Origin: Lachnospiraceae bacterium
GTDB taxonomy: Bacteria > Bacillota > Clostridia > Lachnospirales > Lachnospiraceae
Assembly: GCA_017427775.1 (NCBI GenBank)
Contig: JAFRSD010000002.1
Coordinates: 62,001-126,000 of the forward strand
Length of the DNA stretch: 64,000 nucleotides
Direction of reading: 5' to 3'
Positions 1 through 64,000 of this stretch are shown here, piece by piece. Each line of letters begins with the position of its first letter. Position 1 is the first letter of the stretch. The position numbers and the translations under genes are program-made. The notes below the pieces were generated by a model. It saw only the letters and a program-made list of their open reading frames with translations, did not search any database and was not told the origin of the DNA.

Positions 1-397
1 CCTGCAGCCGAATGATTGCCAGATCATATACCGGGTGCATATCGATACTGAGCCGTTCGATCTTCTCATAGCAATCCGCAAAGCTGTAGCGGAGCTGGAT
101 CGTTGTTTCGCCCTTGAGGTAATCGAACCTGCGCTCCATGCGGTTCGTTTCGATCCGGAGACTGCGGTCCGACGGAAGCGAAAACAATTCCTTCCGGAAC
201 GACTCATAACGGGCGTTGATCCGTCCGGCACGCATGATTTCCTCGGCTATATGCCTGCAGGTTATTGCCGTGCCGTCACGGTTCACGAAGAACATGGTCG
301 CCGTCTGGGGGATTACCTCATCCGACTTATAGATTCTAGCGATTGTCTTGACCGGACGAACATAGCCGGCGGCCTTTTCCATCGCATCTGCAAACAT
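1..397 (-). CDS. Trypsin-like serine protease, N-terminal part (runs off window)
   Basis: The first 132 residues of a gene that continues past the left edge. The ATG at 397 is preceded by a GGGGAGG ribosome site. Residues 34-54 read like the His strand of trypsin-like (HtrA/Trypsin_2) domains: FFVNRDG, then TCRHIAEE with candidate catalytic His49. HPVYDLAIIRL near residue 125 matches the catalytic Asp strand (Asp125). The Ser-containing part lies outside the window. No signal peptide or membrane segment is visible in the part present. The gene starts 24 bases after the C11 protease stop and is probably cotranscribed with it. Family assignment is inference from two motifs; the exact family is unknown. 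Confidence 0.6.
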   Translation of the reverse strand, partial: MFADAMEKAAGYVRPVKTIARIYKSDEVIPQTATMFFVNRDGTAITCRHIAEEIMRAGRINARYESFRKELFSLPSDRSLRIETNRMERRFDYLKGETTIQLRYSFADCYEKIERLSIDMHPVYDLAIIRLQ

Positions 398-421
398 AAA
401 AATCCTCCCCGAAAGCGCGCC

Positions 422-2776
422 TTAACGGTCAATCGCTCTCGTCCAGTACGCCTGGTTATAAATATCGGTCAGGCGGTACATAATCTTCACTTTGTAATCC
501 TTCAGCACGATATCGCTGACGGTCATATTCTCGGTTGCGATCAGCGGATCACCGAGATAATAGGTATCAAGGTATTTCTGATCGTAGGAATAGTAATCGC
601 AAATAAACTTGATCTTGCTGCCCGCTTCGATCGTCTCCGTTCCCTTCGCAACGGTATCGGTCTCGCCGTCCATATAAACAGCCGTAGCACCCGCGATACT
701 TCCGATTCCGTTCTCGTCAAATACGATCTGAATCTCGGAACGTACGCCGTCGATCATTGCCGGAACATATCCGAAGTAGTACTCTTTGCCGTCCACAACG
801 CTTGTATCGGTGTGGTAGTAAGCAACAACATGATTGTTAATGGCAACCCAGGTCTTATCAACATCCGCGATCAGATTGCCGTCCTTATCATAGGAAAGAA
901 CGTTATCGAGACCGAGATCGATGTAACCCGCTCCGTCGTCCACAAACATATTCTTGTCGGCGCTGTGTACGAGTGACCAGTTCTCCTCGGTAAGGGAAAG
1001 AACATAATCGTCGCCGACCTTTTTAAACGTCAGGTCGCCGGTCAGCATATGGCCGGAAACGTATTCCGCCATTGCGTCGGTATCCTGGTCCTTCATGTAA
1101 TCGATGTTGTCATCGGAAAGACCGTCGATCTGAATACTGCGGCCGCCTCCGAGGAAACCGCCGATCAGGGACGAAAGAACGTCACCGCCGCCACTGCCGC
1201 CGATCAGGGAACTGCCGAGATCAAACAGGGAACTCATCGGGGAAGAAGTACCGCCTGCGGAAATCTGTCCGGACGTCTCAAGCGCGGCAAACTGACGGAT
1301 GCAGTTTGCGTACTCGGAATCCATACCGATCTGATTATAGGTCCTCACCGCCGTATCAACATTGGAAGTCTTCTGATACGGGAAATAAATGGACACACCG
1401 TAGGCATTGGTCATATTGGAGGAAGTACGGTTGTATTTGACCGCGCTTTTGATCGCGTTGGCAAGCGCCGTTCCTTCCTTGGTATTCATGTTAAGCGCAA
1501 GGTTCGTCAGGTCGACCTGGTCGATCTTGGTGCTCTGTGCGAACTCTCTCGTATCGGCACGCGCATTGGACACCGCTTCATAATCCTTATTCTGAAGCTT
1601 GCCGCTGACAGACTTTGCGAAATCGGTCAGCTTCGAAGGAACCGTATAAGAGAATTCCGCAAGGTCAACGAGGGAAAGCGTCGTCTTCTGGCCGCGGCAC
1701 TTGGATGCGCACATCGTTACGAAATCATCGATGATCGTCTTACCGAGCGTCGTGGTAGGCGTCGAGGTATTGCTTCCGAGCTGTGTCAGCCAGTTCGTAT
1801 AATACCATCCGATACCGGGCTCGGTCTCTTCGGAAGCGATCAGATAATCGCCGTAGTTGTCAAGCATCAGCGCCGTCTCTGCCGTAGCCATCAGGCAGGC
1901 ATCGAAACCGATGATGTCAAATGTTACGCCGCCCTGCTTCAAGGCGCTGTTGATACCGGCAAGGTTCATGGAACCGGAACGGGAATTCTTCTCGTCATAG
2001 CCGTATCCGCTTACCGATCCGCCGCCGTGATCCCAAAGGATCAGGATGTTTCTGCTTGCGGGATAATTGCTCGCGCAGTACTTAATAAAATCGGAAAGGT
2101 TGGTCGGGTCGGTCATGGCCTTACGGCCGTAGCTCTTCTCAAGGCACTGCAGGCTGCCGTTAACAACACGGTAGATCTGGTTCACGTCGCTGCTGATGCC
2201 GGATGTTTTCCATTTGCTGCAGCCGCCCGTAAGAACGATGATGCGGACATTGTCGCCGTAGGTTGCCTTAGCCATCTCGGCAAGGTCATTGCTGGCCATA
2301 CCGTGCTTGGACTCAAGGTCGGTACCGCACATGTAGACCATGATGGTTACGGTATCCTGTCCGTTGCCCTTAAGTACCGTACGCTTGTCGCGCGCGCCCT
2401 TTACAACCTGCTGGTTTACGGGCTGTGTCGGAGCGGGTGCTCCCTGCGTGATCACGGTCTGGCTGTCATCTCCGGAATCACCTGTGTCGCCGGAACCGCC
2501 GCCGAGCAGGCCTCCGAGCAGATTTCCGAAGCCGCCCTTCGAACCGAGGACCAGCATGATAATGATCAAAATAATGGAGCCGCCGCCCGCAGCACGCTTC
2601 ACATTGCTGCCGCCGCCCGTAGAAGACGGACGGAATCCGCTTCCGCTGCCGCTGCCGGATTCAGAACCGTGTCCCTGTCCTACGGGGCCGGTACCGAGAC
2701 CGTCTCCTCGCTTATGTACGTCACCGCCTGTGCCGGTTACATTCTTCCGTCTTCCGGAAGGTCTGTTATCATCCAT
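422..2776 (-). CDS. Membrane-anchored clostripain-family (C11) cysteine protease
   Basis: 784 residues. The start has a GGAGG site. Residues 1-66 are Gly/Ser-rich and presumably cytosolic. Residues 67-79 are strongly hydrophobic, followed by a Gly-rich linker to about 110, so the protein appears anchored by one N-terminal segment with the rest outside. The peptidase C11 core begins at MVYMCGTDLES (about 146). The family dyad is visible as His250 in LWDHGGG and Cys294 in GFDACLMA. Known C11 enzymes cleave after basic residues and often self-process; whether this one does is not visible. A second Gly-rich low-complexity stretch lies near residues 520-550, and the C-terminal 200 residues look like an added beta-rich domain. 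It has its own promoter and leads the unit with the trypsin-like gene. Confidence 0.85.
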   Translation of the reverse strand: MDDNRPSGRRKNVTGTGGDVHKRGDGLGTGPVGQGHGSESGSGSGSGFRPSSTGGGSNVKRAAGGGSIILIIIMLVLGSKGGFGNLLGGLLGGGSGDTGDSGDDSQTVITQGAPAPTQPVNQQVVKGARDKRTVLKGNGQDTVTIMVYMCGTDLESKHGMASNDLAEMAKATYGDNVRIIVLTGGCSKWKTSGISSDVNQIYRVVNGSLQCLEKSYGRKAMTDPTNLSDFIKYCASNYPASRNILILWDHGGGSVSGYGYDEKNSRSGSMNLAGINSALKQGGVTFDIIGFDACLMATAETALMLDNYGDYLIASEETEPGIGWYYTNWLTQLGSNTSTPTTTLGKTIIDDFVTMCASKCRGQKTTLSLVDLAEFSYTVPSKLTDFAKSVSGKLQNKDYEAVSNARADTREFAQSTKIDQVDLTNLALNMNTKEGTALANAIKSAVKYNRTSSNMTNAYGVSIYFPYQKTSNVDTAVRTYNQIGMDSEYANCIRQFAALETSGQISAGGTSSPMSSLFDLGSSLIGGSGGGDVLSSLIGGFLGGGRSIQIDGLSDDNIDYMKDQDTDAMAEYVSGHMLTGDLTFKKVGDDYVLSLTEENWSLVHSADKNMFVDDGAGYIDLGLDNVLSYDKDGNLIADVDKTWVAINNHVVAYYHTDTSVVDGKEYYFGYVPAMIDGVRSEIQIVFDENGIGSIAGATAVYMDGETDTVAKGTETIEAGSKIKFICDYYSYDQKYLDTYYLGDPLIATENMTVSDIVLKDYKVKIMYRLTDIYNQAYWTRAIDR

Positions 2777-2842
2777 ATCTTACCTCCTGCGGCCGGATGC
2801 CGCTAACTGTCAAAACAAGTCGGCATAAAAACCGATAATAGA

Positions 2843-2871
2843 ATTATACTACGAAATAACCTTCGATTCAA
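2843..2871 (-). promoter_or_regulatory. Sigma-A-type promoter of the C11 protease gene
   Basis: On the minus strand, TTGAAT (2871-2866), a 17-base spacer and TATAAT (2848-2843) lie about 67 bases upstream of the C11 start. The -10 box is a perfect consensus. The predicted start of transcription is near 2836. Confidence 0.6.
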
Positions 2872-2910
2872 CTGTATATATTTTCCATAAAAATACAGGT
2901 TATTACCGTA

Positions 2911-2946
2911 AAGATAAAGAGAGAATCGTCCGAAAACGATTCTCTC
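2911..2946 (-). terminator. Rho-independent terminator after ftsZ
   Basis: A perfect 11-bp stem (2919-2929 with 2936-2946) with a 6-base loop, followed on the minus strand by a T-rich run (TTTATCTTT). It sits about 33 bases beyond the ftsZ stop and closes the dcw cluster. Confidence 0.8.
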
Positions 2947-2979
2947 CTTCCGCATTCACACACACAAATGAATGATAGA

Positions 2980-4254
2980 TTACTTTTTATTCTTCTGCAG
3001 GAAATCCGGAATCTTGATTCCGCTGCTCGGCGCTTCCTTCGGCTCGGGCTTAGTGTAAACCGGAGCTGCTTCGGCTGCCGGGGAAGATACGAATACCGGC
3101 TTGGGAGTCGAAACGACCGGGCTCGGAGCTGCCTGTGCGGGAGCTGCCGGCTGCGATGCGGGCTTCGCTACCGACGAGGTCGTGCGGTTATTCATAAAGC
3201 CGAATCCGGTATAACCAGGAGCTGCCGCAGTAGCCTTCTTCTGAGAATTGCCGCCGTAGTAGTTGCTTCTTGCGGAAGCGGACTGGCTGCTGCCCTTGCT
3301 TGCGCTCTCATCGAGGCCGGTCGCGATAACCGTGATACGGCACTGGTCGGGAGCGGTCTCATCGTACATTGCACCGAAGATGATGTTGGCATCCTCGCCG
3401 CAGAGTTCCTGTACATATGTAGCAGCTTCGTTTACTTCGATCAAGCTTACGGCACCGGCGATCTGAAGGATCACGTGGCTTGCGCCCTCAATGTTGGTCT
3501 CAAGAAGAGGGGATGTGGTAGCCTGCTTAACGGCTTCCATACACTTGTCATCACCGGTACCGTAACCGATACCGATATGAGCAATACCCTTATCCTTCAT
3601 AACGGTCTGAACATCCGCGAAGTCAAGGTTGATCAGTGCGGTATCATTGATCAGATCGGTGATACCCTGAACACCCTGCTGCAGAACTTCGTCGGCCTTA
3701 CGAAGTGCTTCCGGCATGGTCGTACGACGATCCACGATTTCCAGAAGACGATCGTTCGGGATAACGATCAAAGTATCCACATGCTGACGGAGACGCTCAA
3801 TACCTGCAATGGCGTTGGACATACGCTGCTTTGCTTCGAAACGGAAAGGCTTCGTAACGATACCTACCGTAAGAACACCGAGTTCCTTGGCAATCTGCGC
3901 TACAACGGGAGCTGCACCTGTACCGGTACCGCCGCCCATACCGCAGGTGACAAATACCATATCGGCACCTTTGATCATCTGGGTAAGCTCTTCTTTGCTT
4001 TCCTCCGCTGCCTTCTCTCCTACGTCCGGCTGGGAACCTGCACCAAGACCTTTGGTCAGCTTCTCGCCGATCTGGATGTTGACCGGAGCTTTACAGTTTT
4101 TCAAATGCTGACGGTCCGTATTAACACATACGAACTCAACGCACTGGATTCCTTCTTCGATCATCCTGTTAACCGCATTGTTACCGGCACCACCGACACC
4201 GATTACGATAATTCTTGCGCCGGCTTCCTTCTCATCACCTTTAATCTCAAGCAA
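2980..4254 (-). CDS. ftsZ: Cell division GTPase FtsZ
   Basis: Tubulin-like GTPase that forms the cytokinetic Z ring. The start is taken as TTG at 4254: a perfect AAGGAGG (4269-4263) lies 8 bases upstream, and the resulting N-terminus ([12 protein letters not shown]) matches the usual clostridial FtsZ. An in-frame TTG further out at 4272 would contain that ribosome site inside its own coding sequence. The tubulin signature [10 protein letters not shown] and the [10 protein letters not shown] nucleotide loop are intact. A variable Pro/Ala-rich linker leads to the C-terminal peptide [10 protein letters not shown], which in this family binds membrane tethers and division partners. About 424 residues. 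Last gene of the dcw cluster, with its own promoter. Confidence 0.95.
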
Positions 4255-4328
4255 GGGTATGTCCTCCTTCAAACTTTATATATGGTTTGGAAACTTCAAA
4301 CTTTCACTAATTAAAAAAATCTACTATA

Positions 4329-4357
4329 AATATATTACGATTTTGCATGAGATGCAA
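4329..4357 (-). promoter_or_regulatory. Promoter in front of ftsZ
   Basis: On the minus strand, TTGCAT (4357-4352), a 17-base spacer and TATATT (4334-4329) lie in the AT-rich ftsQ-ftsZ gap. The -35 box is one arm of a small palindrome (TTGCAT-3-ATGCAA, 4343-4357), which could be an operator. The hexamers and spacing equal those in front of mraZ. Confidence 0.5.
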
Positions 4358-4436
4358 GTAGAATTTTGAAAATACTTGATTTTTTTTACATCTTTTCTAC
4401 AACTGACTTCTCATTTGCAATTTATTCTACAGCATA

Positions 4437-5210
4437 TCATTCTATAACAGTAGCAATTACATTATCCTCGCTTGTCTCAACATTCTCCATGTGAAAATGG
4501 AACTTTCTCTCGTCACCCGCGATACTTTCGAGAATTCCGGGTATCATTCCGATCTGGATATCATAGGCATCCCGCGTTCCGAGGTCGAACCGGTTGTCGT
4601 TACAGATCAGGTAAATTTCGTTATCCTCGCCGAAATGGATCTCACTTGCTTCCACCTTATGCTTCTGCAGCTGGCGGACAAGATTCATGACCACTCTCGC
4701 GAGGTCGCTGCGCTGTGTCTCAAATACCTGATACAGGGTAACCTTCGTGTATTTGAGACCGGTGATGACCGGAAGGTTTTCCACATTTTCCTTCTTCGTT
4801 GATACGATGACGCCGTCCGAATCGAAATAGAGGTAATTTCCCATTTCGAGGATACAGCCGACCGGCATCTTCTCATATGCGCGGATCTCAACCGATTTCT
4901 TTCCGGTCACCCTGACAGTGATCTTCTCAAGAAACGGCAGTGTGTCCGCCTTGTTGTATTTGTAATACAGTTTCAGAAACGGTGTGTACTGCTCGTACCA
5001 TTTGTCGAGCGTGTGTTCCTTGATCTCCTCTTCCGTGTACCGCCCGCTCATACCGATGACCGTGACGGTAACATCGGTTTTGAGATCGATCTTATAGTTC
5101 TTGCGAAACCACAGAAGGAAGCTCACGACAAGGATTACCGCCAGGGCAACGATCAGCACAACCTTCAGAAGAAGGGTCGTTCGCTTTTCCAGTTTGACGA
5201 TCTTCGGCAT
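4437..5210 (-). CDS. ftsQ: Cell division protein FtsQ/DivIB
   Basis: 257 residues: short basic cytosolic tail, one membrane helix at about 13-33, then an extracytoplasmic domain starting with a POTRA-like stretch (DVTVTVIGMSGRYTEEEI) and the FtsQ/DivIB domain. FtsQ joins FtsL and an FtsB/DivIC-type partner to activate septal peptidoglycan synthesis by FtsW-FtsI. Length and topology are normal for Gram-positive DivIB. The start ATG follows a GGGAG site. It lies between ftsW and ftsZ, the standard dcw position. Sequence conservation in this family is low, so the call rests on topology plus context. Confidence 0.85.
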   Translation of the reverse strand: MPKIVKLEKRTTLLLKVVLIVALAVILVVSFLLWFRKNYKIDLKTDVTVTVIGMSGRYTEEEIKEHTLDKWYEQYTPFLKLYYKYNKADTLPFLEKITVRVTGKKSVEIRAYEKMPVGCILEMGNYLYFDSDGVIVSTKKENVENLPVITGLKYTKVTLYQVFETQRSDLARVVMNLVRQLQKHKVEASEIHFGEDNEIYLICNDNRFDLGTRDAYDIQIGMIPGILESIAGDERKFHFHMENVETSEDNVIATVIE

Positions 5211-5276
5211 ATCATACTCCCGAAAGGCAATAATGTATCCGAGCCCGTGAATTTCACAGACTCGGAATGTGAATAC

Positions 5277-6494
5277 TTATTTCAACGGTGCCGCAAGTTC
5301 CGGCACGGCGTCATAATCGATTTTCGAGGAGACATTGAGCACGAGCCCCATCTCCATCATGAGAAATACGAGGGAACTTCCGCCGTAACTGATGAACGGC
5401 AGCGGGATACCCGTCGAAGGGATCAGGTTGGTTACCACGGCGATGTTTAAGATCGCCTGCAGCGCGATCTGGGTAAATACTCCGACCGCGATCAAAGAAC
5501 CGAACAGATCCGGGGCATTGGCCGAAATCTTAAAGATCCGGACAAGCAGAATGATGTAGATCGCGATCAGGAACAGTCCTCCGACCACGCCGAGCTCCTC
5601 CACGATACAGGAGAAGATCATGTCGGTATGCACTTCCGGAATGTATCCAAGCTTCTGGATACTGTTCCCGAGGCCTTTGCCGAACCAGCCGCCACTGGCG
5701 ATCGCATACAGTCCCTGCAGAATCTGATATCCGCCGGGAGCGTTCTCAATGTCCTTCCATACCTGGACACGCGCCGCGCGGTACCCTTCCAGTTTAATAA
5801 AGATCAACGCGGCGATCACAACGATGAAAAATGCGATAATGTAATACCATGTCTTACGGCTTGTTACAAACGGCACGACAAATACGATGCCGGCCATGAT
5901 CAGCGCGGTCGTCAGGTTCTCGATCGCCACGAGAAAAATCAGCGGACCCGTAAACACCACGACACGGATAAATCCGGTCATGCGGTCGAGACGCTTCGGT
6001 GATACATACACGATGTAAGCTACCAAAAGGATAATCAGTACCTTCGATATTTCAGAAGGCTGGAGTTTGAAAAACTTACCGAGTGACAGCCAGCGGTTGG
6101 ATCCGTTCGTTCCGTCACCTTTAAACAATACGAAAGCCTGCAGCGCAAGACAGCCGACAAAGCCGATCAGGAGCAGATTGACACGGAATTTCCCGATGCC
6201 GAACCGTGCGATATAAACACGGTAATCAATCTTCGAAACAAGCAGCATCAGAACCAGCCCGAGGATTGCGTATTTTGCCTGGTTTTTCACGAACAGTGTG
6301 GCGTTGCTGTAATATTTGGTTGCGTTATAGGCACTGATGCTGTAGATCATGATAAGGCCGAAACCGATCAAAAAGAGTATCAGAAACAGGAGGGTATAGT
6401 CGAAGTAGTTCTTCGGCTGCACTCTCTTCTTCTCGGTGGTCTTTCCGCCGTCTTCTTTTTTCAGGACTCGGTTCAGGGTCGATTCGTTATCCAC
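5277..6494 (-). CDS. ftsW: Septal peptidoglycan glycosyltransferase FtsW (SEDS family)
   Basis: 405 residues with about ten hydrophobic segments. SEDS proteins polymerise lipid II into glycan strands together with a class B penicillin-binding protein. The SEDS C-terminal signature is visible: IPSTGIPLPFISYGGSS. The start is GTG at 6494, 7 bases after a GAGGA site. Between murD and ftsQ the natural role is septal FtsW; the sporulation paralogue SpoVE has the same fold and often the same location, so a SpoVE role cannot be excluded. The partner PBP is encoded two genes upstream. Confidence 0.9.
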   Translation of the reverse strand: MDNESTLNRVLKKEDGGKTTEKKRVQPKNYFDYTLLFLILFLIGFGLIMIYSISAYNATKYYSNATLFVKNQAKYAILGLVLMLLVSKIDYRVYIARFGIGKFRVNLLLIGFVGCLALQAFVLFKGDGTNGSNRWLSLGKFFKLQPSEISKVLIILLVAYIVYVSPKRLDRMTGFIRVVVFTGPLIFLVAIENLTTALIMAGIVFVVPFVTSRKTWYYIIAFFIVVIAALIFIKLEGYRAARVQVWKDIENAPGGYQILQGLYAIASGGWFGKGLGNSIQKLGYIPEVHTDMIFSCIVEELGVVGGLFLIAIYIILLVRIFKISANAPDLFGSLIAVGVFTQIALQAILNIAVVTNLIPSTGIPLPFISYGGSSLVFLMMEMGLVLNVSSKIDYDAVPELAAPLK

Positions 6495-6527
6495 CTTAAC
6501 ATCCTCACAACATCATAGTTTCAAAGT

Positions 6528-7889
6528 TTAATCGGGAAGTCCGCGTACAAGCGTCTTAAAGATTTCGCCGCGTTCCTCGTAATTCTTGAACATTCCCCAG
6601 CTTGCGCAGCACGGGGACAACAGGACTGCGTCTCCGGGAACCGCATGCTCATAGGAATAATGTACCGCTTCCTCCATCGAGTTCACGCGGACGATATTCA
6701 AAAAGCCCATGCGTCTTGCGGTCTGCTCGATCTTGTCGGCCGTCTGTCCCATCAGGATCAGCGTCTTAACCTTTCCCGGGAATTCGGCGATCCACTCCTC
6801 GTAGGAAGAGCCTTTATCGTATCCGCCGCCGATCAGAAGCGTCGGTCTCGTCATGGCGCGTACCGCCTGAATCGAAGCGTCGGGGTTCGTTCCCTTGGAA
6901 TCATTATAATACATGACACCGTGTTTTGTCGCGGTATATTCGATCCGGTGCTCTACGGCGACAAAATTCCGGAGTGCTTCGCGGATCAGGTCCATCGGAA
7001 CCTTCATCGAGATGCCGGCCGCTATGGCAGCCATCGCGTTCTCATAATTGTGTTTTCCGATGATGTTCATCTCATGCACGTTGATGACGATTTCTTCCTT
7101 CATGCCGTCATTATAAACGATATTGTCACCGGACACATAGAGGCCTCTGCGGAGTACTCTCGAACTGCTGAACCAGAAAATCTTTGTGTGAAGCTTCTCG
7201 GATTCCGTGCGGAGACGCTCATCCTCGTAATTGAGGATACACACCTCGCCCGGTGTCTGGTTTCGTGCGATGTTGAATTTGGCATCCGTATACGCTTCCA
7301 TCGTATGATGGCGGTTCAAATGGTCGGGCGTGATGTTCAGGATCATGCTGACACACGGATGAAAATCTTCGATCGACTCGAGCTGGAAGCTGCTCATCTC
7401 GGCAACAGTCACGCTCTCGTCAGTCATTTCCTTGGCGAAATCGGTGTAAGGCGTTCCGATGTTTCCAACTACGAAAACCTTCTCAAAATACAGTTTCATA
7501 ATCTCGCCGGTCAGCGCCGTCGTCGTTGTCTTTCCGTTCGTTCCGGTAACGGCGATCAGGCGGCCTTTGGCAAAACGGTATGCGAGTTCCACCTCGCCCC
7601 AGATCGGAACGCCCTTATCCCGCATCCGGTTGATGAAGTCAAGATCGGAAGGAACGCCGGGGCTGATGATGACAAGTTCCGTCTCCTCTTCCAGTTCCTT
7701 CGGAAAATCCCCCGTAACGATCTGCCCGTGAAAACCGTTTCCGAGTTTTTCACGAAGCGCTGCCGTATCAAGCTGGGCGTTCCCATCATATACCGTGATC
7801 GAAGCATTCTCCTCCGTGAGAAGGCGGCAGGCTGACACGCCGCTCTTTCCCGCTCCGATGATAACCGTTTTTTTGTTTTCGAGATTCAT
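6528..7889 (-). CDS. murD: UDP-MurNAc-L-alanine:D-glutamate ligase MurD
   Basis: 453 residues. Adds D-Glu to UDP-MurNAc-L-Ala with ATP in the cytoplasm. An N-terminal Rossmann-like domain (VIIGAGKSGVSACRLL) is followed by the Mur ligase ATP loop GTNGKTTTT and the central and C-terminal domains (YNDSKGTNPDA; DAVLLSPCCASW near the end). Length is typical. The ATG follows CAGGAG. Its usual neighbours mraY and murF (upstream) and murG are absent, so the enzymes before and after this step must be encoded elsewhere. Confidence 0.95.
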   Translation of the reverse strand: MNLENKKTVIIGAGKSGVSACRLLTEENASITVYDGNAQLDTAALREKLGNGFHGQIVTGDFPKELEEETELVIISPGVPSDLDFINRMRDKGVPIWGEVELAYRFAKGRLIAVTGTNGKTTTTALTGEIMKLYFEKVFVVGNIGTPYTDFAKEMTDESVTVAEMSSFQLESIEDFHPCVSMILNITPDHLNRHHTMEAYTDAKFNIARNQTPGEVCILNYEDERLRTESEKLHTKIFWFSSSRVLRRGLYVSGDNIVYNDGMKEEIVINVHEMNIIGKHNYENAMAAIAAGISMKVPMDLIREALRNFVAVEHRIEYTATKHGVMYYNDSKGTNPDASIQAVRAMTRPTLLIGGGYDKGSSYEEWIAEFPGKVKTLILMGQTADKIEQTARRMGFLNIVRVNSMEEAVHYSYEHAVPGDAVLLSPCCASWGMFKNYEERGEIFKTLVRGLPD

Positions 7890-7971
7890 GTGTTTTCTCC
7901 TGTTTCGCCTTGCGTTTATTTCTTTCCGTCCGATATCAGGCGGCTTTCCGCCGTAGCGGCATGACTTACGG

Positions 7972-9885
7972 TCACTCCGCCTTCTTCTCTATTTCCGCAC
8001 TATGCTCGTCTTCCGCATTTTCAATAATGTTAATGCCGTAATCGATCTCGCCTTCCGACGGATACAGTCCGAGATGCGGAAGGATTTCCTTTAAAATACT
8101 GCTCGTCAGCATCGTTGCCGGACGGCTGGAGTTGTACAGTGTGTCGGAATTAACCTCATCGATAACTACGTAGATCACAACCTGCGGGTTGTCGGCCGGT
8201 ACGCTTCCGATAAAGGATACGACGTATTTGTTATCGGTTACGATTTCCTGACGCACACCCTGCTGCGCCGTACCGGTCTTTCCGCCGACAAGGTATCCTT
8301 TTACCTGCGCGGGCGTCGCGGTACCGGCTCTTACGGTTTCGTAAGTCGCTTTACGCATAAACTCGGTCGTGGTCTTGGAAACGGTCCGCGCCGAAATCGT
8401 ATTCTTGGCTTCGTAAACGGTCGCTCCGCTTGCGTTTACGATCTTCTTAACAACGTGAGGCGTGTAATAGTATCCGCCGTTGATGATCGAACTGTACGCG
8501 GCAGCCATCTGGATCATCGTAACGTTAAAGCCCTGACCGAAGCTGCTGGTTGCGAGCTCAACCTGGTTCAGGTTCAGCTTGTCAACAACGATACCCTTTT
8601 CCTCGCCGGGAAGGTCGATGCCTGTCTTGAAGCCGAATCCGAAACGATCCTGATAAGTACGGAACGTTGTTCTTCCGATCTTATCGGAAATGTCCATCAT
8701 GGCCATGTTGCAGGAACGCATCAGTGACTGCTCTAACGTCAGTTTCTCATGACGGGCGTTACAGTGGATCTTGTAGTTGTCGAGTTCGGCAACGCCGCCG
8801 CAGTAATATGTGCTCTCCGGTGTGGCAATGCCCTCCTCGAGCGCTGCCGCAACGGTAATACATTTAAAGGTCGAACCGGGCTCAAACGTATAGCTGATGC
8901 AGAAGTTCTTCCACATCTCGTTAAGCTTCGTAAGCTTCTCCTCTTCACTCATCGCCGCAAGTTCCTCGGCGGAAACAAATCCAGTCAGTTCACGCGGGTT
9001 ATTGAGGTCGTAGCCTTCGTTACTTGCCATCGCGTAAATCTCGCCGTTGTTCGGGTTCATAACGATGACACCGATATTCTTGCAGCCCATCTCCTCATTA
9101 AACTGCTTTATATTCTTCTCAACGGCAGTCTGTACGGCCACGTCGATCGTTGAATAGATCGTTGCACCGTCCTCTGCCGGCCATGTCTTCTTGATCAGGT
9201 TCAGCTCGGCGTCATAATAGCCGCTCTCGCGTCCCGATTTGCCGGTCAGGTATTTGTCGTACTGATATTCGATTCCTGCGCCGGTCGAATGGTCGCTGTT
9301 GACAAATCCGACGATATGGGAAGCAAGGCTTCCGTACGGATATTCGCGGGTGAAGATCGTCTCGAACCAGACGCCCTTAACGAGCTTGTGATTCTCCTCC
9401 TGAAGCCGCTTGAACTCGCGTACCTTATCGTAGCTGCAGCCCTGGATCAGAACGATGTAGGCGCTCTTCGGGTTCTTCTTTAAGATATCGCGTACTTCCG
9501 ACGCCGAAACATCGTCAAACGCCTTCGTGATCGCCTCGACCGTCGGGTCGACATACATGCCGTTGTTCGCATTTACCACGCTCGGATCAAGAATGACGTT
9601 ATAGGTAACGACGTTCTTTGCGAGCACGGCGCCGTTACGGTCCATGATCCGCCCGCGTTCATACGGAATATTCGTATTGACATAACTCTGGTGGCTCAGC
9701 ACGGCATTCGTGTAGTCCACGCCGTGACGCTGCTTCAGATAAATGATACGAAACACGAGAACCATGAACAATACAAAAACAACGCAAAATACAAGCATGA
9801 ATTTTGCTTGCATTTTGCGTGTGAAAATCTTCTTTTTCTTATGGTTACGGTCTGCGGCCGTTCTTCCTTCCGTTCTTGCAGCCAT
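7972..9885 (-). CDS. ftsI: Class B penicillin-binding transpeptidase FtsI/PBP2B (SpoVD-like)
   Basis: About 637 residues: basic cytosolic tail, one membrane helix (about 30-51), a PBP dimerisation domain, and a transpeptidase domain with all three active-site motifs (numbered from 2 codons upstream): STFK (Ser340), SCN (393-395) and KTG (538-540). It crosslinks septal peptidoglycan with FtsW. The ATG at 9885 is preferred over a TTG two codons earlier because AAAGGGG is well spaced from it. No C-terminal PASTA repeats are seen, unlike B. subtilis SpoVD and many PBP2B. The acidic tail (ENAEDEHSAEIEKKAE) is odd but harmless. Confidence 0.9.
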   Translation of the reverse strand: MAARTEGRTAADRNHKKKKIFTRKMQAKFMLVFCVVFVLFMVLVFRIIYLKQRHGVDYTNAVLSHQSYVNTNIPYERGRIMDRNGAVLAKNVVTYNVILDPSVVNANNGMYVDPTVEAITKAFDDVSASEVRDILKKNPKSAYIVLIQGCSYDKVREFKRLQEENHKLVKGVWFETIFTREYPYGSLASHIVGFVNSDHSTGAGIEYQYDKYLTGKSGRESGYYDAELNLIKKTWPAEDGATIYSTIDVAVQTAVEKNIKQFNEEMGCKNIGVIVMNPNNGEIYAMASNEGYDLNNPRELTGFVSAEELAAMSEEEKLTKLNEMWKNFCISYTFEPGSTFKCITVAAALEEGIATPESTYYCGGVAELDNYKIHCNARHEKLTLEQSLMRSCNMAMMDISDKIGRTTFRTYQDRFGFGFKTGIDLPGEEKGIVVDKLNLNQVELATSSFGQGFNVTMIQMAAAYSSIINGGYYYTPHVVKKIVNASGATVYEAKNTISARTVSKTTTEFMRKATYETVRAGTATPAQVKGYLVGGKTGTAQQGVRQEIVTDNKYVVSFIGSVPADNPQVVIYVVIDEVNSDTLYNSSRPATMLTSSILKEILPHLGLYPSEGEIDYGINIIENAEDEHSAEIEKKAE

Positions 9886-9914
9886 AATCAATCCCCTTTA
9901 TTGAACTTGTCCGA

Positions 9915-10475
9915 TTATTTCATCAGACGGCGCAGCACTTCGGTAACCGCATCCACGTCACCTTCGTCAGCCGCTTCGGGAACGTCGGCGAACTGTCTTA
10001 CATAGCCCTCTCCGGCGCTCTTGAATTCCACAACCTGATTGTTGTTCGGGTATACCATGTGAAGCTCGCCGACCGCGATCCGGTATACTTCGTTCAGGTT
10101 AATGTCATCTGCGATATCGAACAGCAGAGAGTCATTCTCTCCGCGGATAGCTTCGTATTCCTTCGTAAGTGCAGTGATCTCCTTGTCCATCTCCGTCGAC
10201 TGTGCGTTTACCGACAGAAAACGTACGGTCATGAAACCGAGGAACGCAAGGAACATGCCTGCAACAACAAGCGAGAAAAGGTCCATGCTTCTGCGGAAAC
10301 CGACGAGCGGTCTCTTATCGATTTCTTTTCTCGGCTTTGCCTGCTGTTCGGTCCTCTGATCCGGCATTTCCTCCGGACGAACTGCGAGTTTACGTGCGGC
10401 GCTACCGTCAATATATGCTTGCTTTCTCAATCTGTCAACACTGTTTTTATAATCTTTCTTCTCGTATGCTGCCAT
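9915..10475 (-). CDS. ftsL: FtsL-like division protein
   Basis: 186 residues: charged cytosolic N-terminus (1-60), one membrane helix at about 65-87, then a coiled-coil-like stretch (STEMDKEITALTKEYEAIRG) and a tail. This is the build of FtsL, the bitopic partner of FtsQ and an FtsB/DivIC-type protein. FtsL is too divergent to recognise by sequence, so the call rests on topology and the fixed position between rsmH and ftsI. ATG after GGAGGCGG. The C-terminal tail beyond the coiled coil is longer than in E. coli FtsL. Confidence 0.75.
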   Translation of the reverse strand: MAAYEKKDYKNSVDRLRKQAYIDGSAARKLAVRPEEMPDQRTEQQAKPRKEIDKRPLVGFRRSMDLFSLVVAGMFLAFLGFMTVRFLSVNAQSTEMDKEITALTKEYEAIRGENDSLLFDIADDINLNEVYRIAVGELHMVYPNNNQVVEFKSAGEGYVRQFADVPEAADEGDVDAVTEVLRRLMK

Positions 10476-10487
10476 GACGCCGCCTCC

Positions 10488-11423
10488 TTAGTATTTTTCG
10501 AATATTCTGAGTTTCGCGCTCTTGGATCTCGTATTCTCCGCAAGCTCCTTTTCGCTCGGAATAACGGGGTGTTTCGTTAGGATTTTCCCGACCGGTTTCC
10601 TGCCGCAGACGCAAACCGGAAGACCGGGCGGGCAAATGCAAGGGTTCTCCGCCGTTTTAAAGGCGTTTTTCACGATGCGGTCTTCTAATGAATGGAAGGT
10701 AATGATACAAAGCCTCCCCCCGGGTGCGAGTCTTTCGATCATCCCCGCAAGTGAATCCGAAAGTACCTGAAGTTCCCGGTTCAGTTCAATCCGGATCGCC
10801 TGAAAGGTTCTCTTCGCCGGATGTCCGCCTGTCATGCGGATCTTGGCCGGAATGGACTGTTTGATTATCTCCGCGAGCTCTCCGGTCGTTTCGATCGGCC
10901 GTTTCGCCCGTTCCAGTACGATATGTTTCGCGATGTTCTTCGCAAAGGAATCTTCGCCGTAGTCTCTTATGATGTGAAAAAGTTCGGTCTCGGTATATCC
11001 GTTCACGATATCAGCGGCGGTCTTCTCCATCCGGTCGTCCATCCGCATGTCAAGCGGCGCGTCCGCCATGTAGGAGAAACCTCTCTCCGCCGTATCGAGC
11101 TGATACGAGGAAACACCGAGATCCAGTAATATTCCGTTCACCTGCCCGATTCCCAAACGGTCGAGAACCGCAGGTATGTTTTCGTAATTGTCACGGACGA
11201 TGGTAACTCTTTCTTTATACGGTTCCAGTCTCTCCGCCGCTGCCTCTATGGCGTCTCCATCCTGGTCGATCCCGATGAGGCGCCCCGTTGTCAGCTTAGA
11301 TGCAATGACCGAGGAATGTCCCGCTCCCCCTAATGTACCATCCACATAGATTCCATCCGGCTTAACCGCAATCCCTTCGATTGTTTCGGAGAGCATTACG
11401 GAATAGTGTTTAAACTCTCCCAT
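10488..11423 (-). CDS. rsmH: 16S rRNA (cytosine-1402-N4)-methyltransferase RsmH
   Basis: 311 residues. SAM-dependent methylation of C1402 in the 16S decoding site. Typical start [16 protein letters not shown] loop [23 protein letters not shown] and the [15 protein letters not shown] motif near residue 240. The C-terminal Cys-bearing part ([13 protein letters not shown]) is common in Gram-positive RsmH. Follows mraZ by 9 bases, as in most bacteria. Confidence 0.95.
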
Positions 11424-11432
11424 AACGACTCC

Positions 11433-11876
11433 TTAGAAGGTTACGCCGAATTCACCGAGTTTCTCGGCGGCCGATTCGATCGAGAACGAATCGATGCTTT
11501 CATTCTGTGCATCAAAACGTTCCTTACTCCACAGCTCGACTTTATCGATCATGCCGACAAGAACGACTTCCTTATCAATACCTGCCTTCTCGCGAAGTGC
11601 TGCGGGTACGAGCGTTCGGCCCTGCTTATCGATATCGCACTGTGCTGCGTTCGCCATAAAATACCGTTTGGTCTGGCGGATTTCCTTCGTTCCGGGCAGC
11701 TTTTCAAGCTGTTCCGTGAACTTGTCCCATCCGTCATCCGAGAAAATATACAGGCAGCCGTCCAGTCCGAGCGTCACAATAAAAGAATCCCCAAGACCTT
11801 CACGGATCTTGGAGGGAACGATAATGCGCCCCTTCGCGTCGATTGTGTGCTCATATTTTCCGGCCAGTCTGTTCAT
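11433..11876 (-). CDS. mraZ: Transcriptional regulator MraZ
   Basis: AbrB-like DNA-binding protein that forms rings and controls the dcw operon in several bacteria. Two half-repeats carry the family signature: YEHTIDAKGRIIVPSKIRE and, later, CDIDKQGRTLVPAALRE. The start is set at the internal ATG (11876), giving 147 residues, the family norm. An upstream in-frame GTG at 11927 would fall almost on the predicted transcription start, so it is probably not used. The ribosome site before 11876 is weak (GTGGTGTGAG), which may keep expression low. Confidence 0.9.
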   Translation of the reverse strand: MNRLAGKYEHTIDAKGRIIVPSKIREGLGDSFIVTLGLDGCLYIFSDDGWDKFTEQLEKLPGTKEIRQTKRYFMANAAQCDIDKQGRTLVPAALREKAGIDKEVVLVGMIDKVELWSKERFDAQNESIDSFSIESAAEKLGEFGVTF

Positions 11877-11933
11877 CTCACACCACTTTGTATCATTTCT
11901 GTGGAAAATCCATCCATTTTGCTCCACAGCTTT

Positions 11934-11962
11934 AATATACAGACTGGAAAATCAAAATGCAA
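11934..11962 (-). promoter_or_regulatory. Promoter of the mraZ/dcw operon
   Basis: On the minus strand, TTGCAT (11962-11957), 17 bases, TATATT (11939-11934). The predicted transcript starts near 11927. The leader then carries TGGAG (11926-11922), TGGAT (11916-11912) and TGGAT (11912-11908), loosely like the TGGG-type repeats bound by MraZ in other bacteria. Confidence 0.6.
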
Positions 11963-12011
11963 GAGTTTTTTTACATTTTCTTAAAAATTTGTTCGATTTT
12001 CGGGGAAAATG

Positions 12012-12045
12012 AAAAAGAGCCGCTGCTTTTTCAAGCAACAGCTCT
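12012..12045 (-). terminator. Rho-independent terminator after lgt
   Basis: A 13-bp stem with two G.U pairs (12016-12028 with 12033-12045), a 4-base loop, then TTTT on the minus strand. It separates the lgt unit from the mraZ promoter. Confidence 0.75.
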
Positions 12046-12070
12046 AAAAAATGTGTTCTATTATGCTTTT

Positions 12071-13036
12071 TTATGCTTCCGCAGGCTTTTCCGCCTTCTT
12101 CTTGCGGTACTTCACAAAATTGATTGCGTACAGCGCGGCACCCAGACATACGATCACGGCACTCAGTGCCTGCGAAACCGGGATCTGCGTGTTGAACAGG
12201 AACAGCTGGTCGGTCCGCAGTCCTTCGATCCAGAACCGTCCGAGACCGTATCCGATCAGGTACAGATAGAAAATCTCACCGTGAAACTTCTTGTACTTCG
12301 TGTAGATCAAAAGTCCGATCAGAAGCACCAGATTCCAAAGCGACTCGTAAAGGAAAGTCGGATGCACCTGGATATAGGTCGCCGCCTTGGTAACGACCGT
12401 ATTCTGCCGGATCTCCATGACGTTTTCAAGTGCCTTTGCCTTGCCTGCGAACAGGTTCTCGACATATTCCGTCGAAGCAGCCGGATTAAAGCAGTACGCG
12501 GCGTCCTTCACGTCTACCTGCATGGCAAGCAGGCTGTCCGTATAGGTGCCGAAACACTCGCGGTTCACGAAGTTGCCCCACCGGCCGATGATCTGTCCGG
12601 TCAGCAGACCGACAATCGCGGTATCGAGGAACTGCCAGGGATTCAGCTTCTTGATCTTCGAAAATACGATTGCCGTCGTAACGCCGCCGATCACGCCTCC
12701 GTAAATGGCCAGTCCGCCGCTTCGGATGTCGAACACCGAAAGCGGTTTCTCGGAAAATGCGCTCCAGTTGAACGCCACATAGTAGATCCGCGCGCAGATG
12801 ACGCTGATGACGATCGCAATGATCGTAAAATCAAGGTACTTCTCGCTGTCCTGCCCGGTCCGTTTCGCGGTCTGTTCCGCGACAAGATATCCGAACATCA
12901 TGCCGAGTCCGATGATGATGCCATATAAGGCGATACGGAATCCGAATACCGTAAAGCCGTCCGGAACATTTTTCAGATACAGCCCGATATGCGGAAAATT
13001 GATATCCGTAGCGCAAAACTTGAACAAAGCGTTCAT
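12071..13036 (-). CDS. lgt: Prolipoprotein diacylglyceryl transferase Lgt
   Basis: 321 residues, about seven hydrophobic segments. Transfers diacylglyceryl from phosphatidylglycerol to the lipobox Cys of prelipoproteins. The hallmark GRWGNFVNRE and the preceding SGGLAIYGGVIGG are present, as is the C-terminal FWIEGLRTDQL motif. The ATG follows AAAGGGGGAG. An insert of about 30 residues after the signature (around residues 165-195) is longer than in many homologues. The window itself encodes at least six predicted lipoproteins that need this enzyme. Confidence 0.93.
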   Translation of the reverse strand: MNALFKFCATDINFPHIGLYLKNVPDGFTVFGFRIALYGIIIGLGMMFGYLVAEQTAKRTGQDSEKYLDFTIIAIVISVICARIYYVAFNWSAFSEKPLSVFDIRSGGLAIYGGVIGGVTTAIVFSKIKKLNPWQFLDTAIVGLLTGQIIGRWGNFVNRECFGTYTDSLLAMQVDVKDAAYCFNPAASTEYVENLFAGKAKALENVMEIRQNTVVTKAATYIQVHPTFLYESLWNLVLLIGLLIYTKYKKFHGEIFYLYLIGYGLGRFWIEGLRTDQLFLFNTQIPVSQALSAVIVCLGAALYAINFVKYRKKKAEKPAEA

Positions 13037-13048
13037 ATTGCTCCCCCT

Positions 13049-14146
13049 TTACACATTGAAACGGAAAAGGATAACGTCTCCGTCCTTTACGACATATTCC
13101 TTTCCTTCGGAACGGACAAGACCTTTCTCCTTTGCCTGCAGCATGCCGCCGCAGCTCACAAGGTCGTCATATGCGACAACCTCGGCGCGGATAAAGCCGC
13201 GCTCAAAGTCGGTATGGATCTTACCGGCTGCCTGCGGAGCCTTCATGCCGTTAGTGATCGTCCATGCTCTCGTCTCGTCCGGGCCGGTCGTTAAGAAACT
13301 GATCAGTCCCAGAAGATGATAGCTTGCGCGGATCAGCTTTTCAAGACCCGCCTCCTTCAGTCCCATCTCCTCGAGGAACTCCTTGCGCTCGTCTTCCTCA
13401 AGCTCTGCCATTTCTTCCTCAAGTCGGGCACATACCGCGAAGACTTCCGAGCCTTCCTTTTCGGCAAATGCGCGCACGTTCTTCACATACTCGTTATCGG
13501 CGCCGTCATTCGCGATATCGTCATCGCTCACATTTGCCGCGTAGATGACGGGCTTACGGGTAAGAAGCGAATAACCGCGGAGCCAGCCTGCTTCATCCTC
13601 GTCGTCGGTCACGTAGGCACTTGCCTTCGTACCGTTCTCGAGGAGTTCCTTCAGCTTCTTGCACATCTCGTATTCTTTCGCCTGTGCCTTGTCATAACTT
13701 GCGCTCTTCGCAACCCTCGCGATCCTTCTTTCGATCGTCTCAAGATCGGCGAAGATCAGCTCAAGATTGATCGTCTCGATGTCGCGGATCGGATCGATGC
13801 TTCCGTCCACATGGATGATGTTAGAGTCATCGAAGCAGCGTACCACATGTACGATAGCATCCGTCTCACGGATATGGGAAAGAAACTGGTTTCCGAGTCC
13901 CTCGCCCTTCGACGCGCCCTTAACAAGACCTGCGATATCGACAAATTCCACAACGGCCGGGATTGTCCGCTTCGACTGATACATCTCCGTCAGAACGCCG
14001 AGCCGCTCATCCGGCACGGTTACCACGCCGACGTTCGGGTCGATCGTGCAGAACGGATAGTTGGCCGATTCCGCTCCCGCCTTTGTAAGGCAATTGAAAA
14101 GTGTGCTCTTCCCGACATTGGGAAGTCCGACGATACCTAATTTCAT
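13049..14146 (-). CDS. ychF: Ribosome-associated ATPase YchF/OLA1
   Basis: 365 residues. Obg-related P-loop NTPase that hydrolyses ATP and binds ribosomes. N-terminus [18 protein letters not shown] with the G1 loop; G3 [17 protein letters not shown], where a hydrophobic residue follows the G as in YchF; the G4 position reads NVSDDD instead of NKxD, fitting the relaxed ATP specificity. Ends with the conserved TGS-like domain ([12 protein letters not shown]). Lies upstream of lgt with a 12-base gap. In many Firmicutes the gene after rpe is thiamine pyrophosphokinase; here it is ychF. Confidence 0.95.
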
Positions 14147-14179
14147 AAAACTTAAAATCCTCCGAAAGTATTTCCTATA

Positions 14180-14851
14180 TCAGCGTCCGAGAAGGATCTT
14201 CTGAAACGCTTTTACATTTTCCGTAATATCTCCGCGGAACACGGCGCTTCCGGCAACGATCGTGTCGGCGCCGGCCTCGAGTACTTCCGCCACATTATCA
14301 AGCGTGATACCGCCGTCTACCTCAAGGAGCGGCGGGTTCTTCTTCTCGGAAAGAAGGCCCCGCAGTTCGCGCAGACGGTCCATCGTTTCGGGAATGAACT
14401 TCTGCCCGCCGAATCCGGGCTCAACGGACATCATCAGAATGAGATCGACATCATCGATGTAATCCTTGAGAACGCTCACCGGCGTCTTCGGCTTGATCGT
14501 GATCCCGACCTTCTTGCCGGTTTTGCGGATTGCCGCAAGCGTCGCGGGAATATCCTTGCATGCTTCGTAATGCACGTTGATCAGGTCCGCTCCCGCATCC
14601 GCGAACGTGTTCACGTAACGGATCGGGTCCTCGATCATCAGATGTACATCGAGAAACAGATCGGTCTTCTTACGGATACTCTCGAGCACCGGAATTCCGA
14701 AGCTGATGCTCGGAACGAACAGTCCGTCCATAACGTCAAAGTGCAGAAACTTTGCTCCGCCCTCCTTAACCATGGCGATCTGCTCACCGAGAATGTTGAA
14801 ATCTGCCGCCAGAATGGACGGTGACAGTCGGTTGTATCGTTTCATCTTCAT
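14180..14851 (-). CDS. rpe: Ribulose-phosphate 3-epimerase
   Basis: 223 residues, TIM barrel. Interconverts ribulose-5-P and xylulose-5-P in the pentose phosphate pathway. Family motifs in order: LSPSILAADF, HFDVMDGLFVPSISFG, HLMIEDP, MSVEPGFGGQKF, VDGGITLDN and VAGSAVF. The metal-binding His and Asp of these motifs are intact. Start ATG after GGAGAG; a second ATG two codons on is possible. Follows rsgA, the standard Firmicute order. Confidence 0.95.
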   Translation of the reverse strand: MKMKRYNRLSPSILAADFNILGEQIAMVKEGGAKFLHFDVMDGLFVPSISFGIPVLESIRKKTDLFLDVHLMIEDPIRYVNTFADAGADLINVHYEACKDIPATLAAIRKTGKKVGITIKPKTPVSVLKDYIDDVDLILMMSVEPGFGGQKFIPETMDRLRELRGLLSEKKNPPLLEVDGGITLDNVAEVLEAGADTIVAGSAVFRGDITENVKAFQKILLGR

Positions 14852-14866
14852 AGTACTCTCCGGTTT

Positions 14867-15754
14867 CTACCATTTGCGCCTTGCTGCCAGTTCTTCATAA
14901 AGCAGCAGGTAGTTTTCATACCGTTCCTTTGCGATGTCGCCCTTTTCGACCGCTTCCTTTACCGCGCAGCCGGGTTCCTTCCGGTGCACGCAGTCCGGAA
15001 AACGGCACTGCTCTTCGTAAGGCTTGAATTCATTATACAAAAGCCGCAGCTCCTCCGGTTCGATCTCCGGCAGAAACAGCGAGCTGAACCCGGGCGTATC
15101 GCACAGATAGGTTTCCCGCGTCACGTAGTTGAGCTGCGCATGCCTTGTCGTATTCTTTCCGCGGCGGATCTTCTCGCTCAGCTCACCCGTTTCCATCGCG
15201 GCCTCAGGCTGGGCGAAATTCATGATTGTTGATTTGCCGACACCCGAAGGTCCCGCAAGTACGGTCGTCTTTCCCAAAAGTTCCGCATACACTTCGTCCA
15301 TCGTGTCAGGATTGTTCGCCTGCGCGAATAAGACTTTGGCACCGCTCTTTTCGTAAATCTTACGAAAATGCGAAAGCTCGTCTCCGCCTGCCTGGTCGGT
15401 CTTATTGAAGCAGATGACAACGGGAAGGTTCTCCTTTGCCATCAGAAGCAGGAACCTGTCTAACAGGTTCAGGTGCGGCTCCGGTTCCTTTACGGCAAAT
15501 ACGACCATTGCCTGATCGACATTGGCAACTGCCGGGCGGATCAGCGCGTTCCTTCGCGGAAGCACTTCCGTCAGATTGCCGGTCCGTTCCTTCTCGTCAA
15601 GGACCGTCAGCTTCACATTGTCGCCGATCAATGGCTTAATGTCGTTATATCGTAAAATGCCCTTGGCCCGGCATGTTACCGGACCAAGGTCTTCTACATA
15701 CACTTCGTAGAGTCCTCCGACTCCTTTCATTATCTTACCGATACATTCTTCCAT
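14867..15754 (-). CDS. rsgA: Small-subunit biogenesis GTPase RsgA
   Basis: 295 residues. Circularly permuted GTPase that aids late 30S maturation. Order of parts: OB-fold (1-65), G4 FNKTD, then G1 GPSGVGKST, G3 DTPGFSS, and a C-terminal zinc knuckle (CRFPDC, His, then Cys in EPGC). The G1-after-G4 order is the permutation typical of the family. Follows prkC by 16 bases in the prpC-prkC-rsgA-rpe unit. Confidence 0.95.
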   Translation of the reverse strand: MEECIGKIMKGVGGLYEVYVEDLGPVTCRAKGILRYNDIKPLIGDNVKLTVLDEKERTGNLTEVLPRRNALIRPAVANVDQAMVVFAVKEPEPHLNLLDRFLLLMAKENLPVVICFNKTDQAGGDELSHFRKIYEKSGAKVLFAQANNPDTMDEVYAELLGKTTVLAGPSGVGKSTIMNFAQPEAAMETGELSEKIRRGKNTTRHAQLNYVTRETYLCDTPGFSSLFLPEIEPEELRLLYNEFKPYEEQCRFPDCVHRKEPGCAVKEAVEKGDIAKERYENYLLLYEELAARRKW

Positions 15755-15770
15755 AGTTTCCTATTTCGCA

Positions 15771-17711
15771 TCAGTTCGTATCCCCGTCGTTATTCTCACC
15801 GGTGTTGCCGCTGTCATCCGCAGTCGGAACCGGGGAAGGTGACGGCGTAGGCGTAGGTGTATTGGTCGGTGTCGGTGTCGGCTCCGGTCCCTTACTGATG
15901 AAGAGCGTTACCGTCGAGCCCTTCTTCACTTCCACACCTGCCGCGGGCAGCTGGTTATATACCGTTCCCGCTTCATGCTCCGAGTATTCTTCCTTGATCT
16001 CGTACTTGAGTCCGAGTGCCGTTATACTCTTCTCGGCATTGGCGATCGTATTTCCGAACGTATCCGGGATCGTGATCATCTCCGGCCCGATACTGTAATA
16101 AACCGTGATCGTACGTCCGCGTTCGGTCTTCGTATTCTCGGCCGGATCGGTACGGATAACGATTCCCTCGTCGAGATCGCTCGCTTCCGGAATGGCGATT
16201 ACTTCGAAGTTGCCTTCGAGGATCTTCTTAACATTCTCAAGATCGCGGCCTTTAACCTTCGGGATGGTGATATCACCGCGGCCGATACTGTAATACAACG
16301 TTACGGTATCCCCGACGGACAGTACTGCCTCCTGCATCGGTTCATGTCTGGTAACGGTGTCCGCAGCATATTTTTCGGTCGGAGAAGACTCCGGCTCGAT
16401 CTTAATGTTCAGATTCAGTCCGAGAGCGATCAGCTTCTGCTGTGCCGCCTGTCTCGTCTGTCCGACAAGATTCGGCATCACTTCGGTTTTCGCTATCGGT
16501 GTAGGCGTAGGTGTCGAAGTAACCGTCTTCTTCGGCTTTAACGTCTGGCCGGAATTGCTCTTGCTGAAGATACCGGTCATCTTATTGACCGCAAGGATTA
16601 CCACAACGGCGATCGCAACCATGAAAACAATGCTCGCGACAAGTCCGACCTTCTCCCAGATGTTTCCGACGTTGTCGATGTCATCATCTTCCTCGTCGTC
16701 ATCCACTCTGCGTCTGCTGATGACAGCCGCTGCCTTCATCGGATCCTCGTCCTCGTCATCACCGTCGCCGTCCTCATCGAAAAATGCGGAACGGGCGCCG
16801 CTCTTGATCTGTCTTACTTCGGAATCGGACAGCTGCTTCGTCGGTGCGTCCGGCGTAACAAGCGGTGCGATCATAACATACTGGCCGTCCGGGTTGGCAA
16901 GTGCCGCCTTCAGGTCGGTGATCAGCTCGGCAGCCGTCGCGTAACGGCGTTCCGGTTTCTTGCTCATACATTTGCGAACAATCTTCTCAACGGCCGGTGT
17001 TACGTTCGGATTCAGTTCCACGAGCGGTGTCGCGGATTCGCTGATGTGCGCGAGCGCAACCGAAACGTTGTTGTCGCCCGCGTACGGAACGCGTCCCGCA
17101 AGCATCTCGTACATCGTGATACCGAGCGAATAGATATCGCTTCTCTCATCGCTGTAGCCGCGTGCCTGCTCCGGCGACAGATAATGCACGGAACCTGCCG
17201 CACACTCCTGGATCGTATTGGTTGTCGTAGCAGCCTTCGCGATACCGAAGTCCGCAACCTTTACTTTGCCCTCGCGGGAAAGAATGATGTTCTGCGGCTT
17301 GATATCCCGGTGGATAACATGCTTTGCATGAGCTGCTTCCAGACCCTGTGCGATCTGGATCGCAATGCCGACCGCTTCCTTGATCTCGAGCTGTCCCTTC
17401 TTCTCGATATAGCGCTTTAAGGTAATGCCTTCAACAAGCTCCATAACGATGTAATGCAGGTCGCCCTCGTCTCCTACGTCGTACACGCTGACCACGTTCG
17501 GATGGGTCAGTCCCGCACAGGACTCTGCTTCGCCGCGGAAACGGCTTACAAAGGAATTGTCGCTGCTGTACTCCGGTTTCAGAAACTTGATCGCCACCAT
17601 ACGGTTCAGGCGGTGGCATTTGGCCTTGTATACGTCGGCCATGCCTCCCGTACCGATCTTTTCAATGATTTCGTAGCGGTCACCGATTAACATACCTGGT
17701 GTAATTATCAT
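15771..17711 (-). CDS. prkC: PASTA-domain Ser/Thr protein kinase PrkC
   Basis: 646 residues. N-terminal kinase (about 13-270) with the glycine loop GTGGMADVY, Lys42, Glu61, catalytic HRDIKPQN (Asp136) and DFG (154-156). An acidic juxtamembrane stretch (311-350, mostly Asp/Glu) precedes one membrane helix (356-377). Three PASTA repeats follow outside (about 410-610), which in this family bind muropeptides or lipid II. The tail is Thr/Pro-rich (PTPTNTPTPTPSPSP) and Asn/Asp-rich, probably threading the wall. Partner phosphatase prpC lies 64 bases upstream. Regulates wall growth, division or germination in relatives; targets here are unknown. Confidence 0.95.
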   Translation of the reverse strand: MIITPGMLIGDRYEIIEKIGTGGMADVYKAKCHRLNRMVAIKFLKPEYSSDNSFVSRFRGEAESCAGLTHPNVVSVYDVGDEGDLHYIVMELVEGITLKRYIEKKGQLEIKEAVGIAIQIAQGLEAAHAKHVIHRDIKPQNIILSREGKVKVADFGIAKAATTTNTIQECAAGSVHYLSPEQARGYSDERSDIYSLGITMYEMLAGRVPYAGDNNVSVALAHISESATPLVELNPNVTPAVEKIVRKCMSKKPERRYATAAELITDLKAALANPDGQYVMIAPLVTPDAPTKQLSDSEVRQIKSGARSAFFDEDGDGDDEDEDPMKAAAVISRRRVDDDEEDDDIDNVGNIWEKVGLVASIVFMVAIAVVVILAVNKMTGIFSKSNSGQTLKPKKTVTSTPTPTPIAKTEVMPNLVGQTRQAAQQKLIALGLNLNIKIEPESSPTEKYAADTVTRHEPMQEAVLSVGDTVTLYYSIGRGDITIPKVKGRDLENVKKILEGNFEVIAIPEASDLDEGIVIRTDPAENTKTERGRTITVYYSIGPEMITIPDTFGNTIANAEKSITALGLKYEIKEEYSEHEAGTVYNQLPAAGVEVKKGSTVTLFISKGPEPTPTPTNTPTPTPSPSPVPTADDSGNTGENNDGDTN

Positions 17712-17775
17712 ACCGATCTGTCCTTTCCTGTGTCCTTAAGGCGGTCCCGCTTCGCGGGCTCCTTCGGGACAAATG

Positions 17776-18498
17776 CTAAATCTTCATCAGAATCAGCGTA
17801 ATGTTGTCTTTTCCCCCATTTTCATTGGCCATGAAGACCATTTTGTCAGCGATATCCTGAACATCCTCATATTCACTGACGAGCTTCAGAAGTTCTCCTT
17901 CCTCCACCATCTCCCATAAGCCGTCTGAGCAGAGAAGAACATAATCTCCCCGTTTTACTTTATATTTATAGAAGTCCGGGCTTGCCACGGACCTCGTGCT
18001 CAGCGCACGCAATACGACATTCTTCTGCGGATGGAACCTTGCCTCCTCCTTCTTCAGTTCCCCGTTCCGTACCATCTCGGCAACGAGCGAGTGGTCCTGT
18101 GTGATCTGGTTGATCGTGTCGTTTACGATATAGAGCCGGCTGTCACCGATATTGGCGATCAGCAGGTAGCCGTCGTCCTGGAGCGTGGCCGCGACAAATG
18201 TCGTGCCCATCCCATCATACTCCCGCTGCGTCTTCGCTTTCGCGATCAGCTCTTCATTGGTTGTCTTCAGCGCGTTCTCCATAACGGAGATCGGCGTGCG
18301 GTCCTTGCTCTCCCGCACGAGCGTTACGAAACGGTCTACGGAGAACCTGGCGGCATAATCGCCGGCGTTGTGTCCGCCCATGCCGTCCGCAACAATGTAC
18401 AGGTTCTGCATGATCCCGACCGGTTCGTCGGAGCAGAAATAATAGTCCTGATTCATGCTGCGCTTGTTCCCCACATTGGTTACGGCTACTGCCTTCAT
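17776..18498 (-). CDS. prpC: PP2C-type protein phosphatase PrpC
   Basis: 240 residues. Mn/Mg-dependent phosphatase that reverses PrkC phosphorylation. Metal-ligand motifs are intact: VADGMGGHNAGD, MGTTFVAATL, ANIGDSRLYI, CSDGLWEMV and GGKDNITLI. The start overlaps the rlmN stop by 4 bases (ATGA), so the two are translationally coupled. Confidence 0.95.
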   Translation of the reverse strand: MKAVAVTNVGNKRSMNQDYYFCSDEPVGIMQNLYIVADGMGGHNAGDYAARFSVDRFVTLVRESKDRTPISVMENALKTTNEELIAKAKTQREYDGMGTTFVAATLQDDGYLLIANIGDSRLYIVNDTINQITQDHSLVAEMVRNGELKKEEARFHPQKNVVLRALSTRSVASPDFYKYKVKRGDYVLLCSDGLWEMVEEGELLKLVSEYEDVQDIADKMVFMANENGGKDNITLILMKI

Positions 18499-19538
18499 CC
18501 CTTTGCTTCCTCCTCATAATGCCTGCGAAGCTGTCCGCAGGCGGCATTAATATCAGAGCCCATTTCCCTTCTAATAGTAACATTTATGCCGGCTTTTTCA
18601 AGTTTTTTCTGAAAAGTCTGCACATTTGGCCCCTCCGGGCGCTCATATCCGCGCTCTTTTACGGGGTTCACCGGAATCAGATTTACAAGGCAATTCCGGC
18701 CTTTCAAAAGGGTGATCAGTTCTCTCGCGCAGGCGTCGGTGTCATTCTGCCCGCGGATCAGGCTGTACTCGAAAGTCATGCGCCGTCCGGTCTTTTCGAA
18801 GTAATAATCGACCGCTTCCATCAATTCCTTTATCGAATACCGTTTTGCAACCGGCATCAGCTGTTTTCGCATCTCATCGTTCGGCGCATGCAGCGAAACC
18901 GCCGGATTGATGCCGAGGTCGAGATCCGCGAGTTCTTTGAGCCTGTCGGCTAGTCCGCAGGTCGATACGGTGATGCTACGATGACTCAGATTGCGCCCCT
19001 TCTCCGAACACAGAAGGCCGATAAAGCGGATCAGGTTATCGAAATTGTCAAGCGGCTCCCCGCTTCCCATCACGACAACATTACTGATCTTCTCGCCGCC
19101 GAGCCGCTCGATTGAATAAATCTGCTCAAGCATTTCCGCGGCACTCAGATTCCGCACGAGCCCGCCGATCGTCGACGCGCAGAACGAACAGCCCATCCGG
19201 CAGCCGACCTGCGAGGAAATGCATACGGACAGGCCGTGATGATACTCCATCCGCACGCTTTCGATCACGTTTCCGTCCTGCAGGCGGAACAGATATTTGC
19301 GCGTTCCGTCGATCTCGGAAACAAGTTCAACGACCTTTTCGAGCACCGTATAATCGAATTCTTCGGCGAGTTTCTTGCGAAAAGCCTCCGAAAGATCGGT
19401 CATCTCCGCGACCGAGCGGGCCTGTTTCTTATGCATCCAGTTGAAAAGCTGCTCCGCGCGGAACTTTTTCTCGCCGAGCCCGGTCACAACCGCGGTAAGC
19501 TCCTCCATGGTCAGATTTTTCAGGTCAGTTCTGTTCAT
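18495..19538 (-). CDS. rlmN: Dual-specificity 23S rRNA/tRNA adenine-C2 methyltransferase RlmN
   Basis: 347 residues. Radical-SAM enzyme that methylates A2503 of 23S rRNA and A37 of some tRNAs. The cluster-binding CxxxCxxC is visible in CRMGCSFCAS. The second catalytic Cys is in MGSDINAACGQLRR near the C-terminus, and VVMGSGEPLDN is the SAM-site loop. Overlaps rsmB by 14 bases and prpC by 4, indicating one tightly packed operon. Confidence 0.95.
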   Translation of the reverse strand: MNRTDLKNLTMEELTAVVTGLGEKKFRAEQLFNWMHKKQARSVAEMTDLSEAFRKKLAEEFDYTVLEKVVELVSEIDGTRKYLFRLQDGNVIESVRMEYHHGLSVCISSQVGCRMGCSFCASTIGGLVRNLSAAEMLEQIYSIERLGGEKISNVVVMGSGEPLDNFDNLIRFIGLLCSEKGRNLSHRSITVSTCGLADRLKELADLDLGINPAVSLHAPNDEMRKQLMPVAKRYSIKELMEAVDYYFEKTGRRMTFEYSLIRGQNDTDACARELITLLKGRNCLVNLIPVNPVKERGYERPEGPNVQTFQKKLEKAGINVTIRREMGSDINAACGQLRRHYEEEAKG

Positions 19539-20892
19539 CCGTCCCGTCTTTCTTTTGATAAACCGCGAGGAAGAATCCGTCGGTCCCGTCCTGCGGGAAC
19601 AACTGGAGTCTGCCGTTTCGATAGCGCTTCCGAAGTCTCTCCGGAACGGCTTCCGTCACATCATATGGGCGGAAACCGAGCGACTCGATGTAATCGCAGT
19701 TACTGTCATTCTCTTCTTTCGTGATCGTGCAGGTCGAATAACAAAGGTACCCGCCGTTTTTCACGTACCGCACCGCATTCTTTAAGATGCCGCGCTGGAT
19801 CTCCGCCAGGTTTATGATATCCTGCAAGCCGGTTTTGATCTTGATGTCGGGCTTTCGTCCGATCACCCCGAGTCCCGAACAAGGCAGGTCGGCAAGCACG
19901 ATGTCGAACGCTTCGTTTAAGGCCGCGTCAAATGTGAGCGCGTCCCGCTTTTCGCAAGTCACGTTCGTCAGTCCGACACGCTCCGCATGCTCGCGGATGC
20001 GTTCAATCTTCTCCATCGAAAGATCCCTTGCGGTTACGCTTCCGCCGCCGAGAACGCTTAACTCGTCCGCGGCATGCACGGTTTTACCGCCGGGCGCAGC
20101 GCAGAGATCAAGCACACGCATGCCCGCCTTTAGCGGAAGAACGTTTCCGGCAAGCGCCGAGCTCTCATCCTGTATGCTGAACAGGCCCATACGGAAAGCT
20201 TCCGATGCGGCCGGGCTGCCGCTTCGTTCCATCCGCAGCGTATTCGGAAGAAGCCCGTCGTGAAACGCGATTCCTTCGTCCGTAAGCACTTTCTTCAGGT
20301 CTTCCAGGCTGCCGCGGCTCTTATTGAGCCGGACCGCCGTTCCGCTCTCTTTAAGAAACGCTTCGAACATGGCTTCCGCTTCGTCCGGATACCGTTCCCG
20401 ATAATAACCGGCAAGTTCCGGCGGAACCGAGTATTGAAAGCAGAACCGTTCTTCTTCGTTGTATCCTTTGGCATATCCGGCGAGGCACAGTTCCTTCGAA
20501 CCGGCTGCTTCCGCATCTCTCGCGATGCCCCTCAGAACACCGTTCACGAACCCCGAAAGGCCTGCATATCCGCTTTTTTTAGTGAGTTTGACGGACTCGT
20601 TGCAGACCGCCGAATCGGGAATCTGCGTTAAGAAAAGTAACTGGTATACGCCCATACGGAGAATGTTTCTGATGCCGGGCTTCAGCTTCGTTACCGGCTT
20701 TCCGGTCTTTTTTTCAAGGATCCGGTCAATCGTCCACTGCCGCTCCAACGTTCCGTGAACGAGACGGTTCACAAGCGCGCGGTCACGCGGTTCCAGTCCG
20801 CTTTGCTCAAGTGCAGCGAGCGCTTCATGGCTCAGCACCTGCTCTTCATTGATCTGCCGCAGCAGTTTCATGGCAAATTCACGCGCGTTCAT
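19525..20892 (-). CDS. rsmB: 16S rRNA (cytosine-967-C5)-methyltransferase RsmB
   Basis: 455 residues. N-terminal NusB-like RNA-binding domain (1-140), then a Rossmann methyltransferase with DLCAAPGGKT (SAM loop), DLPCSGLG (motif IV) and YSTCTI (catalytic Cys, motif VI). The C-terminus carries RLQLFPQDGTDGFFLA. ATG after GAGGAG. Sits between fmt and rlmN, the usual Firmicute arrangement. Confidence 0.95.
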   Translation of the reverse strand: MNAREFAMKLLRQINEEQVLSHEALAALEQSGLEPRDRALVNRLVHGTLERQWTIDRILEKKTGKPVTKLKPGIRNILRMGVYQLLFLTQIPDSAVCNESVKLTKKSGYAGLSGFVNGVLRGIARDAEAAGSKELCLAGYAKGYNEEERFCFQYSVPPELAGYYRERYPDEAEAMFEAFLKESGTAVRLNKSRGSLEDLKKVLTDEGIAFHDGLLPNTLRMERSGSPAASEAFRMGLFSIQDESSALAGNVLPLKAGMRVLDLCAAPGGKTVHAADELSVLGGGSVTARDLSMEKIERIREHAERVGLTNVTCEKRDALTFDAALNEAFDIVLADLPCSGLGVIGRKPDIKIKTGLQDIINLAEIQRGILKNAVRYVKNGGYLCYSTCTITKEENDSNCDYIESLGFRPYDVTEAVPERLRKRYRNGRLQLFPQDGTDGFFLAVYQKKDGTDEQN

Positions 20893-20915
20893 CCGTTCTC
20901 CTCACATCATCCGCC

Positions 20916-21833
20916 TTATGAAAACCGGTATCCGCGAAGGAATTCCTCGGTGGTCATGCGGCGCTTGCCTTCAGGCTGCAGTTCGAGCACGCGAAGGCCG
21001 CCGACAGCGGTGACAAATGTAAACGATTTCTTCGTAATATCCGTGATCGTGCCGGGTGTCAGTCCGGCTTCTTTCAAGACAACGGCCTCGGCCTTCTGAA
21101 TCTTCAAAAGTTTGCCGTCCAGTTCGGTATACGTGCCCGGCCACGGATACAGTCCGCGCACGGTACGCTCCAGCTCTTCGGCAGGTCTCGTGAAATCAAG
21201 CCGTCCCATTTCCTTTGTCAGCTGTTTCGCGTAGGGCGTTGTCATTTCGCCCTGCGGAACAGGCTTTAAGCTTCCGTCGATCACGCCGGGAATGGCTTCC
21301 GTAAGCGCTTTCGCGCCGAGTTCCGCCAGCCGGTCATGTAACGAGCCGCCGGTCTCATCCGGTGCGATTTCGATGCGCTTCTGCAGCAGGATATCGCCGG
21401 TATCGAGGCCGACATCCATCTTCATGATCGTGATGCCTGTTTCCTTCTGCCCGTCAAGGATTGCCCACTGGATCGGTGCCGCGCCGCGGTATGCGGGAAG
21501 CAGCGAAGCATGGACGTTGATGCATCCGTATTTCGGAATATCCAGCACTTCCTTCGGAAGGATCTGTCCGAAGGCCGCAACAATGATCATATCGGGCTTT
21601 GCTTTGGCGACCGTTTTAACGGCTTCGGGGTCACGCAGTTTCAGGGGCTGGAATACCGGGATTCCGGCTTCCTCCGCCACGATCTTCACGGGTGATTTCG
21701 CCAGTTCCTTGCCTCTGCCCTTCGGCCTGTCGGGCTGCGTAACGGCCAGCACGATTTTGTAAGGTTCCCGGAGCAGGCGCTGCAAGATCACCGCCGCGAT
21801 GTCCGGAGTTCCCATATAAACGACACGAATCAT
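20916..21833 (-). CDS. fmt: Methionyl-tRNA formyltransferase
   Basis: 305 residues. Formylates initiator Met-tRNA using 10-formyl-THF. Conserved pieces: MGTPDIAA at the N-terminus, QPDRPKGRGKEL, the catalytic region NVHASLLPAYRGAAPIQWAI, and DTGDIL; then the OB-like C-terminal domain. Starts 2 bases after the def stop, whose end supplies GAGGAG as ribosome site. The product pairs with Def, which removes the formyl group. Confidence 0.96.
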   Translation of the reverse strand: MIRVVYMGTPDIAAVILQRLLREPYKIVLAVTQPDRPKGRGKELAKSPVKIVAEEAGIPVFQPLKLRDPEAVKTVAKAKPDMIIVAAFGQILPKEVLDIPKYGCINVHASLLPAYRGAAPIQWAILDGQKETGITIMKMDVGLDTGDILLQKRIEIAPDETGGSLHDRLAELGAKALTEAIPGVIDGSLKPVPQGEMTTPYAKQLTKEMGRLDFTRPAEELERTVRGLYPWPGTYTELDGKLLKIQKAEAVVLKEAGLTPGTITDITKKSFTFVTAVGGLRVLELQPEGKRRMTTEEFLRGYRFS

Positions 21834-21835
21834 AC

Positions 21836-22339
21836 TTACTCCTCAGCGTTTTCTTCTTCCATCTTTTCCAGTTCGGAATTGTCATAAAGACGGCCTTCCA
21901 CAAGCGAAACGTAGAGGTGTCCGTCCAGGTGGTCGTTCTCATGAAGGATGGCTCTCGCAAGAAGCTCCTCTCCCTCAATCTCCTGCCATTTCATTTCGCG
22001 GTCCTGATAGCGGCATTTTACATGGTTCGGTCTCGTAACCACGCCGCTCTTTCCGGGAACGCTCAGGCATCCCTCATATCCGGTCTGCTCACCGGACACT
22101 TCGAGAATCTCGGGATTGATAAATACGATCGGCTCATTTCCTTCCGGAGACACATCGATCACAAAGATACGCTTCAGAATGCCGACCTGCGGGGCCGCCA
22201 GACCGACGCCGTCCGCTTCGTACATCGTCTCAAGCATATCGTCGATCAGCTCCTGCGTGCGGGCATTCATCTCCGTCACCGGTTTGCAAACCTTTTCGAG
22301 AACTCTGTCTCCCCTTGTCCGAATCTTGCGTAGTGCCAT
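21836..22339 (-). CDS. def: Peptide deformylase
   Basis: 167 residues. Metal hydrolase removing N-formyl from nascent chains. Three family motifs: GVGLAAPQVG, EGCLSVPG (metal Cys) and HENDH (HExxH with metal His pair and catalytic Glu). ATG after AAGGAGG. The acidic tail (EKMEEENAEE) goes beyond the catalytic core. Confidence 0.96.
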   Translation of the reverse strand: MALRKIRTRGDRVLEKVCKPVTEMNARTQELIDDMLETMYEADGVGLAAPQVGILKRIFVIDVSPEGNEPIVFINPEILEVSGEQTGYEGCLSVPGKSGVVTRPNHVKCRYQDREMKWQEIEGEELLARAILHENDHLDGHLYVSLVEGRLYDNSELEKMEEENAEE

Positions 22340-22396
22340 TTTCTTCCTCCTTGCCCCAGATAGCCGTGCGGAGTGCGTCCGCCGTCTTCCTTATCT

Positions 22397-24571
22397 TTAT
22401 TCACTGAATTCAAACTGCAGCGTGATCCCTTCCGGAACGATCTGTTCCAGCCGGTCACGTACCTTGATCAGCGCGTCCTTTCCCGGCGCTTTCACATACA
22501 GTACGGTACGGAATATATCCATTGCGTAACGCATGCCGTCCGGTGCCGGTCCGAGAACCGTTACGCCATTCGTTTTTACCGCTTCCGCCAGCGTCTTCAT
22601 GGCTTCATTGAGCGCCGCCTCGTCCTTTCCGAGCCCGAGCACCCTGAGCATTCCCGCACAGGGCGGATAGTTTGCCAGCTTGCGGAACCGGATCTCCTGC
22701 GCGTAAAACATGCGGTAATCCTGCGCCGCGGCCGCGATCAGCGCGTAATGGTCGGGGCGATACGTCTGGATGACAACCTGTCCCGGGAGGCGGTCACGTC
22801 CCGCTCTTCCGGCCGCCTGCGCCAGCAGATGGAACGTCCGCTCCGCTGCCGAATACTCGGAAACGCCGAGCGAAAGGTCCGCGGCAAGTACACCCACAAG
22901 CGTCACATTGCCGAAATCGTGTCCTTTCACGATCATCTGCGTACCGACCAGGATGTCCGCTTTTCCTTCGGCAAATGCGGACAGGATCGTTTCGTATCCG
23001 TCCTTTCCTTTCGTGGTATCCGCGTCCATACGCATGACGCGGGCCTGCGGGAATTCCTTTTTAACCAGTTCTTCAATCTTCTGCGTGCCGGTACCGAACG
23101 CGGCGATGTATTTTGAGCCGCATGACGGGCATACCGTCGGCAAAGGTGCCGTATGGCCGCAGTAATGGCAGGTCAGCCTGCCGCTTCTGTGTACGGTCAT
23201 CGAAACGTCGCAGTGCGGGCATTTGACGACTTCGCCGCAGCTTCTGCACGAGAGAAATCCCGAGAAGCCCCGTCGGTTCAAAAAGAGCATTGCCTGCTGT
23301 CCGGCGTTGAGACATTCCGTCATTGCCTGACGAAGCTTCCGGCTGAAGATGCTCCGGTTTCCGCTCGTCAGTTCCTCACGCATGTCGACGATTTCCGCCT
23401 TCGGAAGCTCTGCCCCCTCTCTTGCCCGCTTCGTGAGCTCGAGGAGGATATACGCTCCGGTCTCAGCCCTACGGAAACTCTTCACGGAAGGCGTAGCCGA
23501 ACCGAGCACAAGTGCCGCTCCGCAGTCGCGGGTGCGCTTGATCGCGACCTCATCCGAATAGTACTTCGGTGTCGTTTCGCTGTGATAAGACAGTTCCTGT
23601 TCCTCATCGATCACGATGAGTCCGAGGTTCGGAAACGGCGTGAACAAAGCGGACCGCGGTCCGATCATAACGGAAATCTCTCCGTTTCTGGCCTTTTCGC
23701 ACTGCAGATACCGGTCGGACAAAGCCATCTTTGAATGGACATAGCCGACACGGTCGCCGAAACAGCGGTAAAATCTCAACAGCGTCTGGTAGGTAAGCGC
23801 GATCTCCGGAATCAGGACGATTGCCTGCTTTCCTTCCCGGATCACGCGCTCGATAACCTTGATATAAACCTCGGTCTTACCGCTTCCGGTAATACCGAAC
23901 AGCAGGAACGGCTTTCCTTCCCCGCGCTTTTTTATGACCGTATCCACGGCCTTCTGCTGCTCCTCGTTAAGCGGCACGTTAAGACCGTCGCCGGAATACA
24001 TTTCCTGTCCTGTCACCGCCACCTCAATAAGGCCTGCGCCGACATAAAAGTCGATTGTTGCTTTCGCGATATTCATCTTCCCGGAAGCAATCTCGTACGG
24101 GATAAAATCCTGCGTGCATAACGGTTCCAAAAGCCTTGCCTTTGCCTTATGCTTCTTCGCGGAAGCCTCCGCGTAAGCCCTGCGGATCTCCTCTTCGTTT
24201 ACGGTTCTCCGGATGATCCGTTTCGGCTGCTTCGTGACCTTCTTCCGGACAGGAAGCACCGTTCTGAGCGCATCATAAAGCGTTCCGCCGTATTGCTCGC
24301 GCATCCAGTACGCGAGACCCATCATCGTATCTTCAATCGACAGATCCTTCGGGGCAGGTCCGATGATGTCCTTTAACCTTCCCGGGTCAAATTTCGGCTC
24401 GTTTCCGATTCCGACAATATAGCCTTTGCGGACTTTGTTGCCCGTGCCGAACGGAATCATGACCGGCGAACCGACATCCACGGAACCGCTTAACGATTCG
24501 GGGATCCGGTATTGAAATGTCCGGTCAAGCGCGGCTGCCGAAATGTCAATTATCACATCCGCATACAGCAT
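22397..24571 (-). CDS. priA: Primosomal replication-restart helicase PriA
   Basis: About 724 residues. Reloads the replication machinery at stalled forks. N-terminal DNA-binding domain; Walker A ITGSGKTE; motif II is IDEEQ rather than the common DEEH; GSATPS (motif III); an eight-Cys zinc region (CRSCG, CPHCD, CHYCG, CPSCG); C-terminal motifs VGTQMIVKGHDF and QAAGRAGR. The start is the ATG at 24571, 10 bases after GGAGG; a TTG three codons earlier is too near that site. First gene of the priA-def-fmt block. Confidence 0.95.
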   Translation of the reverse strand: MLYADVIIDISAAALDRTFQYRIPESLSGSVDVGSPVMIPFGTGNKVRKGYIVGIGNEPKFDPGRLKDIIGPAPKDLSIEDTMMGLAYWMREQYGGTLYDALRTVLPVRKKVTKQPKRIIRRTVNEEEIRRAYAEASAKKHKAKARLLEPLCTQDFIPYEIASGKMNIAKATIDFYVGAGLIEVAVTGQEMYSGDGLNVPLNEEQQKAVDTVIKKRGEGKPFLLFGITGSGKTEVYIKVIERVIREGKQAIVLIPEIALTYQTLLRFYRCFGDRVGYVHSKMALSDRYLQCEKARNGEISVMIGPRSALFTPFPNLGLIVIDEEQELSYHSETTPKYYSDEVAIKRTRDCGAALVLGSATPSVKSFRRAETGAYILLELTKRAREGAELPKAEIVDMREELTSGNRSIFSRKLRQAMTECLNAGQQAMLFLNRRGFSGFLSCRSCGEVVKCPHCDVSMTVHRSGRLTCHYCGHTAPLPTVCPSCGSKYIAAFGTGTQKIEELVKKEFPQARVMRMDADTTKGKDGYETILSAFAEGKADILVGTQMIVKGHDFGNVTLVGVLAADLSLGVSEYSAAERTFHLLAQAAGRAGRDRLPGQVVIQTYRPDHYALIAAAAQDYRMFYAQEIRFRKLANYPPCAGMLRVLGLGKDEAALNEAMKTLAEAVKTNGVTVLGPAPDGMRYAMDIFRTVLYVKAPGKDALIKVRDRLEQIVPEGITLQFEFSE

Positions 24572-24590
24572 CCGTGTCAATCCTCCCTAT

Positions 24591-26054
24591 TTACAAAAGG
24601 CCTACGGCTGCCGCCTCCTCGAGAATCATCTCACGGTCGTCCATATGGTATTTGACGCCGCGGATCTCCTGATAGTCTTCATGTCCTTTGCCGGCGATCA
24701 CGATGCAGTCACCCGGCTCGGCATGCTCTAAAACATAATGAATCGCTTCCCTGCGGTCCTCGATGGTCACGAACGTTCCGCTCGCCCGCTTCACGCCGAT
24801 CAGAATGTCCGCGATGATATCCTTCGGCTCCTCAAACCGGGGGTTATCGGATGTCACGACGGTCAGGTCGGCAAGGCTGGCGGAAACCTCTCCCATCTCG
24901 TAACGACGGTCCTTTGAACGGTTTCCGCCGCATCCGAATACGCATACAAGACGCTTCGGATGATACTCGCGGATCGTCTTCAAAAGGCTTCTTAACGACA
25001 TTCCGTTATGTGCATAGTCAAGCATGACGGAGAAACTGTCGGAGACCTTTACGGGCTCCACACGGCCTCTCACGTGAATGCGTTTCATCACCGCAAGGAT
25101 CACTTCGTCCGCGATCCCCATCTCTTTGGCAAGCGACAGTGCCGCAATTGAGTTATAGGCGTTAAACGAGCCTGCGATATCCACGTCGACACGCATATTG
25201 CATCGTCCGGACACCGTATAGGATACGCCGAGGCTTCCGCCCGGGTTTGTGAGCGTCACGTCGCTGAGCCGGTAATCCGCGCCCTCTTTCGCGCCAAATA
25301 CGACTTTACGGCACGGCTGGTCAGCCATCATGTCGTCCGCCCGCTCATCATCACCGTTAAAGATGCCGGTACGGCTCATGCCGAACAGCATGCGCTTGCA
25401 GGCAAAATACTCCGCAAGATCCGCGTGCTCGCCGGTCCCGATATGGTCCACGCCGAAATTGGTGAAAAGACCGTAGTCAAATGTCATGCCGCCGACACGG
25501 TGCATCTTAAGTCCCTGAGAGGAAACCTCCATCACCACGGCGCGAAGTCCCTTTGCGACCATGCGGGACAGATACTCCTGCAGCACATACGATTCGGGCG
25601 TCGAATGGGACGCCGGGATATGCTCGTCGCCGATGATATTCTCTACCGAACCGATCAGTCCGCACGGAATGCCGGCTTCCTCGAGTATCTCACGGATCAT
25701 GAATGCGGTCGTCGTCTTGCCCTTTGTGCCGGTAAGTCCGATCGTGATCAGCTTTTCCGCCGGATGGCCGAACCAGATCGTGCTCATTGCGCTGAGCGCC
25801 GCACGGTCATCATACATCTTAATAACCGCAATCTTCTCCGGTACCGTCACATCCTTCGTGACCGCGACTGCCGCTGCGCCGAGTTCGATTGCCTTATCTA
25901 TAAAGTCATGTCCGTCAACGACCGTTCCGACGATGCAGACGAACAGGTTGCCGGGCTGTATCTTTCTTGTATCATACGCGATTCCCGTGATTTCCGTCTC
26001 CGGATCACCCTTAAGCAGGACGCGGGATTCACTGAGTAAATCGGATAGTTTCAT
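24591..26054 (-). CDS. murE: UDP-MurNAc-L-Ala-D-Glu:meso-DAP ligase MurE
   Basis: 487 residues. Adds the third stem-peptide residue. ATP loop GTKGKTTT and the ordinary three Mur-ligase domains. The C-terminal specificity motif reads SDNPRFEEP: DNPR is the signature of enzymes using meso-diaminopimelate, whereas lysine users differ. The peptidoglycan is therefore predicted to be DAP type. It lies outside the dcw cluster, beside priA. ATG after AAGGAGG. Confidence 0.95.
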   Translation of the reverse strand: MKLSDLLSESRVLLKGDPETEITGIAYDTRKIQPGNLFVCIVGTVVDGHDFIDKAIELGAAAVAVTKDVTVPEKIAVIKMYDDRAALSAMSTIWFGHPAEKLITIGLTGTKGKTTTAFMIREILEEAGIPCGLIGSVENIIGDEHIPASHSTPESYVLQEYLSRMVAKGLRAVVMEVSSQGLKMHRVGGMTFDYGLFTNFGVDHIGTGEHADLAEYFACKRMLFGMSRTGIFNGDDERADDMMADQPCRKVVFGAKEGADYRLSDVTLTNPGGSLGVSYTVSGRCNMRVDVDIAGSFNAYNSIAALSLAKEMGIADEVILAVMKRIHVRGRVEPVKVSDSFSVMLDYAHNGMSLRSLLKTIREYHPKRLVCVFGCGGNRSKDRRYEMGEVSASLADLTVVTSDNPRFEEPKDIIADILIGVKRASGTFVTIEDRREAIHYVLEHAEPGDCIVIAGKGHEDYQEIRGVKYHMDDREMILEEAAAVGLL

Positions 26055-26133
26055 AAAGGGAAACCTCCTTGTAACCTGTTATTATTGACGTTATCTCTGT
26101 GAAACTGCAATGGCGTCAACGAAAACCGGCATT

Positions 26134-27570
26134 CTACATATACCGGTACAATTCCTCATACTGTTTCGCGGAATTGGTCCACGAGAAGTCCCGGGCCATG
26201 CCGCGGTCTATGATCTTGTTCCACTCACGGCGGTGGTTGTAATAAACATCCTTCGCATAGCGGATCGTTCCGAGCATCTCGTGCGCGTTGTAGTTCCGGA
26301 ATCCGAAGCCGGTACCGGAATTCTCATACTGGTTGTAAGGTTCAACCGTATCCTTGAGGCCGCCCGTTTCACGAACGATCGGAACGGTTCCGTAACGGAG
26401 GCTCATCAGCTGGGAAAGCCCGCAGGGCTCGAACAGCGAAGGCATCAGGAAAGCATCGCAGGAAGCATAAATCTTATGCGAACGCTCGTTGTTGTAATAG
26501 ATGTTGGCTGATACGCGGTCCTTGTACTTCCACTCGAAATGGCGGAACAGGTTCTCGTATTTCGGATCGCCGGTGCCGAGCACGACGAACTGGGTATCTT
26601 CCGAACAGATCTCTTCGATCACACAGTCCACAAGGTCGAGACCTTTCTGGTCGGTCAGACGGGATACGATGCCGAGCATGAATACCTTGTCGTCATTGTT
26701 CAGTCCGAGTTCCTTCTGCAAAGCACGCTTATTCTTCACCTTTTCCTTCCGGAAGGTGATCGCGTTATAATTCTGCACTATGAACGGATCGGTCGCCGGA
26801 TCATATTCCTGATAATCGATACCGTTTACGATACCGGACAGGCAATTGCTCCGCGCGTTCATCAATCCGTCGAGGCCTTCGCCGTAGAACGGTGTCTTGA
26901 TCTCCTCGGCGTAGGTATTGCTGACCGTCGTAATCCTGTCCGCATAAACGAGGCCGCCCTTTAAGTAGTTGGCGTCGCCGTAGGCTTCCAATTTGTCGGG
27001 CGTAAAATAGTACGAAGACAGTCCCGTGATGTCCTGAACGGACTTTGCGTCCCAGACGCCCTGGAATTTCAGGTTGTGGATCGTCATGATCGTCTTGATG
27101 CCGTGGTAGAACGGGTTATCCTGGAAACGGTCATGAAGCATAACCGGGATCAGGCCGGTCTGCCAATCGTGGCAATGAATGATGTCCGGCTTGAAATCGA
27201 TCGCGGGAAGCGCGGAAAGGCATGCCTTATCGAAGAAGGCGAACTTCTCGATGTCCTCATGAATGTAGCCGTAGGGCTTGTCTCCATTGAAATAATACTC
27301 GTTATCGATGAAGTAAAATGTGATGCCGTCCAGAACGATCTTCAGCACGCCGACATACTGGCTGCGCCATGCAAGATCCACATAGAAGTGCGTAACGTAC
27401 TCCATCTTGTCACGATATTTCTGCGGAATGGCAAGGTACTTCGGTACCATCACGCGAATGTCAAATTCGTCGCGGTTGATGTACTTCGGCAGCGAGCCGA
27501 CAACATCCGCCAAACCTCCTGTTTTGATAAACGGAACACATTCCGATGCTACAAATAAAACCTTTTTCAT
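26134..27570 (-). CDS. glgA: Glycogen synthase GlgA
   Basis: 478 residues, GT5 family. Extends alpha-1,4-glucan with ADP-glucose. The ADP-glucose-binding motif KTGGLADVVG is near the N-terminus; HCHDWQTGLIP, VNGIDYQEYDP and the C-terminal ExxGL-type motif LFEPCGLSQL are present. The start is the internal ATG at 27570 (MKKVLFVASE), 4 bases after GAGGT. No other glg gene is nearby, so the rest of the pathway is elsewhere. Confidence 0.93.
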   Translation of the reverse strand: MKKVLFVASECVPFIKTGGLADVVGSLPKYINRDEFDIRVMVPKYLAIPQKYRDKMEYVTHFYVDLAWRSQYVGVLKIVLDGITFYFIDNEYYFNGDKPYGYIHEDIEKFAFFDKACLSALPAIDFKPDIIHCHDWQTGLIPVMLHDRFQDNPFYHGIKTIMTIHNLKFQGVWDAKSVQDITGLSSYYFTPDKLEAYGDANYLKGGLVYADRITTVSNTYAEEIKTPFYGEGLDGLMNARSNCLSGIVNGIDYQEYDPATDPFIVQNYNAITFRKEKVKNKRALQKELGLNNDDKVFMLGIVSRLTDQKGLDLVDCVIEEICSEDTQFVVLGTGDPKYENLFRHFEWKYKDRVSANIYYNNERSHKIYASCDAFLMPSLFEPCGLSQLMSLRYGTVPIVRETGGLKDTVEPYNQYENSGTGFGFRNYNAHEMLGTIRYAKDVYYNHRREWNKIIDRGMARDFSWTNSAKQYEELYRYM

Positions 27571-27655
27571 AGTAACCTCGCTCAATGTAATATTTCCACG
27601 AAGCCGTTGGCTCCCGATTCAGACATCCGTTCCCGGGTCTGCTGTTCTATCCTTG

Positions 27656-29332
27656 TTACGCGTTCTTTCTTTTAAGCGCGAGTTCGCGCATCTCCTTTGC
27701 ATTGGCCATTACCGAATCGGTGATCTGCGATCCGCTCAGCATTCTTGCCAGTTCATTGACGGTCTCCGCTTCCGAAAGCGGCGTCACGCTTGTCTTGGTC
27801 GACGCCCCGTCGGTCGCCTTTTCGATCAGAAAATGCTTCGAGGCAAATGCGGCGATCTGCGGCAGGTGCGTGATGCAAAGTACCTGATGCTCCTTCGCGA
27901 TCGCGGCCATCTTCTCCGCGACCTTCTGGGCGGTCCGCCCGCTGACGCCGGTATCGATCTCGTCTAAGATCAGCGTCTCGATCTCATCCTTGCCGGCAAA
28001 TACGGACTTCACCGCAAGACTGATACGCGACAATTCGCCTCCGCTCGCGATCTTTGCAAGCGGTCTTACCGGCTCGCCGGGGTTCACGGAGATCATGAAT
28101 TCCGCGCTCTCCGTTCCGTCACCGGTCATCGGTACCGTCTCGATATCAATCCGGAATACCACATCCGGGAAATTCAGATCCCGAAGTGCCTCACGGATCT
28201 TAACCTCAAGCTTTCCGGCCGCGTCCCTGCGGACCTCTCCGAGCCGTCCGCAAAGTTCCGCAAGTTTCTTCTCCTGCTTCCGCACATTTGCCTTCGTCTC
28301 TTCGAGATAACGGTCATAATTCTCGAGCCGGTCAATCTTCACGACAAGGTCCTCGTCGTATGCGCGGATATCTTCGACCGTCTTGCCGTATTTGGCTTTC
28401 AGATGATTCAAAAGATTGAGCCGCTCTTCCGTCTCGTTCAGTTCCCCTTCATCCGAGCCGAGGTCATCGACGTAATCCGAAAGTCCCGCCCCAATGTCAC
28501 GAAGCAGTTCCTCGAGCTGTTCGATCTCACGGTAAATGGAATCGAGTTTCTCGTCATATGCGACAACGCGGCCCATCTGCCGAAGCGTCCGTCCGATCAG
28601 ATCCGACGCGCTGTCGGAATCCGTGCAGAGAAGCCTGTCCGCCTCACCGGCAGCCTCTAAAAGCCTGCTGCGGTTCGAAAGCACGCGGTAGCGTTCCTCA
28701 AGGGCGGCATCCTCTCCTGGCTTCGGATTGGCGCGTTCAATCTCCTCATGCTCGTAACGAAGCAGTGACAGCTCGCGCGTCCGGCTTTCCGAATGCGCCT
28801 GCGCTTCCTCATACTCACGGAGCGTCTGGCGGTATACGCCGTAAGCCGTGCGGATCTCGTCAAGAAGCGGCGCGGTCTGTTCTTTCGCGAAACGGTCCAC
28901 CAGCTTCAGCTGGTTCTTCCGGTCAAGAAGCGTCTGATTCTCGCGCTGCCCGTAGACTTCGAGAAGCTTGTCCGACAGTTCCTTCAAAAAGCCGGTATTA
29001 ACGACTTCCCCGTTCACCCTGCTGATGCTCCTGCCGCTGTCCGAGATGCGGCGGGAAATGATCAGATTGTCCTCAACGGGGATCTCGTTTCCTCTAAGCA
29101 GCTCACGGATACTCTCGTCTCCGCTGTCGAAGATCAGCTCCGCCAGAGCGTAATCGGCGTTCCGGCCGAGCATTTCTTTGCTGACTTTTCCGCCGAGTGC
29201 CGCGTTCACGGAACCGAGAAGGATGGATTTGCCTGCGCCGGTTTCACCGGTCAGGATGTTCATCCCTTCGCCGAAATCCACGTAAACCTCGTCAATGATC
29301 GCGAAGTTTTTGACATGTAAACTCAGTAACAT
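27656..29332 (-). CDS. recN: DNA repair ATPase RecN
   Basis: 558 residues, SMC-like. Early actor in double-strand break repair by recombination. Head pieces: NFAIIDEVYVDFGEGMNILT, Walker A GETGAGKS, a coiled-coil middle (about 150-370), the ABC signature ASGGELSRISLA, Walker B TLILDEIDTGVSG and VLCITHLPQ. Follows yebC by 33 bases; together with argR upstream this is the common argR-recN arrangement with yebC inserted. Confidence 0.95.
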   Translation of the reverse strand: MLLSLHVKNFAIIDEVYVDFGEGMNILTGETGAGKSILLGSVNAALGGKVSKEMLGRNADYALAELIFDSGDESIRELLRGNEIPVEDNLIISRRISDSGRSISRVNGEVVNTGFLKELSDKLLEVYGQRENQTLLDRKNQLKLVDRFAKEQTAPLLDEIRTAYGVYRQTLREYEEAQAHSESRTRELSLLRYEHEEIERANPKPGEDAALEERYRVLSNRSRLLEAAGEADRLLCTDSDSASDLIGRTLRQMGRVVAYDEKLDSIYREIEQLEELLRDIGAGLSDYVDDLGSDEGELNETEERLNLLNHLKAKYGKTVEDIRAYDEDLVVKIDRLENYDRYLEETKANVRKQEKKLAELCGRLGEVRRDAAGKLEVKIREALRDLNFPDVVFRIDIETVPMTGDGTESAEFMISVNPGEPVRPLAKIASGGELSRISLAVKSVFAGKDEIETLILDEIDTGVSGRTAQKVAEKMAAIAKEHQVLCITHLPQIAAFASKHFLIEKATDGASTKTSVTPLSEAETVNELARMLSGSQITDSVMANAKEMRELALKRKNA

Positions 29333-29365
29333 AATCGCCCTTTCCTTCTCCCCGGGAATTCAGGC

Positions 29366-30106
29366 TTACTCCTCATCCGGCAAAATGCCGTTGTGGTATA
29401 CTTCCTGTACGTCGTCGTCATCATCCAGAAGATCGAGCGTACGGTTGAAACACTTAATATCCTGCTCGTCGGTCAGTTCCACCTCGGTCTGCGGAAGCTT
29501 TGTTACCTCGGCCTGCGCCATCGGAATGCCCTGTGCCTCGAGCGCCTCGCGTACTGCCGAGAACGAGTCGGGATCGGTCAGGATCTCATAGGAATCCTCG
29601 TCATCCGCGAAATCCTCAGCGCCGGCGTCAAGCGCCATCATCATCAGATCGTCGGGATCGATATCGCACTCTTCCTTGTCGATCAGGATCTGTCCTTTCT
29701 CGTCGAACATAAAGGATACGCAGCCGGGAGTACCGATGCTGCCGTTACCCTTCGTAAACGCGCTGCGGATGTTGGCCGCGGTACGGTTCTTGTTGTCGGT
29801 AAGTGCCTCAACGATGATGGCGATACCCTTCGGGCCGTAGCCTTCGTAGGAAACAAACTCGTAGTTAACGGCATTGGCGTCGCCGGCAGCCTTCTTGATG
29901 CTGCGGTCGATCGTATCGTTCGGCATGTTGTTGGATTTGGCTTTGGCGATAATATCCTTCAGCTTGCTGTTGTTGTTCGGATCGGGGCCGCCTTCTTTTA
30001 CGGCAACGGCAATCTCGCGGCCGAGACGGGTAAATACTTTACCCTTAGCGGCATCATTCTTTTCTTTCTTGTGCTTGATGTTGGCAAATTTGGAATGTCC
30101 TGACAT
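29366..30106 (-). CDS. YebC/PmpR-family protein
   Basis: 246 residues. Family members are described as transcriptional regulators and, more recently, as factors easing ribosome stalling at proline-rich stretches; which applies here is unknown. N-terminus MSGHSKFANIKHKK with KGKVFTRLGREI, the acidic middle domain and the ending YHNGILPDEE are all typical. It separates argR from recN, which are usually adjacent. Starts after GAGGAAG. Confidence 0.93.
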   Translation of the reverse strand: MSGHSKFANIKHKKEKNDAAKGKVFTRLGREIAVAVKEGGPDPNNNSKLKDIIAKAKSNNMPNDTIDRSIKKAAGDANAVNYEFVSYEGYGPKGIAIIVEALTDNKNRTAANIRSAFTKGNGSIGTPGCVSFMFDEKGQILIDKEECDIDPDDLMMMALDAGAEDFADDEDSYEILTDPDSFSAVREALEAQGIPMAQAEVTKLPQTEVELTDEQDIKCFNRTLDLLDDDDDVQEVYHNGILPDEE

Positions 30107-30157
30107 AGAACTTTCTTCCTCTCTTTTCGATTTAGATTTATTTGATTTTATTAAATC

Positions 30158-30619
30158 TCATGCTTCTTCGGTGACAGCCCGGATCCGTTTCAGGATTCCC
30201 TCCGCCTCTTCGGCGGATTTCACGGCAAGAAATACCGTATCGTCACCTGCAAGCGACCCGACGATCGACGAAAAACGGATTCCGTCTATCGCGGCCGCAA
30301 CCGCCATCGCCATACCGGCGCTTGTGCGGACTACCAAAATGTTCTGCGCGGTATCCATCGAAACAATCGCGTCTTTCAGAATCCGCTTGAAGCGTTCCCG
30401 GTTCGTGTCCGACGGTCCGTCTGGGGAAATGCTGACATACCGCTGGCGGCCGTTCGCAACGGGCATCTTCGTGATCCGGAGTTCCCGGATATCACGCGAG
30501 ATCGTCGCCTGCGTCACACGAAAACCGGATTCCGTCAGAAGGCTCGCAAGCTCCTCCTGGGTTCCGACTTCACGTTCCGAAATCAGTTCCAAAATCCTGT
30601 TCTGTCTCTTGTTTTTCAT
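30158..30619 (-). CDS. argR: Arginine repressor ArgR/AhrC
   Basis: 153 residues. N-terminal winged helix (1-70, with SGFRVTQATISRDIRELRI as recognition region) and C-terminal hexamerisation/arginine-binding domain with the GSLAGDDTVF motif. Represses arginine synthesis and activates catabolism in relatives. ATG after a perfect AAGGAGG. No arginine gene is in the window. Confidence 0.95.
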   Translation of the reverse strand: MKNKRQNRILELISEREVGTQEELASLLTESGFRVTQATISRDIRELRITKMPVANGRQRYVSISPDGPSDTNRERFKRILKDAIVSMDTAQNILVVRTSAGMAMAVAAAIDGIRFSSIVGSLAGDDTVFLAVKSAEEAEGILKRIRAVTEEA

Positions 30620-30662
30620 GATACCTCCTTACTTGCTTCATCCCTGCAAAGCAGGTTTCCTT

Positions 30663-31493
30663 CTACAGTTTCCCTCTGACTCTCTCCCAGAAGGAAATAT
30701 CGGAAAGCATAACGACCGGAATCTCCGGCGCCGCTTTGGATACAATCACCTTGTCGCCGACCGAGAGCGCCATCACCTCGTCCCCGTCGACGGTCACCGT
30801 TGCCTCCTGCTCGAGGGAACGGGAACTGCTGCAAACTTCGATTTCGATCACGTCCTCGTCCGAAATGAGGAGCGGTCTCGCGTGAAGCATGTGCGGGCAT
30901 ACCGGCGTAATCACAAGCGCGTGCGCCTGCGGAGCCACAACCGGGCCTCCGGCGCTTAAACTGTAGCCGGTCGAACCGGAAGGCGTCGCAACGATAACGC
31001 CGTCGCCCTGATAATTATCAGCCAGCTGTCCGTTGACCGAAACCTTCAATTTGATCAGACGGGAGAAGCCCGAACGGGCAATGACGACGTCATTCATCGC
31101 AAGGATTTCCGAAACCTTGCCGTTCCGCTCCGTCTGTAAAAGCGTCTTCTTTTCGATCACATACTCTTCGTTGACAAGCTTTTCCACAGCGCGGTCAGCA
31201 TCCTGGAACTCGGCCGCGGTCAGGAAACCGAGGTGTCCGAGGTTGATCCCCATCACCGGGATTCCGCTTGCCTGAAGCACTTTGGCGCCGCGCAGGAAGG
31301 TTCCGTCTCCGCCGAGAATGATCGTGCATTCGGTCCCGGGCTCCAGCTCCACCTCACAGTGACCGGTGCCCATAACGAGCGGCGCGACAACATAGGCGCT
31401 TCCGCCGTGCTCACTGATGCAGGCAGCGAGGCGCTTTGCCATCCGGCCGTCAGGATCCTTTTCCTTGTTTGCTATGATACGAAAACGCTTCAT
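30663..31493 (-). CDS. nadK: NAD kinase
   Basis: 276 residues. Phosphorylates NAD to NADP. Signature GGDGTFLRG, then the NAMND-like site (AMNDVVI), and the Gly-rich GDGVIVATPSGSTGYSLSAGGP. The start overlaps the tlyA end by 44 bases, in a different frame; AAAGGA precedes the ATG. Position between tlyA and argR-recN matches the Firmicute pattern. Confidence 0.95.
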   Translation of the reverse strand: MKRFRIIANKEKDPDGRMAKRLAACISEHGGSAYVVAPLVMGTGHCEVELEPGTECTIILGGDGTFLRGAKVLQASGIPVMGINLGHLGFLTAAEFQDADRAVEKLVNEEYVIEKKTLLQTERNGKVSEILAMNDVVIARSGFSRLIKLKVSVNGQLADNYQGDGVIVATPSGSTGYSLSAGGPVVAPQAHALVITPVCPHMLHARPLLISDEDVIEIEVCSSSRSLEQEATVTVDGDEVMALSVGDKVIVSKAAPEIPVVMLSDISFWERVRGKL

Positions 31494-32271
31494 CGACTAT
31501 CCTTTCCGCTGTCGCGGCATCGATCCCCGCGGCGGGCTTTAATGTCTTTACGGCGGTGAACAGGTATTCCTTGTTACCGCTTCCTCCCGTGATCGGGGAA
31601 AATGTAATGCCGTCACAGGCAAATCCCTGCTCCGCGGCAGCCGCCGTCACGGTAACGATCACGTTCCGGTGAACCCTGCGGTCCTTCACGATCCCGTTCT
31701 TTCCGATATGTTCCCTTCCCGCCTCAAACTGCGGTTTGATCAGGCATACGATCCGGCCGCCTTCCCTTACGAGTGAGGCAAATGCCGGCAATACTTTGCC
31801 AAGTGAAATGAACGAAAGGTCAGCCGCCAGGAAATCCGCCGGATCCTTAAGTTCTTCTCCGGTCATTGCGCGGATATCGGTCTGCTCCATCGAAACGACT
31901 CGCCGGTCATTGCGGAGCTTCTCCGCAAGTTGGGCGGTTCCCACATCGACGGCATATACAAGCGCCGCGCCGTTTTGCAGCATGCAGTCGGTAAAGCCTC
32001 CGGTCGAGGCGCCGGCATCAACGCAGGTCAGTCCGGAAAGACCGATCCCGAATTCGGAAAGCGCCTTTTCGAGCTTGTAGCCGCCGCGTCCGACATAACG
32101 GTCACCTTCTCCGCCGAGCGTAATCTCAGCGTCCTCTTCCACCATCGTTCCGGGCTTCGTCACAGCCGTTCCGTTTACCGAGACTTCTCCGGCAAGGATA
32201 TGCTGTCTGGCACGCGTTCTCGTCTGACACAGGCCGCGTTCCACCATTCTTATGTCCAGTCTGTCTTTCAT
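31450..32271 (-). CDS. tlyA: rRNA 2'-O-methyltransferase TlyA
   Basis: 273 residues. N-terminal S4 RNA-binding domain (RLDIRMVERGLCQTRTRARQ) and an FtsJ-like Rossmann methyltransferase (CVDAGASTGGFTDCML; DLSFISLGKVLP; LIKPQFEAGRE). Mycobacterial TlyA methylates 16S C1409 and 23S C1920; a hemolysin label for the family is historical. Overlaps dxs by 4 bases and nadK by 44. Confidence 0.92.
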   Translation of the reverse strand: MKDRLDIRMVERGLCQTRTRARQHILAGEVSVNGTAVTKPGTMVEEDAEITLGGEGDRYVGRGGYKLEKALSEFGIGLSGLTCVDAGASTGGFTDCMLQNGAALVYAVDVGTAQLAEKLRNDRRVVSMEQTDIRAMTGEELKDPADFLAADLSFISLGKVLPAFASLVREGGRIVCLIKPQFEAGREHIGKNGIVKDRRVHRNVIVTVTAAAAEQGFACDGITFSPITGGSGNKEYLFTAVKTLKPAAGIDAATAERIVDEAFSYHSKQGKGS

Positions 32272-34139
32272 ACGTCCGTACCGTTCTGCAGGATCTTCGC
32301 CGCAATGGATGACGCATTGAGTCCGCAGGCGTCGCGGATCTCCTGCTGGGAAGCCTGCGCCTGGAAAGCATCCGGCATCGCGCAGATCATAACCTTCATC
32401 GGCAGCTGCTCTTCCATCACAAAGGCCGCGACACGCTCGCCGAAGCCGCCTGTCCGCACGCCTTCCTCCATCGTCACAAGAAGTTTATGCGACTTGGAAA
32501 GTTCGCGGATCATCGCTTTGTCAAACGGAGCCGCAAAACGCGCGTTGACAACGGTGGCATCCGTTCCGTGCTCTTTCAGGATCCTGCTTACGCCCATTGC
32601 CTCTTCCCCGAGCGTTCCGAGGAACAGGATCGCGGTTCCGTTCCCTTTACGGAGCACCTCTGCTTTGCCCAAGCGGATCTCCGATACTTCCTCGGGAAGC
32701 GCGGTAAGGTCCTTGCTGCCCTTCGGATAGCGGACCGCGCTCGGTCCTTCGAGCGTTACGGCAAATCGTAACATCGCACGGAGCTCTGCGCCGTTTCGCG
32801 GTGCCATCACGGTCATTCCCGGCATATGGGACAGGAATGCAATATCAAACAGTCCCTGGTGCGTCTCTCCGTCCGAACCGACGATGCCGGCACGGTCGAT
32901 TGCAAGCGTAACCGGGCGCTCATTCAGACAGATTTCTTCGAGAATCTCGTCATATGCTCTCTGTAAAAATGTCGAATATACGGCGATCACCGGATGAATG
33001 CCGTTCAGGGAAAGACCGGCGGCAAAGGAAGCCGCATGCCCCTCGGCAATCCCGACATCGAAAAAGCGGGACGGGAACTGCTTCCGGAAACTGTCCAGTC
33101 CGGTACCGTCGGACATGGCTGCCGTAATCGCGGCAACCTCCGGGTTGTTCTTCCCGATGTTCACGATCTCATCGCGGAACACGTCGGTATAGGTTTCCCT
33201 GATAGAACAGCCCACCGGGTTTCCGTTCTTCGGATTGAACGGCGGTGTGCCGTGGAATTTGCTTGGATCGGCCTCGGCGAACTGATATCCTTTGCCCTTC
33301 TTCGTGACAACATGGATCAGTACCGCGCCGCGGATACGGGAAGCCGCGTTAAGCGCCTTCTCAAGCTCCTTGATGTTATGTCCGTCAACCGGTCCGTAAT
33401 AGGCGATTCCCATCTCGGTGAAGAATTCGCCGGGAACTACCATGAAACGGATTGCCGCCTTCATCTTCTTGATCCGGTTGGCGATTCTCGCACCGAGTGA
33501 CGTCTTATTGAGCTTTTGCTCAACATTGCTCTTTAAATCGATGTAATTCACGCTCATGCGGGCTTTACGGAGGTAATTGGCCATGGCGCCCACATTTTTC
33601 GAGATCGACATCTCGTTATCATTCAGGATAATGATCAGGTTGGTCTTGAAACGTCCCGCGTGGTTGAGTGCCTCGTAGGCGGGGCCGCCCGAAAGCGAAC
33701 CGTCGCCGATCACCGCAACGACGCGGTTGTCTTCGCCCTTCAAGTCCCTTGCCTTAGCAAGCCCGACCGCAACCGAAACCGAAGTCGAACTGTGTCCGGT
33801 ATCAATAACGTCGCACGGGCTCTCCTTGCGCTTCGGAAAGCCGCTGATGCCGCCTCTTCTTCGAAGCGTATGAAACGCATCCTTACGTCCGGTCAGGATC
33901 TTATGCGTATATGCCTGATGGCCGACGTCCCAGATCAGCCGGTCCTTCGGAAGGTCCAGGAACCGGTGCAGCGCAACCGTCAGTTCGACCGTACCGAGAT
34001 TGGACGCGAGATGGCCGCCGTTTTTACTGACGGTATCAAGGATCTTGCGCCGGATCTCTTTACAGAGCTGCGGAAGCTTGCCCTCGGGGACTTTCTTTAC
34101 GTCATTGGGCCGCTCGATTGTATCCAGTATATTACTCAT
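32268..34139 (-). CDS. dxs: 1-deoxy-D-xylulose-5-phosphate synthase Dxs
   Basis: 623 residues. Thiamine diphosphate enzyme making DXP from pyruvate and glyceraldehyde-3-P, entry to the MEP isoprenoid pathway. ThDP motif GDGSLSGGPAYEALN ending near NDNEMSIS; GHQAY and the His after DTGHSS are present; DRAGIVGSDGETHQG in the C-terminal half is typical. ATG after GGGGGAAG. It sits next to ispA, so precursor supply and prenyl chain synthesis are linked. Confidence 0.95.
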   Translation of the reverse strand: MSNILDTIERPNDVKKVPEGKLPQLCKEIRRKILDTVSKNGGHLASNLGTVELTVALHRFLDLPKDRLIWDVGHQAYTHKILTGRKDAFHTLRRRGGISGFPKRKESPCDVIDTGHSSTSVSVAVGLAKARDLKGEDNRVVAVIGDGSLSGGPAYEALNHAGRFKTNLIIILNDNEMSISKNVGAMANYLRKARMSVNYIDLKSNVEQKLNKTSLGARIANRIKKMKAAIRFMVVPGEFFTEMGIAYYGPVDGHNIKELEKALNAASRIRGAVLIHVVTKKGKGYQFAEADPSKFHGTPPFNPKNGNPVGCSIRETYTDVFRDEIVNIGKNNPEVAAITAAMSDGTGLDSFRKQFPSRFFDVGIAEGHAASFAAGLSLNGIHPVIAVYSTFLQRAYDEILEEICLNERPVTLAIDRAGIVGSDGETHQGLFDIAFLSHMPGMTVMAPRNGAELRAMLRFAVTLEGPSAVRYPKGSKDLTALPEEVSEIRLGKAEVLRKGNGTAILFLGTLGEEAMGVSRILKEHGTDATVVNARFAAPFDKAMIRELSKSHKLLVTMEEGVRTGGFGERVAAFVMEEQLPMKVMICAMPDAFQAQASQQEIRDACGLNASSIAAKILQNGTDV

Positions 34140-34193
34140 GTTCTCTCTTCCCCCGGACGGTCCCGTCTCGTGGAACGTCCGTGAGCAAATGTA

Positions 34194-35111
34194 TTATTTC
34201 CTGCGGTGTACGAGGTACATCAGCAGTTCCCTGAGGAACGTGTTGTCCTGACTGTTGTCACCGTACTCATCCAATTTAGCGATTGCGCGCGCCGTAAGGT
34301 TCTCCACCGCAGCGGAGGACTCTTCCACGCCGAACAGCGATGCGTATGTCGTCTTCTTGTTCTTCTCGTCGCTGAATACGGGCTTTCCGAGCTCGGCTAC
34401 CGTGCTGGTCACGTCAAGAATGTCGTCCTGGATCTGGAATGCCATGCCAACGTCCGCAGCAACCTCTTCCATGGCCTTGACGGTCTGCTTGTCTGCTCCC
34501 GCAAGGATTGCGCCGATCATCATCGACGCTTCGAGAAGCGCGCCGGTCTTCAGCTTGTAAATGAAAAGCAGTTCCTCTTCGGAGAAACTCTTGCCGGTTC
34601 CGATCACGTCAACCGTCTGTCCGCCTACCATGCCATAAGCGCCCGCCTTATCCGCAAGAACCCGCAGGGCGGAAAGCACGGTATTCTGTTCGCCCGGAAG
34701 CAAATTTGCTTTCAGCGCGGTCTCGAACGCATAGTTCAAAAGGCCGTCTCCGGCGAGAATTCCCATCGCGTGTCCGTAGGCAACATGCGTTGTCATCTTT
34801 CCGCGGCGGTACATGTCATTGTCCATCGCCGGCAGATCGTCATGCACAAGCGAATACGAGTGGATCATCTCCATCGCCGACAGGAACGGGTATACGATAT
34901 CCTTTTCGCGTGCCGGGTCTCCGCCGAGATACCGGTACGTCTCCAGTATAAGCATCGGCCGGATTCGCTTTCCGCCGGCCAGAACGCTGTAATTCATAGC
35001 TTCAAACAGAATGCGCTGCTTTCCCTCTTCCGCGGGAAGATACGACTTCACGATCTCCGTGATCTGCTCGGTCTTCTCTTTCAGCACTTCCTGAAATGTG
35101 CGGTCACTCAT
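34194..35111 (-). CDS. ispA: Polyprenyl (farnesyl/geranylgeranyl) diphosphate synthase
   Basis: About 305 residues. All-alpha prenyltransferase. First Asp-rich motif HDDLPAMDNDMYRRG (DDx4D, the bacterial FPP type), second motif QDDILDV, plus GGKRIRPML. Makes C15 to C20 chains, probably feeding undecaprenyl and quinone or tRNA prenylation; chain length cannot be read with certainty. The start is the ATG at 35111, which overlaps the xseB stop by 8 bases; a TTG seven codons upstream is less likely. Confidence 0.92.
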   Translation of the reverse strand: MSDRTFQEVLKEKTEQITEIVKSYLPAEEGKQRILFEAMNYSVLAGGKRIRPMLILETYRYLGGDPAREKDIVYPFLSAMEMIHSYSLVHDDLPAMDNDMYRRGKMTTHVAYGHAMGILAGDGLLNYAFETALKANLLPGEQNTVLSALRVLADKAGAYGMVGGQTVDVIGTGKSFSEEELLFIYKLKTGALLEASMMIGAILAGADKQTVKAMEEVAADVGMAFQIQDDILDVTSTVAELGKPVFSDEKNKKTTYASLFGVEESSAAVENLTARAIAKLDEYGDNSQDNTFLRELLMYLVHRRK

Positions 35112-35316
35112 TCTCACTTCCGCCTTCCTCAATAATCTGCAGTTCCTTCTCCACGGTATCGATCATATCGCTGCATGCTTTCAGCTGGTCCATACCCTCT
35201 TTGTAAAGCCGGAACGATTCCTCTAATGTCATCTCCATGTTTTCCATGCGGCGGATGATGTCTTCCATCTTCTGCATCCGTTCCTCAAGCGACAGCTCCT
35301 TCGGTTTCTCTTCCAT
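35104..35316 (-). CDS. xseB: Exodeoxyribonuclease VII small subunit
   Basis: About 70 residues, mostly helical and highly charged, with SLEERMQKMEDIIRRMEN and EGMDQLKACSDMIDTVE. It binds the XseA rod to form the single-strand nuclease. The ATG at 35316 follows AAGGAGAGGC; a GTG five codons earlier would overlap that site. Confidence 0.9.
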   Translation of the reverse strand: MEEKPKELSLEERMQKMEDIIRRMENMEMTLEESFRLYKEGMDQLKACSDMIDTVEKELQIIEEGGSENE

Positions 35317-35364
35317 ATGCCTCTCCTTCACGTCCCGGAAGGGACAGTCTGCCTCCGTCGTGCC

Positions 35365-36591
35365 TTATTCCGTACGTCCTTCCGGACCGGTAAATGCGAC
35401 CGCGCTCTTTACTTCCGCACTCAGCTCGCCGTCTTTCAGTACGATCCGCACCGTATCACCGGGCTTTCTCTGTGTGATGCTGACAACCGGCTTCCCGTCA
35501 GGATCCGAAATGTACCCGAACCCGCCGCCGAGTTTCTTAAGCGGCGAAAGTCCGTCCAGTCTTGCCGCGGCAACGGCAAGCCGTTTTGATTCGCGTTCGA
35601 ACCGGTTTCTGATCGCGGCATGCAGCTGTTTTTCAAACGCTTCCATGCGTTCCCGTCTTCTCGCAAGCCTAGTGGTCGGCTTCTGCATCATGAGAAGCCT
35701 CTCCGCGTGCGCAAGTGCCTCACGCCTGCGCTCGATTGCTTCGGTCATGGCGCCGGTCAGTGCGCAATGATAATCCACCATTCGCGCCGTCAGTTCCTCG
35801 GCAATTCCTACTGCCAGTTCCGCGGCAGCGGAAGGTGTCGGCGCGCGAAGATCCGAAACATAATCGATGATCGTCCAGTCGGTTTCATGACCGACGCATG
35901 AAATCGTCGGAACCGGGCACTCGTATACCGCCCGCGCGACAATCTCTTCGTTAAAGGCCCACAGGTCTTCGATGGACCCGCCGCCACGTCCGACAATGAT
36001 AATGTCAACATCCGCATCCTGTAAGCGTCTGATCGCCCGTACGATCGTTTCGGCCGCTCCCTCGCCCTGTACCTGTGCGGGCGCCAGAATCGGCTGCACA
36101 TACGGATTTCTGCGGTGCAGAATGTTTAAAATGTCCTGCAGCGCCGCTCCGGTCCGCGCCGTTACGATGCCGATCCGTTTCGGATACGGCGGGATGGTTT
36201 TCTTATGCTCTTTATCAAACAGCCCTTCGGCGCTCAGCCGCTTCTTTAACTGCTCAAAGCGGTCAAATAACACGCCGAGACCCGCAAGCACGATCCGCTC
36301 GGCGTACATCTGATAGACGCCGTCCCGTTCAAAGACCGAGATCCTGCCGAGCACCTGGACGCAGTCGCCTTCCTTCATCGGAAACTGCAGCCCTTTTACC
36401 CGCGAAGATGCGAACATCACGCATTTCAGCTGTCCGCCGGAATCCTTTAATGTAAAATACACATGTCCGGTCGAATGGTATTTGCAGTTGGACACCTCTC
36501 CTTCTACGACGATGCGCGAAAGGATCGCGTCCCGGTTGAACAGATTCTTGAGGTAGATCGATACCTCCGAAACACTATAAACCGGATTCAT
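35365..36591 (-). CDS. xseA: Exodeoxyribonuclease VII large subunit
   Basis: 408 residues. N-terminal OB-fold (VSEVSIYLKNLF; VEGEVSNCKYHSTGHVYFTLKD) that binds ssDNA, then the nuclease domain with IIVGRGGGSIEDLWAFN and ISCVGHETDWTIIDYVSD. The C-terminal helical rod and small beta domain are present. Length is slightly short of E. coli XseA (456). Overlaps nusB by 17 bases. Confidence 0.95.
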   Translation of the reverse strand: MNPVYSVSEVSIYLKNLFNRDAILSRIVVEGEVSNCKYHSTGHVYFTLKDSGGQLKCVMFASSRVKGLQFPMKEGDCVQVLGRISVFERDGVYQMYAERIVLAGLGVLFDRFEQLKKRLSAEGLFDKEHKKTIPPYPKRIGIVTARTGAALQDILNILHRRNPYVQPILAPAQVQGEGAAETIVRAIRRLQDADVDIIIVGRGGGSIEDLWAFNEEIVARAVYECPVPTISCVGHETDWTIIDYVSDLRAPTPSAAAELAVGIAEELTARMVDYHCALTGAMTEAIERRREALAHAERLLMMQKPTTRLARRRERMEAFEKQLHAAIRNRFERESKRLAVAAARLDGLSPLKKLGGGFGYISDPDGKPVVSITQRKPGDTVRIVLKDGELSAEVKSAVAFTGPEGRTE

Positions 36592-37030
36592 GAGTGCTTG
36601 CTATTACCTTTCCGAGGATGCCGTTGATAAAGCTGTAGGACTCCTTCGTTCCGTACTTCTTCGCCAGCTCAACGGCCTCGTTGGCGGCAACCTTTTCCGG
36701 AATTGATTCGTCGAACAGAATCTCATAAACGGCAAGACGCAGGATGCTGATCTCCGCTTTGCCCATGCGGTTCAGATCCCATCCGATCGCATACTTCTGC
36801 AGAATCGTATCAATGCTTCCGAGATGCTCCTTCACGCCGCGGTAACGCTCGTAAAGCTGTTCCTTCAGCTGCTCCCCGAAGTCCTGCATCTCGTAATAAT
36901 TCATGAGGGCTTCTTCCCTGTCGGGTTCTTCGTAGAAGCCCGAAAGAAACAGCGAAATGAATACCTGTTCGCGCTTTCCGCTCTGGTTCATCTTATCCGT
37001 TTCCACGATACGGTTATCCTCATTCACCAT
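36575..37030 (-). CDS. nusB: Transcription antitermination factor NusB
   Basis: 151 residues, all-alpha. Part of the rRNA antitermination complex with NusE (S10), NusA and NusG. Recognisable C-terminal half: LRLAVYEILFD, IPEKVAANEAVELAKKYG, SYSFINGILGKV. The N-terminal tail before REQVFISLFLSGF is about 20 residues longer than usual. Overlaps xseA at its end. Confidence 0.93.
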   Translation of the reverse strand: MVNEDNRIVETDKMNQSGKREQVFISLFLSGFYEEPDREEALMNYYEMQDFGEQLKEQLYERYRGVKEHLGSIDTILQKYAIGWDLNRMGKAEISILRLAVYEILFDESIPEKVAANEAVELAKKYGTKESYSFINGILGKVIASTHESGL

Positions 37031-37050
37031 GGGATTCTCCTTACTCTGAC

Positions 37051-37090
37051 AAAAAATGAAGGGAAGCTTCGGCGTAACCCGTCACTTCCC
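37051..37090 (-). terminator. Probable terminator after the Asp23-family gene
   Basis: GGGAAG (37090-37085 on minus) pairs with CTTCCC (37066-37061); an inner CGG/CCG pair extends the stem. A run of six T follows on the minus strand (37056-37051). The stem is bulged, so the terminator may be partial and allow read-through into nusB. Confidence 0.5.
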
Positions 37091-37105
37091 GGTTAATTCC
37101 TAACA

Positions 37106-37492
37106 TTACGCCTTTTCAATGTCCATTCCCACAATGTGCACGTTCACGCGTAACACCGTGAGTCCCGTCATACTTTCGATCGCGGTTCTGACTTTCTCCT
37201 GTACCGCCTTGGCTACCTTCGGAATGCTGTAGCCATACTGAACAACCAGGGAAAGCTCCGCGCTTACCTCTCCGTTTTCGACCGTGATCACGGCTCCCTT
37301 CGAGAGGTTCTTGATCCCGAACTTTCCGATGAATTCCTTCGTCATATTCCCGCTCATGTAGGCAACGCCCTCGGCCTCCGTAGCGGCCAGTCCGGCGATG
37401 GATGCAATCACGTCATTGGCGATCTTTACGGCTCCGTCCATTCCTTCCGGATTCAGTTTCGCACCGTAAATCGGCTCATTTTCTTTACTCAC
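37106..37492 (-). CDS. Asp23/Gls24 family protein (YqhY-like)
   Basis: About 128 residues. The core carries VKIANDVIASIAGLAATEAEGV and VVQYGYSIPKVAKAVQEKV. Family members are abundant cytosolic proteins linked to envelope stress or lipid metabolism; the copy beside nusB corresponds to YqhY of B. subtilis. The chosen start is GTG at 37492, 9 bases after a perfect AAGGAGG; an ATG ten codons upstream with a weaker GGAG site cannot be ruled out. Confidence 0.85.
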   Translation of the reverse strand: MSKENEPIYGAKLNPEGMDGAVKIANDVIASIAGLAATEAEGVAYMSGNMTKEFIGKFGIKNLSKGAVITVENGEVSAELSLVVQYGYSIPKVAKAVQEKVRTAIESMTGLTVLRVNVHIVGMDIEKA

Positions 37493-37542
37493 TTCTATGG
37501 TCCTCCTTCTTTCGAACGGCATTTTACTCCAATATTACCGAT

Positions 37543-37571
37543 ATTATACCAAATCAAGCGGAAAATAGCAA
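37543..37571 (-). promoter_or_regulatory. Sigma-A-type promoter of the Asp23-nusB-xse block
   Basis: On the minus strand, TTGCTA (37571-37566), 17 bases, TATAAT (37548-37543), about 20 bases before the open frame. Strong consensus -10. Confidence 0.6.
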
Positions 37572-37628
37572 CTAAAATCGACTTTCCGAACCCTTGCAAA
37601 AGCTTTTTCGCGGGAGCCCCGAAGGGCA

Positions 37629-37663
37629 TAAAAATACCGCACTGCATTCCTGCAATGCGGTAT
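37629..37663 (-). terminator. Terminator after the sigma/anti-sigma pair
   Basis: A 13-bp stem with one G.U pair (37634-37646 with 37651-37663), a 4-base loop, then five T on the minus strand. Lies 10 bases past the anti-sigma stop. Confidence 0.85.
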
Positions 37664-37673
37664 CATTTTCCGT

Positions 37674-38492
37674 TTAATGTTCCTTGATGCTGTCGACCTT
37701 TAAGCCGGCCGTAACCGGGTCCTTTGAAACAACGGCCGTAAAGTTACGTCCCGTGGCGGGAATGCCGCTTTCGGAATAAATATATACCCCCGCGGTTTCG
37801 ACGGTCTCCGTATACCGGAATTTTACGGTATATACGCCCAGCGCTTCCGACACAGACAGAATATAACACGTTCCGGCCGGATAATCCTCATCCATCTTCT
37901 TCTGCAGCGCGAACGCAAGACTGATCTGCGTCGCAAAGGAAATGTCCGAATTATTACCGCTCTCCTCTTTCTGAACGGCGTAATACGACGTGCCCGGACT
38001 GTCCTCCCTCTGATAACTCAGGTAATAGTCTTTCTCCGTAGCCCATCCGAAAAGCCTGTAATGCTTCTTCTCCGTATTATCCGTCACATCCGTCTTCGAA
38101 TCGACGGGATCACCCGGGGAGTACACGTTTGATTCTACCGCCGGATCCGCCTTCACATTTACGGAAAATGCGATGGTGTACGACGGCATAATCTCCGCCG
38201 CCTGCGACTCTCCGCGCATTCCCTCCTGCTCATATGGTGCCGACGCTGCGGATTCATCTTTCCCCTTCGTCACTCCCGTCATCCTGGATACGGCCGTAAG
38301 AACGCATACGACGACGATGACCGCTGCCGCAGCTCCTGCAATGCGCGTGAAGACCTTCGAGCAATAGAACGGCTTCTTACGCTTTTCGGGCGCAGCGGGA
38401 GCAGACACCACGGTCGCCAGAATGCGGTTCTTCGCTTCTGTCGAAAGGTGCAGTTCCTGCATCGATTGTTTCAGTTGCTCCTCTGCCTTCAT
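37674..38492 (-). CDS. Membrane protein, probable anti-sigma factor
   Basis: 272 residues. Cytosolic N-terminus (1-50) with helical EEQLKQSMQELHLSTEAKNRIL, one membrane helix at about 51-69, then an extracytoplasmic domain of about 200 residues with no motif I recognise. It begins inside the sigma gene stop (4-base overlap), the typical arrangement for a cognate anti-sigma factor. There is no zinc-type HxxxCxxC motif, so it is not a ZAS-type anti-sigma. Function is inferred from context and topology. Confidence 0.65.
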   Translation of the reverse strand: MKAEEQLKQSMQELHLSTEAKNRILATVVSAPAAPEKRKKPFYCSKVFTRIAGAAAAVIVVVCVLTAVSRMTGVTKGKDESAASAPYEQEGMRGESQAAEIMPSYTIAFSVNVKADPAVESNVYSPGDPVDSKTDVTDNTEKKHYRLFGWATEKDYYLSYQREDSPGTSYYAVQKEESGNNSDISFATQISLAFALQKKMDEDYPAGTCYILSVSEALGVYTVKFRYTETVETAGVYIYSESGIPATGRNFTAVVSKDPVTAGLKVDSIKEH

Positions 38493-38977
38493 CGGCCGTT
38501 CTCCTTATATCGCTCGCTTAACATTTTCCTGCCGCGCTGAAGCCGCATCTTGACAGCCGAAACGCCTTTGCGCAGTACTTTTGCAATTTCCTCTACGGTA
38601 TACTCTTCCACGTAGAAGAGCACCAATACGGTACGGTATTTCTCCGGAAGCGTCCGGAGCACATCCATGATTCCGTAATCCGCGTCCGTTCCGACGCTTA
38701 CCCTTGCCTGCTCCGAAAGAATCCGTTCCCGGTTCTTCTGCTTCCGGATCAGCATCAGGCTGTTATTTCTCACTACCTTGACCAGCCACTGCTTCTCATG
38801 CGCCTCGTCCGGAAAGGACGGCGCTTCCGATACATACGTAAGCAGCGTATCCTGGACCATATCTTCCGCGTCCGAAGCGTTTCCGACAATCGAAAAGCTC
38901 ATGCGGTACATAAGATCACCGTACGTGTCAAGAATGTGACGGATATGTTCCTCCTGTTGTAAGCGGCCAAGGCTCAT
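38489..38977 (-). CDS. ECF-type RNA polymerase sigma factor
   Basis: 162 residues. Region 2 is at about 15-80 (DLMYRMSFSIVGNASDAEDM, then QKQW-like QWLVKVVRNNSL), region 4 at about 105-160 (LPEKYRTVLVLFYVEEYTVEEIA, with the recognition helix in GVSAVKMRLQRGRKML). Directs polymerase to a small stress or envelope regulon in relatives. Its gene has a sigma-A-like promoter, and it starts after CAGGAG. It is oriented the same way as the serpin genes next door, which lie upstream. Confidence 0.93.
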   Translation of the reverse strand: MSLGRLQQEEHIRHILDTYGDLMYRMSFSIVGNASDAEDMVQDTLLTYVSEAPSFPDEAHEKQWLVKVVRNNSLMLIRKQKNRERILSEQARVSVGTDADYGIMDVLRTLPEKYRTVLVLFYVEEYTVEEIAKVLRKGVSAVKMRLQRGRKMLSERYKENGR

Positions 38978-39044
38978 GTATCGTCTCCTGAAAGAAGATT
39001 GCGCGGTTTTCTCCGCGCGCTCCGTAATGTCAAAGAACGGCTAC

Positions 39045-39073
39045 AGTATACCTTATGCCACGCTTTCCGTCAA
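39045..39073 (-). promoter_or_regulatory. Promoter of the ECF sigma gene
   Basis: On the minus strand, TTGACG (39073-39068), 17 bases, TATACT (39050-39045). The leader then contains a small GCGCGG/CCGCGC hairpin before the ribosome site. This is a housekeeping promoter pattern and shows no ECF-type self-recognition. Confidence 0.65.
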
Positions 39074-39087
39074 CTGTCCGTCACGCA

Positions 39088-39104
39088 CCGCGGCAGCGCC
39101 GCGG
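39088..39104 (-). repeat. GC-rich hairpin after the serpin genes
   Basis: A perfect 7-bp inverted repeat, CCGCGGC-AGC-GCCGCGG, between the last serpin stop and the sigma promoter. No T-run follows, so it is at best a weak terminator or an mRNA-end stabiliser. Confidence 0.4.
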
Positions 39105-39144
39105 CGTATGCGGACTTCCCATTTCCCCTCAAACAAACTGCGTT

Positions 39145-40440
39145 TTATTCATAAATTCCGATAAACAAAGGCGTACCGGACTTAGAATCGATAATCTCAT
39201 ATACAAACGGATGGTCCAGTGTAACCGATCGGATGATCTGCTGCGGGTTATAGCAGTTCGTTTCCATCGTAATTGCGGTCACCGCCGCTGCTTCCGTTCC
39301 GTGCTCATCCATCTTGATATATGTCTTCTGGATCACTTTGCTGATATGCACCCCGATATTCATAAGGCGGCCGAACTCGGCGTCGTCCGTGAATGCTTTC
39401 TTCATGCCGAGACCGGCTAGGATGCTGTTCAGGTCGATCTTGCTCTCTTCCGTGAACTTCGGGATTTTAACGTAGATCTCGGAAGCGCTCTGATAAGGGA
39501 TCTCCGGCACCTGTGCGAGCTTCGATGCAATATCCGAAACGCTCTTTCCGTCTTTCGGAAGGTATGCACGGAAGATATACCCCTCTTTATACCGCTTTTC
39601 AAAGCCGGTCATGTCATCATCCTCGAAATACCGTTCAGCGCTGCCGCTCATCAAATCCACTTTCTTCGTCGTTCCGTCCGCGCGGTAGAAATCAGCGTTC
39701 TTCCTTGTTGCGTCTTCCTCAAACGGCTCTTCCCATACGCCGTCAAATGTGATCGCGTTAATGAGAACCATCACCTGATCGTCGGTAAGGTTGTCAAGGA
39801 TACTGTCAATGCGGTTCTTCGTATTGGTCTTAACCCAGTCGTTGATGTCCTTAAGCGTCTGCGGATTTCCGAAGGGCGCCTTCATAACCGCCGACCGATA
39901 GTACATGCCGCACGTTTTCAGAAACTCGTCCGGAACGGTGAATTCCCGACCGGAGTTGAGCCAGATCGAGTTGGCCATCCGCACGACGTCGGACTCCTTG
40001 GAGCTCAGGTTCATATAGCAGATAATCTGATTCAGCGTATCCGAGCTGCAACCGAACATGTCTTCCATTTCCTTAAGCGTTTCGCCCTCTGCTCCGTTTG
40101 CGAGCATGCCGAGCGCCGCATAGATGGAAATCGGTGACACCATAACGGTATCTCCCTGGTAGCTGCCGAGAAGAAGCTTTGCCGCGAAACTCCGGATGCC
40201 CTTACGGTAATCCTCCGCATTCTGGAACGTCTGTGCAAGTTTTCCCGGATCCGGCGACTCACCGGACGATGTCTGTGTCAGTTCCTGCGAAACGGGATTT
40301 GCGGCCGGCGTACCGGTCGGATCCTTGGAAGCAGACCTTCCGCTTCCCTTTGATGCATCGTCACTTCCCGTGCAGGCGGTCATAAGAATCATCATGACCA
40401 CTGCCAGCAGGAGCGCAACCTGTTTTCGAATTGTTTTCAT
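39145..40440 (-). CDS. Lipoprotein serpin 1 (third in the operon)
   Basis: 431 residues. Signal peptide with lipobox LMTAC, then a Ser/Thr-rich linker to about 70, then a complete serpin fold: NSIWLNSG, INAITFDGVWEEPF (the breach/shutter region), KIPKF and the hinge EHGTEAAAVT (379-388). A hinge rich in small residues marks an inhibitory serpin that traps serine or cysteine proteases as a covalent complex. Counting from the hinge, P1-P1' falls near Asn395-Cys396; this is uncertain by one or two residues. A Cys at or near the scissile bond is unusual. Surface-attached. Starts 24 bases after serpin 2. Confidence 0.93.
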   Translation of the reverse strand: MKTIRKQVALLLAVVMMILMTACTGSDDASKGSGRSASKDPTGTPAANPVSQELTQTSSGESPDPGKLAQTFQNAEDYRKGIRSFAAKLLLGSYQGDTVMVSPISIYAALGMLANGAEGETLKEMEDMFGCSSDTLNQIICYMNLSSKESDVVRMANSIWLNSGREFTVPDEFLKTCGMYYRSAVMKAPFGNPQTLKDINDWVKTNTKNRIDSILDNLTDDQVMVLINAITFDGVWEEPFEEDATRKNADFYRADGTTKKVDLMSGSAERYFEDDDMTGFEKRYKEGYIFRAYLPKDGKSVSDIASKLAQVPEIPYQSASEIYVKIPKFTEESKIDLNSILAGLGMKKAFTDDAEFGRLMNIGVHISKVIQKTYIKMDEHGTEAAAVTAITMETNCYNPQQIIRSVTLDHPFVYEIIDSKSGTPLFIGIYE

Positions 40441-40464
40441 TTCCTATCTCCCATCATCAATCGA

Positions 40465-41718
40465 TTACTCATAAATACCGATGAACAGCGGAATATCATT
40501 ATAGCTGTCATAGATTGCGTATACGAAAGGCTGATCCAGAAATACGTCATGTTCAATCGGCTGGATAGCAACCGCATAACACTTCATGCCGACTTCGGTC
40601 GCCGCTGCCGCCTTCGTGCCTTCCTCATCGATTTCCAGATAAGTCTTCTGCATCACTTCGGATATGCGGATCAGTTCGTCGCTCTTCGTAAGTTTCGAGA
40701 AATCCGCGGTACCGAACGCGTTACCCATGCCGAGTTCCCTGAGTGCGGGGATCAGGTCCATTCCTTCGCTTCTGAACTTGATCTTCGGCATCTTGATATG
40801 TGCTTTTCCGTCATAGGTACCGGGGTTCGTAAGCTGCTCCGCGGTCAGCGTTTCCGCCAGTTTCGAAGCCGTCATTCCTTCCTTCGGCAGATATGCGCGG
40901 AAATAGTATTTGTCCTCGTAATTCTTCGAGAAGCCGACATAGGTTTCGGTCTCAAAATAGTTCTCCGCTTCCCCTTCCATCATCTGCACGCGGGTTACGG
41001 TTCCGTCGCCCTTATGGAAATCCTCTTCCTTCGTATTGTCAACTTCGAAAGGATCGGCCCATTTGCCGTCAAATGTAAGGCAGTTGAACAGTACCATCAC
41101 CATAACGGGATCCAGCTGTTCCATCATATTCTGGATGCGTCCGAGTGTCTTCTCCTCTACCCAGTGGTTCATGTCTTCTCTTGTCTGCGGATCATAGAAA
41201 TCCGCCGCGAACGCCTCAGCCGCATAGTAATCCGCGACGGTCTGCAGGAATTCTTCCCGGACACGCTCGGTAAAATCGCCGTTAAGCCATACGGAATTGG
41301 CTACGCTGACCGATTGGTCGACATTGTAACGGTCCGCAAGCGTCTTCAGATAGAGATTTAATTCGTCCGCCGGGAGACCGAACACGTTCTGCATCGCGGA
41401 AAGTGTTTCACCGTCCGCGCCGTTCATAACCATGGCAAGCGCCGCGTATGCGGAATACGGCGAGATGAACTCCGCGCCGATCGTCTTTCTTGCTTCCCGG
41501 AACAGACCCGCGGCAAATGTGTTGTATGCCTTTCGAAACGCTTCGTCTGTTTCACGGCAGCTGCTTGTTCCGGTCTTGATCCCTTCCGTCAGGCATACGG
41601 TTTTCTCGGCCGCCTTCCGGGGCTTATCTCCGCCCGGATCTTTGCCGGTACATCCGCAGAGCCCGAAAGCCATAACGCCGGCAAGAATCATTGCGATCCA
41701 TTTCTTACTTCTTCTCAT
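40465..41718 (-). CDS. Lipoprotein serpin 2 (middle gene)
   Basis: 417 residues, lipobox GLCGC. Full serpin: ISPYSAYAALAMVMNGA, NSVWLNGD, FNCLTFDGKWADPFE, KMPKI and hinge EEGTKAAAAT (365-374), again an inhibitory-type Ala-rich hinge. Predicted P1-P1' near Tyr381-Ala382, hinting at chymotrypsin-like targets if the count holds. Clearly a paralogue of serpins 1 and 3: the same lipoprotein start, spacing and C-terminus PLFIGIYE. 18 bases separate it from serpin 3. Confidence 0.93.
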   Translation of the reverse strand: MRRSKKWIAMILAGVMAFGLCGCTGKDPGGDKPRKAAEKTVCLTEGIKTGTSSCRETDEAFRKAYNTFAAGLFREARKTIGAEFISPYSAYAALAMVMNGADGETLSAMQNVFGLPADELNLYLKTLADRYNVDQSVSVANSVWLNGDFTERVREEFLQTVADYYAAEAFAADFYDPQTREDMNHWVEEKTLGRIQNMMEQLDPVMVMVLFNCLTFDGKWADPFEVDNTKEEDFHKGDGTVTRVQMMEGEAENYFETETYVGFSKNYEDKYYFRAYLPKEGMTASKLAETLTAEQLTNPGTYDGKAHIKMPKIKFRSEGMDLIPALRELGMGNAFGTADFSKLTKSDELIRISEVMQKTYLEIDEEGTKAAAATEVGMKCYAVAIQPIEHDVFLDQPFVYAIYDSYNDIPLFIGIYE

Positions 41719-41736
41719 TTTGTTATCCTCCCCTTC

Positions 41737-42972
41737 TTACTGATAAATACCGATGAATAACGGGATTCTGCTCTCAGCGTCATAAATCCCGTATACGAAC
41801 GAACGGTCTAACGTAACATGATGCGGCGTGGAATCCATCGATTTCGTCCCGAACAGTCCCTTGGAAGCCGAAGAAGCCTTCGTACCCTCCTCATCCACCA
41901 CGAGATATGTCTTCTGGCTGACTTTTTCGAGATAGCACTCAACGGTCGACAGTTTCGGAAATTCCGCATTCTCTTTCGAGAATGCCTTTTCCATTCCGAG
42001 CGCCTTAAGCGCCTCCGTCATATTCATCTCAAGACTGACAAGCGATATCCGCGGCATGTCAAGGTAAGCGCCTCCGTCATAGGTCCCCGGCACGAGCAGC
42101 AGATCCGCGTCAAGTTTCTCAAGCAGCTGGTCCGCCGTGCCTTCCTTCGGAAGAAACGCCCGGAACAGGAACCCATCCTTGTATTGCTTGTCGACACATA
42201 CGTAATCGTCCGTCTCGCAATACGATTCCGCTTTGCCGTGCATCATCTTAACTGTCCGGGTTGTGCCGTCGTCCTTGTGAAACAGTTCTTCGGTGGTGCT
42301 GTCCTTTTCGAACTTCTTGGCCCATTTGCCGTCAAATGTAAGGCAGTTGAAGAGAACCATCACGGTAAGCGCGTCCAGTTCCTCGGGACTGATCATGTCC
42401 TCAATCCGGCCGAGACTCTTCGCCTTCACCCACGCGTTCATGTCGTCGGCCGTCTTCCTGTCGTTAAAGTCAGCCGAGATCACATCCGCCTTGTAGAAAT
42501 CCGAAACGTCCTGCAGAAAATCCTGCTGAATCGTCTTGCGGTACGGGCTGTTGATCCATACGGAATCGGCAACCGTAACGACTTCGCTTTTACTGTAGCG
42601 GTCCGAAAACGTCTTCATATACTCGTTCAGCTCGTTTCCGGACAGACCGAGGACATTTTGCATCTCACTAAGCGTCTCACCGCCGGCGCCGTTCATTGCG
42701 ACGGCCAGCACCGAGTACATCGAGTACGGCGAAACGAACTCCGCGCCGGTCTTTCGAAGTTCCCGGAAGAGCCCGATCGTAAACTCTGCGTATGCCTTCT
42801 TGAAAATGTCGCCGGGAGTCTTCGAACTTGCTCCGCTGCTTTTCAGATTCGCAGTAAGAACAACCGTTTCCTTTCCCTTCGGCTTGAAGCGTTTCTTATC
42901 TCCGCAGCCGCAAAGGGAAGCCGCTATCGTAACCGCAAGAACAATCCCTATTACCCTTTTCCAACGTTTCAT
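41737..42972 (-). CDS. Lipoprotein serpin 3 (first gene of the operon)
   Basis: 411 residues, lipobox LCGC. Serpin core with SPYSMYSVLAVAMNGAGGET, DSVWINSPYR, FNCLTFDGKWAKKF and hinge EEGTKASSAS (361-370). The hinge has Ser where the other two have Ala, and Gly at the P6 position, so insertion efficiency may differ. Predicted P1-P1' is near Lys377-Ser378, which would fit trypsin-like targets. The reactive loop is about two residues shorter than in the paralogues. ATG after GAGAGGGGG. Preceded by an inverted-repeat region. Confidence 0.93.
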   Translation of the reverse strand: MKRWKRVIGIVLAVTIAASLCGCGDKKRFKPKGKETVVLTANLKSSGASSKTPGDIFKKAYAEFTIGLFRELRKTGAEFVSPYSMYSVLAVAMNGAGGETLSEMQNVLGLSGNELNEYMKTFSDRYSKSEVVTVADSVWINSPYRKTIQQDFLQDVSDFYKADVISADFNDRKTADDMNAWVKAKSLGRIEDMISPEELDALTVMVLFNCLTFDGKWAKKFEKDSTTEELFHKDDGTTRTVKMMHGKAESYCETDDYVCVDKQYKDGFLFRAFLPKEGTADQLLEKLDADLLLVPGTYDGGAYLDMPRISLVSLEMNMTEALKALGMEKAFSKENAEFPKLSTVECYLEKVSQKTYLVVDEEGTKASSASKGLFGTKSMDSTPHHVTLDRSFVYGIYDAESRIPLFIGIYQ

Positions 42973-43008
42973 GATTATCCCCCTCTCAGCAAGAGTCGAC
43001 TTTCCAAT

Positions 43009-43071
43009 CGGTATTCTGACTCTGAAATGCCCGGTATACGGGATTCGGTCACTTTATTTTTCAGAATACCG
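43009..43071 (-). promoter_or_regulatory. Inverted-repeat control region upstream of the serpin operon
   Basis: Two perfect 11-base arms, CGGTATTCTGA (43009-43019) and TCAGAATACCG (43061-43071), enclose a second small palindrome CCCG-GTATA-CGGG (43030-43042). The block ends about 36 bases before the first serpin start. It could be an operator pair or a structured mRNA leader. No clear -35/-10 pair was found within it. Confidence 0.6.
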
Positions 43072-43167
43072 CAAAAAAACTCAAATAATCTTTCAAAAAT
43101 ATATTAAACAGGCTTCGAAAGCCCTCATCCGGCTTAAGAAAACCTCCGCATCCTCCCCGCAAAGCAC

Positions 43168-43197
43168 AAAAAAGCCCCTCCGCAAAGCGGAGAGGCT
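43168..43197 (-). terminator. Terminator after efp
   Basis: A 10-bp stem with one G.U pair (43174-43183 with 43187-43196), a 3-base loop, then six T on the minus strand. Lies 30 bases past the efp stop. Confidence 0.85.
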
Positions 43198-43225
43198 CTT
43201 CAATGCAATCAGGTTAGTCCGGGTA

Positions 43226-43783
43226 TTAAACTCTCTTCATGTACTCACCGGTACGGGTGTCGATCTGGATGGTCTCGCCTTCGTTAACGAAAAGCGGAAC
43301 GTATACGGTAGCACCGGTTTCAACAACAGCGGGCTTCGTAGCACCGGTAGCGGTGTCGCCCTTGAAGCCGGGCTCGGTGGAAGTAATCTCAAGCTCTACG
43401 AACAACGGAGGCTCGATGGAGAAAATCTGACCCTGGTGGGAAAGCGTCTTAACCATCTCGTTCTCCTTAACGAACTTCATTGCGTCACCGCACTGCTCCT
43501 CGGTCAGGGAAATCTGATCGAAAGTCTCGGTGTTCATGAAGTTGTACATATCACCGTCTTTATAGAGATACTGCATGTCAGCTCTCTCGATATGAGCCTG
43601 CGGATACTTATCGGTCGGACGGAAAGTCGTCTCAACCACGCCGCCGTTCTTGATGTCCTTCATCTTGGTTCTTACAAATGCTGCGCCCTTACCGGGTTTA
43701 ACATGCTGGAACTCTACTACCTGCAATACTTTTCCGTCAATCTCAAGCGTAATACCGTTTCTGAAATCACCTGCTGAAATCAT
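43226..43783 (-). CDS. efp: Elongation factor P
   Basis: 185 residues. Three beta-barrel domains mimic tRNA and relieve ribosome stalling at polyproline. The tip loop reads [13 protein letters not shown], with a Lys at the position modified in other bacteria. The C-terminal signature is [17 protein letters not shown] after AAGGAGG; own promoter and terminator. The Pro-rich proteins in this window (PrkC tail, DUF885 linker) are plausible clients. Confidence 0.96.
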
Positions 43784-43872
43784 TCTGGAATCCTCCTTTT
43801 CGGCAAATCTTATCTCTTATTCCGATTCAACTCTGCACGCTCTTGTGCCTGCCCGCAGAGCCACCGCTACAT

Positions 43873-43901
43873 AGTGTATCTTATGTTTTGGCTTTTTTCA
43901 A
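43873..43901 (-). promoter_or_regulatory. Promoter of efp
   Basis: On the minus strand, TTGAAA (43901-43896), 17 bases, TACACT (43878-43873). Leader of about 85 bases before the efp start. Confidence 0.5.
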
Positions 43902-43909
43902 CCATTTTT

Positions 43910-44980
43910 TTACAGTTCGATTAACTTTTTCTCGGAAAATGCGAGATTCTCGTAACCGTCTGCGGTCAGTACGACCATATCCTCGATCCGGACACCGCCG
44001 AACCCGTCGATGTAAATACCCGGTTCCACGGTCATGATCATGCCCGCCTGCAGGACGCGCTCCTCACGGGCGTTGCAGTTCGGGTCTTCATGAATCTCAA
44101 GACCTACGCTGTGGCCGAGTCCGTGGCCGAAACAGCCGTCGTATCCGGCTTCCGCGATGATATTTCTCGCTACCGCGTCAATCTCCTTCCCCTTCTTTCC
44201 TGGACGGAGCGCGGCAAGCGCTTCGGTCTGTGCACGGTATACCGTCTCGTACACCTCACGCTGCTTCGGACTTGCCGTTCCGAGCACGACCGTTCTCGTC
44301 ATATCGGAACAATAGCCCTGATAAATGCAGCCGAAATCCATCGTAACGAAATCGCCGTTTTCAAGCTTCTTCTCCGAAGGCATCGCGTGCGGCATGGACG
44401 AATTGATTCCCGATGCCACGATCGGCGGGAACGAGTTCGCCGACGCGCCGTGACACTGCATGGAATAGGTAAGCCTTGCGGCAATCTCCAGTTCCGTCAC
44501 GCCCGGCTTGAGAAACGGCAGAATCTCGGAAAATGCGATGTCTCCGATATGTTCTGCCATCCGCAGCTTTTCGAGTTCCTCAGGTGTCTTGATCCAGCGA
44601 AGTTCCGAGATGTAATTCGGAATCGGAACAAGTTCAGCCTTCACGGCATTCGAATACTCCTCAAACTCACGGTAGGTCATCTGTTCTTTCTCAAAAGCCA
44701 GCCGTCCGATCTGATGCGTTTTACATAACTCGGCAACCAGGAGCGGATAGCCGGACGCGGTCATATCGACTACCTGGATAAGTCCCTTGACTTCCTTCTT
44801 CGCCTGGAACAGGAAACGGAAATCCGTGAGCAGATATGCCGCCTCCTTCGTGATCAGGAGCACTCCGGTATCATTTGTATAGCCGGAAACATAACGGATA
44901 TTATACGGGTCGGAAACCAAAACGGCATCGGCCTTCATTACCGGGAACATATCCCGAACGCGCTTTAACAGATCTGACAT
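43910..44980 (-). CDS. Xaa-Pro aminopeptidase/dipeptidase (M24 family)
   Basis: 356 residues. Pita-bread metallopeptidase acting on N-terminal residues before proline. The five metal ligands are visible: MDFGCIYQGYCSDMTR (two Asp), HGLGHSVGLEIHE (His), EPGIYI (Glu) and GVRIEDM (Glu). N-terminal creatinase-like domain (1-125). Starts in the aroQ stop (TAATG), so it is coupled to aroQ. The same aroQ-pepP-efp order is known in other Firmicutes. No signal peptide: cytosolic. Confidence 0.92.
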   Translation of the reverse strand: MSDLLKRVRDMFPVMKADAVLVSDPYNIRYVSGYTNDTGVLLITKEAAYLLTDFRFLFQAKKEVKGLIQVVDMTASGYPLLVAELCKTHQIGRLAFEKEQMTYREFEEYSNAVKAELVPIPNYISELRWIKTPEELEKLRMAEHIGDIAFSEILPFLKPGVTELEIAARLTYSMQCHGASANSFPPIVASGINSSMPHAMPSEKKLENGDFVTMDFGCIYQGYCSDMTRTVVLGTASPKQREVYETVYRAQTEALAALRPGKKGKEIDAVARNIIAEAGYDGCFGHGLGHSVGLEIHEDPNCNAREERVLQAGMIMTVEPGIYIDGFGGVRIEDMVVLTADGYENLAFSEKKLIEL

Positions 44981-45429
44981 TACTCTTCCTCTCCCCAGAG
45001 CTCGATTAATTTTTCCATCGCGGCAATGTAGCCGTCCATGCCCATCCGCATGATAACGGTGTCACATGCGGGAGACGTTACGCACTGACGGCGGAACTGC
45101 TCACGGTTATAAATATCGGTCAGATGCACCTCAATCTTAGGCATGGGGATATCTAAGAGGCAGTCATAGATGGCGTAGCTGTAATGTGTCAGCGCACCGG
45201 GGTTGATGATCACACCGTCGACCCGGTCATCTGCAGCTTTCTGCAGCCGGTCAATGATGGCTCCTTCGTAATTGCTTTGGAAACATTCCACTTCGATTCC
45301 GCGATTCTTCGCTTGCTCTTCAATCAGGGCAATCAGATCGTCATAACTCTCATACCCGTAGATCAGCGGGTTCCGCTTGCCGAGAAAGTTCAGGTTCGGT
45401 CCGTTCACGACCAATATCCTGCGTCCCAT
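44980..45429 (-). CDS. aroQ: Type II 3-dehydroquinate dehydratase
   Basis: 149 residues. Third step of the shikimate pathway. Motifs: NGPNLNFLGKRNPLIYG with the catalytic Tyr, NPGALTHYSYAIYD, and EVHLTDIYNREQFR. ATG after AAAGGAGG. Its neighbour on the upstream side is the HAD-shikimate kinase fusion, so two shikimate steps are grouped. Confidence 0.95.
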   Translation of the reverse strand: MGRRILVVNGPNLNFLGKRNPLIYGYESYDDLIALIEEQAKNRGIEVECFQSNYEGAIIDRLQKAADDRVDGVIINPGALTHYSYAIYDCLLDIPMPKIEVHLTDIYNREQFRRQCVTSPACDTVIMRMGMDGYIAAMEKLIELWGEEE

Positions 45430-45464
45430 AATCCAACCTCCTTTTCAAACTTGTATTCCCTTAA

Positions 45465-45486
45465 GCCTCCCCGAAAGGGGGCAGGC
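45465..45486 (-). repeat. GC-rich hairpin between aroK-like gene and aroQ
   Basis: GCCT/AGGC and CCCC/GGGG stems with one bulged base. No T-run follows; a possible weak attenuator or processing site in front of aroQ. Confidence 0.3.
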
Positions 45487-45494
45487 ACCCTTCA

Positions 45495-46514
45495 CTAAAT
45501 GCAGCGCTCCACTTCACCGACGAGCTCGTCTTCGGACCGTCCGTCCGTCATGATCACGCGGTGCGCCGTCATACGGTACGCAAACATCCGCTCCGTCAGA
45601 AGCCGTTGGAGCTGCTTGCCGTCCTCCGGCAGAAGCGCCCGGTACGGCTCATCCGCCACACGCTCCTCCACATGTTCGGGAGCGATGCCGAGGCAGATCA
45701 CATATCCGAGACGCCGCAGCTTCTTCTGGTTCTTCGGCCGGACAGGCATTCCGCCGCCCGTCGCGATGACATTCTGCTTTCCTTTCAAAACCAGTTCTTT
45801 CAATACGATTGACTCCAGGTCCCGGAAATACTCCTCGCCCTTGGTCTCGACAATCTTCGGAACGGTCATTCCCATCTTTTCTTCGATCAGGCGGTCCGTA
45901 TCGATGAATTCATAACCGAAATCCTTCGCTACGCGCTGTCCGATCGCCGCCTTGTTGCTTCCCATGAATCCGATCAGTACAAGGTTCGTGTTCTTCAGCT
46001 TCTTAAGCCTGTTCTTACGGTAGAAGAACAGGATGAACTTCTCAAGCGGACGCTTTAAAACGATCTGAATCTCTTCACGCTTGTTGATCGGCTTTACCAG
46101 AAATGACCGGATACCGGCACGGTTTGCGCCGTACACATCCGTAAACAGCTGGTCTCCGATGAACAGGGTGTTCTTCTTCGTTGTACCCATCACGAGCATT
46201 GCCCGGCGGTAGTTTCTGCGGAGCGGCTTATGCGCATTGAAAATGTAATGCAGCCGGACGCCCTTAATGGAGACGCCGCGGTAGAACCTGCGGACGCGGG
46301 GTGCTTTGTTGTTCGAGAGCAGGCAGATCCGGAATCCGATCTTATTCAACCTGCGGAACAGAGCAATCACCTCTTCATTGGCATCGTTTCCGTGTTCCAC
46401 AAGGGTATTGTCGATATCATAGATCAGTCCCCGGTAGCCTTGCCGGTAAAGTGACTCATAATCGATGTCATAACTGGATTCCGCCATTTCGGCGGGATAA
46501 AACCTGGAAAACAT
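45495..46514 (-). CDS. Fusion: YqeG-type HAD phosphatase + shikimate kinase-like domain
   Basis: 339 residues from the chosen ATG at 46514 (AAGGA 13 bases upstream). An earlier in-frame ATG at 46592 lies inside the stem of the preceding terminator and is disfavoured. Residues 25-165 are a YqeG/HAD-IIIA phosphatase: DIDNTL (Asp33, Asp35), LLSNNK, HKP, GDQLFTD. Residues 178-339 resemble shikimate kinase: LIGFMG, DTD (205-207), YFRDLES and ATGGGMP. However the ATP loop reads GFMGSNKAAIG instead of G-x-G-K-S/T: the second Gly and the Mg-binding Ser/Thr are lost. Either activity is altered or the domain is now regulatory. Next to aroQ. Confidence 0.85.
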   Translation of the reverse strand: MFSRFYPAEMAESSYDIDYESLYRQGYRGLIYDIDNTLVEHGNDANEEVIALFRRLNKIGFRICLLSNNKAPRVRRFYRGVSIKGVRLHYIFNAHKPLRRNYRRAMLVMGTTKKNTLFIGDQLFTDVYGANRAGIRSFLVKPINKREEIQIVLKRPLEKFILFFYRKNRLKKLKNTNLVLIGFMGSNKAAIGQRVAKDFGYEFIDTDRLIEEKMGMTVPKIVETKGEEYFRDLESIVLKELVLKGKQNVIATGGGMPVRPKNQKKLRRLGYVICLGIAPEHVEERVADEPYRALLPEDGKQLQRLLTERMFAYRMTAHRVIMTDGRSEDELVGEVERCI

Positions 46515-46567
46515 ATTCAGTAACGGTTCCTTCTTCGGATTTCCTTGGAAACCCCGGGATTTTTCAG

Positions 46568-46600
46568 AAAAGGTGGCACAGCATCCCGCCATGCCACCCT
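46568..46600 (-). terminator. Terminator after the EF-G paralogue
   Basis: GGTGGCA/TGCCACC arms (46572-46578 with 46592-46598) with a 13-base loop, then four T on the minus strand. The 7-bp stem is short, so read-through into the fusion gene is plausible; no separate promoter for that gene was found. Confidence 0.55.
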
Positions 46601-46608
46601 AAAAAAAC

Positions 46609-48696
46609 TTACTCGTCTTCGTCCTTAACCTTATCGGACTCTTCGATTACTCTTGCCTGAACATCGGCCGTTGCAGGCTCGTATCTTGCGAACTCATAGG
46701 AATAGTCGCCGATACCGCCGGTCATGGAACGAAGGTCGGTCGAATAACCGAACAGCTCGGACTGCGGAATATCCGCAACGATCTCCTGCTTGCCGTTCGC
46801 AAGCGGGTTCATGCCGAGCACGCGGCCGCGGCGCTTACTGAGATCGCCCATGATATCACCGGTGAACTTATCCGGAACAACAACCTTCAGGGTTGCGATC
46901 GGCTCGAGAATGATCGGCATGGCGTCCATGATACCGAGCTTGAAAGCCTTTCTCGCGGCAAGCTTGAATGCCATTTCGTTCGAGTCAACCGGATGATAGG
47001 AACCATCGATCAACGTAGCCTTGATGCCGACTACCGGATAACCGGCAAGCGGGCCTGCAAGAACGCTCTCCTGGATACCTTTTTCGATTGCCGGGAAGAA
47101 GTTCTTCGGAACGGAACCGCCGAAGATCTTCTCTTCGAAGATGTACGGCTTATCCAGATCGCCGGAGGGTTCAAAAATCATAATAACATCACCGAACTGG
47201 CCTGCGCCGCCGGACTGCTTCTTATGACGTCCCTGCACCTGAACCTGCTTCTTAATGGTCTCACGGTAAGCGATCTTCGGCTTGCTGATCACCATCTCTG
47301 CCTTATAACGGCTGAGAATCTTGCTGACCGTTACCTCAAGGTGCTGGTCGCCGATACCGTAAAGGAGTGCCTGACGGTTCTCCTTATCATTCACGAGAGC
47401 AAGCGTCTTGTCCTCTTCCATGATACGGGCAAGAGCCTGGGAGATCTTATCGTCATCGCCCTTGTTCTTCGCTTCGTAACGGACATAGGTGTAAGGAACG
47501 GAGAACTTGATTGGATCGTAAATGATCGGATTGGCTTTCGTGGAAAGCGTATCGCCGGTCTGCGTGTCGGAAAGCTTACCGATGGCGCCGATATCGCCTG
47601 CGTACAGCTCCTTCACCTCGATCTGCTCCTTGCCGCGAAGGACATACAGACGGGACAGCTTTTCTTCAGTCTCTTTATTTGCGTTATAAATAACGGAGTC
47701 GCTCTTCAGAACGCCGGAGCAAACCTTGATGAGCGAGAATTTACCGATAAACGGATCGGCGATCGTCTTCCAGACGCGTGCGGAGAAATCCTTGTTCGCA
47801 TCGTAGTCCGCGAAGAAGGTCGTGCCGGTCTTCTGGCTCATACCGGTAACAACGCCCTTGTTCGGTGACGGGAAATACTTATCGATAGCCTGTAAGAGGG
47901 CAAATGTACCTCTTGCCTGCACGCCCGAACCGCAGAGGATCGGAACCATGTCTCCTGCGCCAACACTCGTACGGATCGCGTTCTCGATCTCAACCATCGT
48001 GAACTCTTCACCCTCGAAATACTTCTCCATAAGCTCTTCGCTGGACTCCGCGATGGATTCCATCAGAGCCGCGCGGTAATTCTCGGAATACTCCTTGCAG
48101 TAATCCGGGATATCACCGTCAACATACTCGCCGAGGTTGTTGCTGAAACGGCGGCCTGCCATCTTTACAACATTAACGAAACCGACGAACTTCTCGTTCT
48201 CACGGATCGGGGTATGGAACGGAGCGATACGGTTGCCGTAGCGTTCCTTCAGATCCTCGACAACACTACGGTAGCTGGCGTTGTCGTCGTCCATATCGGT
48301 TATGAAAAACATACGCGGCAGACGGTTTCTCTCACAGATATCCCATGCCTTCTGTGTTCCGACTTCCACGCCGGCTTTGGCGGAAACAACGATAATTGCC
48401 GCATCTGCTGCGCTGACTGCTTCTTCTACTTCCCCGACGAAATCGAAATAACCGGGGGTATCGATAAAGTTAATCTTCGTCTCCTCCCAGAGAATCGGAA
48501 CAACGGTCGCGCTGATGGAGAACAGTCTCTTCTGCTCTTCCTTGTCGTAGTCGCTGATGGTGTTGCCTTCTTCAACACGTCCCATTCTCTTCGTTACGCC
48601 CGTTGTATAAGCCATCGCTTCCAACAGGGTCGTCTTTCCGCAGCTGCCATGTCCCAAAATGGCAACGTTACGGATCTTTTCGTACTTATAGGTCTG
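46609..48696 (-). CDS. EF-G-like translational GTPase (EF-G2 type paralogue)
   Basis: About 695 residues with EF-G architecture. G1 is GHGSCGKTT. G3 reads DTPGYFDF: the catalytic His of true EF-G (DTPGHVDF) is Tyr here. The G4 region reads ITDMDDD rather than NKxD. Domain IV/V pieces are present (KKQSGGAGQFGD; GRVLGMNP). These features mark the EF-G paralogue group, not the housekeeping factor; the cellular role is unsettled. The ATG at 48696 has GGAGG 9 bases upstream; a GTG 12 codons earlier precedes that site. Ends with a terminator. Confidence 0.88.
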   Translation of the reverse strand, partial: QTYKYEKIRNVAILGHGSCGKTTLLEAMAYTTGVTKRMGRVEEGNTISDYDKEEQKRLFSISATVVPILWEETKINFIDTPGYFDFVGEVEEAVSAADAAIIVVSAKAGVEVGTQKAWDICERNRLPRMFFITDMDDDNASYRSVVEDLKERYGNRIAPFHTPIRENEKFVGFVNVVKMAGRRFSNNLGEYVDGDIPDYCKEYSENYRAALMESIAESSEELMEKYFEGEEFTMVEIENAIRTSVGAGDMVPILCGSGVQARGTFALLQAIDKYFPSPNKGVVTGMSQKTGTTFFADYDANKDFSARVWKTIADPFIGKFSLIKVCSGVLKSDSVIYNANKETEEKLSRLYVLRGKEQIEVKELYAGDIGAIGKLSDTQTGDTLSTKANPIIYDPIKFSVPYTYVRYEAKNKGDDDKISQALARIMEEDKTLALVNDKENRQALLYGIGDQHLEVTVSKILSRYKAEMVISKPKIAYRETIKKQVQVQGRHKKQSGGAGQFGDVIMIFEPSGDLDKPYIFEEKIFGGSVPKNFFPAIEKGIQESVLAGPLAGYPVVGIKATLIDGSYHPVDSNEMAFKLAARKAFKLGIMDAMPIILEPIATLKVVVPDKFTGDIMGDLSKRRGRVLGMNPLANGKQEIVADIPQSELFGYSTDLRSMTGGIGDYSYEFARYEPATADVQARVIEESDKVKDEDE

Positions 48697-48738
48697 CATA
48701 ACGGTAAACCTCCAATAGGATTTGTGAAACACAGTAAC

Positions 48739-48767
48739 ATTTTACCAATTTCTGCTCAATCTTTCAA
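48739..48767 (-). promoter_or_regulatory. Promoter of the EF-G-like gene
   Basis: On the minus strand, TTGAAA (48767-48762), 17 bases, TAAAAT (48744-48739), with about 35 bases of leader before the ATG. Confidence 0.6.
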
Positions 48768-48798
48768 TTGTTTTTGTTAATAATTCCAAAAATAAACA

Positions 48799-48841
48799 CA
48801 AAAAAACGTGCCGTTTTCCGTTTCTCACGGAAAATGACACG
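48799..48841 (-). terminator. Terminator after the YolD-like gene
   Basis: A 15-bp stem with one G.U pair and one mismatch (48807-48821 with 48827-48841), a 5-base loop, then seven T on the minus strand. It closes the DUF885-polymerase-YolD unit. Confidence 0.85.
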
Positions 48842-48857
48842 GATTCTTACAGTCCTG

Positions 48858-49205
48858 TCATGCTTCTTCCTCCCGGACGATCGTAAAAATGTCGGAAAGC
48901 GGTATGCAGATGCTGTTCAGCTCGATATTCCGGCCGCCGGGACGGATACGCCGGACGGCGTCCGTAACCGTACGGTACCGGTGGCCTTCGTAAAAGGTAA
49001 CCGCCACGCGGTCTCCCGCGCGGAGCGACGCCAGCACGGCATTGAGCGCCTCGGATGCCTCGTCGGACAATTCCTGCCGCTCGGTATAAAGGAGTTCGGC
49101 TTCTTTTCTCGCGAGCGCCTCGCGGAGTCCTTTCACCGCGTCGAACGGCATGAACTGCTTCGCGCGCTCCGCCGGACTCATCTTCGGTCTCGGCTTATTT
49201 CCCAC
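48858..49205 (-). CDS. YolD-like protein
   Basis: 115 residues. N-terminus with MSPAERAKQFMPFDAVKGLREAL-type sequence (about 9-30), then a compact domain ending SDIFTI. YolD-like proteins are commonly encoded beside Y-family polymerases in Firmicutes and phages and are thought to act with them; mechanism unknown. GTG start after GGAGG, overlapping the polymerase gene by 11 bases. Confidence 0.85.
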   Translation of the reverse strand: MGNKPRPKMSPAERAKQFMPFDAVKGLREALARKEAELLYTERQELSDEASEALNAVLASLRAGDRVAVTFYEGHRYRTVTDAVRRIRPGGRNIELNSICIPLSDIFTIVREEEA

Positions 49206-50478
49206 GCTTATGCCCTCCGATCTGGTTGTTGCGTTCGATCGCCGTCGCGCCCTCTGAAAGATCGCGTCCTTTCAGAACCGCGTTACTGCCGAATTTGTTT
49301 TTGATCTCTAAAACCGTCTTCTGAAGCGTCTTCTCGCGCTCCCTTTCCGCGTCGTCCTCTGCCACGTCGAAAAGGCTCAGCTGACGCATTCCGGTATCCT
49401 TTACGACGTTGTTGCATGACAGACCCATACGTCTTATGGGGATGTCCCGCTCGACGATCTCGTCGTATACCGCCATGACGGCTTTGATCCATTCCGTGTC
49501 GCTGCTCGTCTCCTCCGGAAGCGAAGCGGTTCCGCCGACTGCCGGCAGGTGGAGGCTGTTCGAAAAGCCGACAAAGAAGGAAACGGACTTCGTCATCAGT
49601 TCCTTCTTTACCATCTCAAGGCACATGGTCTCTACCATTTCCTTGAGCACGAGCCGTGCCTCCTCAAACGAATAATCGCGCATCAGTACCTGGCCGGAAC
49701 TGAGTCCGTTCGACTTCGGTCGGAATGCCTTGATGTCCCGGATCGTCGTACTCTCCCGTCCCCATGCGTGGTCGATCAGAAGTTCCGCGTCGATGCCGAA
49801 CAAGCGATACAGCATATCCTCGTCGGCATGCGCGATGTCCCGCATCGTATAGATGCCGTGTGACGCGAGCTTCGTCGCGATACCGCGTCCGATCCGCCAG
49901 AAATCGGTCAGCGGCCGGTGGTCCCAGAGCGATTCCCGGTAGGATTCTTCAGTCAGTTCGCCGATAAACTCCGGCGAATGCTTCGCCGTAATATCAAGTG
50001 CGATCTTCGTTAAGTACAGATTGGTTCCGATCCCGCAGGTTGCCCGGATCCCGAGCTTTGATCGGATCTCTTCCATGAACCTGACCGCCAGCTGCCTTGC
50101 CGTCAGACCGTACCTTTTCCGGTATCCCGTCACGTCGAGGAAACATTCGTCGATTGAATAGACATGGATATCCTCCGGAGCGATATACTGCAGGTAAATC
50201 CCATAGATCTCCGCAGCATAATCAATGTATTTCTGCATCCGCGGCTCCGCCATAATGTATTCGATGTTCTTCGGGATCTCGAATACACGGCAACGGTTCT
50301 TCACGCCGAGCGCCTTCATGGACGGCGAAACGGCAAGACAGATCGTCTTGTCCGAACGCTCCGGATCCGCGACAACCAGATTGGTGGTCATCGGATCCAG
50401 ATTGCGTTCCGCGCATTCCACGGATGCGTAGAATGATTTCAGGTCAATGCAAAGGTAAGCGGGCTCTTCGTTCCTCAT
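49195..50478 (-). CDS. Y-family DNA polymerase (UmuC/DinB-like)
   Basis: 427 residues. Translesion polymerase. Catalytic acids are in IDLKSFYASVE (near the N-terminus) and YSIDECFLD (about 125-133), the two Y-family signatures. Thumb (IGRGIATKLASHGI) and little-finger domain follow. The C-terminal end lacks a clear beta-clamp peptide. The group matches YqjW/UvrX-type enzymes linked with YolD. ATG directly follows the DUF885 stop (TAAATG). Confidence 0.92.
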   Translation of the reverse strand: MRNEEPAYLCIDLKSFYASVECAERNLDPMTTNLVVADPERSDKTICLAVSPSMKALGVKNRCRVFEIPKNIEYIMAEPRMQKYIDYAAEIYGIYLQYIAPEDIHVYSIDECFLDVTGYRKRYGLTARQLAVRFMEEIRSKLGIRATCGIGTNLYLTKIALDITAKHSPEFIGELTEESYRESLWDHRPLTDFWRIGRGIATKLASHGIYTMRDIAHADEDMLYRLFGIDAELLIDHAWGRESTTIRDIKAFRPKSNGLSSGQVLMRDYSFEEARLVLKEMVETMCLEMVKKELMTKSVSFFVGFSNSLHLPAVGGTASLPEETSSDTEWIKAVMAVYDEIVERDIPIRRMGLSCNNVVKDTGMRQLSLFDVAEDDAEREREKTLQKTVLEIKNKFGSNAVLKGRDLSEGATAIERNNQIGGHKRGK

Positions 50479-52389
50479 TTACTGGATTCCAAGTTCTTTC
50501 CACATAACATCGAAGGTGCAGGGACCGATATTCAGGATCGCGGTCTTCGCCTCCATGTCGGTGTACCCCTTTGCCTTCAGTTTATCCATTGTATCTAACA
50601 TCAGATGACGGCCCATCGTATACGGAAGGTAAACGACCGGATCCGCCAGGATCTCCTCATAGAAACCCTCTGCAACCGTTTCGTAACCGTAAGGTCTCAT
50701 GAACGCCTTAACATCATCAACGGTCCAGCCGGCATAATGAACGCCGAGCGTCGTAACGGATACCAGATCCATCGAGATATTGTAATCCACCGTCGAAATA
50801 TATGCGATATCCGGATCGGGAATAATATACTTGTAAGCTTCCTGTCCGGCAATAACAGCCCAGCCTTCCATGTATCCGGTATAGCTGAAAAGCATGTTGA
50901 GCGGATGCCATCCCTCGCAGTTCGCGAAGAATTCGTTCTGATACAGGTGTCCGGGGTATCCTTCATGCGCCAGCGTGCTGAAGAAACTCGCAAGGTCATC
51001 CTTATCAACCGAACTCGGATTGTAGCGGATGACTTTTCTTGCCTGATTATCAAACTGCGGCGTCAGGAAGTATGCAAGCACGCCGGGAATCTGTAATGCT
51101 TCCGGAAGCGCCGAAACGATATAGTCGGTATCCGGGATCGCGGGATAATTCGTCTTGATATACTCTTTCAGGGAATCGAGCATCTGTCTCGGGTCGGTAA
51201 CGGTATAGCCCTGATAAGGATACTTGTAAATGATCGAAATATCCTTGCTGACAACCTCCACCATCTCGTTATAGTCCTGCTCGAACTTTTTCTGCATATA
51301 CTGCAGCTGCTCATAACCGTTCATGGAAGTTCCGACGGTTTCCTGGACAAGGTATTCAAAGTATTCCTTTCCGCCATCCAGAGCACACATTCCGAACAGT
51401 TCCTTGGAAACGTTTCCGCGCATGCCTTCGGCAACCGCCTTAAGATTATTCAGTGCGGGAAATACAACGCTGTTCAGTTTCTCCTGATACTGCGCGATAT
51501 ACGCCTGCTGTGCGCTATCGCTCACTCCCGTCTGCTTGATGTTCTCGGCAAATGCCTCGACTAACGGGTTATGCTCCTTCGCCGTGAGGCCGTCCACATT
51601 TTCCGAAAGCGTATCGATCATCTTCTTGGTCAGAAGGCAGCCATCCGAAAGATATGCCTTCTTCGCCGCTTCGCCTACCTGGTCAAGGTAAGCCGGAAAC
51701 GTGTCAAGTGCCGTGAAGAAATCCTGAATATCCTGCTCGTTATAGAAAGCATACTCGGAAATGATCGTGGAAAGATCATCCACAATATCGCCGTTGACGC
51801 AGAACAGTCCGCAATAGGTGGAAGGATTCAGATTCTCCGCCCGCAAAGCGGCATTGAATTCATGATCCAGACGGTCATAGTTAACCTTCTGTGCGGCAGT
51901 AAGTTCCTCATACTTAAACTCCTTGAGGCGGGCAAGAAACGTGCGGCACTTCTCGCCGTATTCCTGCGTCTGGGCCTCGGCATCCTCTGCCGAACCGAAG
52001 TCCAGCTGCCTCTTCATTCCGTACTGTTCGGGATTCTCGAAGTAAAAATGCAGGCTGATGCCGGAACCGTCGCTGACCATCGCGGCAATCTCGTACAAAA
52101 AGTCATCAAACCGCTTCTGCTCTTCGTTGTAGGTTACTTTTCCGAAATTGGGCGTCGACCAAGGCTTGCCGTTCGGGGTCGGAGCATTGGTGATCACCGG
52201 AGTCGGCGTGACGGTCGGCGTAACGGTTACCGTCGGAGTCACATCCGGCGTTGCGGTTACGGTAACGGTATTCTTCTCTCTCTGCGATCCCTTTTCGGGA
52301 ACCTTCCTGTCTCCGCACGAACCGAGTACGGTCACGCAGAGGATCAATGCAAGAACAAGCGCAATCTTATTCTTTAACAGTTTTCTCAT
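50479..52389 (-). CDS. DUF885-family lipoprotein, putative metallopeptidase
   Basis: 636 residues. Lipobox VLGSC, then a Thr/Pro linker (ATPDVTPTVTVTPTVTPTP) to about residue 75. The DUF885 body carries HEGYPGH (His475-His481), an HExxxxH-type zinc site, followed by GYMEGWAVIAGQE near 505, the third ligand region in this family. Activity on carboxy- or dipeptides is inferred from relatives; the natural substrate is unknown. It is anchored outside the membrane. It heads an operon whose next genes act on DNA, with no obvious functional link. It has a 200-base structured leader. Confidence 0.88.
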   Translation of the reverse strand: MRKLLKNKIALVLALILCVTVLGSCGDRKVPEKGSQREKNTVTVTATPDVTPTVTVTPTVTPTPVITNAPTPNGKPWSTPNFGKVTYNEEQKRFDDFLYEIAAMVSDGSGISLHFYFENPEQYGMKRQLDFGSAEDAEAQTQEYGEKCRTFLARLKEFKYEELTAAQKVNYDRLDHEFNAALRAENLNPSTYCGLFCVNGDIVDDLSTIISEYAFYNEQDIQDFFTALDTFPAYLDQVGEAAKKAYLSDGCLLTKKMIDTLSENVDGLTAKEHNPLVEAFAENIKQTGVSDSAQQAYIAQYQEKLNSVVFPALNNLKAVAEGMRGNVSKELFGMCALDGGKEYFEYLVQETVGTSMNGYEQLQYMQKKFEQDYNEMVEVVSKDISIIYKYPYQGYTVTDPRQMLDSLKEYIKTNYPAIPDTDYIVSALPEALQIPGVLAYFLTPQFDNQARKVIRYNPSSVDKDDLASFFSTLAHEGYPGHLYQNEFFANCEGWHPLNMLFSYTGYMEGWAVIAGQEAYKYIIPDPDIAYISTVDYNISMDLVSVTTLGVHYAGWTVDDVKAFMRPYGYETVAEGFYEEILADPVVYLPYTMGRHLMLDTMDKLKAKGYTDMEAKTAILNIGPCTFDVMWKELGIQ

Positions 52390-52394
52390 CTTTC

Positions 52395-52597
52395 ATTCCT
52401 TACGCAGGCATGGGACACAACGGCATGCGCCTGTAACATGTCGCCGAAAGCCTCTGTCGGGCTTTAACCTACCGTTCATCGGAAACGGACTTTTCGTCTC
52501 TGCACGCGGGCTGTGCGTGCCTGCCGTGTTCCCCCATGAACCGGCATGCCGTCCGGACAGTCCATCCTCTCTTTGCTGCGCTGATTCCTTTCCGATA
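52395..52597 (-). ncRNA. Structured 5' leader of the DUF885 operon
   Basis: The predicted transcript from 52597 to the DUF885 start folds as a closed multi-branch structure by eye. Pairings seen (plus coordinates): 52402-52407 with 52576-52581; 52419-52428 with 52544-52553 (10 bp); 52472-52479 with 52536-52544; 52481-52488 with 52524-52532; hairpins 52502-52507/52515-52520 and 52447-52452/52460-52465. No known riboswitch core was recognised. It contains no convincing reading frame. Could be a riboswitch-like regulator, a processed small RNA, or a repeat unit. Confidence 0.45.
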
Positions 52598-52602
52598 GTG
52601 AC

Positions 52603-52631
52603 AGTATACTCTTAAAGCATCGATAAAGCAA
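52603..52631 (-). promoter_or_regulatory. Promoter of the DUF885-polymerase-YolD operon
   Basis: On the minus strand, TTGCTT (52631-52626), 17 bases, TATACT (52608-52603). It implies an untranslated leader of about 205 bases. Confidence 0.6.
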
Positions 52632-52640
52632 CCTTTTACG

Positions 52641-52662
52641 CAATCTCATGCGTCAATCTCAT
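52641..52662. repeat. Tandem 9-base direct repeat between divergent promoters
   Basis: CAATCTCAT at 52641-52649 and again at 52654-52662, a 13-base period. It sits 9 bases behind the -35 box of the leftward promoter and 30 bases behind that of the rightward one, an activator-like position. Confidence 0.55.
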
Positions 52663-52692
52663 TTAAATATCCGTGAAAATTGTAAACAGCAC

Positions 52693-52721
52693 TTGCATTT
52701 TCCTTTCAAATCAGATACAAT
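52693..52721 (+). promoter_or_regulatory. Promoter of the XRE regulator
   Basis: TTGCAT (52693-52698), 17 bases, TACAAT (52716-52721). Leader of about 105 bases. A 7-base inverted repeat, TGTAAAC (52681-52687) and GTTTACA (52742-52748), flanks the promoter and could be an autoregulatory site. Confidence 0.6.
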
Positions 52722-52832
52722 AACAGTGACAAGTAAAATCAGTTTACAGAAACCTGCGTATACGGCCGGGCTGACCGCAGCCTTTGGCTTTGTTTGTTTT
52801 TCATAGGAATCAGAATCGTAAGGAGGAGTTAT

Positions 52833-53345
52833 ATGGATCGAGCAGAATTAGGAAAGATCATTAAAGATGCGCGTCTTGCAAAGAAGATGACTCAGAGCGA
52901 AGTTGTAGGAAACTTCATTACCCGTAACATGTTAAGCCAGATTGAGAGCGGCGTTGCCGTTCCGTCCATAAAAACGCTGGAGTATCTCTCCAAGAAACTG
53001 GATATCTCCATTCAGATGCTGAGTGCCGGCCAGAATGCGGAAAGCCGTTCCGTTATTCCCACCGATTATGAGATCATCCGGAACGCCAAGGCCCGCTTCC
53101 GCAGCGGCAAATACGAAGAGGCAGCCCGCATCATCAAGCCCTGTCTTTCGGAATCCAACGAGTTTTTCGATGAGGCATGCGCCATCTACACGATGAGCAC
53201 GCTTGCATGCGCCGGAAAGGCCGAACTTGATAAGGAAACCGCCTGCAATTACGCAAGAGAAGCACTCCTCTATTCCGAAAAAGGCTTCTACGCCTGCCGC
53301 GAGTGGAAAGTGGAAGCGATCTGCCTGATCGAGAAACTCAGCTGA
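52833..53345 (+). CDS. XRE-family transcriptional regulator with TPR-like tail
   Basis: 170 residues from the ATG at 52833, which follows a perfect AAGGAGGAG; an ATG 13 codons upstream has no such site. The helix-turn-helix lies at about 8-62 (MTQSEVVGNFITRNMLSQIE as scanning and recognition helices; VPSIKTLEYLSKKLDI). The rest (80-170) is helical with TPR-like pattern (ARFRSGKYEEAARIIKPCL), as in regulators that sense peptides or proteins (Rgg/PlcR-like layout, but shorter). It is the only complete plus-strand gene in the window and is divergent from the DUF885 operon, a possible target. Ligand unknown. Confidence 0.85.
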   Translation: MDRAELGKIIKDARLAKKMTQSEVVGNFITRNMLSQIESGVAVPSIKTLEYLSKKLDISIQMLSAGQNAESRSVIPTDYEIIRNAKARFRSGKYEEAARIIKPCLSESNEFFDEACAIYTMSTLACAGKAELDKETACNYAREALLYSEKGFYACREWKVEAICLIEKLS

Positions 53346-53380
53346 TTCGCCGGTCATTCGGTTGAATTTAGAAGAAAAGT

Positions 53381-53412
53381 AACCCCCGGGATTGCAATCC
53401 CGGGGGTTTTTC
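53381..53412 (+). terminator. Bidirectional terminator between the XRE gene and thrS
   Basis: A 14-bp perfect palindromic stem around 53394 (AACCCCCGGGATT and its complement, 53381-53408), with T-run on the plus side (53407-53411) and a T-rich stretch on the minus side. It serves both convergent genes. Confidence 0.85.
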
Positions 53413-53416
53413 ATGT

Positions 53417-55381
53417 TTACTGATTCTCTTCCACTTCGATCTTACGGATTTCCTTCGTCTCGATTTCCTTCTTGATCGCAGCGATGAAATCGGAAAGCTT
53501 CTTCTGGCCTTCGTCTCCTAAGAAACGGCTGCGGACGGATACAAGTCCTTCCTCTGCCTCCTTGGCGCCGACAACGAGCATGTAAGGAAGTCTGTCAAGA
53601 CGGGCTTCACGGATCTTGTAGCCGATCTTCTCGTCGCGGGCATCAACCGTTGCAAGGATGCCTGCTTTCTTAAGCTCTGCGCAAACCTGCTCGGCATACT
53701 CGTTCGTCTTCTCGGAAATCGGAAGCACGCGAACCTGCTCGGGGCAAAGCCACGTCGGGAACTGACCTGCGTAATGCTCGATCAACCATGCAAGCGTACG
53801 CTCGTAGCAGCCCATGGACGTTCTGTGGATGATCCACGGAGACTTCTTCTCGCCGTCCGCTCCGACATACGTCATGCCGAACTTCTGAGCGCTCTCGCAG
53901 TCAAGCTGGATCGTTACCATCGTATCTTCCTTGCCGTAAACGTTCTTGGCCTGGATATCGATCTTCGGGCCGTAGAAAGCGGCTTCGCCGTCGGCTTCCG
54001 TGAACTTGATGCCGTTCTTGTTCATAACGTCACGAAGATACTGCTGCGTCGAGTTCCAATACTCTTCGTCGCCTTCGTATTTGTCCTTGTTCGCGGGATC
54101 CCACTTGGAAAGACGGTACGTAACGTCTCCGTCGATTCCGAGCGTCTTCATGACGTAGTTTGCAAGCTCAACACAGCGCGTCAGTTCCTCTTCCGCCTGG
54201 TCGGGACGAAGCACGATGTGGCCCTCCGTGATCGTGAACTGACGGACTCTCGTCAGGCCGTGCATCTCACCGGAATCCTCGTTTCTGAAAAGCGTGCTCG
54301 TCTCGGACATGCGGTAAGGCAGGTCTCTGTAGGAACGCTGCTCGTTCATGTAAACATAGTACTGGAACGGGCACGTCATCGGTCGGAGCGCCATAACTTC
54401 CTTGCCGGCTTCAGCATCCTTATTAAGGACGAACATGCCGTCCATGTAGTGGTCCCAGTGACCGGAAATCTTATAGAGGTCGGACTTGGCCATCAGAGGC
54501 GTTCTCGTACGTACATAGCCCCACTCGTTATCCTCCAGGTCTTCAATCCATCTCTGAAGCGTCATGATCATCTTCGTGCCCTTAGGCGTGAAGAGCGGCA
54601 GTCCCTGACCGATGACATCGGCCGTCAGGAACAGTTTCATCTCGCGGCCTAACTTGTTATGGTCACGCTTCTTAATATCCTCAAGATGGGCAAGATATGC
54701 GTCAAGGTCAGCATTCTTCGTGAAAGCCGTACCATAGATACGCGTCAGCATCTTGTTCTTCTCGCTGCCTCTCCAGTAAGCGCCGGAGGAGGAAATCAGC
54801 TTGAACGCCTTGATCGGCTTCGTGCTCATCAGATGCGGTCCGGCACAGAGGTCCACGAAACCGCCCTGATCATAGAACGAAAGCTCGGCATCCTCAGGAA
54901 GATCGTTGATGAGCTCTACCTTGTAAGGCTCGCCCCTTTTCTCCATCAGCTCGATTGCCTCGGCACGGGAAAGCGTGAAGCGCTTGAGTTCGTTGCCTTC
55001 CTTGATGATCTTTTTCATCTCGGCTTCAATGGCGTCGAGTGCCTCGCGGTCAAGCGGTGCCATATCAAAATCATAATAGAAACCGGTGTCGATGGACGGA
55101 CCGATGGCACATTTGGCGTCGGGATACAGCCGCTTCACCGCCTCGGCAAGAACATGGGAGGTCGTGTGACGGTAAGCTGCCTTACCGGCTTCATCGTTAA
55201 ACGTTAAAATGTTCAGCGCGCAGTCCTTGTCAATAACGGTACGAAGGTCCGCAACCTTCCCGTCAACTTCGCCTGCGCATGCCATACGGGCGAGTCCTTC
55301 GCTCAGGTCCGCAGCGATGTCGATAATACGCATCGGCTGCGCGTACTCTTTAAAAGAGCCGTCTTTCAAAGTAATTTTCAT
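53417..55381 (-). CDS. thrS: Threonyl-tRNA synthetase
   Basis: 654 residues. Charges tRNA-Thr. N-terminal TGS domain (1-60), editing domain with HTTSHVLAEAVKRLYP (about 75) and the second editing motif, class II catalytic core with zinc ligands in MTCPFQYYVYMNEQRSYRDLP (Cys and His), motif 2 FRNEDSGEMHGLTRVR, motif 3 and the anticodon-binding domain at the end. ATG after AAGGAG. Controlled by the T-box upstream. Confidence 0.97.
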   Translation of the reverse strand: MKITLKDGSFKEYAQPMRIIDIAADLSEGLARMACAGEVDGKVADLRTVIDKDCALNILTFNDEAGKAAYRHTTSHVLAEAVKRLYPDAKCAIGPSIDTGFYYDFDMAPLDREALDAIEAEMKKIIKEGNELKRFTLSRAEAIELMEKRGEPYKVELINDLPEDAELSFYDQGGFVDLCAGPHLMSTKPIKAFKLISSSGAYWRGSEKNKMLTRIYGTAFTKNADLDAYLAHLEDIKKRDHNKLGREMKLFLTADVIGQGLPLFTPKGTKMIMTLQRWIEDLEDNEWGYVRTRTPLMAKSDLYKISGHWDHYMDGMFVLNKDAEAGKEVMALRPMTCPFQYYVYMNEQRSYRDLPYRMSETSTLFRNEDSGEMHGLTRVRQFTITEGHIVLRPDQAEEELTRCVELANYVMKTLGIDGDVTYRLSKWDPANKDKYEGDEEYWNSTQQYLRDVMNKNGIKFTEADGEAAFYGPKIDIQAKNVYGKEDTMVTIQLDCESAQKFGMTYVGADGEKKSPWIIHRTSMGCYERTLAWLIEHYAGQFPTWLCPEQVRVLPISEKTNEYAEQVCAELKKAGILATVDARDEKIGYKIREARLDRLPYMLVVGAKEAEEGLVSVRSRFLGDEGQKKLSDFIAAIKKEIETKEIRKIEVEENQ

Positions 55382-55429
55382 GTCTTCTTTCTCCTTTTCG
55401 TTGACTGTGAAAAACTCTGTCGGCAGGAA

Positions 55430-55668
55430 TAAAAAATCCCTGTCGACACTTACGTATCAACAGGGACGAATTAACTTCGCGGTTCCACCCTATTTGACTT
55501 TCCGAAGAAAGCCCTCTTCATTGTGATTATAACGGAATCACCGGACCGGATTGGGGTCTCTCGGGAGGTGGTCTTCGGTCGCTTTATTCCTTCGGCACTT
55601 CCAGCTCGCTTACGCGGTGCCTTTCTCTGGCGGAGTCCTGCGGCTTACTCTTCTCCTTCAACGATTTA
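55430..55668 (-). promoter_or_regulatory. T-box leader of thrS
   Basis: The minus-strand transcript carries the T-box core AGGGTGGAACCGCG (its complement is at 55477-55490), a stem I with a candidate Thr codon ACC at 55572-55570 after GAAG, and a terminator hairpin CCCTGTTGA/TCGACAGGG followed by six T (55431-55463). Uncharged tRNA-Thr would pair with the ACC and with the T-box bulge and prevent termination. The specifier choice is by eye; a second ACC follows at once, so the exact codon register should be folded. Confidence 0.9.
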
Positions 55669-55673
55669 ACAGT

Positions 55674-55701
55674 AGTATAACACCCCGGCGGAGTTTGTCA
55701 A
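55674..55701 (-). promoter_or_regulatory. Promoter of thrS
   Basis: On the minus strand, TTGACA (55701-55696), 16 bases, TATACT (55679-55674). Perfect -35. It lies just beyond the permease gene end. Confidence 0.7.
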
Positions 55702-55733
55702 GCAAAATCGGCAACCCGTCTGATGAAAAACCA

Positions 55734-57746
55734 TCAGAATCCTTTTCGGTGTTTTCGCGACACGAAAAGTTTAATTACCAGCAAACCTGCGATTATGCAG
55801 GCGGCTCTGAAGCAGTAGCCGAACAGTAAATATGTCCGAACACTTAATTCTCCGGTATGTTTCCACTCAAGAATACTTTTTGCTTTAGATCCGGCGGATT
55901 TCAACAAATAACTGTTCCGGATTGCGAGAATTTCACATCCGAATACAATCGCGCATATAAGAATCACATAAAGGACATGAAGAAGCAGCAGTGTTCTCTG
56001 CCTCCTTTTTCTCCCGCAAGCCGTTGATTCGATAAGTGAAATCATGTCATTTGTCCTGTCTCTGATTTCACTTTCCACAAGAATCGCCAATATTGCTGTC
56101 AGAATAATGATATAGGATCGAATATGTCTTGCATTCCACGGTTCCGTCAACTTCAAATATCCGGTCTCATATATTACCGTCGCTCCCGGAATCTCTTCTA
56201 TCTGACCGACTCTGGTTTTCAACCTGGTAAAGGCATTTTTCCTGTTGAGAACCGTTTCCGGTCCTGCCGACATGAAAGAGAATGCTTCTGCGGATATTTC
56301 GCCTTCCGAAAGTCTTTCTTCAAGCTTGCGGATTTCATTATCCGCAGTCTCAATACGTCTTCCCTCCTGCTCTATCAGTTCCTTGATCTGTTCCGTTTTA
56401 TATCCGCTGCAAGCTTCCGCATACCCTTTATAGTAGGCTTCATCGGGCGTCAGGAACTCAATATCATAATGGGCAAATGCCAATGCTGACACTCCTGTAA
56501 GAACAAGGATGATGATTCCGCGGCAATAAAACAGCAGCCGGTAAGATTCATGAAGAAAGAGACTGTCCGGATAGTGCTGCCTGCGAATCCGCAGGAATCT
56601 CCTGCCTCCTTCCGTCACGCGGGAGCGATGCAGAATAATACCTGTCGAGAGCGTTGCGGCCGACACGGCGTAAGCACCCCACACAAGCGGGATTACGTTA
56701 ACCGGTCTGCCTGCAATATTGATAAAACAGATTGTCTGATACAGAACGTTTCCGAGTAAAAGACTTACCGGATTCATATACTTAAAAACGCGTAGAAACG
56801 ATACGTCCCGTATCCCGTAGGAACACATATATGCCGCACCAAATAGTCCGGTAGCGGCAAGAATAATCAGTCCCACAGAATCTACCCGAAGAGCCGTCAG
56901 CCCCCACACCATTGTCCAAAGAAATGCCGCGGCCGCAGCCGAAAGAAAGAGTAGTCCCGTATAAGATGTAACCGTATAGGCATATGGAGTACTGATAAAG
57001 CCGGGGACTCCCATAACCATGTCCCCCGGATTTTCAAAACCGTATACAAACCCGAAGAAGAGATAATCCGTCACAAAGAACAGCGCCGCAACACCGAACG
57101 AAGTACAAAACAGCGCTGCGATTTTACATATACCGCGCATATGCCGTCCGGAATACATGGTGTATGCAAGCTGCTCTTCCCCTTTGGAACGTTCCCAGAA
57201 GAAAGCGGCAAGACTGCAGACAAACATGACCGCAAGAATACACCATAAGCGCGTCCCTGACGTAAGAAACATCTCCGTCCCACGCGTATTCTTAACCTGT
57301 AAACGGATTCCCTGAAGACCGGCATAAGTATCGGCTGTTTTCTCAATCTTTGCCTTGTCATAAGAGCTCTCATTCAAATGAAAAAGACTGATTTGACGAT
57401 ATTTCTCCGGTGCTTCCGTAATTCTTTCTATATAGGATTCATAAGACAGTATCTTGTTTACTTCATCCGATAAAGCGGAAAGCCTTCGATACCGTTCCGT
57501 ATATATTCCGATTGTTTCTGGTTTACAGGCATCGGCCAGTTCTCCCAGATATGCCTGTGCGGACTTAGGTTCTCTGCTTTCCAGTTCTTCACAGATTGCC
57601 CTGTATTCTGAGATGGGAAAGGATTGGTTATCCCGAAAAGCCAGAATGCCGATTACGCAGATATCAAGCAAAAAAGACAGCAGAATCGCTCTCTGAACGA
57701 TGCTGTTGCCCCAGATCTTTCTGCATTCACAACAGAACAGGCGCAT
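55734..57746 (-). CDS. Large ABC-2-like membrane protein (permease), unassigned family
   Basis: 670 residues. Two half-modules of similar plan: membrane helix near 16-36, long external loop (about 45-165), five or six more helices (about 168-370); then helix near 410-428, a second external loop with coiled-coil character (LIEQEGRRIETADNEIRKLEERL, about 460-490), and more helices to the end. This layout resembles fused ABC-2 or bacteriocin-immunity type permeases. It starts 26 bases after the ATPase stop and follows GGAGG. No catalytic motif is visible. Probably the transmembrane partner of the adjacent ATPase; substrate unknown. Confidence 0.6.
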   Translation of the reverse strand: MRLFCCECRKIWGNSIVQRAILLSFLLDICVIGILAFRDNQSFPISEYRAICEELESREPKSAQAYLGELADACKPETIGIYTERYRRLSALSDEVNKILSYESYIERITEAPEKYRQISLFHLNESSYDKAKIEKTADTYAGLQGIRLQVKNTRGTEMFLTSGTRLWCILAVMFVCSLAAFFWERSKGEEQLAYTMYSGRHMRGICKIAALFCTSFGVAALFFVTDYLFFGFVYGFENPGDMVMGVPGFISTPYAYTVTSYTGLLFLSAAAAAFLWTMVWGLTALRVDSVGLIILAATGLFGAAYMCSYGIRDVSFLRVFKYMNPVSLLLGNVLYQTICFINIAGRPVNVIPLVWGAYAVSAATLSTGIILHRSRVTEGGRRFLRIRRQHYPDSLFLHESYRLLFYCRGIIILVLTGVSALAFAHYDIEFLTPDEAYYKGYAEACSGYKTEQIKELIEQEGRRIETADNEIRKLEERLSEGEISAEAFSFMSAGPETVLNRKNAFTRLKTRVGQIEEIPGATVIYETGYLKLTEPWNARHIRSYIIILTAILAILVESEIRDRTNDMISLIESTACGRKRRQRTLLLLHVLYVILICAIVFGCEILAIRNSYLLKSAGSKAKSILEWKHTGELSVRTYLLFGYCFRAACIIAGLLVIKLFVSRKHRKGF

Positions 57747-57772
57747 TGATACTTCCTCCGTACGGCAGGCTG

Positions 57773-58627
57773 TTATTCACGAAACAAATAAAGATAGATG
57801 TCTTCCAGATTCGGATTCGTTTCCACGGAGTCCTGGCATTCCCCAATCAGACGGACGCGGAACATATTGTTCGAGTCTTTCTCCAGGTGACTGACCCGGT
57901 TTTCTTCCTGAAGCCTCTTTGCTTCTTCTGGGTCGACAATTGCATTATTCACAATTCCGCGGTATTTGCAGCATAATTCTTCCGCGGTTCCCTGCTCCGT
58001 TAATACCCCTTCTTTAAGGAAAATGAAATCGTCGGCAATAACTTCCACATCCGAAACGATATGGGTTGCCAGAACAACAATCTTATCCCTTCCGATTTCC
58101 GAGATCAGGTTTCTGGTTCTGATGCGTTCTTTCGGATCCAATCCGGCAGTCGGTTCATCTAAAAGAAGTATATCGGGATTATTCAGTATCGCCTGGGCAA
58201 GCATCACTCTTTGGCGCATTCCTCCGGAAAGTTCTCCCATCTTCTTATTTGCGAATTCTTTCGTATTGGTTCGCAACATCGCATTCTCTACAGCGGAATC
58301 CAGTTCTTCACGGCGAAGGCCCTTCAGGGTCCCGATGTAATATAAAAAACGTAATACGGAAAAGCCTTCATACATATTCTGCTGCTGCGGCATATATCCG
58401 AGGCACTTCCGAAAATCCCGCCCCAATTCCGTTGTTTCCACTCCGTCATAAAGGATTTTACCGCTGTCCGGACGAACCGTGTCCGTAATCAGTTTCATTA
58501 AAGTACTTTTCCCGGCACCGTTCGGTCCGAGAAGCGCATAAATACCCGGACGGAATACAAACGAGAAATCCGTCAGCGCCTTCTTCTTCCCGTAGCTCTT
58601 ATTGATTGTCTGAAGCTGTAACTCCAT
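57773..58627 (-). CDS. ABC transporter ATP-binding protein
   Basis: About 284 residues. Walker A GPNGAGKST, Q-loop near MPQQQNMYEG, signature LSGGMRQRV, Walker B ILLLDEPTAGLD and H-loop ATHIVSD are all intact. The 60-residue C-terminal extension (after VLTEQGTAEEL) is typical of NatA/bacitracin-type exporters. The ATG at 58627 follows AAGGAG; a TTG five codons upstream would contain that site. Paired with the permease downstream. Confidence 0.93.
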   Translation of the reverse strand: MELQLQTINKSYGKKKALTDFSFVFRPGIYALLGPNGAGKSTLMKLITDTVRPDSGKILYDGVETTELGRDFRKCLGYMPQQQNMYEGFSVLRFLYYIGTLKGLRREELDSAVENAMLRTNTKEFANKKMGELSGGMRQRVMLAQAILNNPDILLLDEPTAGLDPKERIRTRNLISEIGRDKIVVLATHIVSDVEVIADDFIFLKEGVLTEQGTAEELCCKYRGIVNNAIVDPEEAKRLQEENRVSHLEKDSNNMFRVRLIGECQDSVETNPNLEDIYLYLFRE

Positions 58628-58664
58628 CCCGTGCTCCTTCAAAGATTCTTCGTTTGAACCGCCG

Positions 58665-60173
58665 CTAAGGAATCTGGCGGTTCAGAACGCTCACTATTAC
58701 ATCCGTCCATTCTTTCATCTTTTTTAGTTCTGTTTCATAGCGGTCGGAAAGATTTCCGTCCTTCCACACTTTTTCCTGATAAACGCATAGTGTAAGCAGT
58801 TCATAGTCAAGCAATTTCTGCAATTGTTCCTCGCAGTCCTTTAAGAGAAATCGCTTTCCTAAAACCGGACTCGGCTCAATCCTCTCCTTCTCTTCTTCGG
58901 ATAGTTCCTTATTTCTTCGAATATGGTATTCCGATTCATTCCATGCGGGAAGGATCGATTGATTGGGGAAGAATGCCCACGAAGCCGTTCCTTCAAGGCG
59001 ATCCTCCTCCGGCGTGATTAAACCGTCTTTTAGCGAGTATTGTATTCCTTCAATGCCGAATGCCAGAAGAATCGACAGTTCCGGATCCGTATATACTTCC
59101 GCTAACAGATCAAACGCCGTATCCCGGTGCTCCGACCAAGACGCAATGCAATTCACATTACCTTCTTTATTGACGGGGATCACCGTACCGTTTTCCCAGA
59201 TACAGTTTTCATAGTCCTGCTTCTCCGAATCAATGATCATAAAGAATTTTCCGCCGTTAATTTCTTCCCGGGTGATCTTATCGGGAGCGCCCGCCTCGGA
59301 TATTCCGTTTGCTACCAATCCATTTTGATACAGTTCAACATAGCAAAGGACATTTTCTTTAACCTCAACATCCTCGCATAGATTCACTGCAGTAAGCTTT
59401 CCTTCCGTCATCCGAAGCCCGACCGGAGAAGAGACAGGCCAATATCCTTTCGGTGTCGGAAACATGAAAGTAAGCGGTGATACCAGCCCGAAGAACCGTC
59501 CACCACGCTCTCCCTCGCAAACCTTACGTAATGTATCCCGGTAATACCCGGAATCTGTTACCATTCTTGCCGTATCAACCTCGTATTTTTCGGCCAATAC
59601 CTTGTTAAAACCGTAATACTGCCGCTCAAACCCTGCAGCACTCGGAGAAATACCGTAGCATTTTCCGTTGTCCGACAAAGCCTTCCAGTAGTATTCATCA
59701 AAAGAATCGTACAGCTTCTTGCCTTTCCCGGAGGAAAGATAACTATCTAAATCTATACAGTATCCGCTCCGGATAATATCCGTAAAGTAACCCGCATAAT
59801 ATGCGTATCCGATATTAAACACATCCATCTGCAGACGGTTCTCTTTCGAATAAGTCAGGAAATCCGCATACTCCTCCGGCTTCCCGAAGGCATAAAAATC
59901 AACCGCATAAGGTAACCCTTTTTGATCCAGTTTTTCATTAAAAGCAGCAAAAATCCGGTCGGAATTATCCGGGATACCATAAGGAACCACCCATCGCAGA
60001 ATCGTTTTGTCCGGATAAACCGACGATGCGGAATACTGTAATTTCATCGAGTACTTCTCTGTTTGAGCCGGATTATCCTCCTTTGTGCCGGTTTTCTTTT
60101 TCTGACATCCGCTGCAGGACATAAATGCGAGACAGCAAATAAGACACCCGATACAGCACCTCTTAAAACGCAT
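58665..60173 (-). CDS. Lipoprotein, extracellular solute-binding-like
   Basis: 502 residues. Lipobox FMSC, then a KKK-rich linker. The body resembles family 1 extracellular binding proteins: ILRWVVPYGIPDN, FAAFNEKLDQKGLPY, DVFNIGYAYYAGYF (domain I edge) and YGISPSAAGFERQYYGFNKVLAEKY; later EAGAPDKITREEINGGKFFMI. Such proteins usually deliver sugars or peptides to importers, yet the neighbouring ATPase and permease look like an exporter. Start after GAGGAG. It is preceded by a stem-loop. Ligand unknown. Confidence 0.75.
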   Translation of the reverse strand: MRFKRCCIGCLICCLAFMSCSGCQKKKTGTKEDNPAQTEKYSMKLQYSASSVYPDKTILRWVVPYGIPDNSDRIFAAFNEKLDQKGLPYAVDFYAFGKPEEYADFLTYSKENRLQMDVFNIGYAYYAGYFTDIIRSGYCIDLDSYLSSGKGKKLYDSFDEYYWKALSDNGKCYGISPSAAGFERQYYGFNKVLAEKYEVDTARMVTDSGYYRDTLRKVCEGERGGRFFGLVSPLTFMFPTPKGYWPVSSPVGLRMTEGKLTAVNLCEDVEVKENVLCYVELYQNGLVANGISEAGAPDKITREEINGGKFFMIIDSEKQDYENCIWENGTVIPVNKEGNVNCIASWSEHRDTAFDLLAEVYTDPELSILLAFGIEGIQYSLKDGLITPEEDRLEGTASWAFFPNQSILPAWNESEYHIRRNKELSEEEKERIEPSPVLGKRFLLKDCEEQLQKLLDYELLTLCVYQEKVWKDGNLSDRYETELKKMKEWTDVIVSVLNRQIP

Positions 60174-60200
60174 TTTCGATACTCCTCACGATAATATGAC

Positions 60201-60231
60201 ACATCGGTATCGAGTGTTTCGATACCGATGT
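60201..60231 (-). repeat. Perfect intercistronic stem-loop
   Basis: A 13-bp perfect stem (60201-60213 with 60219-60231) and a 5-base loop, between the two lipoprotein genes. No T-run follows in either direction, so it is not a classic terminator. It may cap the 3' end of the upstream mRNA segment and make the first two genes more abundant. Confidence 0.6.
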
Positions 60232-60241
60232 ACAGTTTCTC

Positions 60242-61336
60242 TTACTTCGGATAAAGATCAATGTATTGAATATGATCCATATCCTTCTCATAGTCTTCCC
60301 ATGAAATCAGTCCATATTGTTTAGTTCTGTCATCATAAACCAAACATTTCTTTCCGAGATCCCCCGCCGGAACCAGATGCGACTGAAACTCTGTACGTTG
60401 GTTAAGTATAATCAATCTGTCGCCAACCGGTAAATACTCAAATCTCTCCATGGAAAAATAAACCGTTTCCGCCTCTTCCTCCGGATGCTGCAACTCCTTA
60501 CGTTTCAAAACCCAACCGCCGTTGGGTTCTTCTTCGGCATGATACAGGAACTGCCCTCCCACAGCTAAATCATTGCTGAAAACAGTTTGATAATTCTTCG
60601 CTTCCCAATCAAAGCATACCGCTCGGATAGATTTTGCCCATTCAAGATAATAGTCTTGATCATCATACTCTCCTTCATACGGGTCGGAAACAGTCAGGTA
60701 AAGCTTATCATTTGTCGCCGCAAGAGGCACACTATTCTTCTCAAAAGGCGACGGAATAACCTCATATGTGCGATTCAACATGTCAACACGAATGAGATAA
60801 TACTCCTCCGACCTGGCTCTGGGACCATATTCGCCGCTTTCGTATTCCCGATAACATGCGATATCATAATATACCCCGTCCGAAGTATACACTCCCTGAC
60901 TAACCAATTCATATCCGAATTCCAGAATCTTTCGGCGGTTCTCACCTGTCAGATCAGATTGAAAGAGCGCTGTCAGATTCTGTCCCGTACCTAGGATCGT
61001 ATATATGTGATCTTTACCCAGAAAAAAAACATGATTCATACTGAGTCCCGGATATGCCGCATAACACACCGGATCGGGATTCTTGGACGAAGGAGGTTCA
61101 TGGAGACAATCCATCTTATTACAGACAGGCGCAACCATTCCGCTCTCCGGATCCATCGTATACAAAATATCGTCATAATCGAAAAGCACACCGTCCGGAA
61201 ATATGATTATATTCGCATTAGCCCGTTGAATCGGAATAGGTGAAGGTGAACTGTCGGCCTCCTTTTGCTTCTTATGACAGGATGTCAACGCAAGACAAAA
61301 CACAAGGAAAGAGACTGAGAGCAGAACTTTTTTCAT
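60242..61336 (-). CDS. Lipoprotein, unknown function (beta-propeller-like)
   Basis: 364 residues from the ATG at 61336. Lipobox LTSC followed by HKKQKEADSSPSPIP. Repeated short strands of the type FPDGVLFDYDDILYTMDPES, HVFFLGKDHIYTI and TNDKLYLTVSDPYEGEYDD suggest a beta-propeller. The Cys-containing stretch VCNKMDCLHEP (with DPVC later) resembles a motif common in clostridial propeller lipoproteins beside ABC transporters. The gene starts 2 bases after the previous stop, so the two are likely coupled. Function unknown. Confidence 0.65.
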   Translation of the reverse strand: MKKVLLSVSFLVFCLALTSCHKKQKEADSSPSPIPIQRANANIIIFPDGVLFDYDDILYTMDPESGMVAPVCNKMDCLHEPPSSKNPDPVCYAAYPGLSMNHVFFLGKDHIYTILGTGQNLTALFQSDLTGENRRKILEFGYELVSQGVYTSDGVYYDIACYREYESGEYGPRARSEEYYLIRVDMLNRTYEVIPSPFEKNSVPLAATNDKLYLTVSDPYEGEYDDQDYYLEWAKSIRAVCFDWEAKNYQTVFSNDLAVGGQFLYHAEEEPNGGWVLKRKELQHPEEEAETVYFSMERFEYLPVGDRLIILNQRTEFQSHLVPAGDLGKKCLVYDDRTKQYGLISWEDYEKDMDHIQYIDLYPK

Positions 61337-61338
61337 AA

Positions 61339-61734
61339 TCAATAGTATTTATCCGTTGTTGCCGACCAACTTTGTGAAGGTATTGTTACAGAGTGTGAAC
61401 CTGTAACTTTGTAAGGACGCGAGACCGAGGAAACAGAATAAGTTTCCTCAACTCTTTTGTATTGTGTCCCAGCATCAGTCTTATGAGCAGTACACACAAT
61501 AACACCTGAACTTTCAATCGTAACATAATAATACATTTCAACAGTAACATTTGAGTTCAAGCTACTGCAATTAGTCTCCGCATAAACTTTGCTGGTGTAT
61601 CCGTTAAACCCAACACTACCGCTCACACTGTACGAGCCCAAATAGCCGCTTTCTGTCGATGCAGCATACGCAAAGTGGAGACTGAAAATACAAACGACCA
61701 TAAACATAGATATCAATTTGATAAATCTTTTCAT
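61339..61734 (-). CDS. Small secreted beta-rich protein, unknown function
   Basis: 131 residues from the ATG at 61734 (AGAAAG upstream); an ATG seven codons earlier lacks a ribosome site. Signal peptide ending FAYA, with cleavage before ASTES, leaves a mature protein of about 107 residues. It is rich in Ser, Thr, Tyr and Val with alternating patterns (SYSVSGSVGF, VEMYYYVTIESSG, GSHSVTIPSQSW), so probably an all-beta fold. Two Cys (mature). No family recognised. First gene of the operon with both lipoproteins, ATPase and permease; the DNA here is visibly more AT-rich than its surroundings. Confidence 0.65.
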   Translation of the reverse strand: MKRFIKLISMFMVVCIFSLHFAYAASTESGYLGSYSVSGSVGFNGYTSKVYAETNCSSLNSNVTVEMYYYVTIESSGVIVCTAHKTDAGTQYKRVEETYSVSSVSRPYKVTGSHSVTIPSQSWSATTDKYY

Positions 61735-61768
61735 ACTAACTTCTTTCTTTACCATAGGTTTTTAAATG

Positions 61769-61791
61769 TGAACAATAAATTGTTCATGAAC
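61769..61791 (-). promoter_or_regulatory. Operator-like overlapping palindromes
   Basis: TGAACAAT-AA-ATTGTTCA (61769-61786) overlaps a second palindrome GTTCATGAAC (61782-61791). Three TGAAC half-sites lie just downstream of the -10 box, covering the predicted transcription start, the classical place for a repressor. Confidence 0.65.
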
Positions 61792-61793
61792 TG

Positions 61794-61822
61794 ATTATAA
61801 CAGGATTCAAATGCATTTACAA
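61794..61822 (-). promoter_or_regulatory. Promoter of the secreted protein/ABC operon
   Basis: On the minus strand, TTGTAA (61822-61817), 17 bases, TATAAT (61799-61794). Perfect -10 box, with the operator palindromes starting 2 bases downstream of it. Confidence 0.7.
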
Positions 61823-61856
61823 TGTTATATCATATTTTAAACCCATATAATCTGAT

Positions 61857-63509
61857 TTACTTTACCAACTCTCCTGCCTTCGCAAGCGCCGCATCGATGT
61901 TCGGAAGGAAGTTCTCCTCTCCGATCAGTTTGTCGAAGCCTGCCTTTTTCATCACACTCATCGGCTGCTCGTTCACATGGGAAAGAAGTACCGTCTTATC
62001 GGCCTTTTTGAACGCCGTGCAGATATTGGTAAGGTTCCGAAGCGCCGTCAGGTCCATGGCGGGTACGTTTCTCATACGGATGATGACTACCTTGTCCGAA
62101 TCATTCAGCGTGATGTGCGCAAAGCGGTCGGCAACGGCGAAGAACATCGGTCCGTTGATCTCGTATACGCTTACGCCTTTCGGTACGGGCTTTAATCCGT
62201 GGAGCTCGTCGGTCTGCTTTTCGTCTTCGGCAATATAAGTCCAGTTACGCACTTCGGTTACTTCCGTCATACGCTTTAAGAACAGGAACGCCGCAAGCAC
62301 CATGCCGACTTCGATAGCGACTACGAGGTCAAATGCGACGGTCAGACCGAACGTCAGCAGGAGCACCAGGATATCGCTCTTCGGAGCGGTTTTGCAGATG
62401 TCGCGGAAATGTCTCCACTCACTCATGTTATAGGCAACCATGAAGAGAATGGACGCAATCACGGGCATCGGAATCCAAGACGCATAAGGCATCAGAACAA
62501 CAAGAATCAGAAGTAACGTTACTGAGTGCACCATACCCGAAATCGGGGAACGTCCGCCGTTCTTCACATTTGCCGCAGTTCTTGCGATGGCACCCGTCGC
62601 CGGAATTCCGCCGAACAGCGCGGATGCGATGTTACCGGTACCCTGGGCAATCAGCTCGGTATTCGAATTGTGGTGGCTTCCGATCATACCGTCCGAAACG
62701 ACGCAGGAAAGAAGCGACTCGATTCCCGCGAGGATTGCGATTGTAAATGCGCTCGGGATCAGTTCCTTCACGAGTTCAAAGGAAAACGCAGGAGCCGTGA
62801 ATTTCGGAAGGCTTCTCGAGATGGAATACAGGTCTCCGATCGTATTTACCTTAAGTCCGCCGAGTTTCACGATCAAAACACCGACGATAACGGCAATCAG
62901 AGATCCCGGAATCTTCTTGTTGATCTTCGGCCAGATAATCTGAATGGCAAGCGCGAGAAGTCCGATCAGAAGCGCCATGTAATTCCATGAGGAAATGTTT
63001 TTAACGACATTGACCGCCTTGTCAATGGTTTCCACGTTCTTCGTACCATCCGGATACGAAAGCCCGAGGAAATCCTTCACCTGTCCGACGGCAATCGTTA
63101 CGGCGATACCTGCGGTAAAGCCTGTCGTAATCGTGTAGGGAATGTATTTGATCAAAGAACCGAACTTAAAGATGCCCATCAGAATCAGGATAACGCCGGC
63201 CATAATCGTGGCAAGCGCCAGTCCGCTCATACCGTGCGCGGAAATGATACCTGCTACGATTGTGGCAAATGCGGCGGTCGGTCCCGAGATGTTCACGCGG
63301 CTTCCGCCCATCAAAGCAATGATGAAGCCCGCGACAATCGCGGTATAAAGACCCTGCTCCGGATTTGCGCCCGACGCGATCGCCAGCGCGATTGAAAGCG
63401 GCAAAGCGATAATTGCGACGATGATGCCGGCAACGATGTCCTTTACCACCTGTTCTTTTTTATAGCCCTTAAGGGCAGTCATGATTTTCGGCTGAAAAAC
63501 CTTCATGGA
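61857..63509 (-). CDS. SulP-family anion transporter with STAS domain
   Basis: 550 residues from the ATG at 63509 (AGAGG upstream; a GTG seven codons earlier is less likely). The N-terminal two thirds hold 10-14 membrane segments with SulP features: DIVAGIIVAIIALPLSIALA, NISGPTAAFATI and GSHHNSNTELIAQGTGNIAS. Residues about 430-550 form a cytosolic STAS domain (VYEINGPMFFAVADRF; VVIIRMRNVPAMDLTAL). Sulfate, bicarbonate or other anions are known substrates of relatives; the specific one cannot be read. Single gene, divergent from the next. Confidence 0.92.
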   Translation of the reverse strand, partial: SMKVFQPKIMTALKGYKKEQVVKDIVAGIIVAIIALPLSIALAIASGANPEQGLYTAIVAGFIIALMGGSRVNISGPTAAFATIVAGIISAHGMSGLALATIMAGVILILMGIFKFGSLIKYIPYTITTGFTAGIAVTIAVGQVKDFLGLSYPDGTKNVETIDKAVNVVKNISSWNYMALLIGLLALAIQIIWPKINKKIPGSLIAVIVGVLIVKLGGLKVNTIGDLYSISRSLPKFTAPAFSFELVKELIPSAFTIAILAGIESLLSCVVSDGMIGSHHNSNTELIAQGTGNIASALFGGIPATGAIARTAANVKNGGRSPISGMVHSVTLLLILVVLMPYASWIPMPVIASILFMVAYNMSEWRHFRDICKTAPKSDILVLLLTFGLTVAFDLVVAIEVGMVLAAFLFLKRMTEVTEVRNWTYIAEDEKQTDELHGLKPVPKGVSVYEINGPMFFAVADRFAHITLNDSDKVVIIRMRNVPAMDLTALRNLTNICTAFKKADKTVLLSHVNEQPMSVMKKAGFDKLIGEENFLPNIDAALAKAGELVK

Positions 63510-63580
63510 AACCTCTTTCTTCGGCCGCACGGACCGGGCCGGTTATTTGCGAAATGAAAACACAACAAGTAGGATTTTAC

Positions 63581-63610
63581 TCTCATTCCCTGCTATTCGC
63601 AAGAATGAGA
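63581..63610. repeat. Inverted repeat in the sulP-corA divergent region
   Basis: TCTCATTC (63581-63588) and GAATGAGA (63603-63610), 8-base arms 14 apart. Lies between the two divergent starts; a possible operator, not matched to a known box. Confidence 0.4.
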
Positions 63611-63733
63611 ATGACCAAAAAACATGGGCATTTCGGAAAATGTTATAGATAATCCTTACAAAGAAAAAGAAATTCCATTTTCCGCATAAAAAGATTATAA
63701 TAATATCAATGTGACAAATGCGGAGGACAACTT

Positions 63734-64000
63734 ATGTACTACCAGATTAAAGACACGCTTACGGAATGCGCGGCAAAGGATATCGGGAACCGGAAGATTC
63801 CATATGTTGCCAACGTTTCCCTTGAGGAATTTGAGGAAAAGAAAGACCTTTTCGACATGGGCATCGATCTTGATTTGCATGCCGAGGGTGATGACATCAC
63901 GGAAATTCAGGTCAACTACGATTCGCTGACCGGAAGCTTTGCGATTCCGGACTTCACAAGCATCGACAGCCCGCCGCATACATTTCTCTTTGCGATTGAC
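63734..64000 (+). CDS. Probable CorA-family magnesium transporter, N-terminal part (runs off window)
   Basis: 89 codons before the right edge. ATG at 63734 after GGAGG. The protein begins MYYQIKDTLTECA and contains EVQ-type strands, DMGIDLDLH and NYDSLTGSFAIPD, which recall the cytosolic N-domain of clostridial CorA-like proteins. The defining GMN motif and membrane helices would lie beyond the window, so the family call is tentative. A TATAAT box sits at about 63699. Confidence 0.45.
   Translation, partial: MYYQIKDTLTECAAKDIGNRKIPYVANVSLEEFEEKKDLFDMGIDLDLHAEGDDITEIQVNYDSLTGSFAIPDFTSIDSPPHTFLFAID

Follow-up and report, generated by a model that had tools for sequence, protein, structure and literature searches.

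Autoregulatory leaders of ribosomal proteins, such as those of E. coli S15/rpsO and the S4/alpha operon, contain a pseudoknot beside the start site and have a limited phylogenetic range. The 5' leader of the DUF885 gene described here is similar to them in having a candidate pseudoknot near the start site, at a single locus and with a limited phylogenetic range, but the gene encodes a lipoprotein, with no known RNA-binding product. Pseudoknotted translational leaders have also been described in the preQ1 riboswitch family (PMC11625349) and in the standby pseudoknot of tisB mRNA (PMC7708055). The DUF885 leader resembles these leaders in combining a compact hairpin with a downstream pairing in the 5' leader and in the predicted sequestration of its ribosome-binding site, while it differs from them in that it has no Rfam match and that its candidate pseudoknot stem lacks covariation support.

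Organization of the locus

The leader was examined within the window, the 64-kb stretch of DNA analysed here, where it lies in the intergenic region common to the DUF885 gene and a divergent XRE-type regulator (Table 1). An earlier note on this DNA had described a good promoter, followed by a non-coding stretch of about 200 nt with many helices, and had named it a candidate new regulatory RNA. Its promoter and non-coding leader were borne out on the minus strand, and the transcription start site of the DUF885 mRNA is expected near 52595-52597. Two ordinary explanations that the note had considered, a known RNA family and a dispersed repeat, did not apply. The search against Rfam 15 gave no family at or above the gathering score in the window, and the best local match (E 3.6) was far below threshold and not convincing. 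The leader is present as a single copy in its own genome, and is thus not a dispersed repeat.

Table 1. Features of the DUF885 locus (window coordinates)
Feature	Position	Strand	Basis or remark
DUF885 lipoprotein gene, downstream of leader	50479..52389	-	Pfam PF05960, E 3.3e-52; ATG at 52389
5' untranslated leader, ~206 nt, non-coding	52390..52595	-	leaders of similar length and sequence found in G010 and G020 alone
Shine-Dalgarno AAGGA, 7 nt upstream of ATG	52397..52401	-	sequence
GCCUG, 3' strand of candidate stem S2 or of alternative hairpin P3	52405..52409	-	CCUG invariant
UCCCA, between P2 and S2 3' strand, possible anti-Shine-Dalgarno	52411..52415	-	invariant; alignment A2, columns 59-63
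P2 hairpin, 52446-52436 with 52428-52418, 11 pairs, loop UACAGGC	52418..52446	-	compensatory changes, column shuffles, 7.7-kb scan
CAGGC in P2 loop, 5' strand of candidate pseudoknot stem S2	52429..52433	-	invariant; alignments A1/A2
P1 hairpin, AAAGCC 52465-52460 with GGCUUU 52452-52447	52447..52465	-	pairs 6/6 in source species, 6/6 in G010, 4/6 in G020 (this register)
DUF885 promoter, TTGCTT 52626-52631, 17-nt spacer, TATACT 52603-52608	52603..52631	-	sequence
XRE-type regulator gene, divergent, next upstream of DUF885	52833-53345		

The proposed multi-helix fold of the whole leader was not supported, as the stability of the sequence was no better than chance. Its minimum free energy was -68.5 kcal/mol (z -0.80), and 36 of 200 dinucleotide shuffles were equally or more stable; the opposite strand gave a z of -2.0. 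The note had offered covariation in two helices as a test, and both of them break in the homologous leaders. The helix 52419-52428/52544-52553 pairs at 10/10 positions in its own sequence but only at 5/10 and 6/10 in the two homologues, and 52472-52479/52536-52544, with 8/8 pairs and a one-base bulge in its own sequence, keeps 3/8 in each. These breaks led us to reject the two helices as the functional fold. Since the leader is GC-rich and contains GGCATGCC-like palindromes twice, such complementarities within one sequence prove little. The hairpin described below, P2, is a different helix that shares its 3' strand (52418-52428) with the 10-bp 'closing helix' proposed before. Caution is called for here, because the helices that stood out most in one GC-rich sequence did not include the one that is conserved.

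Long leaders in one clade

A DUF885 orthologue was found in 21 of the 22 genomes of the genus, and a TTG-N17-TAtanT promoter stands upstream of 19 of the 20 same-genus orthologues whose upstream region was readable. Long leaders are found in three species only, the source species (~206 nt), G010 (215 nt), and G020 (222 nt), and the other 16 orthologues have leaders of 23-112 nt that do not contain the element. The long leader is therefore a trait of one clade. The DUF885 proteins of the three species are 58-63% identical, and the long-leader sequences can be aligned across them.

Two similarities outside the conserved element were also observed. A 20-nt block, GAGAGGATGGACTGTCCGGA (52552-52571, minus strand), is identical in the leaders of the source species and G010 (L063 leader) and missing from that of G020. 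About 45 nt of the leader (52480-52529) match the region between grpE and dnaK in three genomes of the genus (L004, L005, and L006, near 1501-1545), on its complementary strand, at 78-80% identity and a best E of 2e-4; this similarity is probably due to chance.

A hairpin conserved by paired changes

When the three leaders were analysed by RNAalifold with no structure supplied, P1 and P2 were obtained at the 3' end. Over the last 93 columns, at the 3' end, the alignment fold had a z of -4.3, which none of 500 column shuffles reached. For the 5' part of the leader (5' half/5' two-thirds), the z was -1.2 with 55 of 500 shuffles, indicating no conserved structure there, and a helix predicted there between A1 columns 62-73 and 108-119 was rejected because it is broken in G020. 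P1 shows one-sided change only. P2 forms 10/11 pairs in the source species and 11/11 in both G010 and G020 (32 of 33 cells); the source copy contains an A-C mismatch, and the minimum free energy structure of that leader is a different fold. Compensatory changes were observed at three pairs of P2 (G-U/A-U/G-C, (A-C)/A-U/G-C, and U-A/C-G/C-G), so that the leader has, in three sequences only, the kind of helix that characterizes a structured cis-regulatory 5' leader. Thus, the earlier candidate for a regulatory RNA stands in part: a conserved helix is present that shows compensatory changes and belongs to no known family, but the element is not a 200-nt fold. It comprises ~65 nt at the 3' end, is limited to a single gene in three sister species, and leaves the 5' two-thirds of the leader without conserved structure.

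Among the helices of the aligned leaders P2 ranked first, and its score of 13.07 was reached by 0 of 200 column shuffles (the closest was 12.8). As this first score rewarded invariant pairs, we instead scanned a 7.7-kb syntenic alignment of the three species for double changes, using both strands of the real DNA and stems of 10-11 bp with at most one unpaired cell. Only P2 showed more than one double change (three, and 0 or 1 in the others). In a further control, in which letters were dealt at random, 82 of 500 shuffles did as well as the real sequences. We consider the conservation of P2 to be well supported and quite probable, although short of proven, because three sequences give the letter-dealing shuffle little power and some coding windows of high conservation equalled it in the invariant-pair score. 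It might be argued that an unconstrained long leader simply has three related copies, and both the unremarkable stability of the source fold and the restriction to three species would agree with this. However, the identity of the P2-S2 stretch is 74-79% in every species pair, above the 44-49% of third codon positions in the gene, with the remainder of the leader falling to 46% between the source species and G020, and P2 is unique in the 7.7 kb; we regard chance as a highly unlikely explanation.

The conserved letters could also belong to a DNA operator, an inverted repeat recognized by a regulator, given that the intergenic region is shared with the XRE-type regulator and contains operator-like GTAAA-N5-TTTAC sites. 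P2 lies ~160 bp downstream of the promoter, however, and its A-U/G-C/G-U changes alter the letters of an operator yet preserve pairing in RNA. In addition, G-U pairs are invariant or recurrent (A2 columns 27/55, 34/49, and 37/46), which points to RNA and not to a DNA palindrome, and among the readings considered here we give the operator the least credence. A conserved leader peptide was rejected as well, since the 3' element carries one-base indels and the ATG-started frame whose product begins with MDCPDG is present only in the source species and G010.

Candidate pseudoknot and occlusion of the Shine-Dalgarno sequence

The CAGGC in the loop of P2 is complementary to the GCCUG located 9-13 nt downstream of the hairpin, and these two strands may possibly form an H-type pseudoknot. 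The resulting stem, S2, would have 5/6, 5/6, and 6/6 pairs in the three sequences, with four pairs invariant; in two of the sequences one end of the stem is mismatched, and no covariation or compensatory change was found in S2 across the three leaders. The segments of the candidate pseudoknot are a stem of 11 bp, a loop of 2 nt, a stem of 5-6 bp, and a loop of 8 nt, lengths that we take to be sterically reasonable for an H-type pseudoknot. They are similar to those of the minimal pseudoknot of the IBV type, which presumably makes the fold plausible; unlike in that case, no reading frame passes through the DUF885 element, so it is not a frameshift signal.

The G's of the Shine-Dalgarno sequence were predicted to be unpaired with probabilities of only 0.07 (source species), 0.03 (G010), and 0.02 (G020), and in all three species the prediction has this sequence occluded by the UCCCA/CCUG tract, which is invariant. 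For comparison, the median over 39 genes of the window was 0.48, with 18% of them below 0.1, i.e. predicted to be equally occluded, and the occluding helices are predicted to be just 3-4 bp long. Because the Shine-Dalgarno sequence is predicted to pair with UCCCA/CCUG and S2 would free it from CCUG, we tentatively suggest a lineage-specific, cis-acting translational control element in the DUF885 leader, a proposal to which we assign somewhat less than an even chance. P2, which lies a short way upstream of the ribosome-binding site and which paired changes have preserved in three species, would present its CAGGC loop to the downstream GCCUG; the pseudoknot so formed would draw CCUG away from the Shine-Dalgarno sequence, and if S2 were absent the UCCCA/CCUG tract would cover it, so that the competing pairings would set how frequently ribosomes start. 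We infer every step past P2, the pseudoknot and the switch included. A stronger version, in which a bistable leader (P2 and S2 versus occlusion of the Shine-Dalgarno sequence or P3) switches DUF885 translation on a specific signal in one clade, and would therefore be a new and very narrow regulatory RNA, appears improbable.

The two strands of S2 can also form a nested hairpin, P3 (CAGGC..RUG with CAY..GCCUG), which displaces the top of P2. It pairs at 8/8, 7/8, and 8/8 positions, and one pair is A-U, G-U, and G-C across the species. That P2 and P3 share bases and are both preserved would suit a small-molecule riboswitch, or an autoregulatory leader that binds a protein, in which P2/S2 and P3 are the two states. 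As a second state, however, P3 is ~3-14 kcal/mol weaker than P2 and no better than its own shuffles (356 of 500 were as good), and the lack of an Rfam match and of any further copy in the genome searches described below, unlike the case of riboswitch classes, also speaks against this explanation, which we judge very improbable.

Distribution and turnover of leader structures

A covariance model of the element, R1, found only the three DUF885 leaders among 22 genomes of the genus and 397 of the family, the latter scanned with a prefilter and stricter filters that diverged copies could escape. The next-best matches scored 20-25 bits, equal to the chance level over that many genomes, and the four that were inspected (in G384, G220, G015, and G006) fall within coding sequence or antisense to it, so that a wider family of the element was rejected. 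An aptamer recurring at several genes or genomes was thus not found in these genomes, and the element is not a widespread riboswitch class. We suggest instead that it is probably a real structured translational leader of an ordinary kind, not in Rfam and narrowly distributed, with an unproven mechanism.

In another subclade of the genus (L071, L075, L076, L077, L079, and L080), the DUF885 leaders contain a different covarying hairpin directly before the Shine-Dalgarno sequence (CGGGAAAGG), whose alignment fold had a z of -4.2 (0 of 300 shuffles). This unrelated hairpin suggests that leader structures are gained and lost at this place and the promoter stays. The idea that all DUF885 leaders are unusually structured was not borne out: 18 related leaders had a mean z of -1.3, compared with -0.8 (sd 1.3) for the 80-nt stretches upstream of 47 ORFs of the window. 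A non-homologous hairpin abutting the Shine-Dalgarno sequence, as if any hairpin sufficed, is also what would be expected if P2 were a plain stem of the 5'-UTR, serving stability or as a ribosome-standby platform, with no pseudoknot or switching and with the CAGG/CCUG match coincidental or of other use. That convincing covariation is confined to P2 agrees with this as well, whereas neither the loop CAGGC nor the downstream CCUG varies among the three species, and an idle loop would be expected to drift; we regard the plain stem as unlikely, although its weight is appreciable. If the translational control is real, the DUF885 gene acquired a structured translational leader within a single genus and its promoter did not move; with the unrelated hairpin at the same position in another subclade, the turnover of 5'-UTR structures could then be tested directly.

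The divergent XRE-type regulator

The regulator gene has its own promoter (TTGCAT 52693-52698, 17 nt, TACAAT 52716-52721), and downstream of it the 5' leader contains a terminator-like hairpin with a U-rich tail (52764-52801, plus strand). The hairpin has the same shape in G010 and G020 with changed stem letters, and it is possibly a transcription attenuator. Just past the promoter, an operator-like palindrome, GTAAA-N5-TTTAC (52733-52747), is kept in most of the orthologous regions examined and is probably an autoregulatory site of the XRE-type regulator.
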